Assembly (NCBI GenBank): GCA_902797985.1
Contig: CADBUZ010000011.1
Location: 1-42,478 of the forward strand
DNA length: 42,478 nt
Direction of reading: 5' to 3'
Source of the DNA: an uncultured bacterium
Lineage (GTDB): Bacteria > Cyanobacteriota > Vampirovibrionia > Gastranaerophilales > Gastranaerophilaceae
Part shown: positions 1-42,478 of the stretch, one piece after another
Numbering within the stretch: the first letter of the stretch is position 1
Layout of the letters: each line of letters starts with the position of its first letter
Notes under the pieces: generated by a model
The model's input: only the letters and a program-made list of their open reading frames with translations
What the model was told of the DNA's origin: nothing
Databases searched by the model: none
Position numbers and translations under genes: made by a program

Positions 1-293
1 ATGTTTTCTATGTTAGTAAAATCGCTCAAACAGTGAGCTCATTGAGTAAAATCCAACATCTACGGACGACTCCGAATAAGGTCGGAATTTATTTTTTTAG
101 TGTTGATAATATTTATTATTAATTTTAACTGGACAGTTGCCGTTTAACGCGAGGGGCAGCGGATTTTCGGTAGGGCGACGGCGAAGCCTAGCCCGTAACA
201 AAGAGATCTCCGCACTCTGCTCACAGGTCGCTGAACCCATCAACAGGGCTATCGCCCTGTACGGATTCTAAAAGTCCAACGCACATCGCTATA
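1..293. other. Intergenic stretch with no recognisable gene
   Basis: I see no convincing coding frame here. The first 120 bases are AT-rich. Bases 71-86 can form a 5-bp hairpin (TCCGA/TCGGA) followed by a T-rich tract to 98, a weak possible plus-strand terminator. From about 130 to 290 the base composition is clearly richer in GC than the surroundings, and 243-260 form a perfect 7-bp hairpin (ACAGGGC, loop TATC, GCCCTGT). The origin of this GC-rich piece is unknown. A similar GC-rich piece lies beside the tRNA-Tyr gene. Confidence 0.5.
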
Positions 294-331
294 CAAAACA
301 AAAGGAGCCATTAACGACTCCTTTTGTTTTG
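294..331 (-). terminator. Intrinsic terminator of tRNA-Glu
   Basis: A long inverted repeat (CAAAACAAAAGGAG against CTCCTTTTGTTTTG, short unpaired centre) begins directly at the 3' end of the minus-strand tRNA-Glu. Read on the minus strand the distal arm ends in a T-rich run. The stem takes in the encoded CCA end, so folding must compete with, or follow, processing of the tRNA. Confidence 0.75.
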
Positions 332-404
332 GCGGCGGTAACGGGAATTGAACCCGTGTTTGCAGAATGAGAATCTGCCGTCCTAACCACTAGACGATAC
401 CGCT
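330..404 (-). tRNA. tRNA-Glu (anticodon CTC)
   Basis: On the minus strand this folds as a tRNA: D-arm GTCTAGTGGTTAGGAC, anticodon stem GCAGA/TCTGC around loop TTCTCAT giving anticodon CTC (Glu, GAG codons), T-arm ACGGG/CCCGT with loop TTCAATT, and an encoded CCA end. Aligned to the usual tRNA-Glu frame, positions 2-7 of the acceptor pair with 66-71, but position 1 is A opposite C72, a mismatch where G-C is usual. A CTC isoacceptor is less common in AT-rich genomes, which normally rely on TTC. The gene is preceded by AT-rich DNA and ends at a strong terminator. Confidence 0.93.
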
Positions 405-461
405 TTAATGCTATACTTATATTCTACACTGTGAAAAATATGATACAACATATTATATAAA

Positions 462-668
462 TTAATCAATTAGAGTAAATCTTAACGTCCCCTTATCATC
501 AACTATTTCATTCCACATTTTGTATGGGCGCACCCATACCTTGCCGGTTTCTACTGCCTGATAAACAATCATATCCTCCATTGTTTCCGAATGTTTAGCG
601 AAATTAATAATTTTATAGATATTTCCTTTATAGTGACGATAAGTTTTATTTATTTCAATTGTCTGCAT
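462..668 (-). CDS. DUF1653-type small protein
   Basis: A 68-residue protein matching the pattern of the DUF1653 family: YRHYKGNIYKI near the N terminus, AKHSET in the middle, VVYQA-like MIVYQAVE, then VWVRP and a C-terminal RF. These are small bacterial proteins of unknown biochemical role. The start is set at the second in-frame ATG because AGAGGT lies 4 bases before it. A longer reading would add nine residues without a ribosome binding site. TATAAT-like bases lie about 20 bases upstream, so it probably has its own promoter. It lies between tRNA-Glu and the unknown 321-residue gene, same strand. Family assignment is from recalled motif, not a search. Confidence 0.8.
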   Translation of the reverse strand: MQTIEINKTYRHYKGNIYKIINFAKHSETMEDMIVYQAVETGKVWVRPYKMWNEIVDDKGTLRFTLID

Positions 669-732
669 ATTTACCTCTGATAAATTATAATACAAAATAT
701 TATATATTAGTTAGCAACTCTAATAAAATTTC

Positions 733-1698
733 TTATCTTTTTTGTTCTTGTTGCAGGGTTTCTTTAAAAAGTTCAATACCTTTTATCATTTTATCACGAT
801 GCGGAGTTTTTGGATTTTGTATTTTTGTTTCTAATTGAGATAATACTTGCTGTTTTTCTTTTTCACTAGTTCTGTTTGCAATTTGTCTATAGTATCTTAT
901 AACCATTTTATCATCAGTGTACAAAGGAGTTTTTTCAAATCCGCCAATATCATATATTTTTTTATGGATAATTCGATTATGATCTTTGTCTTTATATCTT
1001 ATAAACAATTTGTCTTTTACATTTAAAGTATTTTTTGTTTTTGTAATATCTTTATCTGCAAACTCAGTAAGTGAGTATCCGGAATGCAAATCAGAAATAT
1101 AATGTTTAGTGAATTGTGTATTATTAAGCGGATGTCCTGCACGATATGATAAATATATCCAAAGATTGCATTCGGCACAGTTTCCATGTTCTTTTCCAAA
1201 TTCTGTTATTTCAGACAAATATCTATAAACATGAAAAGCTTTATCGTGCATTATTTTGTTATTATTGTTATCTTTTAAGCCAAGTTTGTATACATCTTTA
1301 AATCCTCCATAATTCACATATTCAAAATCAGCGTTATATCCTTCCGGTAATACATGTTTTAATTTTTTATTTAAAAAATCTTTTGCTGAAATTCCACGTT
1401 TTTTTAGTATAGCATCAATGCAGTATTTTGAATCTTGATTATGGTCAATCATTCTTTCTTCATTAACATCTCTAACATATTTTGCTGTATCGGAGAGCGC
1501 TTGTTGAAAAGCTAAAATTTTTTCTTTCTTCTCTTTCGGTTCAAAAAGGTTTATTATTTCGATAGGAATATTACCAACAACAGCTCGCTCAGTTTGTGGA
1601 ACAAACTTGTTGTAAGAGGTGTATTGTATTCCTTTTTTAAAGAAATTTTTCAATCGTTTTGGGTAACAATTGCTTGTTGACGATATTTTCTCAATCAT
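733..1698 (-). CDS. Unknown 321-residue protein with a faint kinase-like pattern
   Basis: I do not recognise this protein. It has no signal peptide or membrane segment, is rich in Lys and Asn, and reads as a soluble cytoplasmic or injected protein. Residues about 126-142 contain a glycine-containing stretch, YGGFKDVYKLGL, that resembles the nucleotide-binding loop of protein kinases. It is followed by a Lys, a Glu in GNCAECNLWIYL that could sit on helix C, and HYISDLHSGYSL further on. No clear catalytic HRD or DFG motif is visible, so if related it would be a degenerate or pseudokinase. Its start lacks a clear ribosome binding site. Upstream lies TAGCAAAATATTTTTTT, shared with three other unknown genes in this window. 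The kinase resemblance is a weak inference; existence as a gene is likely from length and codon use. Confidence 0.6.
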   Translation of the reverse strand: MIEKISSTSNCYPKRLKNFFKKGIQYTSYNKFVPQTERAVVGNIPIEIINLFEPKEKKEKILAFQQALSDTAKYVRDVNEERMIDHNQDSKYCIDAILKKRGISAKDFLNKKLKHVLPEGYNADFEYVNYGGFKDVYKLGLKDNNNNKIMHDKAFHVYRYLSEITEFGKEHGNCAECNLWIYLSYRAGHPLNNTQFTKHYISDLHSGYSLTEFADKDITKTKNTLNVKDKLFIRYKDKDHNRIIHKKIYDIGGFEKTPLYTDDKMVIRYYRQIANRTSEKEKQQVLSQLETKIQNPKTPHRDKMIKGIELFKETLQQEQKR

Positions 1699-1715
1699 AT
1701 TTTTTTAATACTTGT

Positions 1716-1732
1716 AAAAAAATATTTTGCTA
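1716..1732 (-). promoter_or_regulatory. Shared upstream motif, copy D
   Basis: On the minus strand the bases read TAGCAAAATATTTTTTT. This closely matches the block GCAAAAAATATTTTT found upstream of the unknown genes at 7036 and 28539. Here it lies only about 18-29 bases before the ATG at 1698. The TTGTAA box found 17 bases upstream in the other copies is not present at that spacing. Confidence 0.4.
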
Positions 1733-1790
1733 GGGGTAATTTGTAAAACAGAAAGTATTTATGAAAATTATCGATTTGAGAAGAAATAGT

Positions 1791-2511
1791 AGAGGGGAGA
1801 ACCGTAAAAATCTTTGATTTTTATTGGTGAGAAGACTCCCTGCCCAATTTTTTCACAGCAAAAAAGACTTCCGATATAATCGAAAGTCTTTAAATATATT
1901 TACCCCTTGGGCAGAGGTAAGAACTCTGTTCACGTTACTCAAAATGATTAAGTATCATTTTGAGATAAAAAATACGTAACAAAACAAAAAAAGAGAATAA
2001 GTGAATAGAGGGGAGAACCGTAAAAATCTTTGATTTTTACTTGGTGAGAAGACTCCCTGCCCAATTTTTTCACAGCAAAAAAGACTCCCTACATAATCGT
2101 AAGTCTTTAAATATATTTACCCCTTGGGCAGAGGTAAGAACTCTGTTCACGTTACTCAAAATGATTAAGTATCATTTTGAGATAAGAAATACGTAACAAA
2201 AGAAAAAAAGAGAATAAGTGAATAGAGGGGAGAACCGTAAAAATCTTTGATTTTTACTTGGTGAGAAGACTCCCTGCCCAATTTTTTCACAGCAAAAAGA
2301 CTCCCTACATAATCGTAAGTCTTTAAATATATTTACCCCTTGGGCAGAGGTAAGGACTCCGTTGAAAAGATTATGTATCTTTTCAATGGAGGGGAGAACC
2401 GTAAAAATCTTTGATTTTTACTTGGTGAGAAGACTCCCTGCCCAATTTTTTCACAACAAAAAAGACTTCCGATATAATCGAAAGTCTTTAAAAATTGGGC
2501 AGAGGTGGATT
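1791..2511. repeat. Tandem array of structured repeats (period about 216)
   Basis: Four units start at 1791, 2007, 2224 and 2389. Units 1 and 2 are 216-217 bases, unit 3 is 165 and unit 4 is partial. Each unit is made of nested inverted repeats: GGGAG/CTCCC enclosing the hairpin GTAAAAATC-TTT-GATTTTTAC; then TGCCCAA/TTGGGCA enclosing a hairpin AAAGACT...AGTCTTT; then CTCTGTTCAC/GTGAATAGAG enclosing CTCAAAATGAT...ATCATTTTGAG (1938-1964 and 2155-2181). In unit 3 the last arm is replaced by a different sequence (2357-2391) that still folds, with CTCT/AGAG changed to CTCC/GGAG. I see no protein product. It may be a structured RNA, a set of terminators, or a DNA element such as a recombination site. 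Confidence 0.85.
2496..2511. repeat. 16-base copy of the tRNA-Tyr 3' end
   Basis: TGGGCAGAGGTGGATT here is identical to 2726-2741, the 3' end of the minus-strand tRNA-Tyr gene. The three full repeat units carry a shorter form, TTGGGCAGAGGT. Duplication of a tRNA 3' end is the usual trace of site-specific integration, but no integrase or long element lies between the copies. Confidence 0.6.
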
Positions 2512-2680
2512 GTCTTGGATTTGCTCCACGCTCACAGAGTAGCGTTTTCGGTACTTTGTACCTGTCAACGCCATCTGTTCGCTATCCGGACTAACTTCGT
2601 GTCGTCCGTCCGCAAATCCGCTCGAACCAGACCAAGCTCCGCTTGGTTGGTTCTCATCCACACGCTCAGCTTATTTGAAA
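2512..2680. other. GC-rich intergenic piece beside tRNA-Tyr
   Basis: About half G+C, in strong contrast to the AT-rich array just before it. It holds small perfect hairpins, for example GGTAC-TTT-GTACC near 2550 and ACCAAGC-TCC-GCTTGGT at 2631-2647. An open frame running through it into the tRNA gene is not a believable protein. Function unknown. Confidence 0.5.
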
Positions 2681-2717
2681 TAAAAGAGAGAATACCATTA
2701 AGGTATTCTCTCTTTTA
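2681..2717 (-). terminator. Terminator of tRNA-Tyr
   Basis: A perfect 16-bp inverted repeat (TAAAAGAGAGAATACC, loop ATTAA, and its complement) just downstream of the minus-strand tRNA-Tyr, ending in a T-rich arm. Confidence 0.8.
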
Positions 2718-2722
2718 CAAAA

Positions 2723-2808
2723 TGGTGGGCAGAGGTGGATTCGAACCACCGTACCCTCGCGGGAACAGATTTACAGTCTGTCGCCTTTAGCCACTCGGCC
2801 ATCTACCC
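2723..2808 (-). tRNA. tRNA-Tyr (anticodon GTA)
   Basis: A class II tRNA of 86 bases including an encoded CCA. The acceptor GGGTAGA pairs with TCTGCCC, with one T-G pair. The anticodon arm CAGAC-TGTAAAT-like loop gives GTA, and the long variable arm CCCGCGAGGG identifies the Tyr type. It is the last of three minus-strand tRNAs, followed by a strong terminator. Its last 16 coding bases recur at 2496-2511. Confidence 0.96.
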
Positions 2809-2856
2809 ATATTCAATTATCAAATTCTTCGCTATGCTTAGAATGACAATAAAATT

Positions 2857-2928
<72 letters not shown>

Positions 2929-2973
2929 TAATCCGCTTCTCCTATTAAGCCCTCACCCTCTGGGAGTGAAAAA

Positions 2974-3045
2974 AGCCGGTAATAGGAATCGAACCTACAA
3001 CCTACGGTTTACAAAACCGTTGCTCTACCGTTGAGCTATACCGGC
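2974..3045 (-). tRNA. tRNA-Thr (anticodon TGT)
   Basis: Acceptor GCCGGTA pairs with TACCGGC, the anticodon stem ACGGT/ACCGT encloses TTTGTAA giving TGT (Thr, ACA), and the T-arm has loop TTCGATT. CCA is not encoded; T-rich bases and a small hairpin (about 2955-2972) follow. It is first in the minus-strand tRNA group. Confidence 0.96.
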
Positions 3046-3084
3046 AATGACTATATCATATTAAGAAAAAAACTTATTGTCAAG

Positions 3085-3507
3085 CTATTTTATTTCTGTA
3101 TTATCTTTTTCTATATTTTTGTCAATATTATTTTCTATTTCTTTTTTTAGTTCTTGTTCCAGTCTATTGGCTCTCATTATAGATTTTGAAATTATGCTTG
3201 CATTTTGATCCATACGGATTTTATGCATAACTTCATCCATTTCTGCTTTTGTTAGGCAGTTTGCTGATCTAAACTCTACGAAGAATCCTTTCTTTTTGAA
3301 CGTAAAATATGAAACGATAACTATTCCCCATAGTAAAACACCTTGAATTAATCCTATTGAAGGTATTAATCCTGTCATTGCTGATAAATAATTCCATCCA
3401 AGTTTTAATACTAACCCCGGAAACACAACAAATCCTGCTACTAAACAAATACCGGCACCTATTAAAAACAAAATACCTTTAATACCATTAATTTGAATTA
3501 TGTTCAT
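3085..3507 (-). CDS. Two-helix membrane protein with charged tail
   Basis: I do not recognise this 140-residue protein. Two hydrophobic segments, about residues 8-35 and 48-68, should span the membrane. The rest is a charged cytoplasmic tail with a heptad-like region (about 95-130) rich in Glu, Lys and Asn. The gene starts 23 bases after the ligA stop on the same strand, with AAGGAA 10-12 bases before the ATG, and so is probably co-transcribed with ligA. The next downstream gene is the tRNA group. No function can be assigned from the sequence. Confidence 0.75.
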   Translation of the reverse strand: MNIIQINGIKGILFLIGAGICLVAGFVVFPGLVLKLGWNYLSAMTGLIPSIGLIQGVLLWGIVIVSYFTFKKKGFFVEFRSANCLTKAEMDEVMHKIRMDQNASIISKSIMRANRLEQELKKEIENNIDKNIEKDNTEIK

Positions 3508-3530
3508 ACTATATTATTTCCTTATAAAAT

Positions 3531-5648
<2,118 letters not shown>

Positions 5649-5653
5649 CTATG

Positions 5654-6070
5654 TTACATGTCCATCATAAAACTTGGAACATCTGTCATAACTATTTCAT
5701 CGGCATCTTGTAAAAGCTCAACAGTTATTTTTTGTTGTTTTTGTAAGCTTTCGATTTCTGCTGAGATACTACCATTAAAGACTTTTTCGTTTGTTTTAAA
5801 GTAATCTATAACCTCTTTAACAGGTGCAGATACAATATCCACAATAGTTTTTCTAATAAGGTTTTGAGTACGAACCCCAACGACCGGAGCTTGAGGGACA
5901 CGTACATTTAATCCAAAAGGTCTTGGAGCCCGACGCCAACTATGGGAATACTCAGATTCGCCGCCCGTAGAAGGTGAGTTAACCTTACCTACGTTAGCAT
6001 TGTTACTAACAGGATATTGGTTATTGTATGCGGATGAATCACCCGAATTAAAATTACTTATGTCTGCCAT
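5654..6070 (-). CDS. Unknown 138-residue protein, disordered N terminus
   Basis: Not recognised. The first 45 residues are rich in Asn, Ser and Gly with no signal peptide, then comes a Pro/Arg/Val stretch (WRRAPRPFGLNVRVPQAP), then a helical C-terminal half (about residues 68-130) ending in MMDM. The start is supported by AGGGA 8 bases upstream. It is divergently transcribed from the exported protein at 6199, and the 128-base gap holds repeated TTTTTGTTACA-like tracts. A low-complexity start on a helical body resembles the short unknown proteins at 7036 and 28829 in style, but I see no alignable identity. Confidence 0.65.
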   Translation of the reverse strand: MADISNFNSGDSSAYNNQYPVSNNANVGKVNSPSTGGESEYSHSWRRAPRPFGLNVRVPQAPVVGVRTQNLIRKTIVDIVSAPVKEVIDYFKTNEKVFNGSISAEIESLQKQQKITVELLQDADEIVMTDVPSFMMDM

Positions 6071-6161
6071 GATATTATCCCTAATTACATTATCTAATTA
6101 CGGCTTCCTCCCAATAAATCTTTAATAAAATAATGTACTTTTTCAGTTTTTGTTACATTTT

Positions 6162-6191
6162 TTTACAAAAAACAATTTTATGTAATAATAT
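6162..6191 (+). promoter_or_regulatory. Possible promoter giving a leaderless mRNA
   Basis: TTTACA at 6162-6167 and TAATAT at 6186-6191 are separated by 18 bases. The expected transcription start falls at or next to the ATG at 6199. No ribosome binding site precedes that ATG. Confidence 0.45.
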
Positions 6192-6198
6192 TTGTATT

Positions 6199-6858
6199 AT
6201 GAAAAGATTTTTATTAGGGATTTTACTAACAATTACTTTTGTAGTACCGGCTTTTGCTCAAGATGATGAAGAAATTCTTCCTTTGACAAATCAATTTGAA
6301 GAAATTAATCTTGAAACAAATCAATCTGCTAAAAAATATAATTTAGAAAGAAAAACTTTTTCTAATCAAGAATTAAAATATGATAAATCTTCGAACGAAC
6401 AAATTCCTCAAGATTTTTCAAACACAAATCCAAACAATAAAAGAACAGTTAATATTGATAAGAAAAAGAAGATAAAAGATTTTTCTGTCGGGACAAAAAA
6501 TACCGGCACATTTACTTCTGATACATATTCGAGCAAAGGAACAGTTTATACAGAATATGAAAAGAATAAATTTAAAATAAACACTTCGTATTCCAGAAAT
6601 AACACTCCTTGCCAAAACAATCAAGATAAAGGAAGTGTTTCAGTAACTCCTGAGTATAAAATTAATAAGCATGTTTCTGTCCAAAACGTACTTTCTAATG
6701 ACATGAACACAAATAGTAAAAAAAGTGAAGTAAAAGTAAACGTCAAACCTTTTAAAGATGACAGAATGGACATGGGGGTAGGCGTAGGTCAGAAGTTTTC
6801 CGGAAATTCAGCACCTTCAAGTTCTCAAGTAAACTTTTCTACAAATATCAGATTTTAA
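6199..6858 (+). CDS. Exported protein with beta-rich C terminus
   Basis: A 219-residue protein with a clear signal peptide: MKR, a hydrophobic core, then PAFA followed by QDDEE, so cleavage after residue 20 is likely. The mature part begins acidic with two similar segments (LTNQFEEINLETNQS), then a Lys/Asn/Ser-rich linker. The last 90 residues alternate polar and hydrophobic residues, with short strands ending in Phe (FSTNIRF), which resembles outer-membrane barrel strands. I do not recognise the family. The start is chosen at 6199 because the signal peptide begins there; no ribosome binding site is seen. Confidence 0.7.
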   Translation: MKRFLLGILLTITFVVPAFAQDDEEILPLTNQFEEINLETNQSAKKYNLERKTFSNQELKYDKSSNEQIPQDFSNTNPNNKRTVNIDKKKKIKDFSVGTKNTGTFTSDTYSSKGTVYTEYEKNKFKINTSYSRNNTPCQNNQDKGSVSVTPEYKINKHVSVQNVLSNDMNTNSKKSEVKVNVKPFKDDRMDMGVGVGQKFSGNSAPSSSQVNFSTNIRF

Positions 6859-6930
6859 GAAAAGAGCATGCTTAAAAAGAGTGTTTTATGAGAACTTTGA
6901 CAAAATTTGAAAAACTGCTACAATTAATAA

Positions 6931-6970
6931 TTGTAAAGTTTTTTAAACAAGGGTAGCAAAAAATATTTTT
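6931..6970 (+). promoter_or_regulatory. Shared upstream motif, copy A
   Basis: TTGTAA at 6931-6936, 17 bases, TAGCAA at 6954-6959, the latter continuing as GCAAAAAATATTTTT to 6970. The same arrangement occurs before the genes at 28539 and 28829. It lies about 76 bases before the ATG at 7036. A separate TATAAA nearer the gene (about 7010) may be the actual -10, in which case this is an operator. Confidence 0.5.
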
Positions 6971-7035
6971 TCGATGCGTTATATGAATGTACATAAAATA
7001 GATTAGTATAAAAGAAACTAGAAAGTTAGGTTATT

Positions 7036-7368
7036 ATGAACGAAATTAACAAACCTGAAATTAAACTTACACAGCCGGTAGCAAAAGCTCCGCATACTGA
7101 TGCTAAGGTAGATAATAAACAAAAAGAGGATGTTAATGCAAAGGATTATAAAGAAGCTGTTGCTGCTCCCGGTGCAGAAGCTGCCGGCAGAGCAATGTTG
7201 CTTGGAATAAATAAAGCGAGTAAGGCTGATAATATAGAAGCTGACATTCAAAAAATTATTGCTAATCCAAAACTTTTAGATCAATCTGAAGTATTGTTTA
7301 ATGCGGCAGAACAAGCAGGTGTACCTTATCCTGCTGCAGCTAGTTTCGCTACTTCTGAGTTAGGTTAA
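7036..7368 (+). CDS. Unknown 110-residue soluble protein
   Basis: Not recognised. It has no signal peptide or membrane helix. The first 40 residues are Lys/Pro/Asp-rich and look disordered. The rest is Ala-rich and helical (EAAGRAMLLGINKAS; SEVLFNAAEQAGV), ending ATSELG. It is a single-gene unit: its own upstream region carries the TTGTAA-N17-TAGCAA motif and a strong terminator follows the stop. Small size, lack of export signal and shared upstream motif make it comparable to the unknown genes at 28539 and 28829; a secreted or injected role would be speculation. Confidence 0.7.
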   Translation: MNEINKPEIKLTQPVAKAPHTDAKVDNKQKEDVNAKDYKEAVAAPGAEAAGRAMLLGINKASKADNIEADIQKIIANPKLLDQSEVLFNAAEQAGVPYPAAASFATSELG

Positions 7369-7394
7369 TTCTAATCAGGTAATCAATTTATGTT

Positions 7395-7421
7395 AAAAGA
7401 ACCCTTATTGGGTTCTTTTTT
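7395..7421 (+). terminator. Terminator after the 110-residue gene
   Basis: AAAAGAACCC, loop TTATT, GGGTTCTTTT, then more T: a typical intrinsic terminator. Confidence 0.9.
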
Positions 7422-7450
7422 GTTATAATAATTTATAAGAGAGGTGTTTT

Positions 7451-8494
7451 ATGAAAAAAGTTTTTACTATAGGTAGTGCAACAATGGATGTGTTTGTGGA
7501 ATGTGATTCCGCGAATATAGTATCAGTTTGCAGTAAGCAACGAAATGCAGATTTTATGAGTTATCCTTATGGTGCAAAAATAGACATGTCTAATTTTTCA
7601 ACCAATTTAGGAGGCGGCGGAGTTAATACAGCAATGAATTTTGCACATCTTGGTTATGATACTTCTGCTATTTTTAAAATAGGTGATGATATATATTCTA
7701 AAGGTATTTTAGAAGAATTTAGTCATACAAATATAAAATTAGAAAACATTATTCAAGACAAAACTTTGTCTACGGGATTTTCTATAATATTAGTAAGTTT
7801 TCAAGGTGACAGAACAGTTCTTGCAAACCGTGGTGCTAACGCATTAATAAAAGAAGAAGATATTAATTTTGAAGCTCTTAAAGATGCGAATTTGTTGTAT
7901 ATAGCACCTTTAAACGGAGAATCGAATAAAATATTAGAACCTCTTGTTAATTTTGCGCATAAGAACGATATAATAGTTTGCTTTAATGCAGGAACAACAA
8001 GTATAAAACAAGGTTTTGAATATATGAAGAAAATCCTTGCAACATCTAATATTGTTGTTATGAATAAAGAAGAAGCTATGATGTGCACAGGGATAGAAGT
8101 TCGTCCTGATACAAAAACCGAACATTTTTCACAAGATGTAGTACATCCTGATATAAAAGCAATGCTTGAAGCTCTAAAAGTATCTGATTATCAAGTTATT
8201 GTTATAACAGATGGTAGTAAAGGTGCGTATGCTTATAATGGGAAAAAATATTATTTTTGTCCAACATATAAGTCAGATGTCGTTTCTACTCTTGGCGCAG
8301 GTGATGCTTTTGCTTCTACATTCTGTGCTGCTATGGACAGAACGAATTTAGATATAGGAAAATCTCTTATGTATGGATCTGTTGTTTCTGCGTCAATTGT
8401 TTCAAAATTTGGAGCTACTGAAGGATTAATATCTTTTGATGAAATTGAGCAGAAATTAAGTATTTGTTCAGATTATACCTATCTTGAGGTATAA
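7451..8494 (+). CDS. PfkB-family sugar or nucleoside kinase
   Basis: A 347-residue cytoplasmic kinase of the ribokinase/PfkB family, transferring phosphate from ATP to a sugar, nucleoside or similar alcohol. Visible features: GSATMDVFVE at the N terminus, the substrate-side glycine motif LGGGGVNTAMNFAHLG (about residues 55-70), and the anion-hole and catalytic motif LGAGDAFAS with catalytic Asp285. The substrate cannot be told from sequence. GAGAGG precedes the ATG. The next gene starts three bases after its stop, with a ribosome binding site inside its last codons, so the two are translationally coupled. Confidence 0.9.
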   Translation: MKKVFTIGSATMDVFVECDSANIVSVCSKQRNADFMSYPYGAKIDMSNFSTNLGGGGVNTAMNFAHLGYDTSAIFKIGDDIYSKGILEEFSHTNIKLENIIQDKTLSTGFSIILVSFQGDRTVLANRGANALIKEEDINFEALKDANLLYIAPLNGESNKILEPLVNFAHKNDIIVCFNAGTTSIKQGFEYMKKILATSNIVVMNKEEAMMCTGIEVRPDTKTEHFSQDVVHPDIKAMLEALKVSDYQVIVITDGSKGAYAYNGKKYYFCPTYKSDVVSTLGAGDAFASTFCAAMDRTNLDIGKSLMYGSVVSASIVSKFGATEGLISFDEIEQKLSICSDYTYLEV

Positions 8495-8497
8495 ATT

Positions 8498-9142
8498 GTG
8501 GATTTGAATATAATATCTCCAAATATGATAAAAATATTTTTGGAGTGTCCTGTGAAATTCTTTTTAAGATATATCGAACAAATTCCATCTCCAACATTGG
8601 ATATAAATTTCTCTATGGGAAAAAATATTCATGCTCTGGCATCTTATTTTCTAAAGAGCTTAAATATCGAAAAATTTGAAAAGGCTTTATCAGGAAAGGA
8701 AGTTGAGTATTGGAACTTTTTAAAAGGTTGTAGATATTTCAATCTTGAATTGATGGGAATAGAAAAAAGTGTTTCTATGAGGCTTGATAAATATTGGATT
8801 GGGGGTAGAATGGATGCCATTGTTAAGGAAAACAATGATTATTATATCCTTGATTATAAAACAGGCGGTGTAAAAGATGATATGAAATATGATCCGCAAA
8901 CTATGATATATCTTCTTTTATGTGAAAGTTTGTATAAAGATTACAATTCTATAAATTTTGTTTATATTGATGTAAAAAATAAAAAAGAAGTTATTATAAA
9001 TTTGACTGATGAGTTAAAATCTGAGTATGAGAAAAAACTACTTGAAATTTGCAACAAAATTCATAATATAAAACCAACTATATTAAAGCCAAGTCAAGCA
9101 TGTAAATGCGAATATTCAAAAGCTTGTGAGTATAGCTATTAA
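8498..9142 (+). CDS. RecB/Cas4-like PD-(D/E)XK nuclease
   Basis: A 214-residue single-domain nuclease-like protein. The N terminus SPNMIKIFLECPVKFFLRY is typical of RecB, AddB and Cas4 nuclease domains. GRMDAIV and YILDYKTG provide the acidic and Lys residues of the metal site. Cys17 with Cys202, Cys204 and Cys210 could hold an iron-sulfur cluster as in Cas4 and AddB, though the spacing C-x-C-x5-C is not the usual C-x2-C-x5-C. No CRISPR array or cas gene is present. It starts with GTG; GAGGT sits in the end of the kinase gene. Nuclease family likely, cellular role unknown. Confidence 0.8.
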   Translation: MDLNIISPNMIKIFLECPVKFFLRYIEQIPSPTLDINFSMGKNIHALASYFLKSLNIEKFEKALSGKEVEYWNFLKGCRYFNLELMGIEKSVSMRLDKYWIGGRMDAIVKENNDYYILDYKTGGVKDDMKYDPQTMIYLLLCESLYKDYNSINFVYIDVKNKKEVIINLTDELKSEYEKKLLEICNKIHNIKPTILKPSQACKCEYSKACEYSY

Positions 9143-9147
9143 GTATT

Positions 9148-11412
9148 TTATATTTTTCTCATTTCTGAAATTTCAGGATTTAAAAGTCTGCGTCCTACAG
9201 AAGCAAAGTTTATAGAACATAATACTTTATCACCATAGTTTATTAACTTTTCAACAACACCTTCACCAAATTCATCATGCATTACTTTATCACCTTGTTG
9301 AAGGACATCACTGTTTACTTTATCTTCATCCGGTATTTCTGCAGAATATTCAGGAACAACAGGACTTGATTTTGCTCTTGTTTGCAGTGGTTCTGAAGGT
9401 TGAGGAATAGTAGCATTTTGAACTTCTTCTTCTTCTTGAATGTTTTGCGGAGCATTCTCTTGAACAGGTTGTTCTTCAACGATTTGTTCTTGAACAGGTT
9501 CTTCTGCAGCTGTATCAACGATTGGTTCAGTTTCTTCTATGACTTCTTCTTGTGTAGGTTCTGTCTCTGATTCTACAACTTGCTCAAAATGGACTTCTTC
9601 TTGAACCTCTTGCGGAATAGCTGATTCTGTTTGATTAATAACAGGAATATCTTCATCCGGTTTAGATAAATTTTCAATCATATCTAAATCATCGTCAGAA
9701 AGTTCGTCGTCATCATCTATATCTTGAACTTCATTTAAAGCTTCTTGAACCTCGTCTACTATTGGTTGGACAGGAGTGTTTTCAATTACTTCTTGAGGAA
9801 CGACTTCTTGAGCAGAGGCACTTGCCATTTCAGAAACTTCAACTTCAGGAGCTTCAATTGTTTCTACTGTAGGTTGAGATATTTCTTCTATGGTTTCCGG
9901 TTGAACTGTTTCTACTTCAATAGGTTCTTCTTCAACAACATTTATTTCTTGTTCTGGTTCTTCCGGTTGTTCAATTGTTTCATCGACAGATATTTGAGTA
10001 TCTTCGATAACAGATTCTTCTGCATTTTCAATCTCAGTTGTTTCTGCAGATTCGGTTACAACATTTGCAGCTTCAAGAGATTCAACTTGTTCAACTTGTA
10101 CAGTTTCTTCTTCTAAAATTGGCTCTTCTGCTGAAACAGGTTCTTCTGCAGGTGTATCTGTTTGCGCAATAGGTTCTTCTTTTAGTTCAGGTTTAGGAAG
10201 TACTATTTCTTCTTTTGGAATATATACATCTGAGCTGTTTATTTGTGATAATTTCCCTATAATAGGAACAAATTTTGTCATTTTACCATATGCTATAAAT
10301 TCATCCTCAGCAAGTTTTTGAAGGAATATATTATATCCGCCAAAATCTTTTTGTTGTTTTAATGGAGTAAACATTAACATATTTTTTGAAGATTTTTTTA
10401 ATTCGTTCAAATTAGCATAATCATAATCACAAATTAATGTTGAATGAACATTTTCCGTATCTAAGATTTCTTTTAACAAAAATTTGTCAGAATTTTCACC
10501 TGTCAAAGGTGTGAATGCATAAAATTCTGAATTAATATTTTTCAGAATTGAATATACATATTTAATACTTTCTTTTTGTAGAGATTCTTTAAGATTAGAA
10601 ATATCAATAATAATAGTGCTGTCTTTTTCTAATCTGTTTTTAAGATACTCTAACTCTGCCTTATCTTGAGCAAAAATATTCCAATCTCTTATTTGTTTAA
10701 TTTTATTTTTCAAGATTACAAGCTGCATAAGTTTGGTTCGCATAAATTCTGAATCTACCACAGCTTTAAATGTGTCAAAAGGAATAAATTCTACAGTTTT
10801 TGAATATTCGCTTAATTCTTCAAATATTGATTGTATTAATGCTTTACTTTCAGCAGTCGCATCTACAAAACCTTTTTCATAAATATAATTTATTGTTGAA
10901 TTATTTAAAGGCAGTTTAAAATCTTTTGTTGCGGTTAATTTATTATTTTTAAATACACCTGCAGTATCAAAGACCACAATTTTTTTCTTTCTTGCCTGAA
11001 GCTGGATGGCAAGGTTATTGAGTAATATTTTTGTAACGAAAAACTTTTCGGCAAGAATGATAGGATTATCATTGAGAATATCTACATTAACCACAATATT
11101 ATCTTTTTGTCCTGCAAGTTTTCCTATTACAAGTGGATCTGTATGATCAAGAATATTTAGAAAGTGAGTAGTGTCAACAGGATTTAATTCTGCTCTTAGG
11201 GAAGGGATAGAACCATCGTATGCGTGGATACCGTTATCATAGTTAAAAATTATTTTGGCTACAGCAGTTTTCCCTATGCGAGAAGCTTCCATATGTAAAA
11301 TTTGTGCGATATATGACTTATTTATGTCTTTTATTTGAATTAAACCGGAAAGGGTTAATTCTTCTTCATAACAAATTTTTATTAAATTGTTCTTAACCTC
11401 AATAATATTCAT
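9148..11412 (-). CDS. Large acidic protein with PcrA-tail-like C terminus
   Basis: A 754-residue protein I cannot name. Residues 1-390 look folded, with alternating strands and helices (for example KKIVVFDTAGVF) but no clear Walker motif; an NTPase-like fold is possible. Residues about 400-690 are extremely rich in Glu, Pro, Val and Gln, made of imperfect repeats of acidic segments. The last 50 residues (GDKVMHDEFGEGVVEKL ... VNFASVGRRLL-like) resemble the small beta domain at the end of PcrA/UvrD helicases that binds RNA polymerase. The start is taken at 11412 with AAGGAT upstream. It is divergent from the Lrp gene and convergent with the nuclease gene. Confidence 0.75.
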   Translation of the reverse strand: MNIIEVKNNLIKICYEEELTLSGLIQIKDINKSYIAQILHMEASRIGKTAVAKIIFNYDNGIHAYDGSIPSLRAELNPVDTTHFLNILDHTDPLVIGKLAGQKDNIVVNVDILNDNPIILAEKFFVTKILLNNLAIQLQARKKKIVVFDTAGVFKNNKLTATKDFKLPLNNSTINYIYEKGFVDATAESKALIQSIFEELSEYSKTVEFIPFDTFKAVVDSEFMRTKLMQLVILKNKIKQIRDWNIFAQDKAELEYLKNRLEKDSTIIIDISNLKESLQKESIKYVYSILKNINSEFYAFTPLTGENSDKFLLKEILDTENVHSTLICDYDYANLNELKKSSKNMLMFTPLKQQKDFGGYNIFLQKLAEDEFIAYGKMTKFVPIIGKLSQINSSDVYIPKEEIVLPKPELKEEPIAQTDTPAEEPVSAEEPILEEETVQVEQVESLEAANVVTESAETTEIENAEESVIEDTQISVDETIEQPEEPEQEINVVEEEPIEVETVQPETIEEISQPTVETIEAPEVEVSEMASASAQEVVPQEVIENTPVQPIVDEVQEALNEVQDIDDDDELSDDDLDMIENLSKPDEDIPVINQTESAIPQEVQEEVHFEQVVESETEPTQEEVIEETEPIVDTAAEEPVQEQIVEEQPVQENAPQNIQEEEEVQNATIPQPSEPLQTRAKSSPVVPEYSAEIPDEDKVNSDVLQQGDKVMHDEFGEGVVEKLINYGDKVLCSINFASVGRRLLNPEISEMRKI

Positions 11413-11505
11413 ATTCAGATCCTTTTTATACTCTCTTCCATTCAAATTCTAACATAAAATATAATAGTTTATATCCATTAAACAGTCTATAAATATTAAC
11501 TTTAG

Positions 11506-11534
11506 TTTACCCGATAAGAAATTTATAGTATAAT
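11506..11534 (+). promoter_or_regulatory. Promoter of the Lrp/aminotransferase operon
   Basis: TTTACC at 11506-11511 and TATAAT at 11529-11534, spaced by 17 bases, lie just upstream of the Lrp-type gene. Confidence 0.65.
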
Positions 11535-11564
11535 TGGCTAAAAGCTACTATTTGGGAGATTTTT

Positions 11565-12047
11565 ATGAGAGAAGAACTTTTATCTATTATTGAAAAAAAT
11601 AGCAGAGTCGATATAAAAGAACTTGCAACAAGATTAGGTGTATCAGAAATTGAAATAGCAAATGAAATAGAGGCTCTTGAAAGAGAAAATGTAATATGCG
11701 GATATCATACGCTTGTTGACTGGGAAAAAACCTCTGTTGAAAAAGTGAATGCACTAATCGAGGTAAGAGTTACACCTCAAAGAGGACAAGGATTTGATAG
11801 AATTGCAGAAAGAATCTATAACTATCCTGAAGTAAAATCGGTATATTTGATATCAGGAGGATACGATTTGCTCGTGACATTAGAAGAAAAATCATTGAAA
11901 GAGATTGCAGGATTCGTATCTGATAAATTGTCGACTCTTGATAGTGTGTTAAGTACGGCAACCCATTTTATTCTTAAAAAATATAAAGATCACGGAACTA
12001 TTATGGAAAAGAAAAAAGTTGATGAAAGAGAGGTATTTATTCCATGA
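11565..12047 (+). CDS. Lrp/AsnC-family transcriptional regulator
   Basis: A 160-residue regulator. The N-terminal winged helix (DIKELATRLGVSEIEIANEIEALERENVI region) binds DNA. The C-terminal RAM domain, about residues 60-140, with VKSVYLISGGYDLLV, is the usual amino-acid-sensing and oligomerisation domain. GGGAGA lies upstream of the ATG. It overlaps the aminotransferase gene by four bases (ATGA), so the two are translated together. This suggests it responds to an amino acid handled by that enzyme and probably controls its own operon. Confidence 0.92.
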   Translation: MREELLSIIEKNSRVDIKELATRLGVSEIEIANEIEALERENVICGYHTLVDWEKTSVEKVNALIEVRVTPQRGQGFDRIAERIYNYPEVKSVYLISGGYDLLVTLEEKSLKEIAGFVSDKLSTLDSVLSTATHFILKKYKDHGTIMEKKKVDEREVFIP

Positions 12048-13210
12048 GGAATTTTCTCTCAGATAAAATAGTTAACATAAAACCATCAGGTATAAGAAAA
12101 TTTTTCGATTTAGTATCAGAAATGAAAGATGTTATTTCATTAGGGGTAGGTGAACCTGATTTTGAAACACCTTGGCATATTAGAGATGAAGGAATATATG
12201 CTTTTGAAAAAGGAAAAACTTTTTATACCTCTAATTCAGGATTAAAAGAATTACGAGAAGAAATTGGGAAATATCTCTATCGACGTCAAAACTTAAATTA
12301 TAATCCAAACGAAGAAATGATTGTAACAGTTGGAGGTTCAGAGGCAATAGACATATGTTTAAGAGCTGTTTTAAATAATGGTGACGAAGTCATAATTCCT
12401 CAACCTTCATATGTTTCATATGAACCTTGCACAATTCTTGCAGGTGGAAAACCTGTTTTTATAAATCTAAAAGGTGAAAATGATTTTAAACTTACTTGTG
12501 AAGAATTAAAATCTGCTATTACAGACAAGACAAAAGTCCTTATTTTACCGTATCCGAATAATCCAACAGGCTCAGTTATGGGTAAAAAAGATTTAGAAGA
12601 TATTGCAAAAATAATTATAGAAAAAGATATTCTGGTTTTATCAGATGAAATATACAGTGAACTAACATACAAAGGCGAACACGTTTCTATAGCAAGTATA
12701 GATGGAATGAAGGAACGCACAATATTAATAAACGGATTTTCAAAATCTTATGCAATGACAGGTTGGAGATTAGGTTATGCATGCGGGCCGAAAGAAATTA
12801 TTAAACAAATGACAAAAATCCATCAATACGCAATCATGTGTGCTCCAACGATAAGTCAATATGCAGCAATAGAAGCTTTGAAAAATGGTGATAAAGACGT
12901 TGAAATGATGCGAAATTCGTATAATCAACGCAGAAGATTTCTTATGAATGCTTTTAAAGAAATGGGGTTAAAGTGTTTTGAACCATTTGGGGCATTTTAT
13001 GTTTTCCCTTGTATAAAAGAGTTTGGTATGAGTTCTGAAGAATTTGCAACAAAACTTTTAGAAGAAGAACACGTTGCAGCTGTTCCGGGGACAGCTTTCG
13101 GAGAAAGCGGTGAAGGTTATTTGAGAATATCCTATGCATATTCTATTGATAATCTTAAAAATGCAATTAAAAGATTAAACAGATTTATTACTAATTTGCG
13201 AAATAAATAA
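12044..13210 (+). CDS. Class I/II PLP aminotransferase
   Basis: A 388-residue fold-type I aminotransferase of the AspC/AraT/PatA group, moving amino groups between an amino acid and a 2-oxo acid. Seen: GVGEPDFETP near the N terminus, NPTGSVM, SDEIYSELTY, and NGFSKSYAMTGWRLGY with PLP-binding Lys234. A C-terminal Arg in YLRISYA would bind the substrate carboxylate. Substrate range (aspartate, aromatic or branched) cannot be settled by eye. It is coupled to the upstream Lrp-type regulator and followed by a terminator shared with rpmH. Confidence 0.92.
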   Translation: MRNFLSDKIVNIKPSGIRKFFDLVSEMKDVISLGVGEPDFETPWHIRDEGIYAFEKGKTFYTSNSGLKELREEIGKYLYRRQNLNYNPNEEMIVTVGGSEAIDICLRAVLNNGDEVIIPQPSYVSYEPCTILAGGKPVFINLKGENDFKLTCEELKSAITDKTKVLILPYPNNPTGSVMGKKDLEDIAKIIIEKDILVLSDEIYSELTYKGEHVSIASIDGMKERTILINGFSKSYAMTGWRLGYACGPKEIIKQMTKIHQYAIMCAPTISQYAAIEALKNGDKDVEMMRNSYNQRRRFLMNAFKEMGLKCFEPFGAFYVFPCIKEFGMSSEEFATKLLEEEHVAAVPGTAFGESGEGYLRISYAYSIDNLKNAIKRLNRFITNLRNK

Positions 13211-13213
13211 AAT

Positions 13214-13244
13214 AAAAACGGACAACTAATTGTTGTCCGTTTTT
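13214..13244. terminator. Bidirectional terminator between aminotransferase and rpmH
   Basis: AAAAACGGACAAC, loop TAATT, GTTGTCCGTTTTT. The A-run and T-run on both sides let it serve both converging genes. Confidence 0.9.
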
Positions 13245-13264
13245 CTAATCTAAATAGCTTATAA

Positions 13265-13417
13265 TTAAGCTCTGTTTTTAGCTTCAATAGCTAATTTATG
13301 TCTACCTTTTGCACGGCGTCTATTGATAACTTCTTGTCCGCCAGGAGTAGCCATTCTAGCTCTGAAACCGCTAACTTTTTGTCTTTTTGCTTTTGTTCCT
13401 TCTAGTGTACGTTTCAT
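13265..13417 (-). CDS. rpmH: Ribosomal protein L34
   Basis: A 50-residue basic protein of the large ribosomal subunit, starting [19 protein letters not shown] and containing RMATPGG and [12 protein letters not shown]. These match L34 (usual MKRTYQPS, GFRARM.T..GR.VL..RR.KGR..L), but with an altered N terminus, LEGTKAK for the usual YQPS. AAGGAA lies before the ATG. In most bacteria rpmH is followed by rnpA and yidC; here no rnpA follows and it is a lone gene convergent with the aminotransferase gene and divergent from proC. Confidence 0.95.
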
Positions 13418-13518
13418 TTTTCTATTTCCTTATTCGTTGTATTATCAAATTAATTTTATGCTTGTGCTAGTATATGTTATATAAAACAATGTAAATAGTC
13501 AACAAAAGGTTAAATATT

Positions 13519-14322
13519 ATGAACAAAAAAATAGGATTTATTGGTTGTGGGAAAATGGCAAGTGCCATTATTGGCGGTGTTTTGGCATCGAATTTTACAA
13601 AAGCGGAATTTCTTCAAGCATCTGAATTAGATGAAGAAAAAGCAAAAGAAAAAAGCGCAGATTTAGGAATTAAAGTTATCACAAATAATTCAGAAATTGT
13701 TTCTACCTCTGATGTAATATTTGTTTCAACAACTCCTAATTTTGTTGAAGGGGTTTTAAACGAAATAAAACCGTATCTTACTGAAGATAAACTTGTAGTG
13801 TCAATAGCAGCAGGTGTAACGACAAACTTTATTCAATCAATTATTGGAGAAAAAAGGGTAGTAAGAGTAATGCCAAATACTCCTGCTCTAGTTTTGGAAG
13901 GAATGAGTGGTGTGGCAGGCGGAAAGTTTGCTACAAGTGATGATGTTCAATTTGTTGTAGAATTGCTTTCAAATATAGGAAAAGCTATTGAGGTAGAAGA
14001 ATCACAAATAGATATTGTAACAGCAATTTCAGGCTCAGGTCCTGCTTTTTATTATAAAGTGATAAACGAAATAGCGAGAGCAGGTGAAAAACTTGGTATG
14101 GATTATGAAAAAGCTCTGACGTTAAGTATTCAAACAGCCATAGGTTCAGCTAAAATGCTTTTAAATAGCGATAAATCCGCTGAGGATTTGATTGCAAGTG
14201 TCGCTACAAAAGGTGGTTGTACTCGTGTAGGAGTTGATTTTATGGATGAAGTTAATACTTCTGATATTTTTTATAATTTAATTGATAAAACTGCTGCAAA
14301 AGCACATGCGCTCGGGAAATAA
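13519..14322 (+). CDS. proC: Pyrroline-5-carboxylate reductase
   Basis: Catalyses the last step of proline synthesis, NAD(P)H-dependent reduction of pyrroline-5-carboxylate, in the cytoplasm. The 267-residue protein begins with the Rossmann motif GFIGCGKMASAIIGG, has VRVMPNTPALV, and ends with the family signature around AISGSGPAFYY and ATKGGCTRVGVD. Length is normal. AAAGG precedes the ATG. It appears to be a single-gene unit with a strong terminator before groES. Confidence 0.96.
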   Translation: MNKKIGFIGCGKMASAIIGGVLASNFTKAEFLQASELDEEKAKEKSADLGIKVITNNSEIVSTSDVIFVSTTPNFVEGVLNEIKPYLTEDKLVVSIAAGVTTNFIQSIIGEKRVVRVMPNTPALVLEGMSGVAGGKFATSDDVQFVVELLSNIGKAIEVEESQIDIVTAISGSGPAFYYKVINEIARAGEKLGMDYEKALTLSIQTAIGSAKMLLNSDKSAEDLIASVATKGGCTRVGVDFMDEVNTSDIFYNLIDKTAAKAHALGK

Positions 14323-14344
14323 GCAGTAAAAAATATATTTATAT

Positions 14345-14388
14345 GAAATCTTAATTTTTCATTAAGAAAATTAAGATTTCATTTTTTT
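14345..14388 (+). terminator. Terminator after proC
   Basis: A perfect 14-bp inverted repeat, GAAATCTTAATTTT with its complement, followed by ATTTTTTTT. Confidence 0.9.
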
Positions 14389-14441
14389 TGTTATACATTA
14401 GAGAATGTAGAAATATCACAATTTAAATAGGAGGAAATAAA

Positions 14442-14729
14442 ATGAGTATTAAACCTTTAGCAGACAGAATTGTTATTAAAATTATTGAAGATACAGAACA
14501 AACATCAGGCGGAATTTTTATTCCTGACAGTGCAAAAGAAAAACCACAAAAAGGTGAAGTTGTAGCTGTTGGTGCAGGTAAAGTTGGTGAAAACGGTGAG
14601 AGAGAGCCAATGGATGTAAAAGTTGGTGATATTATTCTTTATGCTAAATATGCAGGTACAGATATTAAAATGGACGGTGTTGAATACAAAATCTTGTCTA
14701 TTAAAGACGCTTTAGCAGTTTTAGGTTAA
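14442..14729 (+). CDS. groES: Co-chaperonin GroES
   Basis: The 95-residue lid of the GroEL folding chamber. PLADRIVIK at the start, the mobile loop [27 protein letters not shown], and [11 protein letters not shown] are family hallmarks. AGGAGG lies 8 bases before the ATG. It is first in a two-gene operon with groEL. I find no CIRCE inverted repeat (TTAGCACTC type) upstream, so HrcA control is not apparent. Confidence 0.98.
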
Positions 14730-14735
14730 TATTAA

Positions 14736-16397
<1,662 letters not shown>

Positions 16398-16444
16398 AAC
16401 CCTTACAAGATTTTGAAGAAACAAAAATCTAAGACAATAATGGT

Positions 16445-16480
16445 AAAAGGAGGATGATTTACAAATCATCTTCCTTTTTT
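16445..16480 (+). terminator. Terminator of groES-groEL
   Basis: AAAAGGAGGATGATT, loop TACA, AATCATCTTCCTTTT and a T-run; a single T-G pair in a 15-bp stem. Confidence 0.9.
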
Positions 16481-16606
16481 TATCAAACTAATTATGTGTA
16501 TTAAATTTGTTTTTTAATACATCATTACCAGCCATATTGATTATAATAACAATATTATCCTACTTAATATATAGTATTTTGATTATGAATAATAAGTATT
16601 ATAATA
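16481..16606. other. AT-rich spacer
   Basis: Very AT-rich DNA between the groEL terminator and the next promoter. No gene or clear structure seen. Confidence 0.5.
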
Positions 16607-16634
16607 TTGACTAATAATTTGATTGTTCTACAAT
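16607..16634 (+). promoter_or_regulatory. Strong promoter of a candidate small RNA
   Basis: TTGACT at 16607-16612, 16 bases, TACAAT at 16629-16634. It is the closest match to a standard sigma-70 promoter that I noticed, and no coding region follows within 200 bases. Confidence 0.6.
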
Positions 16635-16640
16635 TAAGTT

Positions 16641-16744
16641 ACAGGAAGTTTTAATATTCCTGTTTTGATTGTTTATATAAAATTAATTGCAAAGTTTAAT
16701 TAATAAGTGTGCGCACATCTAAACCACAGCGCACACTTTTTTTA
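16641..16744 (+). ncRNA. Candidate small RNA, about 100 bases
   Basis: Starts about seven bases after the TACAAT box with a hairpin (ACAGGAA/TTCCTGT, 16641-16663), continues through AT-rich single-stranded sequence, and ends in a perfect terminator stem (AAGTGTGCGC/GCGCACACTT, 16705-16738) with a T-run. The following gene, typA, has its own promoter downstream of this terminator, so this looks like an independent non-coding transcript. It could instead be a leader with an attenuator for typA. I do not recognise a known RNA family. Confidence 0.5.
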
Positions 16745-16748
16745 TTGT

Positions 16749-16776
16749 TTGAAAAATAATCTTTAGCAGATACAAT
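16749..16776 (+). promoter_or_regulatory. Promoter of typA
   Basis: TTGAAA at 16749-16754, 16 bases, TACAAT at 16771-16776, about 90 bases before the typA ATG. Confidence 0.6.
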
Positions 16777-16866
16777 AATAAGTGTAAAATCAACACTAGG
16801 GTATTTGTAATAAGTATTACGAAACAACTAAATTAAATAGCACGTAACGATAATGTAAGGTGAAAT

Positions 16867-18660
16867 ATGAACAAAGAAAATATCAGAAATATAGCAATAA
16901 TAGCGCACGTTGACCACGGAAAAACAACATTAGTTGACTGTATGTTAAAACAAAGCGGAGTTTTTAGAGATAATCAACAAGTACAAGAACGAGTTCTTGA
17001 TAGTAATGATTTAGAAAAAGAAAGAGGGATTACAATTCTTTCTAAAAACATTTCAATTAATTATAAGGGTGTAAAAATCAATGTAGTTGACACTCCGGGG
17101 CACGCAGATTTTGGGGGTGAAGTTGAGCGTGTATTAGGAATGGTTGACGGAGCATTATTGATTGTTGATGCAGCAGAAGGACCTATGCCGCAAACAAGAT
17201 TTGTTTTATCTAAAGCTTTAGAGTTAGGATTAAGAATTATTGTCGTTATTAATAAAATCGACAAACCTGCTGCAGATGTTGATTCTACTCTAGATAAAGT
17301 TTTTGATTTATTTACAGAATTAACAGATAGAGAAGACTTAATTGATTTTCCGTACATATATGCAAGCAGTTTAAATGGTTATGCAATTAATGAAGTTGAA
17401 GATGAACCAAAAGATATAACTCCGTTGTTAGATTGTATCTTAGAAAATATTTCAGCACCAACAGGTGATGATAACGAACCTTTGCAATTTCAAGCAACAA
17501 CGTTGGATTATAACGAATATGTTGGAAGAATTGTTACAGGCAGAATTATAAACGGAACAATAAAATCTCAACAACAAGTATCATTATGCAAAGCAGATGG
17601 CTCGATAGAAAAGGGGAAAATTGCTAAATTATATGAATTTAAAGATTTAGGCAGAGAAGAAACTGAATTTGCAGAAGCAGGTGACATTGTAGGAATTGCA
17701 GGTTTCCCGGATATTCAAATTGGCGAAACTATTTGTGAAGTAGGTAAAGAAATACCGTTACCTTTAATTACAGTTGATGAACCTACATTACAAATGAATT
17801 TCTCAGTTAATGACAGTCCTTTTGCAGGTACAGAAGGTAAATTTGTAACTTCAAGGCAATTAAGAAAAAGATTGTACAATGAATTAGAAAAGAATGTAAG
17901 TTTAAGGGTCGAAGATACTGATAGTACGGATTGCTTTAAAGTTAGCGGCCGTGGAGAATTACACTTGGGTATTTTGATTGAAACAATGCGCCGTGAAGGT
18001 TATGAGTTTCAAGTGTCAAAGCCTGAGGTAATTTATAAAACTATTAATGGTGTTCAATATGAACCGTTTGAAAATCTTATAATTGATACTCCGGAAGAAA
18101 CAGCTGGGAGCTGCATAGACAGACTTTCCGGCAGAAAAGCAACTTTGCTTGAAATGAACAATGATAACGGAAGAACGAAAATGAAGTTTTCTATACCGGC
18201 AAGAGGTCTTATCGGATTTAGAACAGAGTTTATCCGTATGACAAGAGGTGAAGGAATAATGTACCATACTTTTGATGAATATAAAGAAATGGTTGGAGAT
18301 ATTCCAAAACAACGTTCAGGCTCTATTCTTGCTCACGAAACAGGCGAAGCTGTACCATATGCATTGGCACAATACGAAGATAGAGGTGTATTCTTTATTA
18401 CTCCGCATACAAAAGTATATAGAGGTATGATTATCGGAGAAGGTAACAAAGCGCAAGATATTGCAGTTAATATTTGTAAAACTAAGAAATTAACTAATAT
18501 GAGAAGTTCTACTGCGGATGTTATGGTTACATTACAAGCGCATAAGGAATTATCATTAGAAGATTGTATGGAATACATAGGTGATGATGAACTTATGGAG
18601 GTTACTCCGGAAAATATCAGAATGAGGAAAGTCAACCTTGTTAAGTTTGGAAGTATTTAG
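16867..18660 (+). CDS. typA: GTPase TypA/BipA
   Basis: A 597-residue ribosome-associated translational GTPase linked to ribosome assembly and stress or cold growth. G1 is AHVDHGKTT, G2 lies in ERGITILSKN, G3 DTPGHADFGGE, G4 NKIDKP, then domains II, III and V and the TypA-specific C-terminal domain (STADVMVTL region). AAGGTG precedes the ATG. It is the only gene in its transcript and shares a bidirectional terminator with accC. Confidence 0.97.
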   Translation: MNKENIRNIAIIAHVDHGKTTLVDCMLKQSGVFRDNQQVQERVLDSNDLEKERGITILSKNISINYKGVKINVVDTPGHADFGGEVERVLGMVDGALLIVDAAEGPMPQTRFVLSKALELGLRIIVVINKIDKPAADVDSTLDKVFDLFTELTDREDLIDFPYIYASSLNGYAINEVEDEPKDITPLLDCILENISAPTGDDNEPLQFQATTLDYNEYVGRIVTGRIINGTIKSQQQVSLCKADGSIEKGKIAKLYEFKDLGREETEFAEAGDIVGIAGFPDIQIGETICEVGKEIPLPLITVDEPTLQMNFSVNDSPFAGTEGKFVTSRQLRKRLYNELEKNVSLRVEDTDSTDCFKVSGRGELHLGILIETMRREGYEFQVSKPEVIYKTINGVQYEPFENLIIDTPEETAGSCIDRLSGRKATLLEMNNDNGRTKMKFSIPARGLIGFRTEFIRMTRGEGIMYHTFDEYKEMVGDIPKQRSGSILAHETGEAVPYALAQYEDRGVFFITPHTKVYRGMIIGEGNKAQDIAVNICKTKKLTNMRSSTADVMVTLQAHKELSLEDCMEYIGDDELMEVTPENIRMRKVNLVKFGSI

Positions 18661-18684
18661 AACAAAAGATAATTAGAACAAATA

Positions 18685-18717
18685 AAAACCCTCGTTTTCA
18701 ACATGAACGAGGGTTTT
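18685..18717. terminator. Bidirectional terminator between typA and accC
   Basis: AAAACCCTCGTT and AACGAGGGTTTT with a nine-base loop; both strands end in a T-rich tract. Confidence 0.9.
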
Positions 18718-18730
18718 ATAATTAAATAAT

Positions 18731-20089
18731 TTATTCTTCTTTATCTTTTTTGCGGTTATAATATTCTTCTATGAATCCTGTGTTAAACTTTCCGCTAATG
18801 AATACTTCGTCTTCTATAATATCTTGATGGAAAGGAATTGTAGTGCAAATTCCTGTAATAACGTATTCTTTTAAAGCTTGATACATTCTACGTCTTGCTT
18901 GATTTCTTGTTTCACCCCAGCAAATAAGCTTTCCAATCATAGAATCATAATAAGGCGGAATAGTATAACCCGGATAAACGTGTGAATCTACTCTTATTCC
19001 AAATCCTCCCGGAGCGAAATAGCCGTCAATTTTCCCCGGACAAGGCATAAAATCTTTATCAGGATTTTCTGCATTGATACGACATTCAATAGCATGTCCT
19101 TTCAGTTGAATATCATCCTGAGTATATTTTAACTTTTCTCCGGAAGCTACCCTAATTTGTTCTCTTACAATATCAACTCTTGATATCATTTCAGTAACAC
19201 AATGTTCTACTTGAACACGGGTGTTCATTTCCATAAAATACCATTTTCCATCGTGGTCAAGTAAAAATTCGCAAGTTCCAGCACCTTCATAATTTATTGC
19301 TTTAGCTGCACGAACAGCAGCTGCACCCATTTCTTTTCTTGTTTTTTCATCAATTGCAGGAGAAGGAGCTTCTTCCAATAATTTTTGGTGTCTTCTTTGG
19401 ATTGAACAATCACGTTCTCCTAAGTGAACAACATTTCCAAAGCTATCACCTAAGATTTGAACTTCTATGTGTCTTGGATTTTCTAAAAATTTTTCTGCGT
19501 AGACATCAGGATTCCCGAAGAAACTTTGTGCTTCTTGTTGACAAAGATTAAGATTAGTTTCTACATCCTCGTCAGAACGGCAAACTCTCATTCCTTTTCC
19601 ACCGCCACCTGCAGTAGCTTTAAGAATAATAGGGTATCCGACTTTATTTCCAAACTCCATAACTTCTTCAGGAGTTTTCACAATTCCAGTACCCGGAGTA
19701 ACAGGAACATTATTTTCAATCATTGTTTTTCTGGCAGTAGCCTTATCACCCATTTTCTTCATAGCATCTGATGACGGGCCAATAAATTTTATTCCGCTTT
19801 GCTCGCAAAGTTCTGCAAAATCTGCTCTTTCTGATAAGAATCCGTATCCGGGGTGAATGGCATCGGCACCTGATACTTCAGCAGCTGCCATAATTCTGCT
19901 GATATCAAGATAACTTTCTGAACTTGGAGCCGGTCCTATACAATATGCATCTGTCGCTAATCTGACGTGTAACGATTCTGCATCTGCTGTTGAATATATT
20001 GCAACAGTAGGTATTCCTAATTCTCTGCAAGCTCTTATTACTCTAACCGCAATTTCACCACGATTTGCTATTAAAACTTTTTTGAACAA
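18731..20089 (-). CDS. accC: Biotin carboxylase subunit of acetyl-CoA carboxylase
   Basis: Carboxylates biotin on AccB with ATP and bicarbonate, the first half of malonyl-CoA formation for fatty acid synthesis. The 452-residue protein has KVLIANRGEIAVRVIRACRELG, the ATP-grasp loop KATAGGGGKGMR, EKFLENPRHIEVQ, MEMNTRVQVEHCVTE and the C-terminal domain. It starts with TTG, preceded by GAGGGG at proper distance. It lies 71 bases after accB, with a small hairpin between them; efp is upstream on the same strand. Confidence 0.97.
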   Translation of the reverse strand: MFKKVLIANRGEIAVRVIRACRELGIPTVAIYSTADAESLHVRLATDAYCIGPAPSSESYLDISRIMAAAEVSGADAIHPGYGFLSERADFAELCEQSGIKFIGPSSDAMKKMGDKATARKTMIENNVPVTPGTGIVKTPEEVMEFGNKVGYPIILKATAGGGGKGMRVCRSDEDVETNLNLCQQEAQSFFGNPDVYAEKFLENPRHIEVQILGDSFGNVVHLGERDCSIQRRHQKLLEEAPSPAIDEKTRKEMGAAAVRAAKAINYEGAGTCEFLLDHDGKWYFMEMNTRVQVEHCVTEMISRVDIVREQIRVASGEKLKYTQDDIQLKGHAIECRINAENPDKDFMPCPGKIDGYFAPGGFGIRVDSHVYPGYTIPPYYDSMIGKLICWGETRNQARRRMYQALKEYVITGICTTIPFHQDIIEDEVFISGKFNTGFIEEYYNRKKDKEE

Positions 20090-20109
20090 TTCTTTATCCC
20101 CTCTAAAAT

Positions 20110-20141
20110 AAATAGTGAACAGAAATTTCTATTCACTATTT
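20110..20141 (-). other. Hairpin between accB and accC
   Basis: A perfect 10-bp inverted repeat (AAATAGTGAA and its complement) in the accB-accC gap, followed on the minus strand by ATTTTAG. It could partly terminate or stabilise the message and so set the accB to accC ratio; the T-run is weak. Confidence 0.45.
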
Positions 20142-20160
20142 ATAATTTATTATCTATTTA

Positions 20161-20616
20161 TTATTCTACATACATAATTGTTTGACCGTATTCGACAGGT
20201 TCGCCGTCTGAAACACAAATCTCAACAATTTTACCTGAAAATTCTGATTCAATTTCATTCATCATTTTCATTGCTTCAACGATACAAACTGTATCTCCTG
20301 CAGAAATTGATGAGCCAACTTGAACAAAAGGTTCAGCATCAGGAGAAGGTTTACTATAGAATGTACCAACCATAGGAGATACAATAGCATTACCTTTCTT
20401 TTCTTCTTCTTTTGTTTCTGCAGGTTTAGCTGCAGGTGCAGATGGCGCTTGAACAGGTGTTGCTGCAGCTGCCACAGGCACTCCTGCGCTTATAACTTCA
20501 GGTAAATCCTTACGGATGGTGATTGCTTGTTCGCCATCTTCTAATGATATTTCAGTAAGTTCATTTTCTGCTATAATTTTAGCTAATTTTTCTATATAAT
20601 CTGTTTCAAATTTCAT
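20161..20616 (-). CDS. accB: Biotin carboxyl carrier protein
   Basis: Carries biotin between the two active sites of acetyl-CoA carboxylase. The 151-residue protein has an N-terminal helical part (MKFETDYIEKLAKII), an Ala/Pro-rich linker (about residues 45-75), and the C-terminal biotinyl domain with EAMKMMNEIE, where Lys117 is the biotinylated residue. The start at the second ATG is chosen because GAGGAT precedes it; a first ATG four codons upstream overlaps that site. Sits between efp and accC. Confidence 0.96.
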   Translation of the reverse strand: MKFETDYIEKLAKIIAENELTEISLEDGEQAITIRKDLPEVISAGVPVAAAATPVQAPSAPAAKPAETKEEEKKGNAIVSPMVGTFYSKPSPDAEPFVQVGSSISAGDTVCIVEAMKMMNEIESEFSGKIVEICVSDGEPVEYGQTIMYVE

Positions 20617-20700
20617 AGTTATCCTCATTTATGAAAGCAATAATGCAAATAAACCATCTTTCAACAAAACTAATAATCTTATTGCCTTAATGCCTTTTTA

Positions 20701-21258
20701 TTATACTCTGTCTAAATATTCGTTGCTTCTGGTATCTACACGAATAACGTCACCGTTAGAAACGAAGAAAGGTACGTTAACAACGGCACCTGTTTCCAAT
20801 GTAGCAGGTTTTGTACCACCTTGAGCTGTGTTACCCTTTTCTGCAGGTGGAGTATCAACAACTTCTAACTCAACGTGAGCAGGAATATCAACACCGATAA
20901 TGCTTCCATCGTGCATAAGCACTTGTACTATCATGTTTTCTTTTAAGTATTTAATACCGCTGCCTATTTGAGTTTCTGTTAATTGCATTTGTTCATAAGA
21001 TTCGTTATCCATCATAACGAAATCTTTACCTTCTTTATATAAATATTGCATTTCACGTCTGTCTAAAGTAGCCTTAGCAACTTTTTCACCGGCACGGAAT
21101 GTTTTTTCAACAACTTGTCCTGTTTCTACGTTTTTAAGTTTTGAACGAACAAATGCTGCTCCTTTACCCGGTTTTACGTGTAAAAATTCAACAACTGACC
21201 AAAGACCATTGTCTAATTGAAGTGTTAAACCTGTTTTAAAATCGTTTACAGAAATCAT
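20701..21258 (-). CDS. efp: Translation elongation factor P
   Basis: Helps ribosomes make peptide bonds at proline runs. The 185-residue protein has the usual three-domain length and the tip loop [10 protein letters not shown], where Lys32 is the position modified in many bacteria. AAGGAG lies before the ATG. An efp-accB order is common in cyanobacteria and relatives. It is first in the likely efp-accB-accC transcript. Confidence 0.96.
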
Positions 21259-21461
21259 ATATGCTCCTTATTATGTCTATGACTACTATTTTTCTTTTGA
21301 TAAAACAAATATAACATAAACTTATCAAATTTCAAAATAATGAATATTGAATGGTTACTTTTTATTTTAATTATTAGAATATTTTTATTATATTTAATAA
21401 CTACTCTGAATGGTTGATTTATAACTTTACATTTAACCCTATTAAAAAAAATATGATATTA

Positions 21462-21467
21462 TATAAT
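21462..21467 (+). promoter_or_regulatory. -10 box of the zinc-ribbon ATPase gene
   Basis: TATAAT lies 36 bases before the ATG at 21503. A convincing -35 box is not seen. Confidence 0.4.
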
Positions 21468-21502
21468 CGGGGAATTTTATTATTTATAGGTACCAAAAAT
21501 AA

Positions 21503-24469
21503 ATGTTCTGTCCAAAATGTAAAACAGAAATACCGGCTGACAGCCTAAAGTGTCCTAATTGCGAAGCAAGAGTAGGCAGGCTTTGTCCTAATTGTAAAAG
21601 CCATAATATTGTAACTGCTCATAAGTGTTCAAATTGCGGTTATGAACTTTTGAAAACATGCCCGAATTGTGGAGCTACAAACACAAGTAAGTCAACTACT
21701 TGTAGAAGATGCGGTGCTGTTATTTCCGGAGAAAAGAAAAAACAAGATGTTCCCCAACAGGCAAAACCTCCAATAGTAGATGCGCTTCCTAAATATGAAG
21801 CCGTTTATTACAACCAACAAAACGCAAAAGAAAAGCTGAAAGAAGCTGTATTGAACCATTCTGTTAAAGTTATTGCCTTAACAGGTGAGAGCGGAGCAGG
21901 TAAAAATCTTGTTATTAAGTTTGTATCCGGTGAAGTTAAGGATTCAGAAATTGTTTGGCTAACAGGAAAATGCTCTAAAAGGACGCTTCATACCCCTATG
22001 GGATATTTTCAAGATGTTCTTTTGAATCTGTTCAATCTTAATAATTTTTGTATAGATTTGAATGGGCTAAAGAAGGAGTCTTTAAAGTTCTTTAAGCAGG
22101 ATTTTCAAGATTTGACGAATGAAGAAATTACAGATTTTATCAATTTTCTATATCCTGAGGAGTTTGGTGAATTTAAAAATATTCATGCCGGTAAGAATAG
22201 AACATTTGATATACTGACAAAAATCTTTAAAACTATCGCTCAAACTACAGATATTGTGTTTGTGATAGATAATTTTAACGAAATAGATGCAATGTCTATG
22301 GAGTTTATAAATAGAATTATTTCAACTCCTGAATTGATATCGCAAACAAAATTTATTTTAACATTTGCAGAAGCAAAATCTGCAATAGCATGTATTCCAA
22401 ATGATAAGTTGCATGAAGACGCGTATGAAAATATTGCCATTGCTCCATTAACAAGAGAACAATTACTTCCTATAATGGATAAATATAAAAGTCTTGATTT
22501 AACTATTGAACAAAAGAATTTAATCTATAAATATTCAAACGGAAACCCTGCAAACTTTGAACAAATTATTAATCTTGCAGGAGATAAATACAGAAATAGT
22601 ATTCCGTTTTCAATCCCGCAAACTATTGATGAAGTCGTTTTTGAACGTATAAATATTTTAAAAGAAGAGGACAAAAAAGCATATAAAATTCTTACGGCGC
22701 TTGCTCTTTTAGGTCCTAAGTCAAACCCTATTATTCTTAATACATTTGATGATACAGACCTTGAACAATTAGAACTTGTTCTTAATAAATTGACTAAATT
22801 TAATTATTTAGTAGCAGTGTCAAATGTTGTATATGAATTTAAGAGTTCTGCTTTATGGGAAATAACCCTTAATGCGTTGAAGAAGGATAAAGATAATTAT
22901 AAAAACATATGTGAAGAATTATTCATGCTTCTTCAAAACTATCATTTGTCTTCTCTTTCTACATTAAGCTACATAGCGAAAGATATGGGTTACACTCAAC
23001 AATACTTAAGTGTATGGACGGCAGGCGTACAAACAGCATCATATATTGGAGATACTGATTTATTTGTAACTGCCCAGAAAGAAATTTTAAATATAGTAGA
23101 AAACAATGTAATTAAATCATCAGAAAATATTAAAAAGAACATATATGTTCAAAGCGGGAAATTGCTTGAGGCAACAAATCCTGAAGAAGGGATGAAATTC
23201 CTTACAAATGCTCTCAATACCGAAGGATTAACCCAGTACGAGGAAATAGATTTACTTGGATATATCGCATCATGTGCAATGAAAACCGAAAAATATTATG
23301 GTGTAATTGAGTGTGTAGATAATGTTTTAAACAATTTTAACGAACCACATTCATTAGAGGTTGCACTTATTAAATCAAGAAAATTAAAAGCGCTTAATAA
23401 AGTAGGTAATTTTGGAGAGGTTGTAAGCATTGCTGAAAACGAAATAATCCCTATTATTGAAACAGTTTTGGCGAAAAAATCTTATAAATATAAATATGTA
23501 ACGGAAGAAGAAGTTTTTGAAACGTGGGTATCAACATTATTTGAGCTTACGAAAGCATTAACAAGACAAGGCAACGACCGTGCATTTAAAGTGATAAGTG
23601 AAGTATTTAAGATACTGGAAGCAAATGATATACATGACAAACAATTGTTCTGTAATATCCAATTAGAATTAGCCCTTGCATATACAATAAAGGGCAATAT
23701 AAAAATGTCTAATAAAATATTGAATGATATTTTTGAAATTTATCAAAACTCAGAAGTTATCAATTCTTTTGTTGTATCAAGATTAAATTTAATAAGCTTA
23801 TTAAATAAATTCTTTACAGATAGAGAAAGTATTGATATTGATGAACTATATAAGATTGCAATGTATGCAGACAATATTGGGGATAAATTTACGAAGAATA
23901 TAGCTAAGCTAATACTTGGAAAAGTTATCCTTCAAACTCAGTCTGCCCAAAATGCGATTGATATATATACAAAACAATTAGAATATTTTGCAAATGAAAA
24001 AAATGCTGTAGGTGTATTATTGGGTTGGTATCTAACTTCAGAAGCAACAGCGTTGGTAAATAAACAACAAGCATTAGATATTGCAAATAAAGCGCTAAGT
24101 ATTGCTCAAAAACCTGAAATATGTAATCATTACTTTGCGTTACTTTTTGACAAGTTGATTTGCAGGATATATCTTTCATTAAATGATTATGATTCTGCAA
24201 GAATATATGTAGATAGAGCCCTTACGATTGCAAAAGGGTACGATATAAAATATCAACTTGCAAAGTTATATCTAATGTCAGGTGATTGTCAAAAAGAAAT
24301 AGCAGAAAAATCGTCAGATATAAAAGAAGGAATTTCACATGCTCATCAACTATATCAAATGGCATATAGAGTAAATGAAGAATTGGAAATAGCTTCTTTA
24401 ACAAAATCAATTGCACAAAAAATGAATGAACTCGATATAATGTGCAAAGCAAACGGAATTACGTTATAA
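21503..24469 (+). CDS. Zinc-ribbon, AAA/STAND ATPase, TPR protein
   Basis: A 988-residue multi-domain protein. Residues 1-72 hold six CxxC pairs (CPKC, CPNC, CPNC, CSNC, CPNC, CRRC), i.e. three zinc ribbons. Residues about 100-390 form an ATPase of the AAA/STAND class, with Walker A GESGAGKN (Lys134; Asn replaces the usual Ser/Thr) and Walker B IVFVID (Asp256). The remaining 600 residues are helical repeats of TPR type. No signal peptide. This plan resembles signalling ATPases with a repeat sensor arm, with the zinc ribbons binding protein or nucleic acid. The output is not known. It lies directly upstream of a secreted TPR protein, gap 34 bases. Confidence 0.8.
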   Translation: MFCPKCKTEIPADSLKCPNCEARVGRLCPNCKSHNIVTAHKCSNCGYELLKTCPNCGATNTSKSTTCRRCGAVISGEKKKQDVPQQAKPPIVDALPKYEAVYYNQQNAKEKLKEAVLNHSVKVIALTGESGAGKNLVIKFVSGEVKDSEIVWLTGKCSKRTLHTPMGYFQDVLLNLFNLNNFCIDLNGLKKESLKFFKQDFQDLTNEEITDFINFLYPEEFGEFKNIHAGKNRTFDILTKIFKTIAQTTDIVFVIDNFNEIDAMSMEFINRIISTPELISQTKFILTFAEAKSAIACIPNDKLHEDAYENIAIAPLTREQLLPIMDKYKSLDLTIEQKNLIYKYSNGNPANFEQIINLAGDKYRNSIPFSIPQTIDEVVFERINILKEEDKKAYKILTALALLGPKSNPIILNTFDDTDLEQLELVLNKLTKFNYLVAVSNVVYEFKSSALWEITLNALKKDKDNYKNICEELFMLLQNYHLSSLSTLSYIAKDMGYTQQYLSVWTAGVQTASYIGDTDLFVTAQKEILNIVENNVIKSSENIKKNIYVQSGKLLEATNPEEGMKFLTNALNTEGLTQYEEIDLLGYIASCAMKTEKYYGVIECVDNVLNNFNEPHSLEVALIKSRKLKALNKVGNFGEVVSIAENEIIPIIETVLAKKSYKYKYVTEEEVFETWVSTLFELTKALTRQGNDRAFKVISEVFKILEANDIHDKQLFCNIQLELALAYTIKGNIKMSNKILNDIFEIYQNSEVINSFVVSRLNLISLLNKFFTDRESIDIDELYKIAMYADNIGDKFTKNIAKLILGKVILQTQSAQNAIDIYTKQLEYFANEKNAVGVLLGWYLTSEATALVNKQQALDIANKALSIAQKPEICNHYFALLFDKLICRIYLSLNDYDSARIYVDRALTIAKGYDIKYQLAKLYLMSGDCQKEIAEKSSDIKEGISHAHQLYQMAYRVNEELEIASLTKSIAQKMNELDIMCKANGITL

Positions 24470-24503
24470 TATAAGAATAATCAAATAAAAAGGGATAATA
24501 AGG

Positions 24504-26492
24504 ATGAAAAAGGGATATTTAGGAATCGCAGTATTAATAAGTTGTGCACTTACTATGAGCGGTGTATCCGCAAAAATGACAAAAGAAGCGCATCAATACT
24601 ATCAACAAGCAAGTGTTTGTGAATATAAACAAGACATGACCAGTGCTATAAATCTTGTAAAAAAAGCTATTGAAGTCAACAATGATGATGATGTAATGCT
24701 ATACACAAAACTCGGTGGATTGTATTCAAATATTGAAAATTATGCAGAAGCAATCAATGCGTATAAAAAAGCCGCTGAATTAAGACCAAATGATGCTTTT
24801 ATTTATGTAAGTTTGGGAAGCATATATCAAACGGTTGGAAATAACGATAAAGCTCTTGCTGCGTATAATAAAGCAATGGAGCTTTGTCCTGAATATAAAT
24901 ATAATTATATCAATATTGCTAATGTTGAATTAGCTAAAAAAAATTATAATGACGCAGAAGATTATTATAATAAATTCCTTGAATTATATCCTGAAAATGA
25001 TGAAGCAAGAGCAAATCTTGCAGAATCTTATTTTATGAATGGAAAATCAGATAAGGCATGCGATATATTCAAAGCGATGTATACAAAGAATCCGGAAGGA
25101 TTTAAAGAGTTCGCAAAATACGGGACAGCTTTATATAAACAAAAAGAGTATAAGGCAGCAATTCCAATGCTTCAAAAGGCTGTTGAGCAGGATACAAATA
25201 GTGTAAAATCACTTGCTCAATTGGCTTTGTGTTATCAAAATACAGAGAATTATACAGAAGCAGAAAAAACATACACTAAATTATTTGAAATAGCGCCTAA
25301 TATGAATGAATTCAGACTGGATTACGCAAATATGTTGTCTGCACAATCAAAAGACGCAGAAGCTATAAAACAGTATAATGATTACATTAAAGCATATCCG
25401 AGTGATGTTGACGGATATATCAATTTAGGAGCATTGTATAAAAGAACTGATAAAACAGATTTAGCGATTAAAAATTTTGAAAAAGCTTATGAATTGAAAT
25501 CTGATGATATTGATACGATAAAAGATTTAGCTTTTTGTTATCATAAAATATGTAATTATGAAAAAGCTGTAAACTTTTACGATAAAGCATTGGCTAAAGA
25601 TGAAAATAATTATAGTTTAAATTATAACAAATCCATTGCATTGCACGCACTAGAAAAATATCCGGAAGCAATAGCAAGCTATGAAAAAGTTCTTACTTTA
25701 AAGCAAGATGACGAAGTAATAAAAACTAATTTAGACGCAGCATTAATAGAATACGGATATAAGCTATTTGATGAAGGTAAATATTCAGAAGCTAAAGTAA
25801 ATTTCGAAAAGGCTGTTAAAATAAACGAAAAAGAACCTTCTGCTTATTTTGGATTAGCGTTAACTTATCAAAAAGAAAATAATAAGACTTCGGCTATTTC
25901 ATATTTTCAAAAAGCAGTAGACCTAGCTCCAAAAAATGAAGAATATAAAAAAGCTTTTGAAGAATTTAAAGATACATTAACAAACAGCGATTTCGAAAGT
26001 ATTATGAAAGCATCAGGAGGTAATTCTGAAACAGAATATGCCACTCTTGTAGCCAGTGCTGATAAATATTATAAAAATAAAAATTACAAAGCAGCATTAG
26101 AACCGTACGAAAAAGCATTAGCAATAAAATCTGATAATAAAGAAATTTTATTAAAAGTAGGTAATATATATAAAAATAACAATGATTGGACAAAAGCTTG
26201 TGAGAGATACCAAAGTGCAATAGCTTGTGACAATAAGTATACAGATGCTTGGTTTAATTTAGGGCTTGTGTATGCAAATACAAACAGATTAAATGACGCA
26301 ATTGAATGTTTTAATAAGGTAATTTCACTTGATGCTGAATACACGTATGCATATTATGCACTTGGATTAGCATATGAATATGAACATAACAATACAAAAG
26401 CAATTGATAACTATAAAAAATATATAGCTTTGGAAAAAGATCAAGGATTAAAAAACTCAATTATTTCAAAAATAAAACAACTTCAGAAATAA
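24504..26492 (+). CDS. Secreted tetratricopeptide-repeat protein
   Basis: A 662-residue protein with a signal peptide (MKKGYLGIAVLISCALTMSGVSA, cleavage near residue 23) followed by TPR repeats along nearly its whole length, typified by NYAEAINAYKKAAELRPND. It is likely periplasmic, serving as a protein-binding scaffold. GGGAT lies before the ATG. The gene follows the zinc-ribbon ATPase gene and precedes a lipoprotein gene and the export ATPase gene, all on the same strand, so a link to an envelope complex is plausible but unproven. Confidence 0.87.
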   Translation: MKKGYLGIAVLISCALTMSGVSAKMTKEAHQYYQQASVCEYKQDMTSAINLVKKAIEVNNDDDVMLYTKLGGLYSNIENYAEAINAYKKAAELRPNDAFIYVSLGSIYQTVGNNDKALAAYNKAMELCPEYKYNYINIANVELAKKNYNDAEDYYNKFLELYPENDEARANLAESYFMNGKSDKACDIFKAMYTKNPEGFKEFAKYGTALYKQKEYKAAIPMLQKAVEQDTNSVKSLAQLALCYQNTENYTEAEKTYTKLFEIAPNMNEFRLDYANMLSAQSKDAEAIKQYNDYIKAYPSDVDGYINLGALYKRTDKTDLAIKNFEKAYELKSDDIDTIKDLAFCYHKICNYEKAVNFYDKALAKDENNYSLNYNKSIALHALEKYPEAIASYEKVLTLKQDDEVIKTNLDAALIEYGYKLFDEGKYSEAKVNFEKAVKINEKEPSAYFGLALTYQKENNKTSAISYFQKAVDLAPKNEEYKKAFEEFKDTLTNSDFESIMKASGGNSETEYATLVASADKYYKNKNYKAALEPYEKALAIKSDNKEILLKVGNIYKNNNDWTKACERYQSAIACDNKYTDAWFNLGLVYANTNRLNDAIECFNKVISLDAEYTYAYYALGLAYEYEHNNTKAIDNYKKYIALEKDQGLKNSIISKIKQLQK

Positions 26493-26512
26493 ATAATTTC
26501 CAAATAAATATT

Positions 26513-26580
26513 CCCCTCTCTACATGAGGGGAGGGTAGAAAGACTTAATTTATGCGAAGCGGAAATTTAGTCTTTCGGGT
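26513..26580. repeat. Compound palindromic element
   Basis: CCCCTC (26513-26518) pairs with GAGGGG (26526-26531), followed by a 14-base inverted repeat, GAAAGACTTAATTT at 26538-26551 against AAATTTAGTCTTTC at 26563-26576 with one mismatch, and then GGGTGGGG. It looks like an extragenic palindromic repeat rather than a plain terminator since no T-run follows. It lies immediately before the lipoprotein gene. Confidence 0.6.
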
Positions 26581-26589
26581 GGGGTTACA

Positions 26590-27000
26590 ATGTCAAAAAA
26601 ATTAAAACTAATTTTATGTTTAACCTTGATGTTATTTACATTAACAGGTTGCAAAGATAAAGAAGTCGGTATTTTATTTAACGCAGAACCGATTACAAAA
26701 GACAATGTTTTACATGCATCAAAAACTTTTGAAGCAGGAAAAAGAATATACTATTTATTTTATTCTCATCCGGAAATAAAATCACAATTTATAAGAGTAC
26801 AAGTATTTAAGGCAGGCGATACTGTCGCAAAAGGCGGGTATTCAATTCGTTGGACAGGAGATTATCGAATAATGAAGCAAAATCATTATTATTACTATAA
26901 TTATTTTGTTCTACATGAGCCCGGAAGATATGTTATGCAGATTTTTTCAATTGATAACTTATCAATCCCTCTGGCATGGGATTATTTTTATGTAAGGTAA
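26590..27000 (+). CDS. Small lipoprotein
   Basis: A 136-residue protein with a lipoprotein signal: hydrophobic core and lipobox LTGC, so lipid attachment at Cys21. The mature part is beta-rich with several aromatic pairs (YYLFY, YYYYNYFVLH) and ends in WDYFYVR. I do not recognise the family. Its position between a secreted TPR protein and an export ATPase suggests an envelope role. The ribosome binding site is weak (GTGGGG). Confidence 0.78.
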   Translation: MSKKLKLILCLTLMLFTLTGCKDKEVGILFNAEPITKDNVLHASKTFEAGKRIYYLFYSHPEIKSQFIRVQVFKAGDTVAKGGYSIRWTGDYRIMKQNHYYYYNYFVLHEPGRYVMQIFSIDNLSIPLAWDYFYVR

Positions 27001-27033
27001 TTTTTGTTACAAATAAAAAAATATACAAAAATA

Positions 27034-27042
27034 TGCTAAAAT
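27034..27042 (+). promoter_or_regulatory. Extended -10 directly before the export ATPase
   Basis: TGCTAAAAT fits an extended -10 (TG-n-TAAAAT). The hexamer ends seven bases before the ATG at 27049, so a transcript would be leaderless. No ribosome binding site is present. Confidence 0.45.
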
Positions 27043-27048
27043 ATCTAT

Positions 27049-28395
27049 ATGGTAACAAATTATGATGAATACATAAATGCATTAAGAATGAGGGTTAAAG
27101 ATAAGCTTGATACGACCTCTTTATACCAATTTAAAGGAACTGTATCAAAACTTTTAGGATTAACAGTAGAAGTAAAGCTTCCCGGTTTAAAAATTGGTGA
27201 TTTATGTTACATTGAAACAAATGACGGAAAGAAAAAACCTGCTGAGGTTGCAGCATTCAAAGGTGATGTAGCGCAATTATTATTGTTATTAGATGGAGCA
27301 GGAATAGGACAAGGGAGTTTGGTAGAAACGACAGGTGCTCCTATTTGTATTCCGGTAGGGGATTTCCTTTTGGGCAGACTAATTACTCCAATGGGTGAAC
27401 CAATGGATGGTAAACCATTAAATACAGAAGGTGCTCTTTGGAGAAACATAGAAGGTCCGCCACCGGGACCATTTGAAAGACCGATTATAACAGAACAATT
27501 TTCCACAGGTGTTCGTGCAATCGATGGCTGTATGACAATGGGTTGCGGACAACGTCTTGGGCTTTTTGCGGGTTCAGGTGTTGGTAAAAGTACATTGTTG
27601 GGTATGATTGCCCGTAATTCTGATGCTGACGTTAACGTTGTAGCGCTAATTGGTGAACGTGGTCGTGAAGTAAAAGAATTTATAGAAGATTCTCTAGGCG
27701 TTGAGGGTATGAGAAAATCTGTCATCGTATGCTCTACAGGTGACCAACCGCCTCTTATCAGACAGAAGGCTTTACTTACAGCGACTGCTGTATGCGAGTA
27801 TTTTAGAGATCAAGGTAAAAAAGTGTTTTTAATGACAGATACTGTTACACGTTGCGCTATGGCAGGTCGTGAAGTTGGCTTGTCATTAGGCGAACCGCCT
27901 ACAATGAAAGGTTATCCGCCTTCAATCTTTTCTTGGCTGCAAAAAGTATTGGAACGTGCAGGCAATAGTCCTAAAGGTTCTATTACTGCATTGTATACTG
28001 TTCTTATGGAAGGTGATGATATTTCCGATCCTATTGTAGATATTGTACGTGGTATTGTAGACGGACACATTTTCTTATCAAGAAAAGTTGCTGAAAGTAA
28101 CCATTACCCTGCTATAGATGTTTTAGGCAGTATTTCTCGTCTTATGTCTGCAATTGCATCGCCGGAACATAAATCTGCGGCCGGAAAAATGAGAGCTATG
28201 CTTTCTCTTTATAGAGAAAATAAAGATTTGATTGATGTTGGCATGTACCAACCGGGTAGTAATCCTCGTTTGGATATTGCTATAGAAATGATGCCTCAAA
28301 TAAATGCTTTCTTACAACAAAGAACATCTGATAGTGTTACAATGGAGTCAACTATTCAAACGCTTATTGATATGATGGCTAATGTTGATATTTAG
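27049..28395 (+). CDS. Type III/flagellar export ATPase (FliI/SctN family)
   Basis: Hexameric ATPase that strips chaperones and unfolds cargo at the entrance of flagellar or injectisome export gates. The 448-residue protein has an N-terminal beta-barrel (about 25-90), Walker A GLFAGSGVGKST with Lys180, GERGREVKEF, Walker B VFLMTD (259-264), and the family signature SITALYTVLMEGDD followed by DGHIFLSRK and NHYPAIDVLGSISR. This separates it from F1 ATPase and Rho. By eye I cannot say whether it is flagellar FliI or injectisome SctN. No other export gene (FliH/SctL, FliJ, FlhA, FliPQR) lies nearby, so it works with components encoded elsewhere or is an orphan. Confidence 0.93.
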   Translation: MVTNYDEYINALRMRVKDKLDTTSLYQFKGTVSKLLGLTVEVKLPGLKIGDLCYIETNDGKKKPAEVAAFKGDVAQLLLLLDGAGIGQGSLVETTGAPICIPVGDFLLGRLITPMGEPMDGKPLNTEGALWRNIEGPPPGPFERPIITEQFSTGVRAIDGCMTMGCGQRLGLFAGSGVGKSTLLGMIARNSDADVNVVALIGERGREVKEFIEDSLGVEGMRKSVIVCSTGDQPPLIRQKALLTATAVCEYFRDQGKKVFLMTDTVTRCAMAGREVGLSLGEPPTMKGYPPSIFSWLQKVLERAGNSPKGSITALYTVLMEGDDISDPIVDIVRGIVDGHIFLSRKVAESNHYPAIDVLGSISRLMSAIASPEHKSAAGKMRAMLSLYRENKDLIDVGMYQPGSNPRLDIAIEMMPQINAFLQQRTSDSVTMESTIQTLIDMMANVDI

Positions 28396-28434
28396 CGAAT
28401 TTATATTTATTTTTTTATTTTATAATATTAATTT

Positions 28435-28473
28435 TTGTAACAAAGATTATCCATGATGGCAAAAAATATTTTT
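28435..28473 (+). promoter_or_regulatory. Shared upstream motif, copy B
   Basis: TTGTAA (28435-28440), 17 bases, GGCAAA (28458-28463), with the 15-base block GCAAAAAATATTTTT at 28459-28473 identical to copy A. Lies about 76 bases before the ATG at 28539, the same distance as in copy A. Confidence 0.5.
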
Positions 28474-28538
28474 GAGTTACATTACAACCATGTGATAATA
28501 GAATTATCAGTATATTATATTGAAAGGAAAAAAAAATA

Positions 28539-28715
28539 ATGACGACTCCAATTGCAGCAAACGCAAACATTCAACAACAAGCACCTGTGTGTGATGTTCC
28601 GGATTACAGACCAAGCTACAATGCTGTTCAAATTAACATGGCAACACCAACTGTTAATGCACCAAGCTTGATGCCTCCGGCTCCGGAAACAGCTACTCGT
28701 GAATGGCAAGCGTAA
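28539..28715 (+). CDS. 58-residue protein with a conserved peptide
   Basis: A short gene, easily missed. The 58-residue product is Ala/Pro/Thr/Asn-rich, without signal peptide or membrane segment. Residues 25-42 (PSYNAVQINM, one residue, TPTVNAP) are nearly identical to residues 22-39 of the protein at 28829. The codons differ silently at eight positions while 17 of 18 residues match, which indicates selection on the peptide and proves both are translated genes. GAAAGGA lies upstream of the ATG. Function unknown; an export or binding tag is possible. Confidence 0.8.
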   Translation: MTTPIAANANIQQQAPVCDVPDYRPSYNAVQINMATPTVNAPSLMPPAPETATREWQA

Positions 28716-28740
28716 ATGTATAAAATAGATTTATAAACAT

Positions 28741-28769
28741 TTGTAAAGTTTATTAAAGCCATGTAGCAA
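28741..28769 (+). promoter_or_regulatory. Shared upstream motif, copy C
   Basis: TTGTAA (28741-28746), 17 bases, TAGCAA (28764-28769). TTGTAAAGTTT and TAGCAA match copy A, but the ATATTTTT extension is missing. About 59 bases before the ATG at 28829. Confidence 0.45.
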
Positions 28770-28828
28770 TTTGTAAAAGAAATTTATCTTTTAATAATTG
28801 TAGATAAAGTTAGGAAAGGTATTGTGTA

Positions 28829-29809
28829 ATGATTAATTCTCCTCAAAATCCAACAGCAACTCAAGTTAACCAAGGCAGACCGGCTTATGCGCCTAGTTAT
28901 AATGCTGTACAAATAAATATGGATACCCCAACGGTTAATGCACCACAACCTGGTTATTATTATGATTATCCTCAAGCAGAAGGACAACCATATTATGCAC
29001 CGGTAAATGTTCCACAGCCACAGCCACAAGCACAACCTCAGCCACAACCACAACAACCTGCGGCTGAAGTTCCAAAACCTGTTCCGGAACAACCGGCAGA
29101 TGTTAAACCGGCAGAAAAACCTGCAGCTCCTGCAGCTCCAACCGTTGATGTAGACAAAGTTGTTGCTAATTTAGCTAGTGAAGACTTTGACAAACAAGCA
29201 TTACAAATGGAAGAAATTGCAAGCAAAGGCTTAAAAAATGAAGCAGATGCAGTTCCATATGTACAAGAAGATGTTTTTAAACAATTGATGAATATTATGG
29301 ATGTTGATTCTACAAAGTTAGATGGTCCTACTGAAAAGCAATTAGAACTTAGAGCAAAAGTAGCTGAAAATGATGCAGCACTTGAAAAAGCTGAAGCAGA
29401 AGGAAAAGATCCTAAAACTGTTCAATTGCCTCATCAATTAACTCCGGAAGAAATTCAATTAGGTACAACAATTTCTCCTATGGAGCAAGCTGAACGTAAT
29501 AAAGAATACGCTTTATTTACAACAGCTATTTTACAAAAAACTTATGGCGATGAAATTGAAAAACGCTCAGGTAATGTAGTTCCTTTGACAGATTTACCTG
29601 CAGCAGCTCAAGTTGTAGATGAATTGAAGAATAATCAAAATCCTGCAATAAGAACAGCTGCAATTGATGCGTTAAGATATGTTCAACGTCCGGAATATAA
29701 AGAAGATTTAAGCAAAATCTATACAATAGCTCAATCAGATGCTGATGAAACTGTTTCTGCAGCAGCTACAGCAGCTCTTGAAAGCCTTAATGCTCCTAAA
29801 GAAGCTTAA
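28829..29809 (+). CDS. Protein with conserved peptide, Pro/Gln linker and HEAT-like end
   Basis: A 326-residue protein, not recognised. Residues 22-39 repeat the peptide PSYNAVQINM...TPTVNAP of the neighbouring 58-residue protein. Residues about 40-110 are a Pro/Gln/Ala linker (PQPQPQAQ-like). From about 110 to the end it is helical, and the last 60 residues (NPAIRTAAIDALRYVQ ... VSAAATAALESL) look like HEAT repeats. No signal peptide. AGGAAAGG precedes the ATG. It lies downstream of the export ATPase and the 58-residue gene; each of the last two has its own copy of the upstream motif. Confidence 0.78.
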   Translation: MINSPQNPTATQVNQGRPAYAPSYNAVQINMDTPTVNAPQPGYYYDYPQAEGQPYYAPVNVPQPQPQAQPQPQPQQPAAEVPKPVPEQPADVKPAEKPAAPAAPTVDVDKVVANLASEDFDKQALQMEEIASKGLKNEADAVPYVQEDVFKQLMNIMDVDSTKLDGPTEKQLELRAKVAENDAALEKAEAEGKDPKTVQLPHQLTPEEIQLGTTISPMEQAERNKEYALFTTAILQKTYGDEIEKRSGNVVPLTDLPAAAQVVDELKNNQNPAIRTAAIDALRYVQRPEYKEDLSKIYTIAQSDADETVSAAATAALESLNAPKEA

Positions 29810-29817
29810 ATCTTAAC

Positions 29818-29863
29818 ACAGTAGTTCTACTGTAAAATTTCGATAAATGCCAATATCGAAATT
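29818..29863. other. Two hairpins after the HEAT-like gene
   Basis: ACAGTAG-TT-CTACTGT (29818-29833) and AATTTCGATA...TATCGAAATT (29836-29863) lie back to back, with no T-run. They come before the true terminator and may protect the message end. Confidence 0.5.
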
Positions 29864-29889
29864 AGTAGACCTTTCCTTTCTACAAAAAT

Positions 29890-29927
29890 CAAAGAGGTTC
29901 ATTTATCTTGAACCTCTTTGGTTTTTT
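29890..29927 (+). terminator. Terminator before nanE
   Basis: CAAAGAGGTTCA, loop TTTATCT, TGAACCTCTTTG, then GTTTTTTG. Its right arm also contains the likely -35 box of nanE. Confidence 0.85.
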
Positions 29928-29936
29928 GTGTATTAT
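29908..29936 (+). promoter_or_regulatory. nanE promoter inside the terminator
   Basis: TTGAAC at 29908-29913, 17 bases, TATTAT at 29931-29936. The predicted start of transcription is at the ATG at 29944, giving a leaderless message. Confidence 0.5.
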
Positions 29937-29943
29937 TATATAT

Positions 29944-30618
29944 ATGTTAGATTCATTTAAAGACAAAGTTATAGTTTCTGTTCAAGCAATGCCTAATGAA
30001 CCATTATATAAAGAAGATTGTATGAGAGCAATGATGCAATCGGTAATAAATGGTGGTGCTGAGATATTACGTGTGGCAGGTGCAAGGGATGTGAAAAATG
30101 CAAAATCGTTAGGTGTAAAAGTAATAGGGCTTACAAAACCAGACGGATTGCCTGATAATTGGAAAGAAATTGTATATATTACTCCAACCTTAAAAGAAGT
30201 TAATGAGCTTATTGATGCAGGTGCTGATGTTATAGCTTTTGACGGAACATCGAGACCAAGACCTAACAATTGTAATGTAAAAGAAATTATTGATACTATA
30301 CATAAAGCTGGACGTTTTGCAATGGCAGATATTGCAACAATAGAAGAAGCTATAAACTGTTCTAAACTAGGTGCGGATATTGTATCTACAACTTTGTCAG
30401 GTTATACAATGGAATCTTTATCAGATAGTAATGAGCCTGATTATGAGCTTTTAGAAAATATTGTAGCTCAGACAAATCTTCCTGTTATTTTGGAAGGCAG
30501 AATTTGGGAACCTGAACAAGTAAAAAAAGCATTTTCTCTTGGTGCGTACTGTGTTGTTATTGGCTCTGCCATAACAAGACCACAGTTGATAACTAAAAGA
30601 TTTATATCAGGAATTTAA
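29944..30618 (+). CDS. nanE: N-acetylmannosamine-6-phosphate 2-epimerase
   Basis: Converts N-acetylmannosamine-6-phosphate to N-acetylglucosamine-6-phosphate in sialic acid and amino-sugar use. The 224-residue TIM barrel has VSVQAMPNEPLY, GAEILRVAG, VIGLTKP, DVIAFDGTSRPRP, MADIATIEEA, and VSTTLSGYT near the phosphate site. The start at 29944 gives the family N terminus; a longer frame begins inside the terminator. No ribosome binding site is visible. A ROK kinase gene follows 21 bases later, consistent with a NanE-NanK pair. Other sialic acid genes (nanA, nagA) are not in the window. Confidence 0.93.
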   Translation: MLDSFKDKVIVSVQAMPNEPLYKEDCMRAMMQSVINGGAEILRVAGARDVKNAKSLGVKVIGLTKPDGLPDNWKEIVYITPTLKEVNELIDAGADVIAFDGTSRPRPNNCNVKEIIDTIHKAGRFAMADIATIEEAINCSKLGADIVSTTLSGYTMESLSDSNEPDYELLENIVAQTNLPVILEGRIWEPEQVKKAFSLGAYCVVIGSAITRPQLITKRFISGI

Positions 30619-30639
30619 GAATTATACGGGATTAAAAAA

Positions 30640-31515
30640 ATGAAAAAAGCATTAGCATTTGATATTGGTGGTACAAAAATTTATTATACAGTAATAAACG
30701 AATTAGGAGAAGTCGTTAGTGAAATAGTTAAAAATTCGACTCCTAAAACATTAGAAGAGATAGTTCGAATTTTAAGAAATGGGATATCTGAATATTCTGA
30801 TGTAGATGCTGTAGCGATAGCAACAGCAGGTGCTGTTAATAATGAGAATACAAGAGTAATAAGTTCAACAGGAAATTTACCGGAGGGATATAGAGAAATA
30901 GATTTTCAAAATCTTACCAATAAAAAAGTATTTGTAGAAAATGATGCAAATGCGGCAGCTTGGGCAGAATTTAAGATAGGCTCTTCAAAAAATTGTCCTA
31001 ATTCTATTATGTTGACATTAGGAACAGGTGTAGGAGGAGGTATAATCCTTAATAATAAACTCTTTAAGGGTAAATCAGGTGCTGCAGGAGAAATGCATTT
31101 TAAAATGTATCCTGACAAAAGAAGAAAATGTACCTGCGGTTCATGGGATTGTTTTGAGGCATATGCTTCAGGTACAGGATTAAAAATAACTGCTGAAGAA
31201 ATTAGTGATAACAAACAAATCACAACATATGATGTTATAGATGGTTGGAAGCGTGGTTGTCCGGAAATGACAAAAATTTTTAATACATGGCAAAATCATA
31301 TTATACAGGGTGTTATTGGATTGGCTAATATTTTCGATCCTGATTGTTTTGTGTTATCAGGTTCAATGGCAGAGTTTGTGGATGTCGAAAAAATTCAAAA
31401 TGATGTTAACGATGAAATTGTTACAACTCCTACAATAGTAAGAAAAGGCAGTGCAGGCAATTATTCCGGCATGATAGGGGCTGCATTGTTAGCATTGGAA
31501 AGTATCAATAAATAA
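30640..31515 (+). CDS. ROK-family sugar kinase, likely NanK-like
   Basis: A 291-residue kinase with AFDIGGTKIYY for ATP phosphate binding, ENDANAAAWAE, GTGVGGGIILN, and the zinc site CTCGSWDCFEAYASG. ROK enzymes phosphorylate glucose, N-acetylmannosamine or related sugars. Next to nanE, N-acetylmannosamine is the likely substrate, though glucokinase is possible. It probably shares a transcript with nanE and with the small gene one base after its stop. Confidence 0.9.
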   Translation: MKKALAFDIGGTKIYYTVINELGEVVSEIVKNSTPKTLEEIVRILRNGISEYSDVDAVAIATAGAVNNENTRVISSTGNLPEGYREIDFQNLTNKKVFVENDANAAAWAEFKIGSSKNCPNSIMLTLGTGVGGGIILNNKLFKGKSGAAGEMHFKMYPDKRRKCTCGSWDCFEAYASGTGLKITAEEISDNKQITTYDVIDGWKRGCPEMTKIFNTWQNHIIQGVIGLANIFDPDCFVLSGSMAEFVDVEKIQNDVNDEIVTTPTIVRKGSAGNYSGMIGAALLALESINK

Positions 31516-31516
31516 T

Positions 31517-31732
31517 ATGGGAAAAGCAAAAAGAAGAAGTATTGCGTTAGGCAAACATAATCAAATTACTAATTTAACGAGAGATGATGCAATAAATATG
31601 ACAATTGAAAAGTTGTCTAAAGGAGAAGATGTTACGGAATTAGTTACATTATTCGGATTGAAAGCAGAAGAACTTCTTGAAGCCGGATTAGAGTATGAAT
31701 ATGTTAAAGCTATTGAGGGTATTTTATTATGA
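31517..31732 (+). CDS. Unknown 71-residue protein
   Basis: Not recognised. The N terminus is strongly basic (MGKAKRRSIALGKH), the rest is helical and acidic (LSKGEDVTELVTLFGLKAEELLEAG). No membrane segment. It starts one base after the ROK kinase stop and overlaps the prenyltransferase start by four bases, so it is part of a tight operon. The second half could be a small helix-turn-helix-like fold, but no DNA-binding evidence is seen. Confidence 0.7.
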   Translation: MGKAKRRSIALGKHNQITNLTRDDAINMTIEKLSKGEDVTELVTLFGLKAEELLEAGLEYEYVKAIEGILL

Positions 31733-32706
31733 TTAACAGTATAAGTTTTTGGTTAAATTGCTCAAGATGGTATACTTTGCCTATGACAATTTTTTCTTGG
31801 CTTGTTATTTTTGTTTATGGTTTTTTAAATGGCGGAAATATATTTTATGGAATTTTAGCTTTGTTAGGTATATGTTCAGCCCATCTTGCAACAAATTTAT
31901 TTGATGATTTTTGTGATTATAAAAATCTTTCAAAAATAGTTGATGATGAAAATAATGTATCTTTGCCAAATACTCAAAAAGGGAAATGCAGCTACTTACT
32001 TAACAATACAACAACAGAAAAATCAGTCCTTAAAATAGTAGGATTATATTGTTTTTTAGCTATTGCTATCGGATTGTTTTTTTCTTTTGCAGTTGGAAAG
32101 CTTGTTCTTTTATTTATGCTAATAGGTGCAATTATTGTTTTATCGTATTCGGTTTTATCAAATTTAAGACTGTCTGAACTGGCGATAGCAGTAGCATTCG
32201 GACCTTTATTGTTTGGTGGCGTTTATTATGTAATGACAGGAAATCTTGCTATAGAATCGTTCATCTTATCAATTCCAACCACTGTTTTTACTGTTAATTT
32301 AATATATACAGATACTTTTTTGGATAAAGAATTAGATAAAAAAGAAGGTAAAAAGACATTAGTTGGGTTATTTAAAAATGATAGGAATGCGTTAAGATTT
32401 CAAAAAATATTGTTAAATATCGGATATTTATCTGTTCTTTTGTTACCAATTTTTGATATTACAAATTGGCAGGTATTATTTATATATGTCACAATTCCGT
32501 TGGCATTTGATTTACAAAAATCATTATTAAGATATTCTAAAAACTCAGAAAAACTCCCTATAAAAAGATGGTATCATTTCCCATTTGAAGATTGGGATGA
32601 TATCGTTCAAAACCGTTCAGAGGCATTTATGTTCAGAATGTATCAAGCTCGCAATCTGATGTGTTATTGTGCCTTGATTATAATAATTTCGCTATTGTTA
32701 AATTAA
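31729..32706 (+). CDS. UbiA-family prenyltransferase
   Basis: An integral membrane enzyme of 325 residues with eight or nine hydrophobic helices. The two aspartate motifs of the family are present: NLFDDFCDYKN early (NxxxDxxxD type) and YTDTFLDKELDKKEGKKT later. Such enzymes attach a polyprenyl chain to an aromatic acceptor; the MenA group (menaquinone) is the nearest in feel, but the acceptor is not known and no other quinone gene is nearby. Translation is coupled to the preceding small gene by an ATGA overlap. Confidence 0.88.
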   Translation: MINSISFWLNCSRWYTLPMTIFSWLVIFVYGFLNGGNIFYGILALLGICSAHLATNLFDDFCDYKNLSKIVDDENNVSLPNTQKGKCSYLLNNTTTEKSVLKIVGLYCFLAIAIGLFFSFAVGKLVLLFMLIGAIIVLSYSVLSNLRLSELAIAVAFGPLLFGGVYYVMTGNLAIESFILSIPTTVFTVNLIYTDTFLDKELDKKEGKKTLVGLFKNDRNALRFQKILLNIGYLSVLLLPIFDITNWQVLFIYVTIPLAFDLQKSLLRYSKNSEKLPIKRWYHFPFEDWDDIVQNRSEAFMFRMYQARNLMCYCALIIIISLLLN

Positions 32707-32734
32707 TTAATTATTGGAATATTAAATATAAAAA

Positions 32735-32765
32735 AGCATGCCTTTGTTTAGGCATGCTAATAATG
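32735..32765 (-). terminator. Terminator of the methyltransferase gene
   Basis: AGCATGCC, eight-base loop, GGCATGCT at 32735-32758. On the minus strand it is followed by TTTTTTATA; on the plus strand no T-run follows, so it serves the minus-strand gene. Confidence 0.75.
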
Positions 32766-32782
32766 TGTGTTAATTCAGATTG

Positions 32783-33694
32783 CTATGAAGCAAGTTTATT
32801 TAATTTTTCTATTTTACGTTTATGACTTTCATCCTTTTGGAAAATCATAATATATTCATGTTTAAAGATATTGAAGCCGCCTGCCAGAGCTCTGTATCTC
32901 CAAAGATTTGCATCTTTTCCTTTAGCTTTTTCATTACCTTGCATATCTTTAACTATTGTAGTTTTATGGCGGAACCCTATACGTTTCATTCTTTCTTGAC
33001 ATTCAAATCCTAAAGATACTATTTCACCATCAGTATATTTATCTCCAATTATCAATGCCGCAAAACGTTTGTCTTCTAAAAGGTCGTAACCGTTTTTAGC
33101 AACTTTTTCAAAGCCGTCATAAAAAGCCTCTGTTGTATCGCAATTAGATAAATCTTCTTTTCTGTCAGAAAATTTAATAATATCATCATATGGTGGGTGA
33201 AGTATAAGTAATTGAGCCTTGTCTTTCATCATAATATCTAATCTTGCTTTAATTTTTTCTTTAGCAATTTCGCTTGCAGAATCAGCACAAATAATATTTA
33301 CATCAGTTACCAATTGTTTAGGTGTAAACTTTTCAGATACTTTTTCTGCGAGTTCATCCTTTAATTCCACACCAATACAGCGTCTGTTCATGTTTATTGC
33401 TTCAATGCCTGATGTGCCTGAACCGAAAAATAAATCAAGAACAACATCACCTTCTTTTGTATATCTCCAAAATAACTGTTGAGCTATTTGTGGGATAAAA
33501 TTCCCATGATACTCATTAGAATGACCGCCTTCTTTTAATCTTGACGGAAATTCCCATAATGTATCAGTTTTCACATAATCATATTCTTTCCAATTTTTCA
33601 GGTTAATATCATTATACGCAACTGTTTTTACCTGAGGTGCAACTGTCAAATCAGGTCTGATTTCTACAATTTTTGTGTTTGAACGTCTAACCAT
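32783..33694 (-). CDS. DNA methyltransferase (N4-cytosine/N6-adenine type)
   Basis: A 303-residue DNA methyltransferase. The cofactor motif DLFFGSGTSG (residues 87-96) comes before the catalytic HPPY (166-169), so the order is motif I then IV. The sequence around it (HGNFIPQIAQQLFWRY, GDVVLDLFFGSGT) is that of N4/N6 methylases. HPPY replaces the usual DPPY or SPPY, as seen in some N4-cytosine enzymes. The ATG at 33694 has GGAG upstream; an earlier TTG reading is less likely. No restriction enzyme is adjacent, so it may be an orphan, regulatory or phage-defence methylase. Target unknown. Confidence 0.87.
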   Translation of the reverse strand: MVRRSNTKIVEIRPDLTVAPQVKTVAYNDINLKNWKEYDYVKTDTLWEFPSRLKEGGHSNEYHGNFIPQIAQQLFWRYTKEGDVVLDLFFGSGTSGIEAINMNRRCIGVELKDELAEKVSEKFTPKQLVTDVNIICADSASEIAKEKIKARLDIMMKDKAQLLILHPPYDDIIKFSDRKEDLSNCDTTEAFYDGFEKVAKNGYDLLEDKRFAALIIGDKYTDGEIVSLGFECQERMKRIGFRHKTTIVKDMQGNEKAKGKDANLWRYRALAGGFNIFKHEYIMIFQKDESHKRKIEKLNKLAS

Positions 33695-33816
33695 TAAATT
33701 TTCTCCATTTCCCAATAGATAAATTGTAAAGGAATGTTAAGTATTTTTTATCGGGGAAATAGTGGAAAAGATTTTAAATTTATACATTATTTGTATGATT
33801 AACTGATATTTAACAT

Positions 33817-33853
33817 AAAAAGCGCAATAACAATTACAGTTATTGCGCTTTTT
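33817..33853 (-). terminator. Terminator of gatB
   Basis: AAAAAGCGCAATAAC, loop AATTACA, GTTATTGCGCTTTTT: a 15-bp perfect stem with T-runs on both strands. Confidence 0.9.
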
Positions 33854-33870
33854 ATGTTATAGATTATTTT

Positions 33871-35313
33871 TTATCCTAATAATTCTTTTAGAATTTCGTT
33901 AACAGTTTGAGGGTTAGCCTTACCTTTTGTAGCTTTCATTGCTTGACCTACAAAGAACCCAAAAATATTAGTTTTACCTGATTTATATTGTTCTACCTGA
34001 GGTTGATTATTAGCAACGATTTCCTCTACAATTTTTCTAATTGCATTAACGTCTGTAATTTGGCTTAATCCTTTTTCTTCAACTATTTTTGAAGCAGATG
34101 TTCCATCTTTCATCATATCAATAATAATTTGCTTACCTGTATTATTAGAAATTGTGTTTTTCGCAATTAAACCTAACAACTCATTCAAGTTTTCAGGAGT
34201 AAGTTTAGTATCATTAATTTCGATATGTTCTTCTTTAAGATATGCTGCAATAGGTCCCATCATAAAGTTAACAGCATTCTTTGCATCTGCACCTAACTCT
34301 AAAACTTTATCAAAGAACAACGCAGACTCCATCTGTTCTACAATTACCCCTGCATCATATTCACTCAAGCCTAAAGACATATATCTTTCACGTTTTTGAG
34401 ATGGAAGTTCAGGTAATGTTGCTCTAACTTGTTCAACCCATTCTCTTGAAATAGATAAAGGCATCAAATCAGGTTCAGGGAAGTATCTGTAATCGTGAGC
34501 ATCTTCTTTCCCTCTCATAGATTTTGTAACCCCTTCATTATCATCCCATAATCTTGTTTCTTGAATAACTTCTTCACCATCTTCAACAAGTTCTATTTGT
34601 CTGTCTATTTCATATTCTATAGCTCTTTGAAGTGCTTTAAAGCTATTTACGTTTTTAATTTCTGCACGAGTACCAAATTCTTTAGAACCTTTTGGCATAA
34701 TAGAAATATTTGCATCACATCTCATAGAACCTTCTTCTAGGTTTCCGTCACAAACGCCAATATATCTAACAATATTTCTAAGTTCTTCCATATAATTTTT
34801 TGCTTCTTCGCTGCTTCTCATATCAGGTTCTGAAACAATTTCTAACAACGGAGTTCCTGCACGATTAAGGTCAACAAGCGAATATGTAGAACCTGCTATT
34901 CCGGCAGCGCCAACGTGAACAAGTTTCCCTGCGTCTTCTTCTAAGTGTGCTCTTGTTATGCCAATTCTTTTACCATTGATATCAAGATAACCATTTACAC
35001 AAATAGGTTCATCATATTGAGAAATTTGATATCCTTTTGGAAGATCCGGATAAAAATATTGTTTTCTGTCAAATTTGCATCTTTCAGGAATATCACAATT
35101 AAGAGCAAGCCCCAATTTAATTCCCATATTAACACATTCTTTATTAAGAACAGGAAGTACTCCTGGCATACCAAGCGTAATTGCACTGATTTGAGAGTTT
35201 TGTTCATTACCAAATTCTGTACTGTCCGGTGCAAATATTTTTGATTTTGTTTTTAGTTGTGCGTGTACTTCTAGCCCTATAACTACTTCATATTTATCTC
35301 TTAAATCTTCCAT
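33871..35313 (-). CDS. gatB: Asp/Glu-tRNA amidotransferase subunit B
   Basis: The GatB subunit of GatCAB, which converts Glu-tRNA(Gln) or Asp-tRNA(Asn) to the amide form, needed when GlnRS or AsnRS is absent. The 480-residue protein has YEVVIGLEVHAQL, FDRKQYFYPDLPKGYQISQYD, the kinase site NRAGTPLLEIVSEPD, and YRYFPEPDLMPL, plus the C-terminal YqeY-like helical domain. AGAGGT precedes the ATG. gatA and gatC are not adjacent, unlike the operons of many Firmicutes. Confidence 0.97.
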   Translation of the reverse strand: MEDLRDKYEVVIGLEVHAQLKTKSKIFAPDSTEFGNEQNSQISAITLGMPGVLPVLNKECVNMGIKLGLALNCDIPERCKFDRKQYFYPDLPKGYQISQYDEPICVNGYLDINGKRIGITRAHLEEDAGKLVHVGAAGIAGSTYSLVDLNRAGTPLLEIVSEPDMRSSEEAKNYMEELRNIVRYIGVCDGNLEEGSMRCDANISIMPKGSKEFGTRAEIKNVNSFKALQRAIEYEIDRQIELVEDGEEVIQETRLWDDNEGVTKSMRGKEDAHDYRYFPEPDLMPLSISREWVEQVRATLPELPSQKRERYMSLGLSEYDAGVIVEQMESALFFDKVLELGADAKNAVNFMMGPIAAYLKEEHIEINDTKLTPENLNELLGLIAKNTISNNTGKQIIIDMMKDGTSASKIVEEKGLSQITDVNAIRKIVEEIVANNQPQVEQYKSGKTNIFGFFVGQAMKATKGKANPQTVNEILKELLG

Positions 35314-35479
35314 TTTAACCTCTTTATATCTTGTATCTTAACTCTATAATATCATAAAGATAGATACACAATAAAATTTTTTAAAAGTTTTTTACTGTAA
35401 AAATTTTATTATTGCCGGCAAAAAATTTTATTACGCTGTATTAAGCAAAATTACAAACAACAGCATAAAACAACAGCAC
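35314..35479. other. AT-rich gap between gatB and the phage module
   Basis: This gap holds the upstream region of gatB and the end of the phage unit. I see no integrase, tRNA or clear attachment repeat here, so the phage boundary is not defined. Confidence 0.4.
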
Positions 35480-35510
35480 AAAATAACCCTCTATAAAAGA
35501 GGGTTATTTT
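35480..35510 (-). terminator. Terminator of the phage late unit
   Basis: AAAATAACCCTC, loop TATAAAA, GAGGGTTATTTT. The stem includes the terminase stop codon on the minus strand. Confidence 0.85.
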
Positions 35511-36805
35511 ATTCTCCAATAATACTCAGTCAAATAACTCGCAGCATCAAATGGATGCTCCAAAAATTTACTATCACGGTTTGATTTTATCTGAGAAAAA
35601 GTTGGAACATCCACGATACTGGTTCCTTCTTTAAACGAAAGATTATAGATATTATATAGGAGCCATTTACAACGCCTTTCATCTATAAAAAGATGCCTGT
35701 CACCATTTGAATTACAGACTTTAGCATTAAATGCAGCAATACGATTCAAAATTGGAGGATTGTAATCCCTTAAGTGAAATTTAATCTGTTTCTTATCATA
35801 ACCATGATTATATAGAGCATTTCTAATAATGGCATAATTTGTAAACTCACTTTGAGTTGTTCTGTTATCACCTGATGCATCACCATTTATAATAATTTGA
35901 GATTGATGAGTCGGATACCTTCTAAGAAACTCTTGAATACACTGTTCTGTAGTAGTTTTTTCAACAACTATTTCATCAAAATAATAAACGTCATTTTTAT
36001 CGGTATACGCAAGAGTCCAACACATAGGATCTACGTTAAAATCACAAGATATGTGCAAGGGTAAATCAGGAGTATATTTAAAGTGCTTAAGATTATCATC
36101 AGAAAAGCCTTTAACGACAAGCCCATTAGAATAATCACCAAACTGACCTAAAACATTTATTTTATAATATTGTTCATCAAAACTTTCTTTTAGAGAGGAA
36201 ATAAAATGTTGAGGGAGATAAATATTATTAGTAGTGGGAGCAATAATAAGCCTGTAATTTTCTTTTTTTTGTTCAACAAACCTTTTCCAAATCCAACCTT
36301 TATCGGACTGTGGATTAGTATGTCCAAACAACCTGTATTTAAATTCCGGCCAATTATCCCCTCGAAAAGTATTTCTAAGACGACCTAATAATTGCTTAAA
36401 AGAAGCATCGTCTATTTGAGAAGCTTCTTCTATTTCTGCCCAATGTAAATTAAGTGATTTGAATTTTTCAGGATCATCCAAAGCTGAGAACAAAATTTCT
36501 GAACCGTTCTTAAATTTAATAATCTTATCTACTTTATTATAAAAGAAATGGGTATTTTCTCTATAACCGAGATTATCTAAATGTTCGAGATAAGTAACTA
36601 AGGTCGTTTTCCTAACGAGTTCGTATTCTTTTGCCCCAACCAAGCCTCTTGAACCGGGATATTTTTTAGCAAGTAAAATTCCTAACAGAGCGCCACACCA
36701 GGTTTTTCCGCTACCGTAACCCCCTTGATATATTGCAACATCAAGTGGATTATCGTGAGGAATTTCTATAAATTCAATTTGTTTATCTAATAAATTATAT
36801 TTCAT
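35504..36805 (-). CDS. Phage terminase large subunit
   Basis: The motor that packs DNA into phage heads and cuts it. The 433-residue protein has a Walker A GGYGSGKTW (Lys34), an ATPase region ending in LHWAEIEEAS (Walker B), a coupling segment FGHTNPQ, and the C-terminal nuclease with Asp residues in SCDFNVDP and NGDASGDN. Length is normal and nothing looks broken. No small terminase gene is adjacent. It is the last gene of the unit; a terminator covers its stop. Confidence 0.93.
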   Translation of the reverse strand: MKYNLLDKQIEFIEIPHDNPLDVAIYQGGYGSGKTWCGALLGILLAKKYPGSRGLVGAKEYELVRKTTLVTYLEHLDNLGYRENTHFFYNKVDKIIKFKNGSEILFSALDDPEKFKSLNLHWAEIEEASQIDDASFKQLLGRLRNTFRGDNWPEFKYRLFGHTNPQSDKGWIWKRFVEQKKENYRLIIAPTTNNIYLPQHFISSLKESFDEQYYKINVLGQFGDYSNGLVVKGFSDDNLKHFKYTPDLPLHISCDFNVDPMCWTLAYTDKNDVYYFDEIVVEKTTTEQCIQEFLRRYPTHQSQIIINGDASGDNRTTQSEFTNYAIIRNALYNHGYDKKQIKFHLRDYNPPILNRIAAFNAKVCNSNGDRHLFIDERRCKWLLYNIYNLSFKEGTSIVDVPTFSQIKSNRDSKFLEHPFDAASYLTEYYWRIK

Positions 36806-36830
36806 CCTCCCCCCTTTATTTAAAGGCTAA

Positions 36831-37007
36831 TTACTTGCGGGATTTTTCATCAATAATAACATTAATTAAACCCACAACAGCAAGACAAACACCTGCTATA
36901 GCATCAGACATTCCTCCTGATATTGTAACTCCGAGAGCAGCTAAAATAGTAAAGAGTCCTTTATATGTTGAGCTTTGAGCTAAATAATTCATAATAACAT
37001 TTTTCAT
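36831..37007 (-). CDS. Holin-like small membrane protein
   Basis: A 58-residue protein with one or two hydrophobic segments (GLFTILAALGVTISGG; AIAGVCLAVVGLINVII) and a charged tail, DEKSRK, resembling small phage holins that make holes in the inner membrane at lysis. The ATG at 37007 is chosen because AAAGGA precedes it. Earlier in-frame starts overlap the repeat-protein gene. It lies between the fibre genes and the terminase, the usual place for a holin in T7-like phages. Confidence 0.72.
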   Translation of the reverse strand: MKNVIMNYLAQSSTYKGLFTILAALGVTISGGMSDAIAGVCLAVVGLINVIIDEKSRK

Positions 37008-37026
37008 AACATTTCCTTTCATTTTA

Positions 37027-38325
37027 TTAAAGATCAAAATAGACAGTTGCATTTCCGGCACCTCTACCCCACAATGTAGAATACCCTGGGGATGCTTCAA
37101 TTGCTGACTGATTAGCAGCTGCGAAATGCAGTTCAGTTAAGTCAGAACAACCATAGAATACGTTTTTACAAGCATTTTGATTTGTTGTATTTGCTCCACT
37201 ACCATAAGTTATTGTATCAAGTTTAGGGAAGTACATTTTTTGTACTTTATTATTATTTGCAAATGTTCCGTAGGATGATGTAGTACCGCCGGTACAATAT
37301 ATTTTTTCTAATTTAGGGAAAGTAATAGACGTTAAATTTGTACAACCCATAAAACACCCTCCCATTTGCCCATAATTAGCAGTTGACGAATTTTGTCCTA
37401 TTTGCACAAGATTTGTAAATAATACACTCGTAATACCCGTACAACCTGAAAAAACATAAGACATACTATTATCATTAATAGTTGTAACATTACCTAAATT
37501 AATACTGGTTAATTTTTTACAATCTCTAAATGCATAATACATAGCCTGCGCACCGGATATCGTGGTTACGTTTGACATATCTATATTTTCTAAATTTGAG
37601 CAATAACTAAATGTACAGTTTAATGCTGATGAAGTACCAACTGTGGTTAAATTACTTAAATCAATACTTTCTAAACTTGTACAACGACTAAATGTCTCAA
37701 CCATTGCACCATCACCATCAACAGTAGCCAAATTACTCAAATCAATACTTTCTAAAGAAGTACAGTTTTTAAAAGCAGATGCCATAGCTCTATAACCGGT
37801 TACAGTTGTTAAATTACCCATATCCAAAGTTGTTAAATTACTACAATTAGTAAAAGCAAGATACATACTTTGGCTTTTATTTAATATAGTCAAGCTTGGG
37901 AAAGATAATGTCCTTATCGTAGGGTTATTATAAAACTTATATTGAAGCATTTCTTGTCCAAGTCCTTCAACTCCTGTAAAAACCAAATTACAACTTGTAG
38001 AGGGGTGCTGTAATATACCATTATTATCAATATCACCTAAAGTATTATCGGCAGATAATCCATATTTTGAATTACCGCCACCTTGCACATTAACGGTTAC
38101 ACTTGAATATCCATCTGCATTATCATTATTTGCATTATATACTCCATTTTCGGTAACTGTTTTTGTAACAAGAGCAGAAGAACTTCCGCTAGGTATAGAA
38201 TTAATACAAGATGCTAAATTATCCAGATTATGATTTTGGGGCATTGTTGCACCCTTAGACTGACAAGCCGTATATGAATTAGTTAAATTAGTATTCAATT
38301 TTGTTATTTCATTAGATATTGTCAT
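37027..38325 (-). CDS. Phage protein with BspA-like leucine-rich repeats
   Basis: A 432-residue protein. The first 100 residues are like a phage tail or fibre attachment region with VTENGVYNANNDNADGYSSVTVNV, a motif common in phage-borne proteins. The rest is leucine-rich repeats of the BspA/LRR_5 kind, period about 27 residues, typified by FKNCTSLESIDLSNLATV, with Cys at the same place in most. It ends in ATVYFDL. BspA-type repeats are known in surface adhesins; here the protein is likely the receptor-binding tip or a cargo adhesin. ATG at 38325 has AAGGAG before it. Confidence 0.85.
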   Translation of the reverse strand: MTISNEITKLNTNLTNSYTACQSKGATMPQNHNLDNLASCINSIPSGSSSALVTKTVTENGVYNANNDNADGYSSVTVNVQGGGNSKYGLSADNTLGDIDNNGILQHPSTSCNLVFTGVEGLGQEMLQYKFYNNPTIRTLSFPSLTILNKSQSMYLAFTNCSNLTTLDMGNLTTVTGYRAMASAFKNCTSLESIDLSNLATVDGDGAMVETFSRCTSLESIDLSNLTTVGTSSALNCTFSYCSNLENIDMSNVTTISGAQAMYYAFRDCKKLTSINLGNVTTINDNSMSYVFSGCTGITSVLFTNLVQIGQNSSTANYGQMGGCFMGCTNLTSITFPKLEKIYCTGGTTSSYGTFANNNKVQKMYFPKLDTITYGSGANTTNQNACKNVFYGCSDLTELHFAAANQSAIEASPGYSTLWGRGAGNATVYFDL

Positions 38326-38335
38326 AATATTCTCC

Positions 38336-39193
38336 TTACCAACCATCATCACTGCCATCTATACTACCACCTGAGGTTGAACCGCCGCTATCTACAACAC
38401 TCGCACTTGAATTACCACTATTGATAGCTTGTAAAGCTGATTCTACATCCCCAACTAAATCATAAACACATTTAGCAGATGGATATTGAGTATCCGTACT
38501 GCTTGCAGATAAAGAAGTAACCTTATTAGAGGAATTTTCTTTAGCAGTAATATCTTGATGCTGTGTTAAATACTGACTGTGTGTATGAACAGGATTACTG
38601 CCCAAGTTGTCGGTAAAACTACTTAAAGTAGTAGGAATAGTAGGTATTGTCGGTTTATTATTCAAATCATTATAGGAGCCTGTCATTGCAACTGCTGCCA
38701 AGTCTGACAAATTTGCTTTTTCTGATATGTCTTGATGTTGGGTAAGATAACCTTTATTATCTATTTGTGTTTTTGTATAATAATCCGATAAACTTTGATG
38801 TTCTGTTAAAAATTTACTATCTGCAGCAGTCTTTGTATAATAATTATCAAGAGATTGATGTTCTGTTAAAAATCCTCTTTGGTTCAAATCAGAAGTTGTA
38901 ACATAGTCACCGGAAGCTTGTTTTGTTCCTATTAACTGTCTTAATTCAGAATCATCATAATTTGACAAATTGTCCAATTTACTTTTATATGCATTAGTAA
39001 AGTCATTTGAAGATAGAGCTTTACCGGTAATTTTATCAACTTTATTATCATCTAAATTTTGAACAGCAGTTTGAATATCAGTGTCATCATATTCAACATA
39101 ACTTGAAACAAGATTTTTTAAATATTGAAAATTCCTTTCAATCTTTGAGGTTAAAGCTTGTAAAGCATTTTTTAAATTATTATTATCAGCCAT
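38336..39193 (-). CDS. Phage tail-fibre protein
   Basis: A 285-residue fibre protein. The N terminus is helical, the centre contains fibre repeats (YYTKTAADSKFLTEHQSL, YYTKTQIDNKGYLTQHQ) and NDLNNKPTIP, typical of trimeric tail fibres, with a C-terminal part ending in SDDGW. The ATG at 39193 is supported by AAAGGA upstream. It follows another fibre protein that also ends in SDDGW. Confidence 0.86.
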   Translation of the reverse strand: MADNNNLKNALQALTSKIERNFQYLKNLVSSYVEYDDTDIQTAVQNLDDNKVDKITGKALSSNDFTNAYKSKLDNLSNYDDSELRQLIGTKQASGDYVTTSDLNQRGFLTEHQSLDNYYTKTAADSKFLTEHQSLSDYYTKTQIDNKGYLTQHQDISEKANLSDLAAVAMTGSYNDLNNKPTIPTIPTTLSSFTDNLGSNPVHTHSQYLTQHQDITAKENSSNKVTSLSASSTDTQYPSAKCVYDLVGDVESALQAINSGNSSASVVDSGGSTSGGSIDGSDDGW

Positions 39194-39213
39194 AAGAAAT
39201 CCTTTCATAAAAT

Positions 39214-40401
39214 TTACCAACCGTCGTCGCTAAAATCAAAATCCGAGTCAAAATCAGACCCGTCATCGACCAAATATTGTTTTGGATAAGGATCAGAAGG
39301 AATATAATAATACATATAATCTTCATCCATTAACCAATAGGTTTTATTATTAATAACAACTCCGACATTAGGCAAACAAGAAGAATTGATAACCAAATCG
39401 GAAGTATCAAGACCTATACCATTTTCATCCCAAAATTTACTCATACGAACATAATTCACTATAGAATTGTTATTATTGCTTGAGCCGTATGTACCATAAA
39501 TAAAGCTATCATCACTAGCAAACCATTTATACAATCTGGATATCTTATAATTATCTTCAGTAAGCAACAGCTCATCACTAACATTTTCTTGAGCAATCCA
39601 ATTATTTGGATAATATATTTTAACGTTAGATATTTTTTGAGTTTGCTCATTATAATCATAACTAAACACTTTGATTTTATGATATTCATCGCTCAGTCCT
39701 CTTTCTGAGACATCAGAATGATTACCCAATGCAATAATAGAAGATTTTTGTTTTAAGAAAATAGGATAAGAAACCGTTTTATCTTCAGACAAAGCTACTT
39801 TAACAGAAAGTCTGGAATCAGATATAACATTATATTCAAAATTATCTTCAACTTGACCGCCAAAAACTTTTGATAAAAATTCTTTTGTAAAAATTATTTG
39901 AGAATCTCTATAATAGATACCCACTTGACCTGAAGAATTAGGTTCAGCATTTTCATTATCGTAAGTCACTTCTTGAATATCAGAAGTAGGATTATCCGGA
40001 GTAACATTATCATCGAGTTCAGTAATGTTTTCACTAACAATTTCCAAAATCAAATTAGCCAATTGAGAATCATTTTTTCTTGAAGAAATAACTTCTTCAA
40101 TTAATATATCAATTTCATTTTTATCATAAGTAAAAACTTGCTCTGCAGTAACGGAATGCGGGTTGAGCACATTTCTGACGTGTGTATCAATGTTTGGAAT
40201 ATAGACATTATTAATATTATTATAAATTCTCTCACATTCACTAAGAATTCTTTGAGCAGCAGCAAGGTTATCAGAAGAAAGATTAGCATTATTTTCGGCA
40301 GATAAGGCACTTTTTTCAGCCAAATCTTGATAATATTTAACATCATTATTAACAACACGAACGATATTAGAATTTTTATCAGATGTATTAATTTTATTCA
40401 T
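39214..40401 (-). CDS. Phage tail-fibre or baseplate protein
   Basis: A 395-residue protein. A coiled-coil N terminus (KYYQDLAEKSALSAENNANL) leads to HVRNVLNPHSVTAEQV, a segment typical of phage tail fibres. The remainder is beta-rich with acidic patches and ends FDSDFDFSDDGW, sharing the final SDDGW with the next fibre gene. The start overlaps the stop of the 121-residue gene by one base (TAATG). Family assignment is by motif only. Confidence 0.8.
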   Translation of the reverse strand: MNKINTSDKNSNIVRVVNNDVKYYQDLAEKSALSAENNANLSSDNLAAAQRILSECERIYNNINNVYIPNIDTHVRNVLNPHSVTAEQVFTYDKNEIDILIEEVISSRKNDSQLANLILEIVSENITELDDNVTPDNPTSDIQEVTYDNENAEPNSSGQVGIYYRDSQIIFTKEFLSKVFGGQVEDNFEYNVISDSRLSVKVALSEDKTVSYPIFLKQKSSIIALGNHSDVSERGLSDEYHKIKVFSYDYNEQTQKISNVKIYYPNNWIAQENVSDELLLTEDNYKISRLYKWFASDDSFIYGTYGSSNNNNSIVNYVRMSKFWDENGIGLDTSDLVINSSCLPNVGVVINNKTYWLMDEDYMYYYIPSDPYPKQYLVDDGSDFDSDFDFSDDGW

Positions 40402-40766
40402 TATAAACCCTCCACTTTTTTAGGAAAAACAATAATATTATTAGGAAAACCAAAGGGCACACCTTCAACTTGCAGAGTATTTTCGATATCATCAAAACAA
40501 GACTTAATTCCATAGTGATAAATCTCATATTCTTCATTTGAAGGCACAGTAAACAAATTAGTAAAACTACTATTCAAGAAAAAAGTAACAGACGGTTTAA
40601 AATCAGAATTTGCAACTAATTCAGAGCCAACAGGTTCACGTTTAGAATTTTTAACGGCAAAATATATTTGATAATTTTTATCAGTATTTAATCCTGTAAC
40701 TACAACCTCGCCGCTATCACCTTGATGAATAAAAATATTACCTTTGTCATCAATATTAATAGTCAT
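40401..40766 (-). CDS. Small phage baseplate or fibre-associated protein
   Basis: A 121-residue beta-rich protein starting MTINIDDKGNIFIHQGDSGEVVVTG, with FAVKNSKREP and ending FPKKVEGL. It resembles short phage proteins found before upper baseplate or fibre proteins, but I cannot name it. It overlaps the fibre-assembly-like gene by 11 bases at its start and touches the next gene at its stop, in line with translational coupling. Confidence 0.75.
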   Translation of the reverse strand: MTINIDDKGNIFIHQGDSGEVVVTGLNTDKNYQIYFAVKNSKREPVGSELVANSDFKPSVTFFLNSSFTNLFTVPSNEEYEIYHYGIKSCFDDIENTLQVEGVPFGFPNNIIVFPKKVEGL

Positions 40767-41259
40767 ATTTCACCTCCGAGAGTTTACGCCTTAGATTAAC
40801 GATTAGTTCATTGTAATATTCGAGCCAAGTTTGACCTGTTGCATCATCTTTTACTGATGGTTCACAAATAGCCCTAAGTCTTTTTGCATCTAATTCTTCC
40901 AATTTTGACAGAATCATATTTTTGTCTTCTATGCTTTTCATTTTTTTAGCATAATTCTTATATTCGGCAGATTTTTTAAAAACGGAATATAGAATCCAAT
41001 TATCATCAAGGTTACCGATTTTATCAACGACAGAAATTTCCATTGTTAAAAGATTAATTTGTTTTTGTCCTCGAAAATCAGATATAATTTTCCAACAATC
41101 ATTATCAAAAATAATAGTTTCATTAGAATTAACAGAAGGTGGTTTAATAGTCGTAGAAAATGGTGGAAAAAGAAATTCACCATTTCTGAGAGGATTTTTT
41201 TGAGCAAACCCTTCGCAAAGAAATTCTTTGGATTCTTTATCATAGTTATAAATTTTCAT
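40756..41259 (-). CDS. Tail-fibre assembly-like protein
   Basis: A 167-residue protein whose N terminus, MKIYNYDKESKEFLCEGFAQ followed by NP, PP-F-TTI-PP, matches the pattern of phage fibre-assembly (Tfa-like) proteins, which help fibres fold or sit at the tip. The C-terminal half is helical and charged (EELDAKRLRAI, WLEYYNELIVNLRR). It lies between the collar-domain gene and the fibre genes. Tfa relationship is moderate. Confidence 0.75.
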   Translation of the reverse strand: MKIYNYDKESKEFLCEGFAQKNPLRNGEFLFPPFSTTIKPPSVNSNETIIFDNDCWKIISDFRGQKQINLLTMEISVVDKIGNLDDNWILYSVFKKSAEYKNYAKKMKSIEDKNMILSKLEELDAKRLRAICEPSVKDDATGQTWLEYYNELIVNLRRKLSEVKYDY

Positions 41260-41274
41260 AAAACTCCTTTCGAA

Positions 41275-41910
41275 TTAGTACTTAATAATAAAATTAATAG
41301 CAATAGCCGGTGGTTGAACGGTAGAACAGCTATCAGAATAAATCTCATTTGAAGCTGACGCATCAAAAGAAATAAGAGGGTTAACAGCACCACTGCTATG
41401 TCCTTTTCCGGCGCTACCACCGTTAGCGCCAGCAGAGAAAGCGCCTGAAAGATCGCTATACCCTTGAGTACCGGCCAATCTAAAATCGCCTTTTATATTT
41501 GGTAAATTTGGTTCAATAGTTTTCCCCAAAGAATGTGTGCCAATTCCCCAAACGGTTTTGTTTCTTAAATCAGGTAAACAAAAAGAAGTACTATCAGTAC
41601 TACCAAAAAGTTTACCTATTACAGAATATAAATTAGAAAAATCCTGAATTTTAATTTCAGAACCATCACAAAGTAGAAATCCTGTTGGCAGAGAAGAACC
41701 AACAAATGGCAAAATCATACCAACATTTATTTTACATTCATCAATATTATTGATAGAAGTATTCATAGAGGCCATGTTTCTATCAAACTCAGAAGATTTA
41801 TTAGCTAAATTTGTAGCCAAGGCTTCAACAATAGATTCTAAATAATTAAAATTTTCATTCATTATCTTAGAGGAAGCGATAGAGCCATATTCAATTTTAG
41901 TTAAACTCAT
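41275..41910 (-). CDS. Phage tail collar domain protein
   Basis: A 211-residue protein. After a helical N terminus (to about 65) comes the tail-collar fold: VGMILPFVGSSLPTGFLLCDGSEI, LFGSTDSTSFCLPDLRNKTVWGIG. The C-terminal end has a Gly/Ser-rich stretch, and PPAIAINFIIKY, which is the usual end of such proteins. Short tail fibres and microcin-type structures carry this fold. AAGGA is seen upstream. Confidence 0.9.
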   Translation of the reverse strand: MSLTKIEYGSIASSKIMNENFNYLESIVEALATNLANKSSEFDRNMASMNTSINNIDECKINVGMILPFVGSSLPTGFLLCDGSEIKIQDFSNLYSVIGKLFGSTDSTSFCLPDLRNKTVWGIGTHSLGKTIEPNLPNIKGDFRLAGTQGYSDLSGAFSAGANGGSAGKGHSSGAVNPLISFDASASNEIYSDSCSTVQPPAIAINFIIKY

Positions 41911-41913
41911 AAA

Positions 41914-42153
41914 TTATTCCTTTCCGCCAATAATAGCATCATAAATTTTATCGACCTTTTTCTGCATATCAGATATTTGATTTTTCAAATTATTAGATTC
42001 TTCTTTTGTCATATACTTTTGAGACACCGTTTCAAGAATTTGTCTATGCTGAATTTCCAATTCTTGAGGGGTAACAAACAAGTTATATTGAAAGAACATA
42101 ACAAACACAATCAAAACAACCGGTGCATATCTTGTCATTATTTCTTTGTCCAT
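41914..42153 (-). CDS. Small membrane protein with coiled-coil tail
   Basis: A 79-residue protein with one membrane segment (about residues 10-27, APVVLIVFVMFFQYNLFV) and a heptad-like tail (EESNNLKNQISDMQKKVDKI). In phages such proteins can act as spanin-like lysis or tail-associated factors. No lipoprotein partner is adjacent. It overlaps the preceding gene by 16 bases; AAGGAG lies before its ATG, inside that gene. Confidence 0.7.
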   Translation of the reverse strand: MDKEIMTRYAPVVLIVFVMFFQYNLFVTPQELEIQHRQILETVSQKYMTKEESNNLKNQISDMQKKVDKIYDAIIGGKE

Positions 42154-42326
42154 AAATTTCTCCTTAAAATTAATAATTGAATTTTGTCAGATGTTTTCAT
42201 CATCGGCATGTATTTTTCAGAAACGGACAAAGCATGTTGTAAATCAAACTTAAGACTATCAATTTTAGAGTTAAGATTTGATATTTCATTGTTTAATTTA
42301 GAAAATTTAGAAAATATTTTAAACAT
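42138..42326 (-). CDS. 62-residue coiled-coil phage protein
   Basis: A helical protein with heptads (FSKLNNEISNLNSKIDSLKFDL), no signal peptide. It is the first gene visible in the phage unit. An AAGGAG precedes the ATG. Its last codons contain the ribosome binding site for the next gene. Function unknown. Confidence 0.65.
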   Translation of the reverse strand: MFKIFSKFSKLNNEISNLNSKIDSLKFDLQHALSVSEKYMPMMKTSDKIQLLILRRNLWTKK

Positions 42327-42393
42327 AAAAACTCCTTAAAATAATTTTTATAAAACGATTCAATCTCTCCTTTTAGGGAACAGTTCAGTTCAT

Positions 42394-42426
42394 CCCCTCT
42401 CCGAGGGAGAGGACTAGGGTGAGGGG
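42394..42426. repeat. CCCCTCTCC/GGTGAGGGG palindromic element
   Basis: CCTCTCC-GAG-GGAGAGG hairpin followed by ACTAGGGTGAGGGG, the pattern of extragenic palindromes found in many bacterial genomes. It sits in the 152-base non-coding end of the window, just upstream of the phage genes. Its GC content is unlike its surroundings. Confidence 0.7.
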
Positions 42427-42478
42427 TTATATTTTTTAAAGAACATATAAACCTCATGAAGTTTCTATCTCTCCTTCG

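Follow-up and report, generated by a model that had tools for sequence, protein, structure and literature searches.

The tandem array of structured repeats located beside the tRNA-Tyr gene in a 42,478-nt stretch of DNA from an uncultured bacterium of the Gastranaerophilales (hereafter the window) is probably the product of three insertions of one hairpin-containing element, E, and of one newer insertion of a second type, B, all at the 3′ end of the tRNA gene. They would be members of a Gastranaerophilales family of non-coding and non-autonomous mobile elements of about 90-300 bp, which have a hairpin at their core and target the ends of tRNA genes. This family is apparently undescribed. The positions of the copies, their flanking repeats, the covariation of the hairpin, the distribution and polymorphism of the insertions and the absence of genes in them are read directly from the genomes.

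The array beside tRNA-Tyr

A preliminary description of this DNA had claimed a tandem array of structured units, and this is borne out. TRF finds a 217-bp tandem array at 1790-2363 (2.7 copies, 97% matches, score 1078), a repeat search finds a 111-nt module four times (at 1787, 2004, 2221 and 2385, i.e. with spacings of 217, 217 and 164), and unit 3 (2340-2446) folds at -45.8 kcal/mol as compared to -24.0 +/- 3.3 for dinucleotide shuffles (z = -6.7). Every arm listed at that stage is present in the sequence: GGGAG/CTCCC, TGCCCAA/TTGGGCA, the third pair CTCTGTTCAC (1924-1933)/GTGAATAGAG (2001-2010) and the outer pair of unit 3, CTCC (2357-2360)/GGAG (2388-2391). The third arm of unit 3 does fold, but it is the hairpin of the other units in shortened form and not a base-by-base compensated copy; the proof of true compensatory change is found in the E copies of relatives and not in the window alone. 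Three features had been missed: the duplicated tRNA-Tyr ends within the units, the occurrence of the E hairpin at many other tRNA genes and the second hairpin element (2512-2725) lying between the array and tRNA-Tyr.

The strand of the array is the minus strand, and copies of the 3′ end of tRNA-Tyr form the basis of its units. Seen on the plus strand, these copies (TTGGGCAGAGGT) start at 1907, 2124, 2340 and 2495, and GTGGGCAGAGGT is found inside tRNA-Tyr itself at 2725. Each unit, when read on the minus strand, begins with a tRNA-Tyr 3′-end copy (ACCTCTGCCCAA) and a terminator-like hairpin, continues with an inverted tRNA-end copy carrying a mock T-arm (TTGGGCAG..GTCTTCTCACC), a small hairpin, the sequence GGTTC and the larger hairpin E.

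The insertion target, an intact tRNA-Tyr(GTA) gene (2723-2808, minus strand), was identified with ARAGORN and Rfam. Its nt 58-73 (AATCCACCTCTGCCCA, 2726-2741, minus) form the inner copy of an exact 16-bp direct repeat flanking the newest insertion, the outer copy of which (2496-2511, minus) is the displaced tRNA-Tyr 3′ end. The 214 bp in between constitute the B-type insertion (2512-2725, minus), which is absent at the congener loci L172 and L173; it comprises, all on the minus strand, a terminator (2681-2717), an inverted T-arm copy (about 2646-2661), a small hairpin (about 2629-2650), the T-stem mimic GGTTCGA (about 2622-2628) and the core of hairpin B (about 2512-2620). Further outward comes a terminator-like hairpin (2459-2490, minus) that was formerly behind tRNA-Tyr and is still directly behind it in L172 and L173. 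It is followed by E copy 3, a short form (2357-2391, plus; tip GATTATGTATC at 2369-2379), a displaced tRNA-Tyr end (2340-2351, minus), E copy 2, a long form (2140-2227, plus; tip GATTAAGTATC at 2163-2173), a second displaced end (2124-2135, minus), E copy 1, also long (1923-2010, plus; same tip at 1946-1956), and the outermost displaced end (1907-1918, minus). The array finishes with the outermost copy of the terminator-like hairpin (1864-1892, minus) and the outermost third arm (GGGGAGAACC-hairpin-GGTGAGAAGACTCCC) together with the complement of the tRNA end (CTGCCCAA; 1795-1847, plus).

Two other regions of the window may be mentioned. A GC-rich structured stretch at 130-330, downstream of tRNA-Glu (330-404, minus), resembles a further palindromic repeat and is related to a stretch at the start of locus L160 (GCGAGGGGCAGC...TTTTCGGTAG). 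A phage-like block occupies 35504-42478, with a Terminase_3 large subunit, tail-fibre-like proteins and a BspA-type leucine-rich-repeat protein.

Hairpin E: covariation and distribution

Hairpin E consists of a foot (ACTCYG), a stem, a tip (GAT-TAAGT-ATC), the returning stem and a second foot (GAGAGG); the feet and the tip are conserved in sequence and the stem covaries. Over 34 distinct sequences, 93% of the positions of the nine-pair stem are standard pairs, and 41 cells are changed on both sides versus 11.5 +/- 3.0 after shuffling, a value that none of 500 shuffles reached. Sliding the stem partners abolishes the signal, and it is by these slid controls, not by the shuffles, that relatedness is controlled. 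The earlier suggestion that the structure is under selection is therefore upheld by these two-sided changes. What they demonstrate is a conserved hairpin, with which RNA and single-stranded DNA are equally compatible.

In the genome to which the window belongs, E copies can be recognised by the tip motif GATTANGTATC; they accompany tRNA-Ser, Lys, Leu(TAA), Leu(TAG), Met, Pro, Gln and other tRNA genes. Far from being confined to one strain, E was detected with a covariance model in 119 of the 130 genomes sampled from the same Gastranaerophilales family; one genome of another family of this order was also matched, and none of the 161 other members of the class or phylum. A scan of 84,980 species genomes for the pattern ACTCTGCCGA-N(2-14)-GATTAAGTATC gave, among the matches listed, named records that are mostly gut MAGs of Gastranaerophilales, Melainabacteria or Cyanobacteria, plus three that go, by record name alone, under other names (L056, L085 and L087). 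Among these listed matches, 60 out of 100 E copies elsewhere are at most 300 bp from a predicted tRNA, and many others are near contig ends. The initial impression that the repeat belongs to no known family held: no Rfam covariance model scored above threshold (the best, SprX, reached 20.4 bits for a gathering value of 80), phage and plasmid collections contained no match to the element and IMG/VR viral contigs none to E. A description of the element was not found in the literature, in a search largely without subscription journals.

E is also found inside other intergenic palindromic repeats (L100, L068, L122, L056 and L094), in forms such as TGTCATCCTGAGC-E-CGAAGGATC and GTCATTGCGAGC-E-GAAGCAATCC; there it lies about 12 nt from the end of the repeat and target duplication is not visible.

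Insertion at fixed points of tRNA genes

Copies of E adjoin tRNA genes at fixed positions, either after nt 11-12, in the D-stem, or at nt 62/63, in the T-stem. The sample surveyed was enriched for E and comprised 218 distinct tRNA loci; 46 of the 60 copies on the 5′ side ended at tRNA nt 11-12 and 47 of the 60 had ACTCTG directly after; on the 3′ side, copies of the E type clustered at nt 63 and those of the B type at A58, preceded by AAGAC or GATAC. The tandem units found upstream of tRNA genes measure about 75-116 bp; each repeats the leader and the initial 11-12 nt of the tRNA and then has E, in the same sense as the tRNA. Downstream, E is read on the opposite strand, so that on both sides it is oriented from the tRNA end inward. 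The direct repeats are the duplicated tRNA end, commonly 16-21 bp, and it is because of this duplication that the tRNA gene survives the insertion.

Hairpin B (GCGGATTTGCGGACGGACGAC..GAGCAAATCCAAGAC) follows a rule of the same kind with another site, in the T-loop: in the loci examined, it always enters at tRNA nt 57/58, on the 3′ side. Besides the window (2512-2725), copies are present in L017 (1060-1225), L200, L208, L219 and L289. Terminal inverted repeats were not seen by eye at the ends of B. Further hairpins (GGATTTTCGG.. and GACGACTGAGC..), with GATAC at their end, use the same point, nt 57/58.

The extent of the phenomenon was estimated by counting exact copies of tRNA ends within 500 bp of the corresponding gene. 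Such copies accompany 15 of the 38 tRNA genes of the genome that contains the window and 15 of the 30 of its congener G004, neither of which has any on the inverted strand within this distance; in an E-free relative, G047, none of 17 tRNA genes has one. The distant, E-free G136 shows copies at 2 of 17 tRNA genes, a hint of a possible related process, with other hairpins, beyond the family; tRNA 3′-end repeats enclose insertions of about 110-140 bp at two of its tRNA genes (L311 and L337). An adaptation of the base stem of the 5′ units to their own tRNA was only weakly above permuted pairs (mean of 5.2 versus 4.7 nt, 8 of 2000 permutations) and, for this reason, is not used as a main argument.

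Evidence for movement

Congeners show the tRNA-Tyr locus as it is before and after the insertions. In L174, tRNA-Tyr is followed by a plain terminator, without array, i.e. the site is empty. L172 and L173 have E units, with the terminator of the unit directly behind tRNA-Tyr and no B; L170, like the window, has the extra B insertion, with the former tRNA-Tyr end pushed outward. The set of occupied genes differs as well between G000 and G004; tRNA-Ile, for instance, is occupied in G000 only, and tRNA-Asp, Gly-TCC and Arg-ACG in G004 only. These differences and the empty tRNA-Tyr site lead us to conclude that the elements move. It counts against our explanation that neither an excised or circular form nor a before/after pair within a strain was seen, that the genomes are MAGs and that the E copies inside other palindromic repeats show no target duplication.

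Are the repeats target-site duplications or att cores borne by the element? Nearly identical elements, including the terminator, are found at tRNA-Val and tRNA-Ala in the window's genome, and each of the two genes keeps its own intact 3′ end in front of the element. This pair favours, provisionally, a repeat copied from the target, the tRNA-Ala copy being cut by a contig end so that its outer repeat is missing.

Gene-bearing segments were noted in two loci. On the minus strand of L070 (800-6150), 12 copies of the tRNA-His 3′ end are spread over 5.3 kb, the array stopping before rpsO. Most of these copies have a new terminator after them, and the copies alternate with B-type hairpin units of about 210-240 bp and with segments of 290-830 bp, several of which contain a single small ORF (106-185 aa); a tail, TTGYTCAATCGTATCTTCTTCRTRCAAACATAAATGCA, is conserved in three segments. 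Five of the ORFs have no match elsewhere in the fetched loci and none has one at the Pfam cut-off. In L015, the segment between two E sites at tRNA-Ser is 3.4 kb long and contains an HTH gene and genes for exported proteins. We also observed that many small proteins encoded in L070, L161 and L096 share an N-terminal pattern of the kind M-x-I-T-x-I/N..SFKG/SFTG/SFGM, which possibly constitutes a lineage-specific sorting signal.

Search for a mobilising enzyme

The insertions of 90-300 bp contain no genes, and the elements encode nothing. RAYT transposases were considered and rejected: REP-associated Y1 transposases are absent in 8 of 15 E-rich genomes, and the RAYTs of the window's genome are flanked by GTAG-type repeats of their own and not by E. 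The RAYT-like Y1 transposase genes of that genome are in L160-L162, with the repeats GTAGGGTGCGTC..GACGCACC and GTAGGTCAGGCACTGCCTGAC; a tRNA-Met hotspot (L272) has one RAYT with an E copy on either side. Another candidate, reverse transcription primed by tRNA, was prompted by the 16-nt repeat, which spans A58 to nt 73, and by the gain of CCA at tRNA-Val and tRNA-Tyr. It was discarded because the window's genome, which is 97.7% complete, has no match to reverse transcriptase (PF00078), and because the insertions at Leu, Met and Gly gain no CCA.

The number of tyrosine recombinases does not distinguish E-rich from E-free genomes, and the integrases present near E in L263 and L372 are part of ordinary elements inserted at the anticodon loop. 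The window's genome has three tyrosine recombinases; by eye, two look like Xer-type and one like phage-type enzymes, and no integron integrase was recognised among them. No gene recurs convincingly beside E, nor does any transposase family. That neither RAYTs, reverse transcriptases, recombinase counts nor neighbouring genes yield a candidate mobiliser weighs against our explanation.

Proposed mechanism and alternative explanations

In the explanation that we favour, the element would enter a tRNA gene at a fixed point inside either end, nt 11-12, 62/63 or 57/58 depending on the type of hairpin, and the stretch of tRNA between this point and the flank, commonly 16-21 bp, would be duplicated. 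One copy of the tRNA end would complete a functional tRNA and the other be displaced outward behind the element. Elements inserted on the 3′ side have their own terminator beside the restored tRNA, those inserted on the 5′ side an AT-rich leader, and repeated insertion or unequal exchange between repeats would produce the tandem arrays. We infer that an enzyme supplied in trans mobilises the element by acting on its hairpin, folded most probably from single-stranded DNA. One feature counts against this scheme: simple insertion does not explain why each insertion contains an inverted and adapted copy of the tRNA arm.

The gene-bearing segments of L070 and L015 are the basis of two related readings. 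According to one, which we judge unlikely, the tRNA arm is an attI-like platform and E and B are the attC-like folded sites of small, mostly empty cassettes inserted by a site-specific recombinase; the small ORFs lying between several of the tRNA-His ends in L070, the E sites bordering the segment of L015, the fixed crossover points and the fact that new insertions adjoin the tRNA all fit such a scheme. But L070 is the sole array of this kind among the fetched loci, the recombinases in the genome are not recognisable as integron integrases, and the Val/Ala pair argues, provisionally, that the tRNA end comes from the target and not from a cassette. The other reading, likewise rather unlikely, is a new kind of mobile system with site specificity: hairpin sites in single-stranded form (E, B and others) would be recombined into either tRNA end, with the end regenerated from the target, and the system could also carry single-gene cassettes; it would be a tRNA-anchored counterpart of integrons with an unknown recombinase.

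That the units are functional structured RNAs, transcribed with the tRNA and serving in its processing, in termination or in protection against nucleases, seems quite improbable to us and is not needed to explain the array. The covarying stem, the stable folds, the proximity of tRNAs and the terminators and AT-rich leaders in the units would suit such a role, but the covariation is equally expected for DNA hairpins selected for mobility, the occupied tRNAs differ between congeners, the same tRNA being empty in others, insertions on the 3′ side are beyond a terminator, and E also occurs within unrelated intergenic palindromes. A structured RNA, an anti-nuclease or processing array and a recombination platform next to tRNA genes had been put forward initially; we found nothing pointing to an anti-nuclease or RNA-processing array, and the last of the three guesses comes closest. 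Very improbable, finally, is that ordinary prophages or islands integrating at tRNA genes left decayed att remnants, with tandem duplication in addition. It is true that tRNA genes are targets of integrases, which leave tRNA fragments displaced (PMC4383910), and that ordinary integrase-bearing elements are present at the same tRNA genes (L372, L263); however, the insertion point of these is the anticodon loop and they bring an integrase gene, while the gene-free E and B are found at nt 11-12, 57/58 and 62/63. Moreover, hairpins conserved and covarying throughout the family, in insertions of a single size range, are unlike random decay.

Comparison with known systems

REP sequences and BIMEs are similar in appearance, being likewise short, non-coding, hairpin-forming, non-autonomous, present in tens of copies per genome and tandem or clustered (PMC3733652, PMC1525189). 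REPs carry a GTAG tag and are mobilised by RAYT transposases (PMC3733652); in contrast, the feet of E, ACTCTGCCGA and GAGAGG, have no GTAG (or CGTC) tag, E targets the ends of tRNA genes with target duplication, and many E-rich genomes are devoid of RAYT genes. With tRNA-borne islands and prophages, as exploited by the Islander principle (PMC4383910), our elements share a displaced tRNA fragment, a restored tRNA and an element in between, but they measure 0.1-0.3 kb instead of more than 2 kb, have no integrase or any other gene and use both tRNA ends at several fixed positions. The Islander filters, a 2 kb length and an integrase, would discard them (PMC4383910).

Integron cassettes and their attC sites resemble the elements by their hairpin sites, their tandem growth beside a fixed platform and occasional gene-bearing segments (L070, L015). 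The differences are that the platform is a tRNA gene, that the tip and feet of the hairpin are conserved, that most units are gene-free and that an integron integrase was not recognised; a covarying hairpin is present at each E unit, and R and L core boxes were not found by eye. Mitochondrial repetitive hairpin elements are small and mobile, with an unknown mobiliser, and are often located beside tRNA genes (PMC2800124); they differ in that their places, in loops and intergenic regions, are not fixed relative to tRNAs and that no tRNA end is restored. In each comparison one defining feature does not agree, whether the GTAG tag and linked RAYT, the integrase and length, or the fixed tRNA position.

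In a widespread gut lineage, between a third and a half of all tRNA genes are flanked by these elements, which nonetheless fall below the filters of island finders. The question that they pose is which enzyme places a hairpin at a constant distance from either end, inside many different tRNA genes, and restores the gene in doing so. Provided that they carry genes, which L070 suggests, genes would be captured at tRNA loci by a new route.
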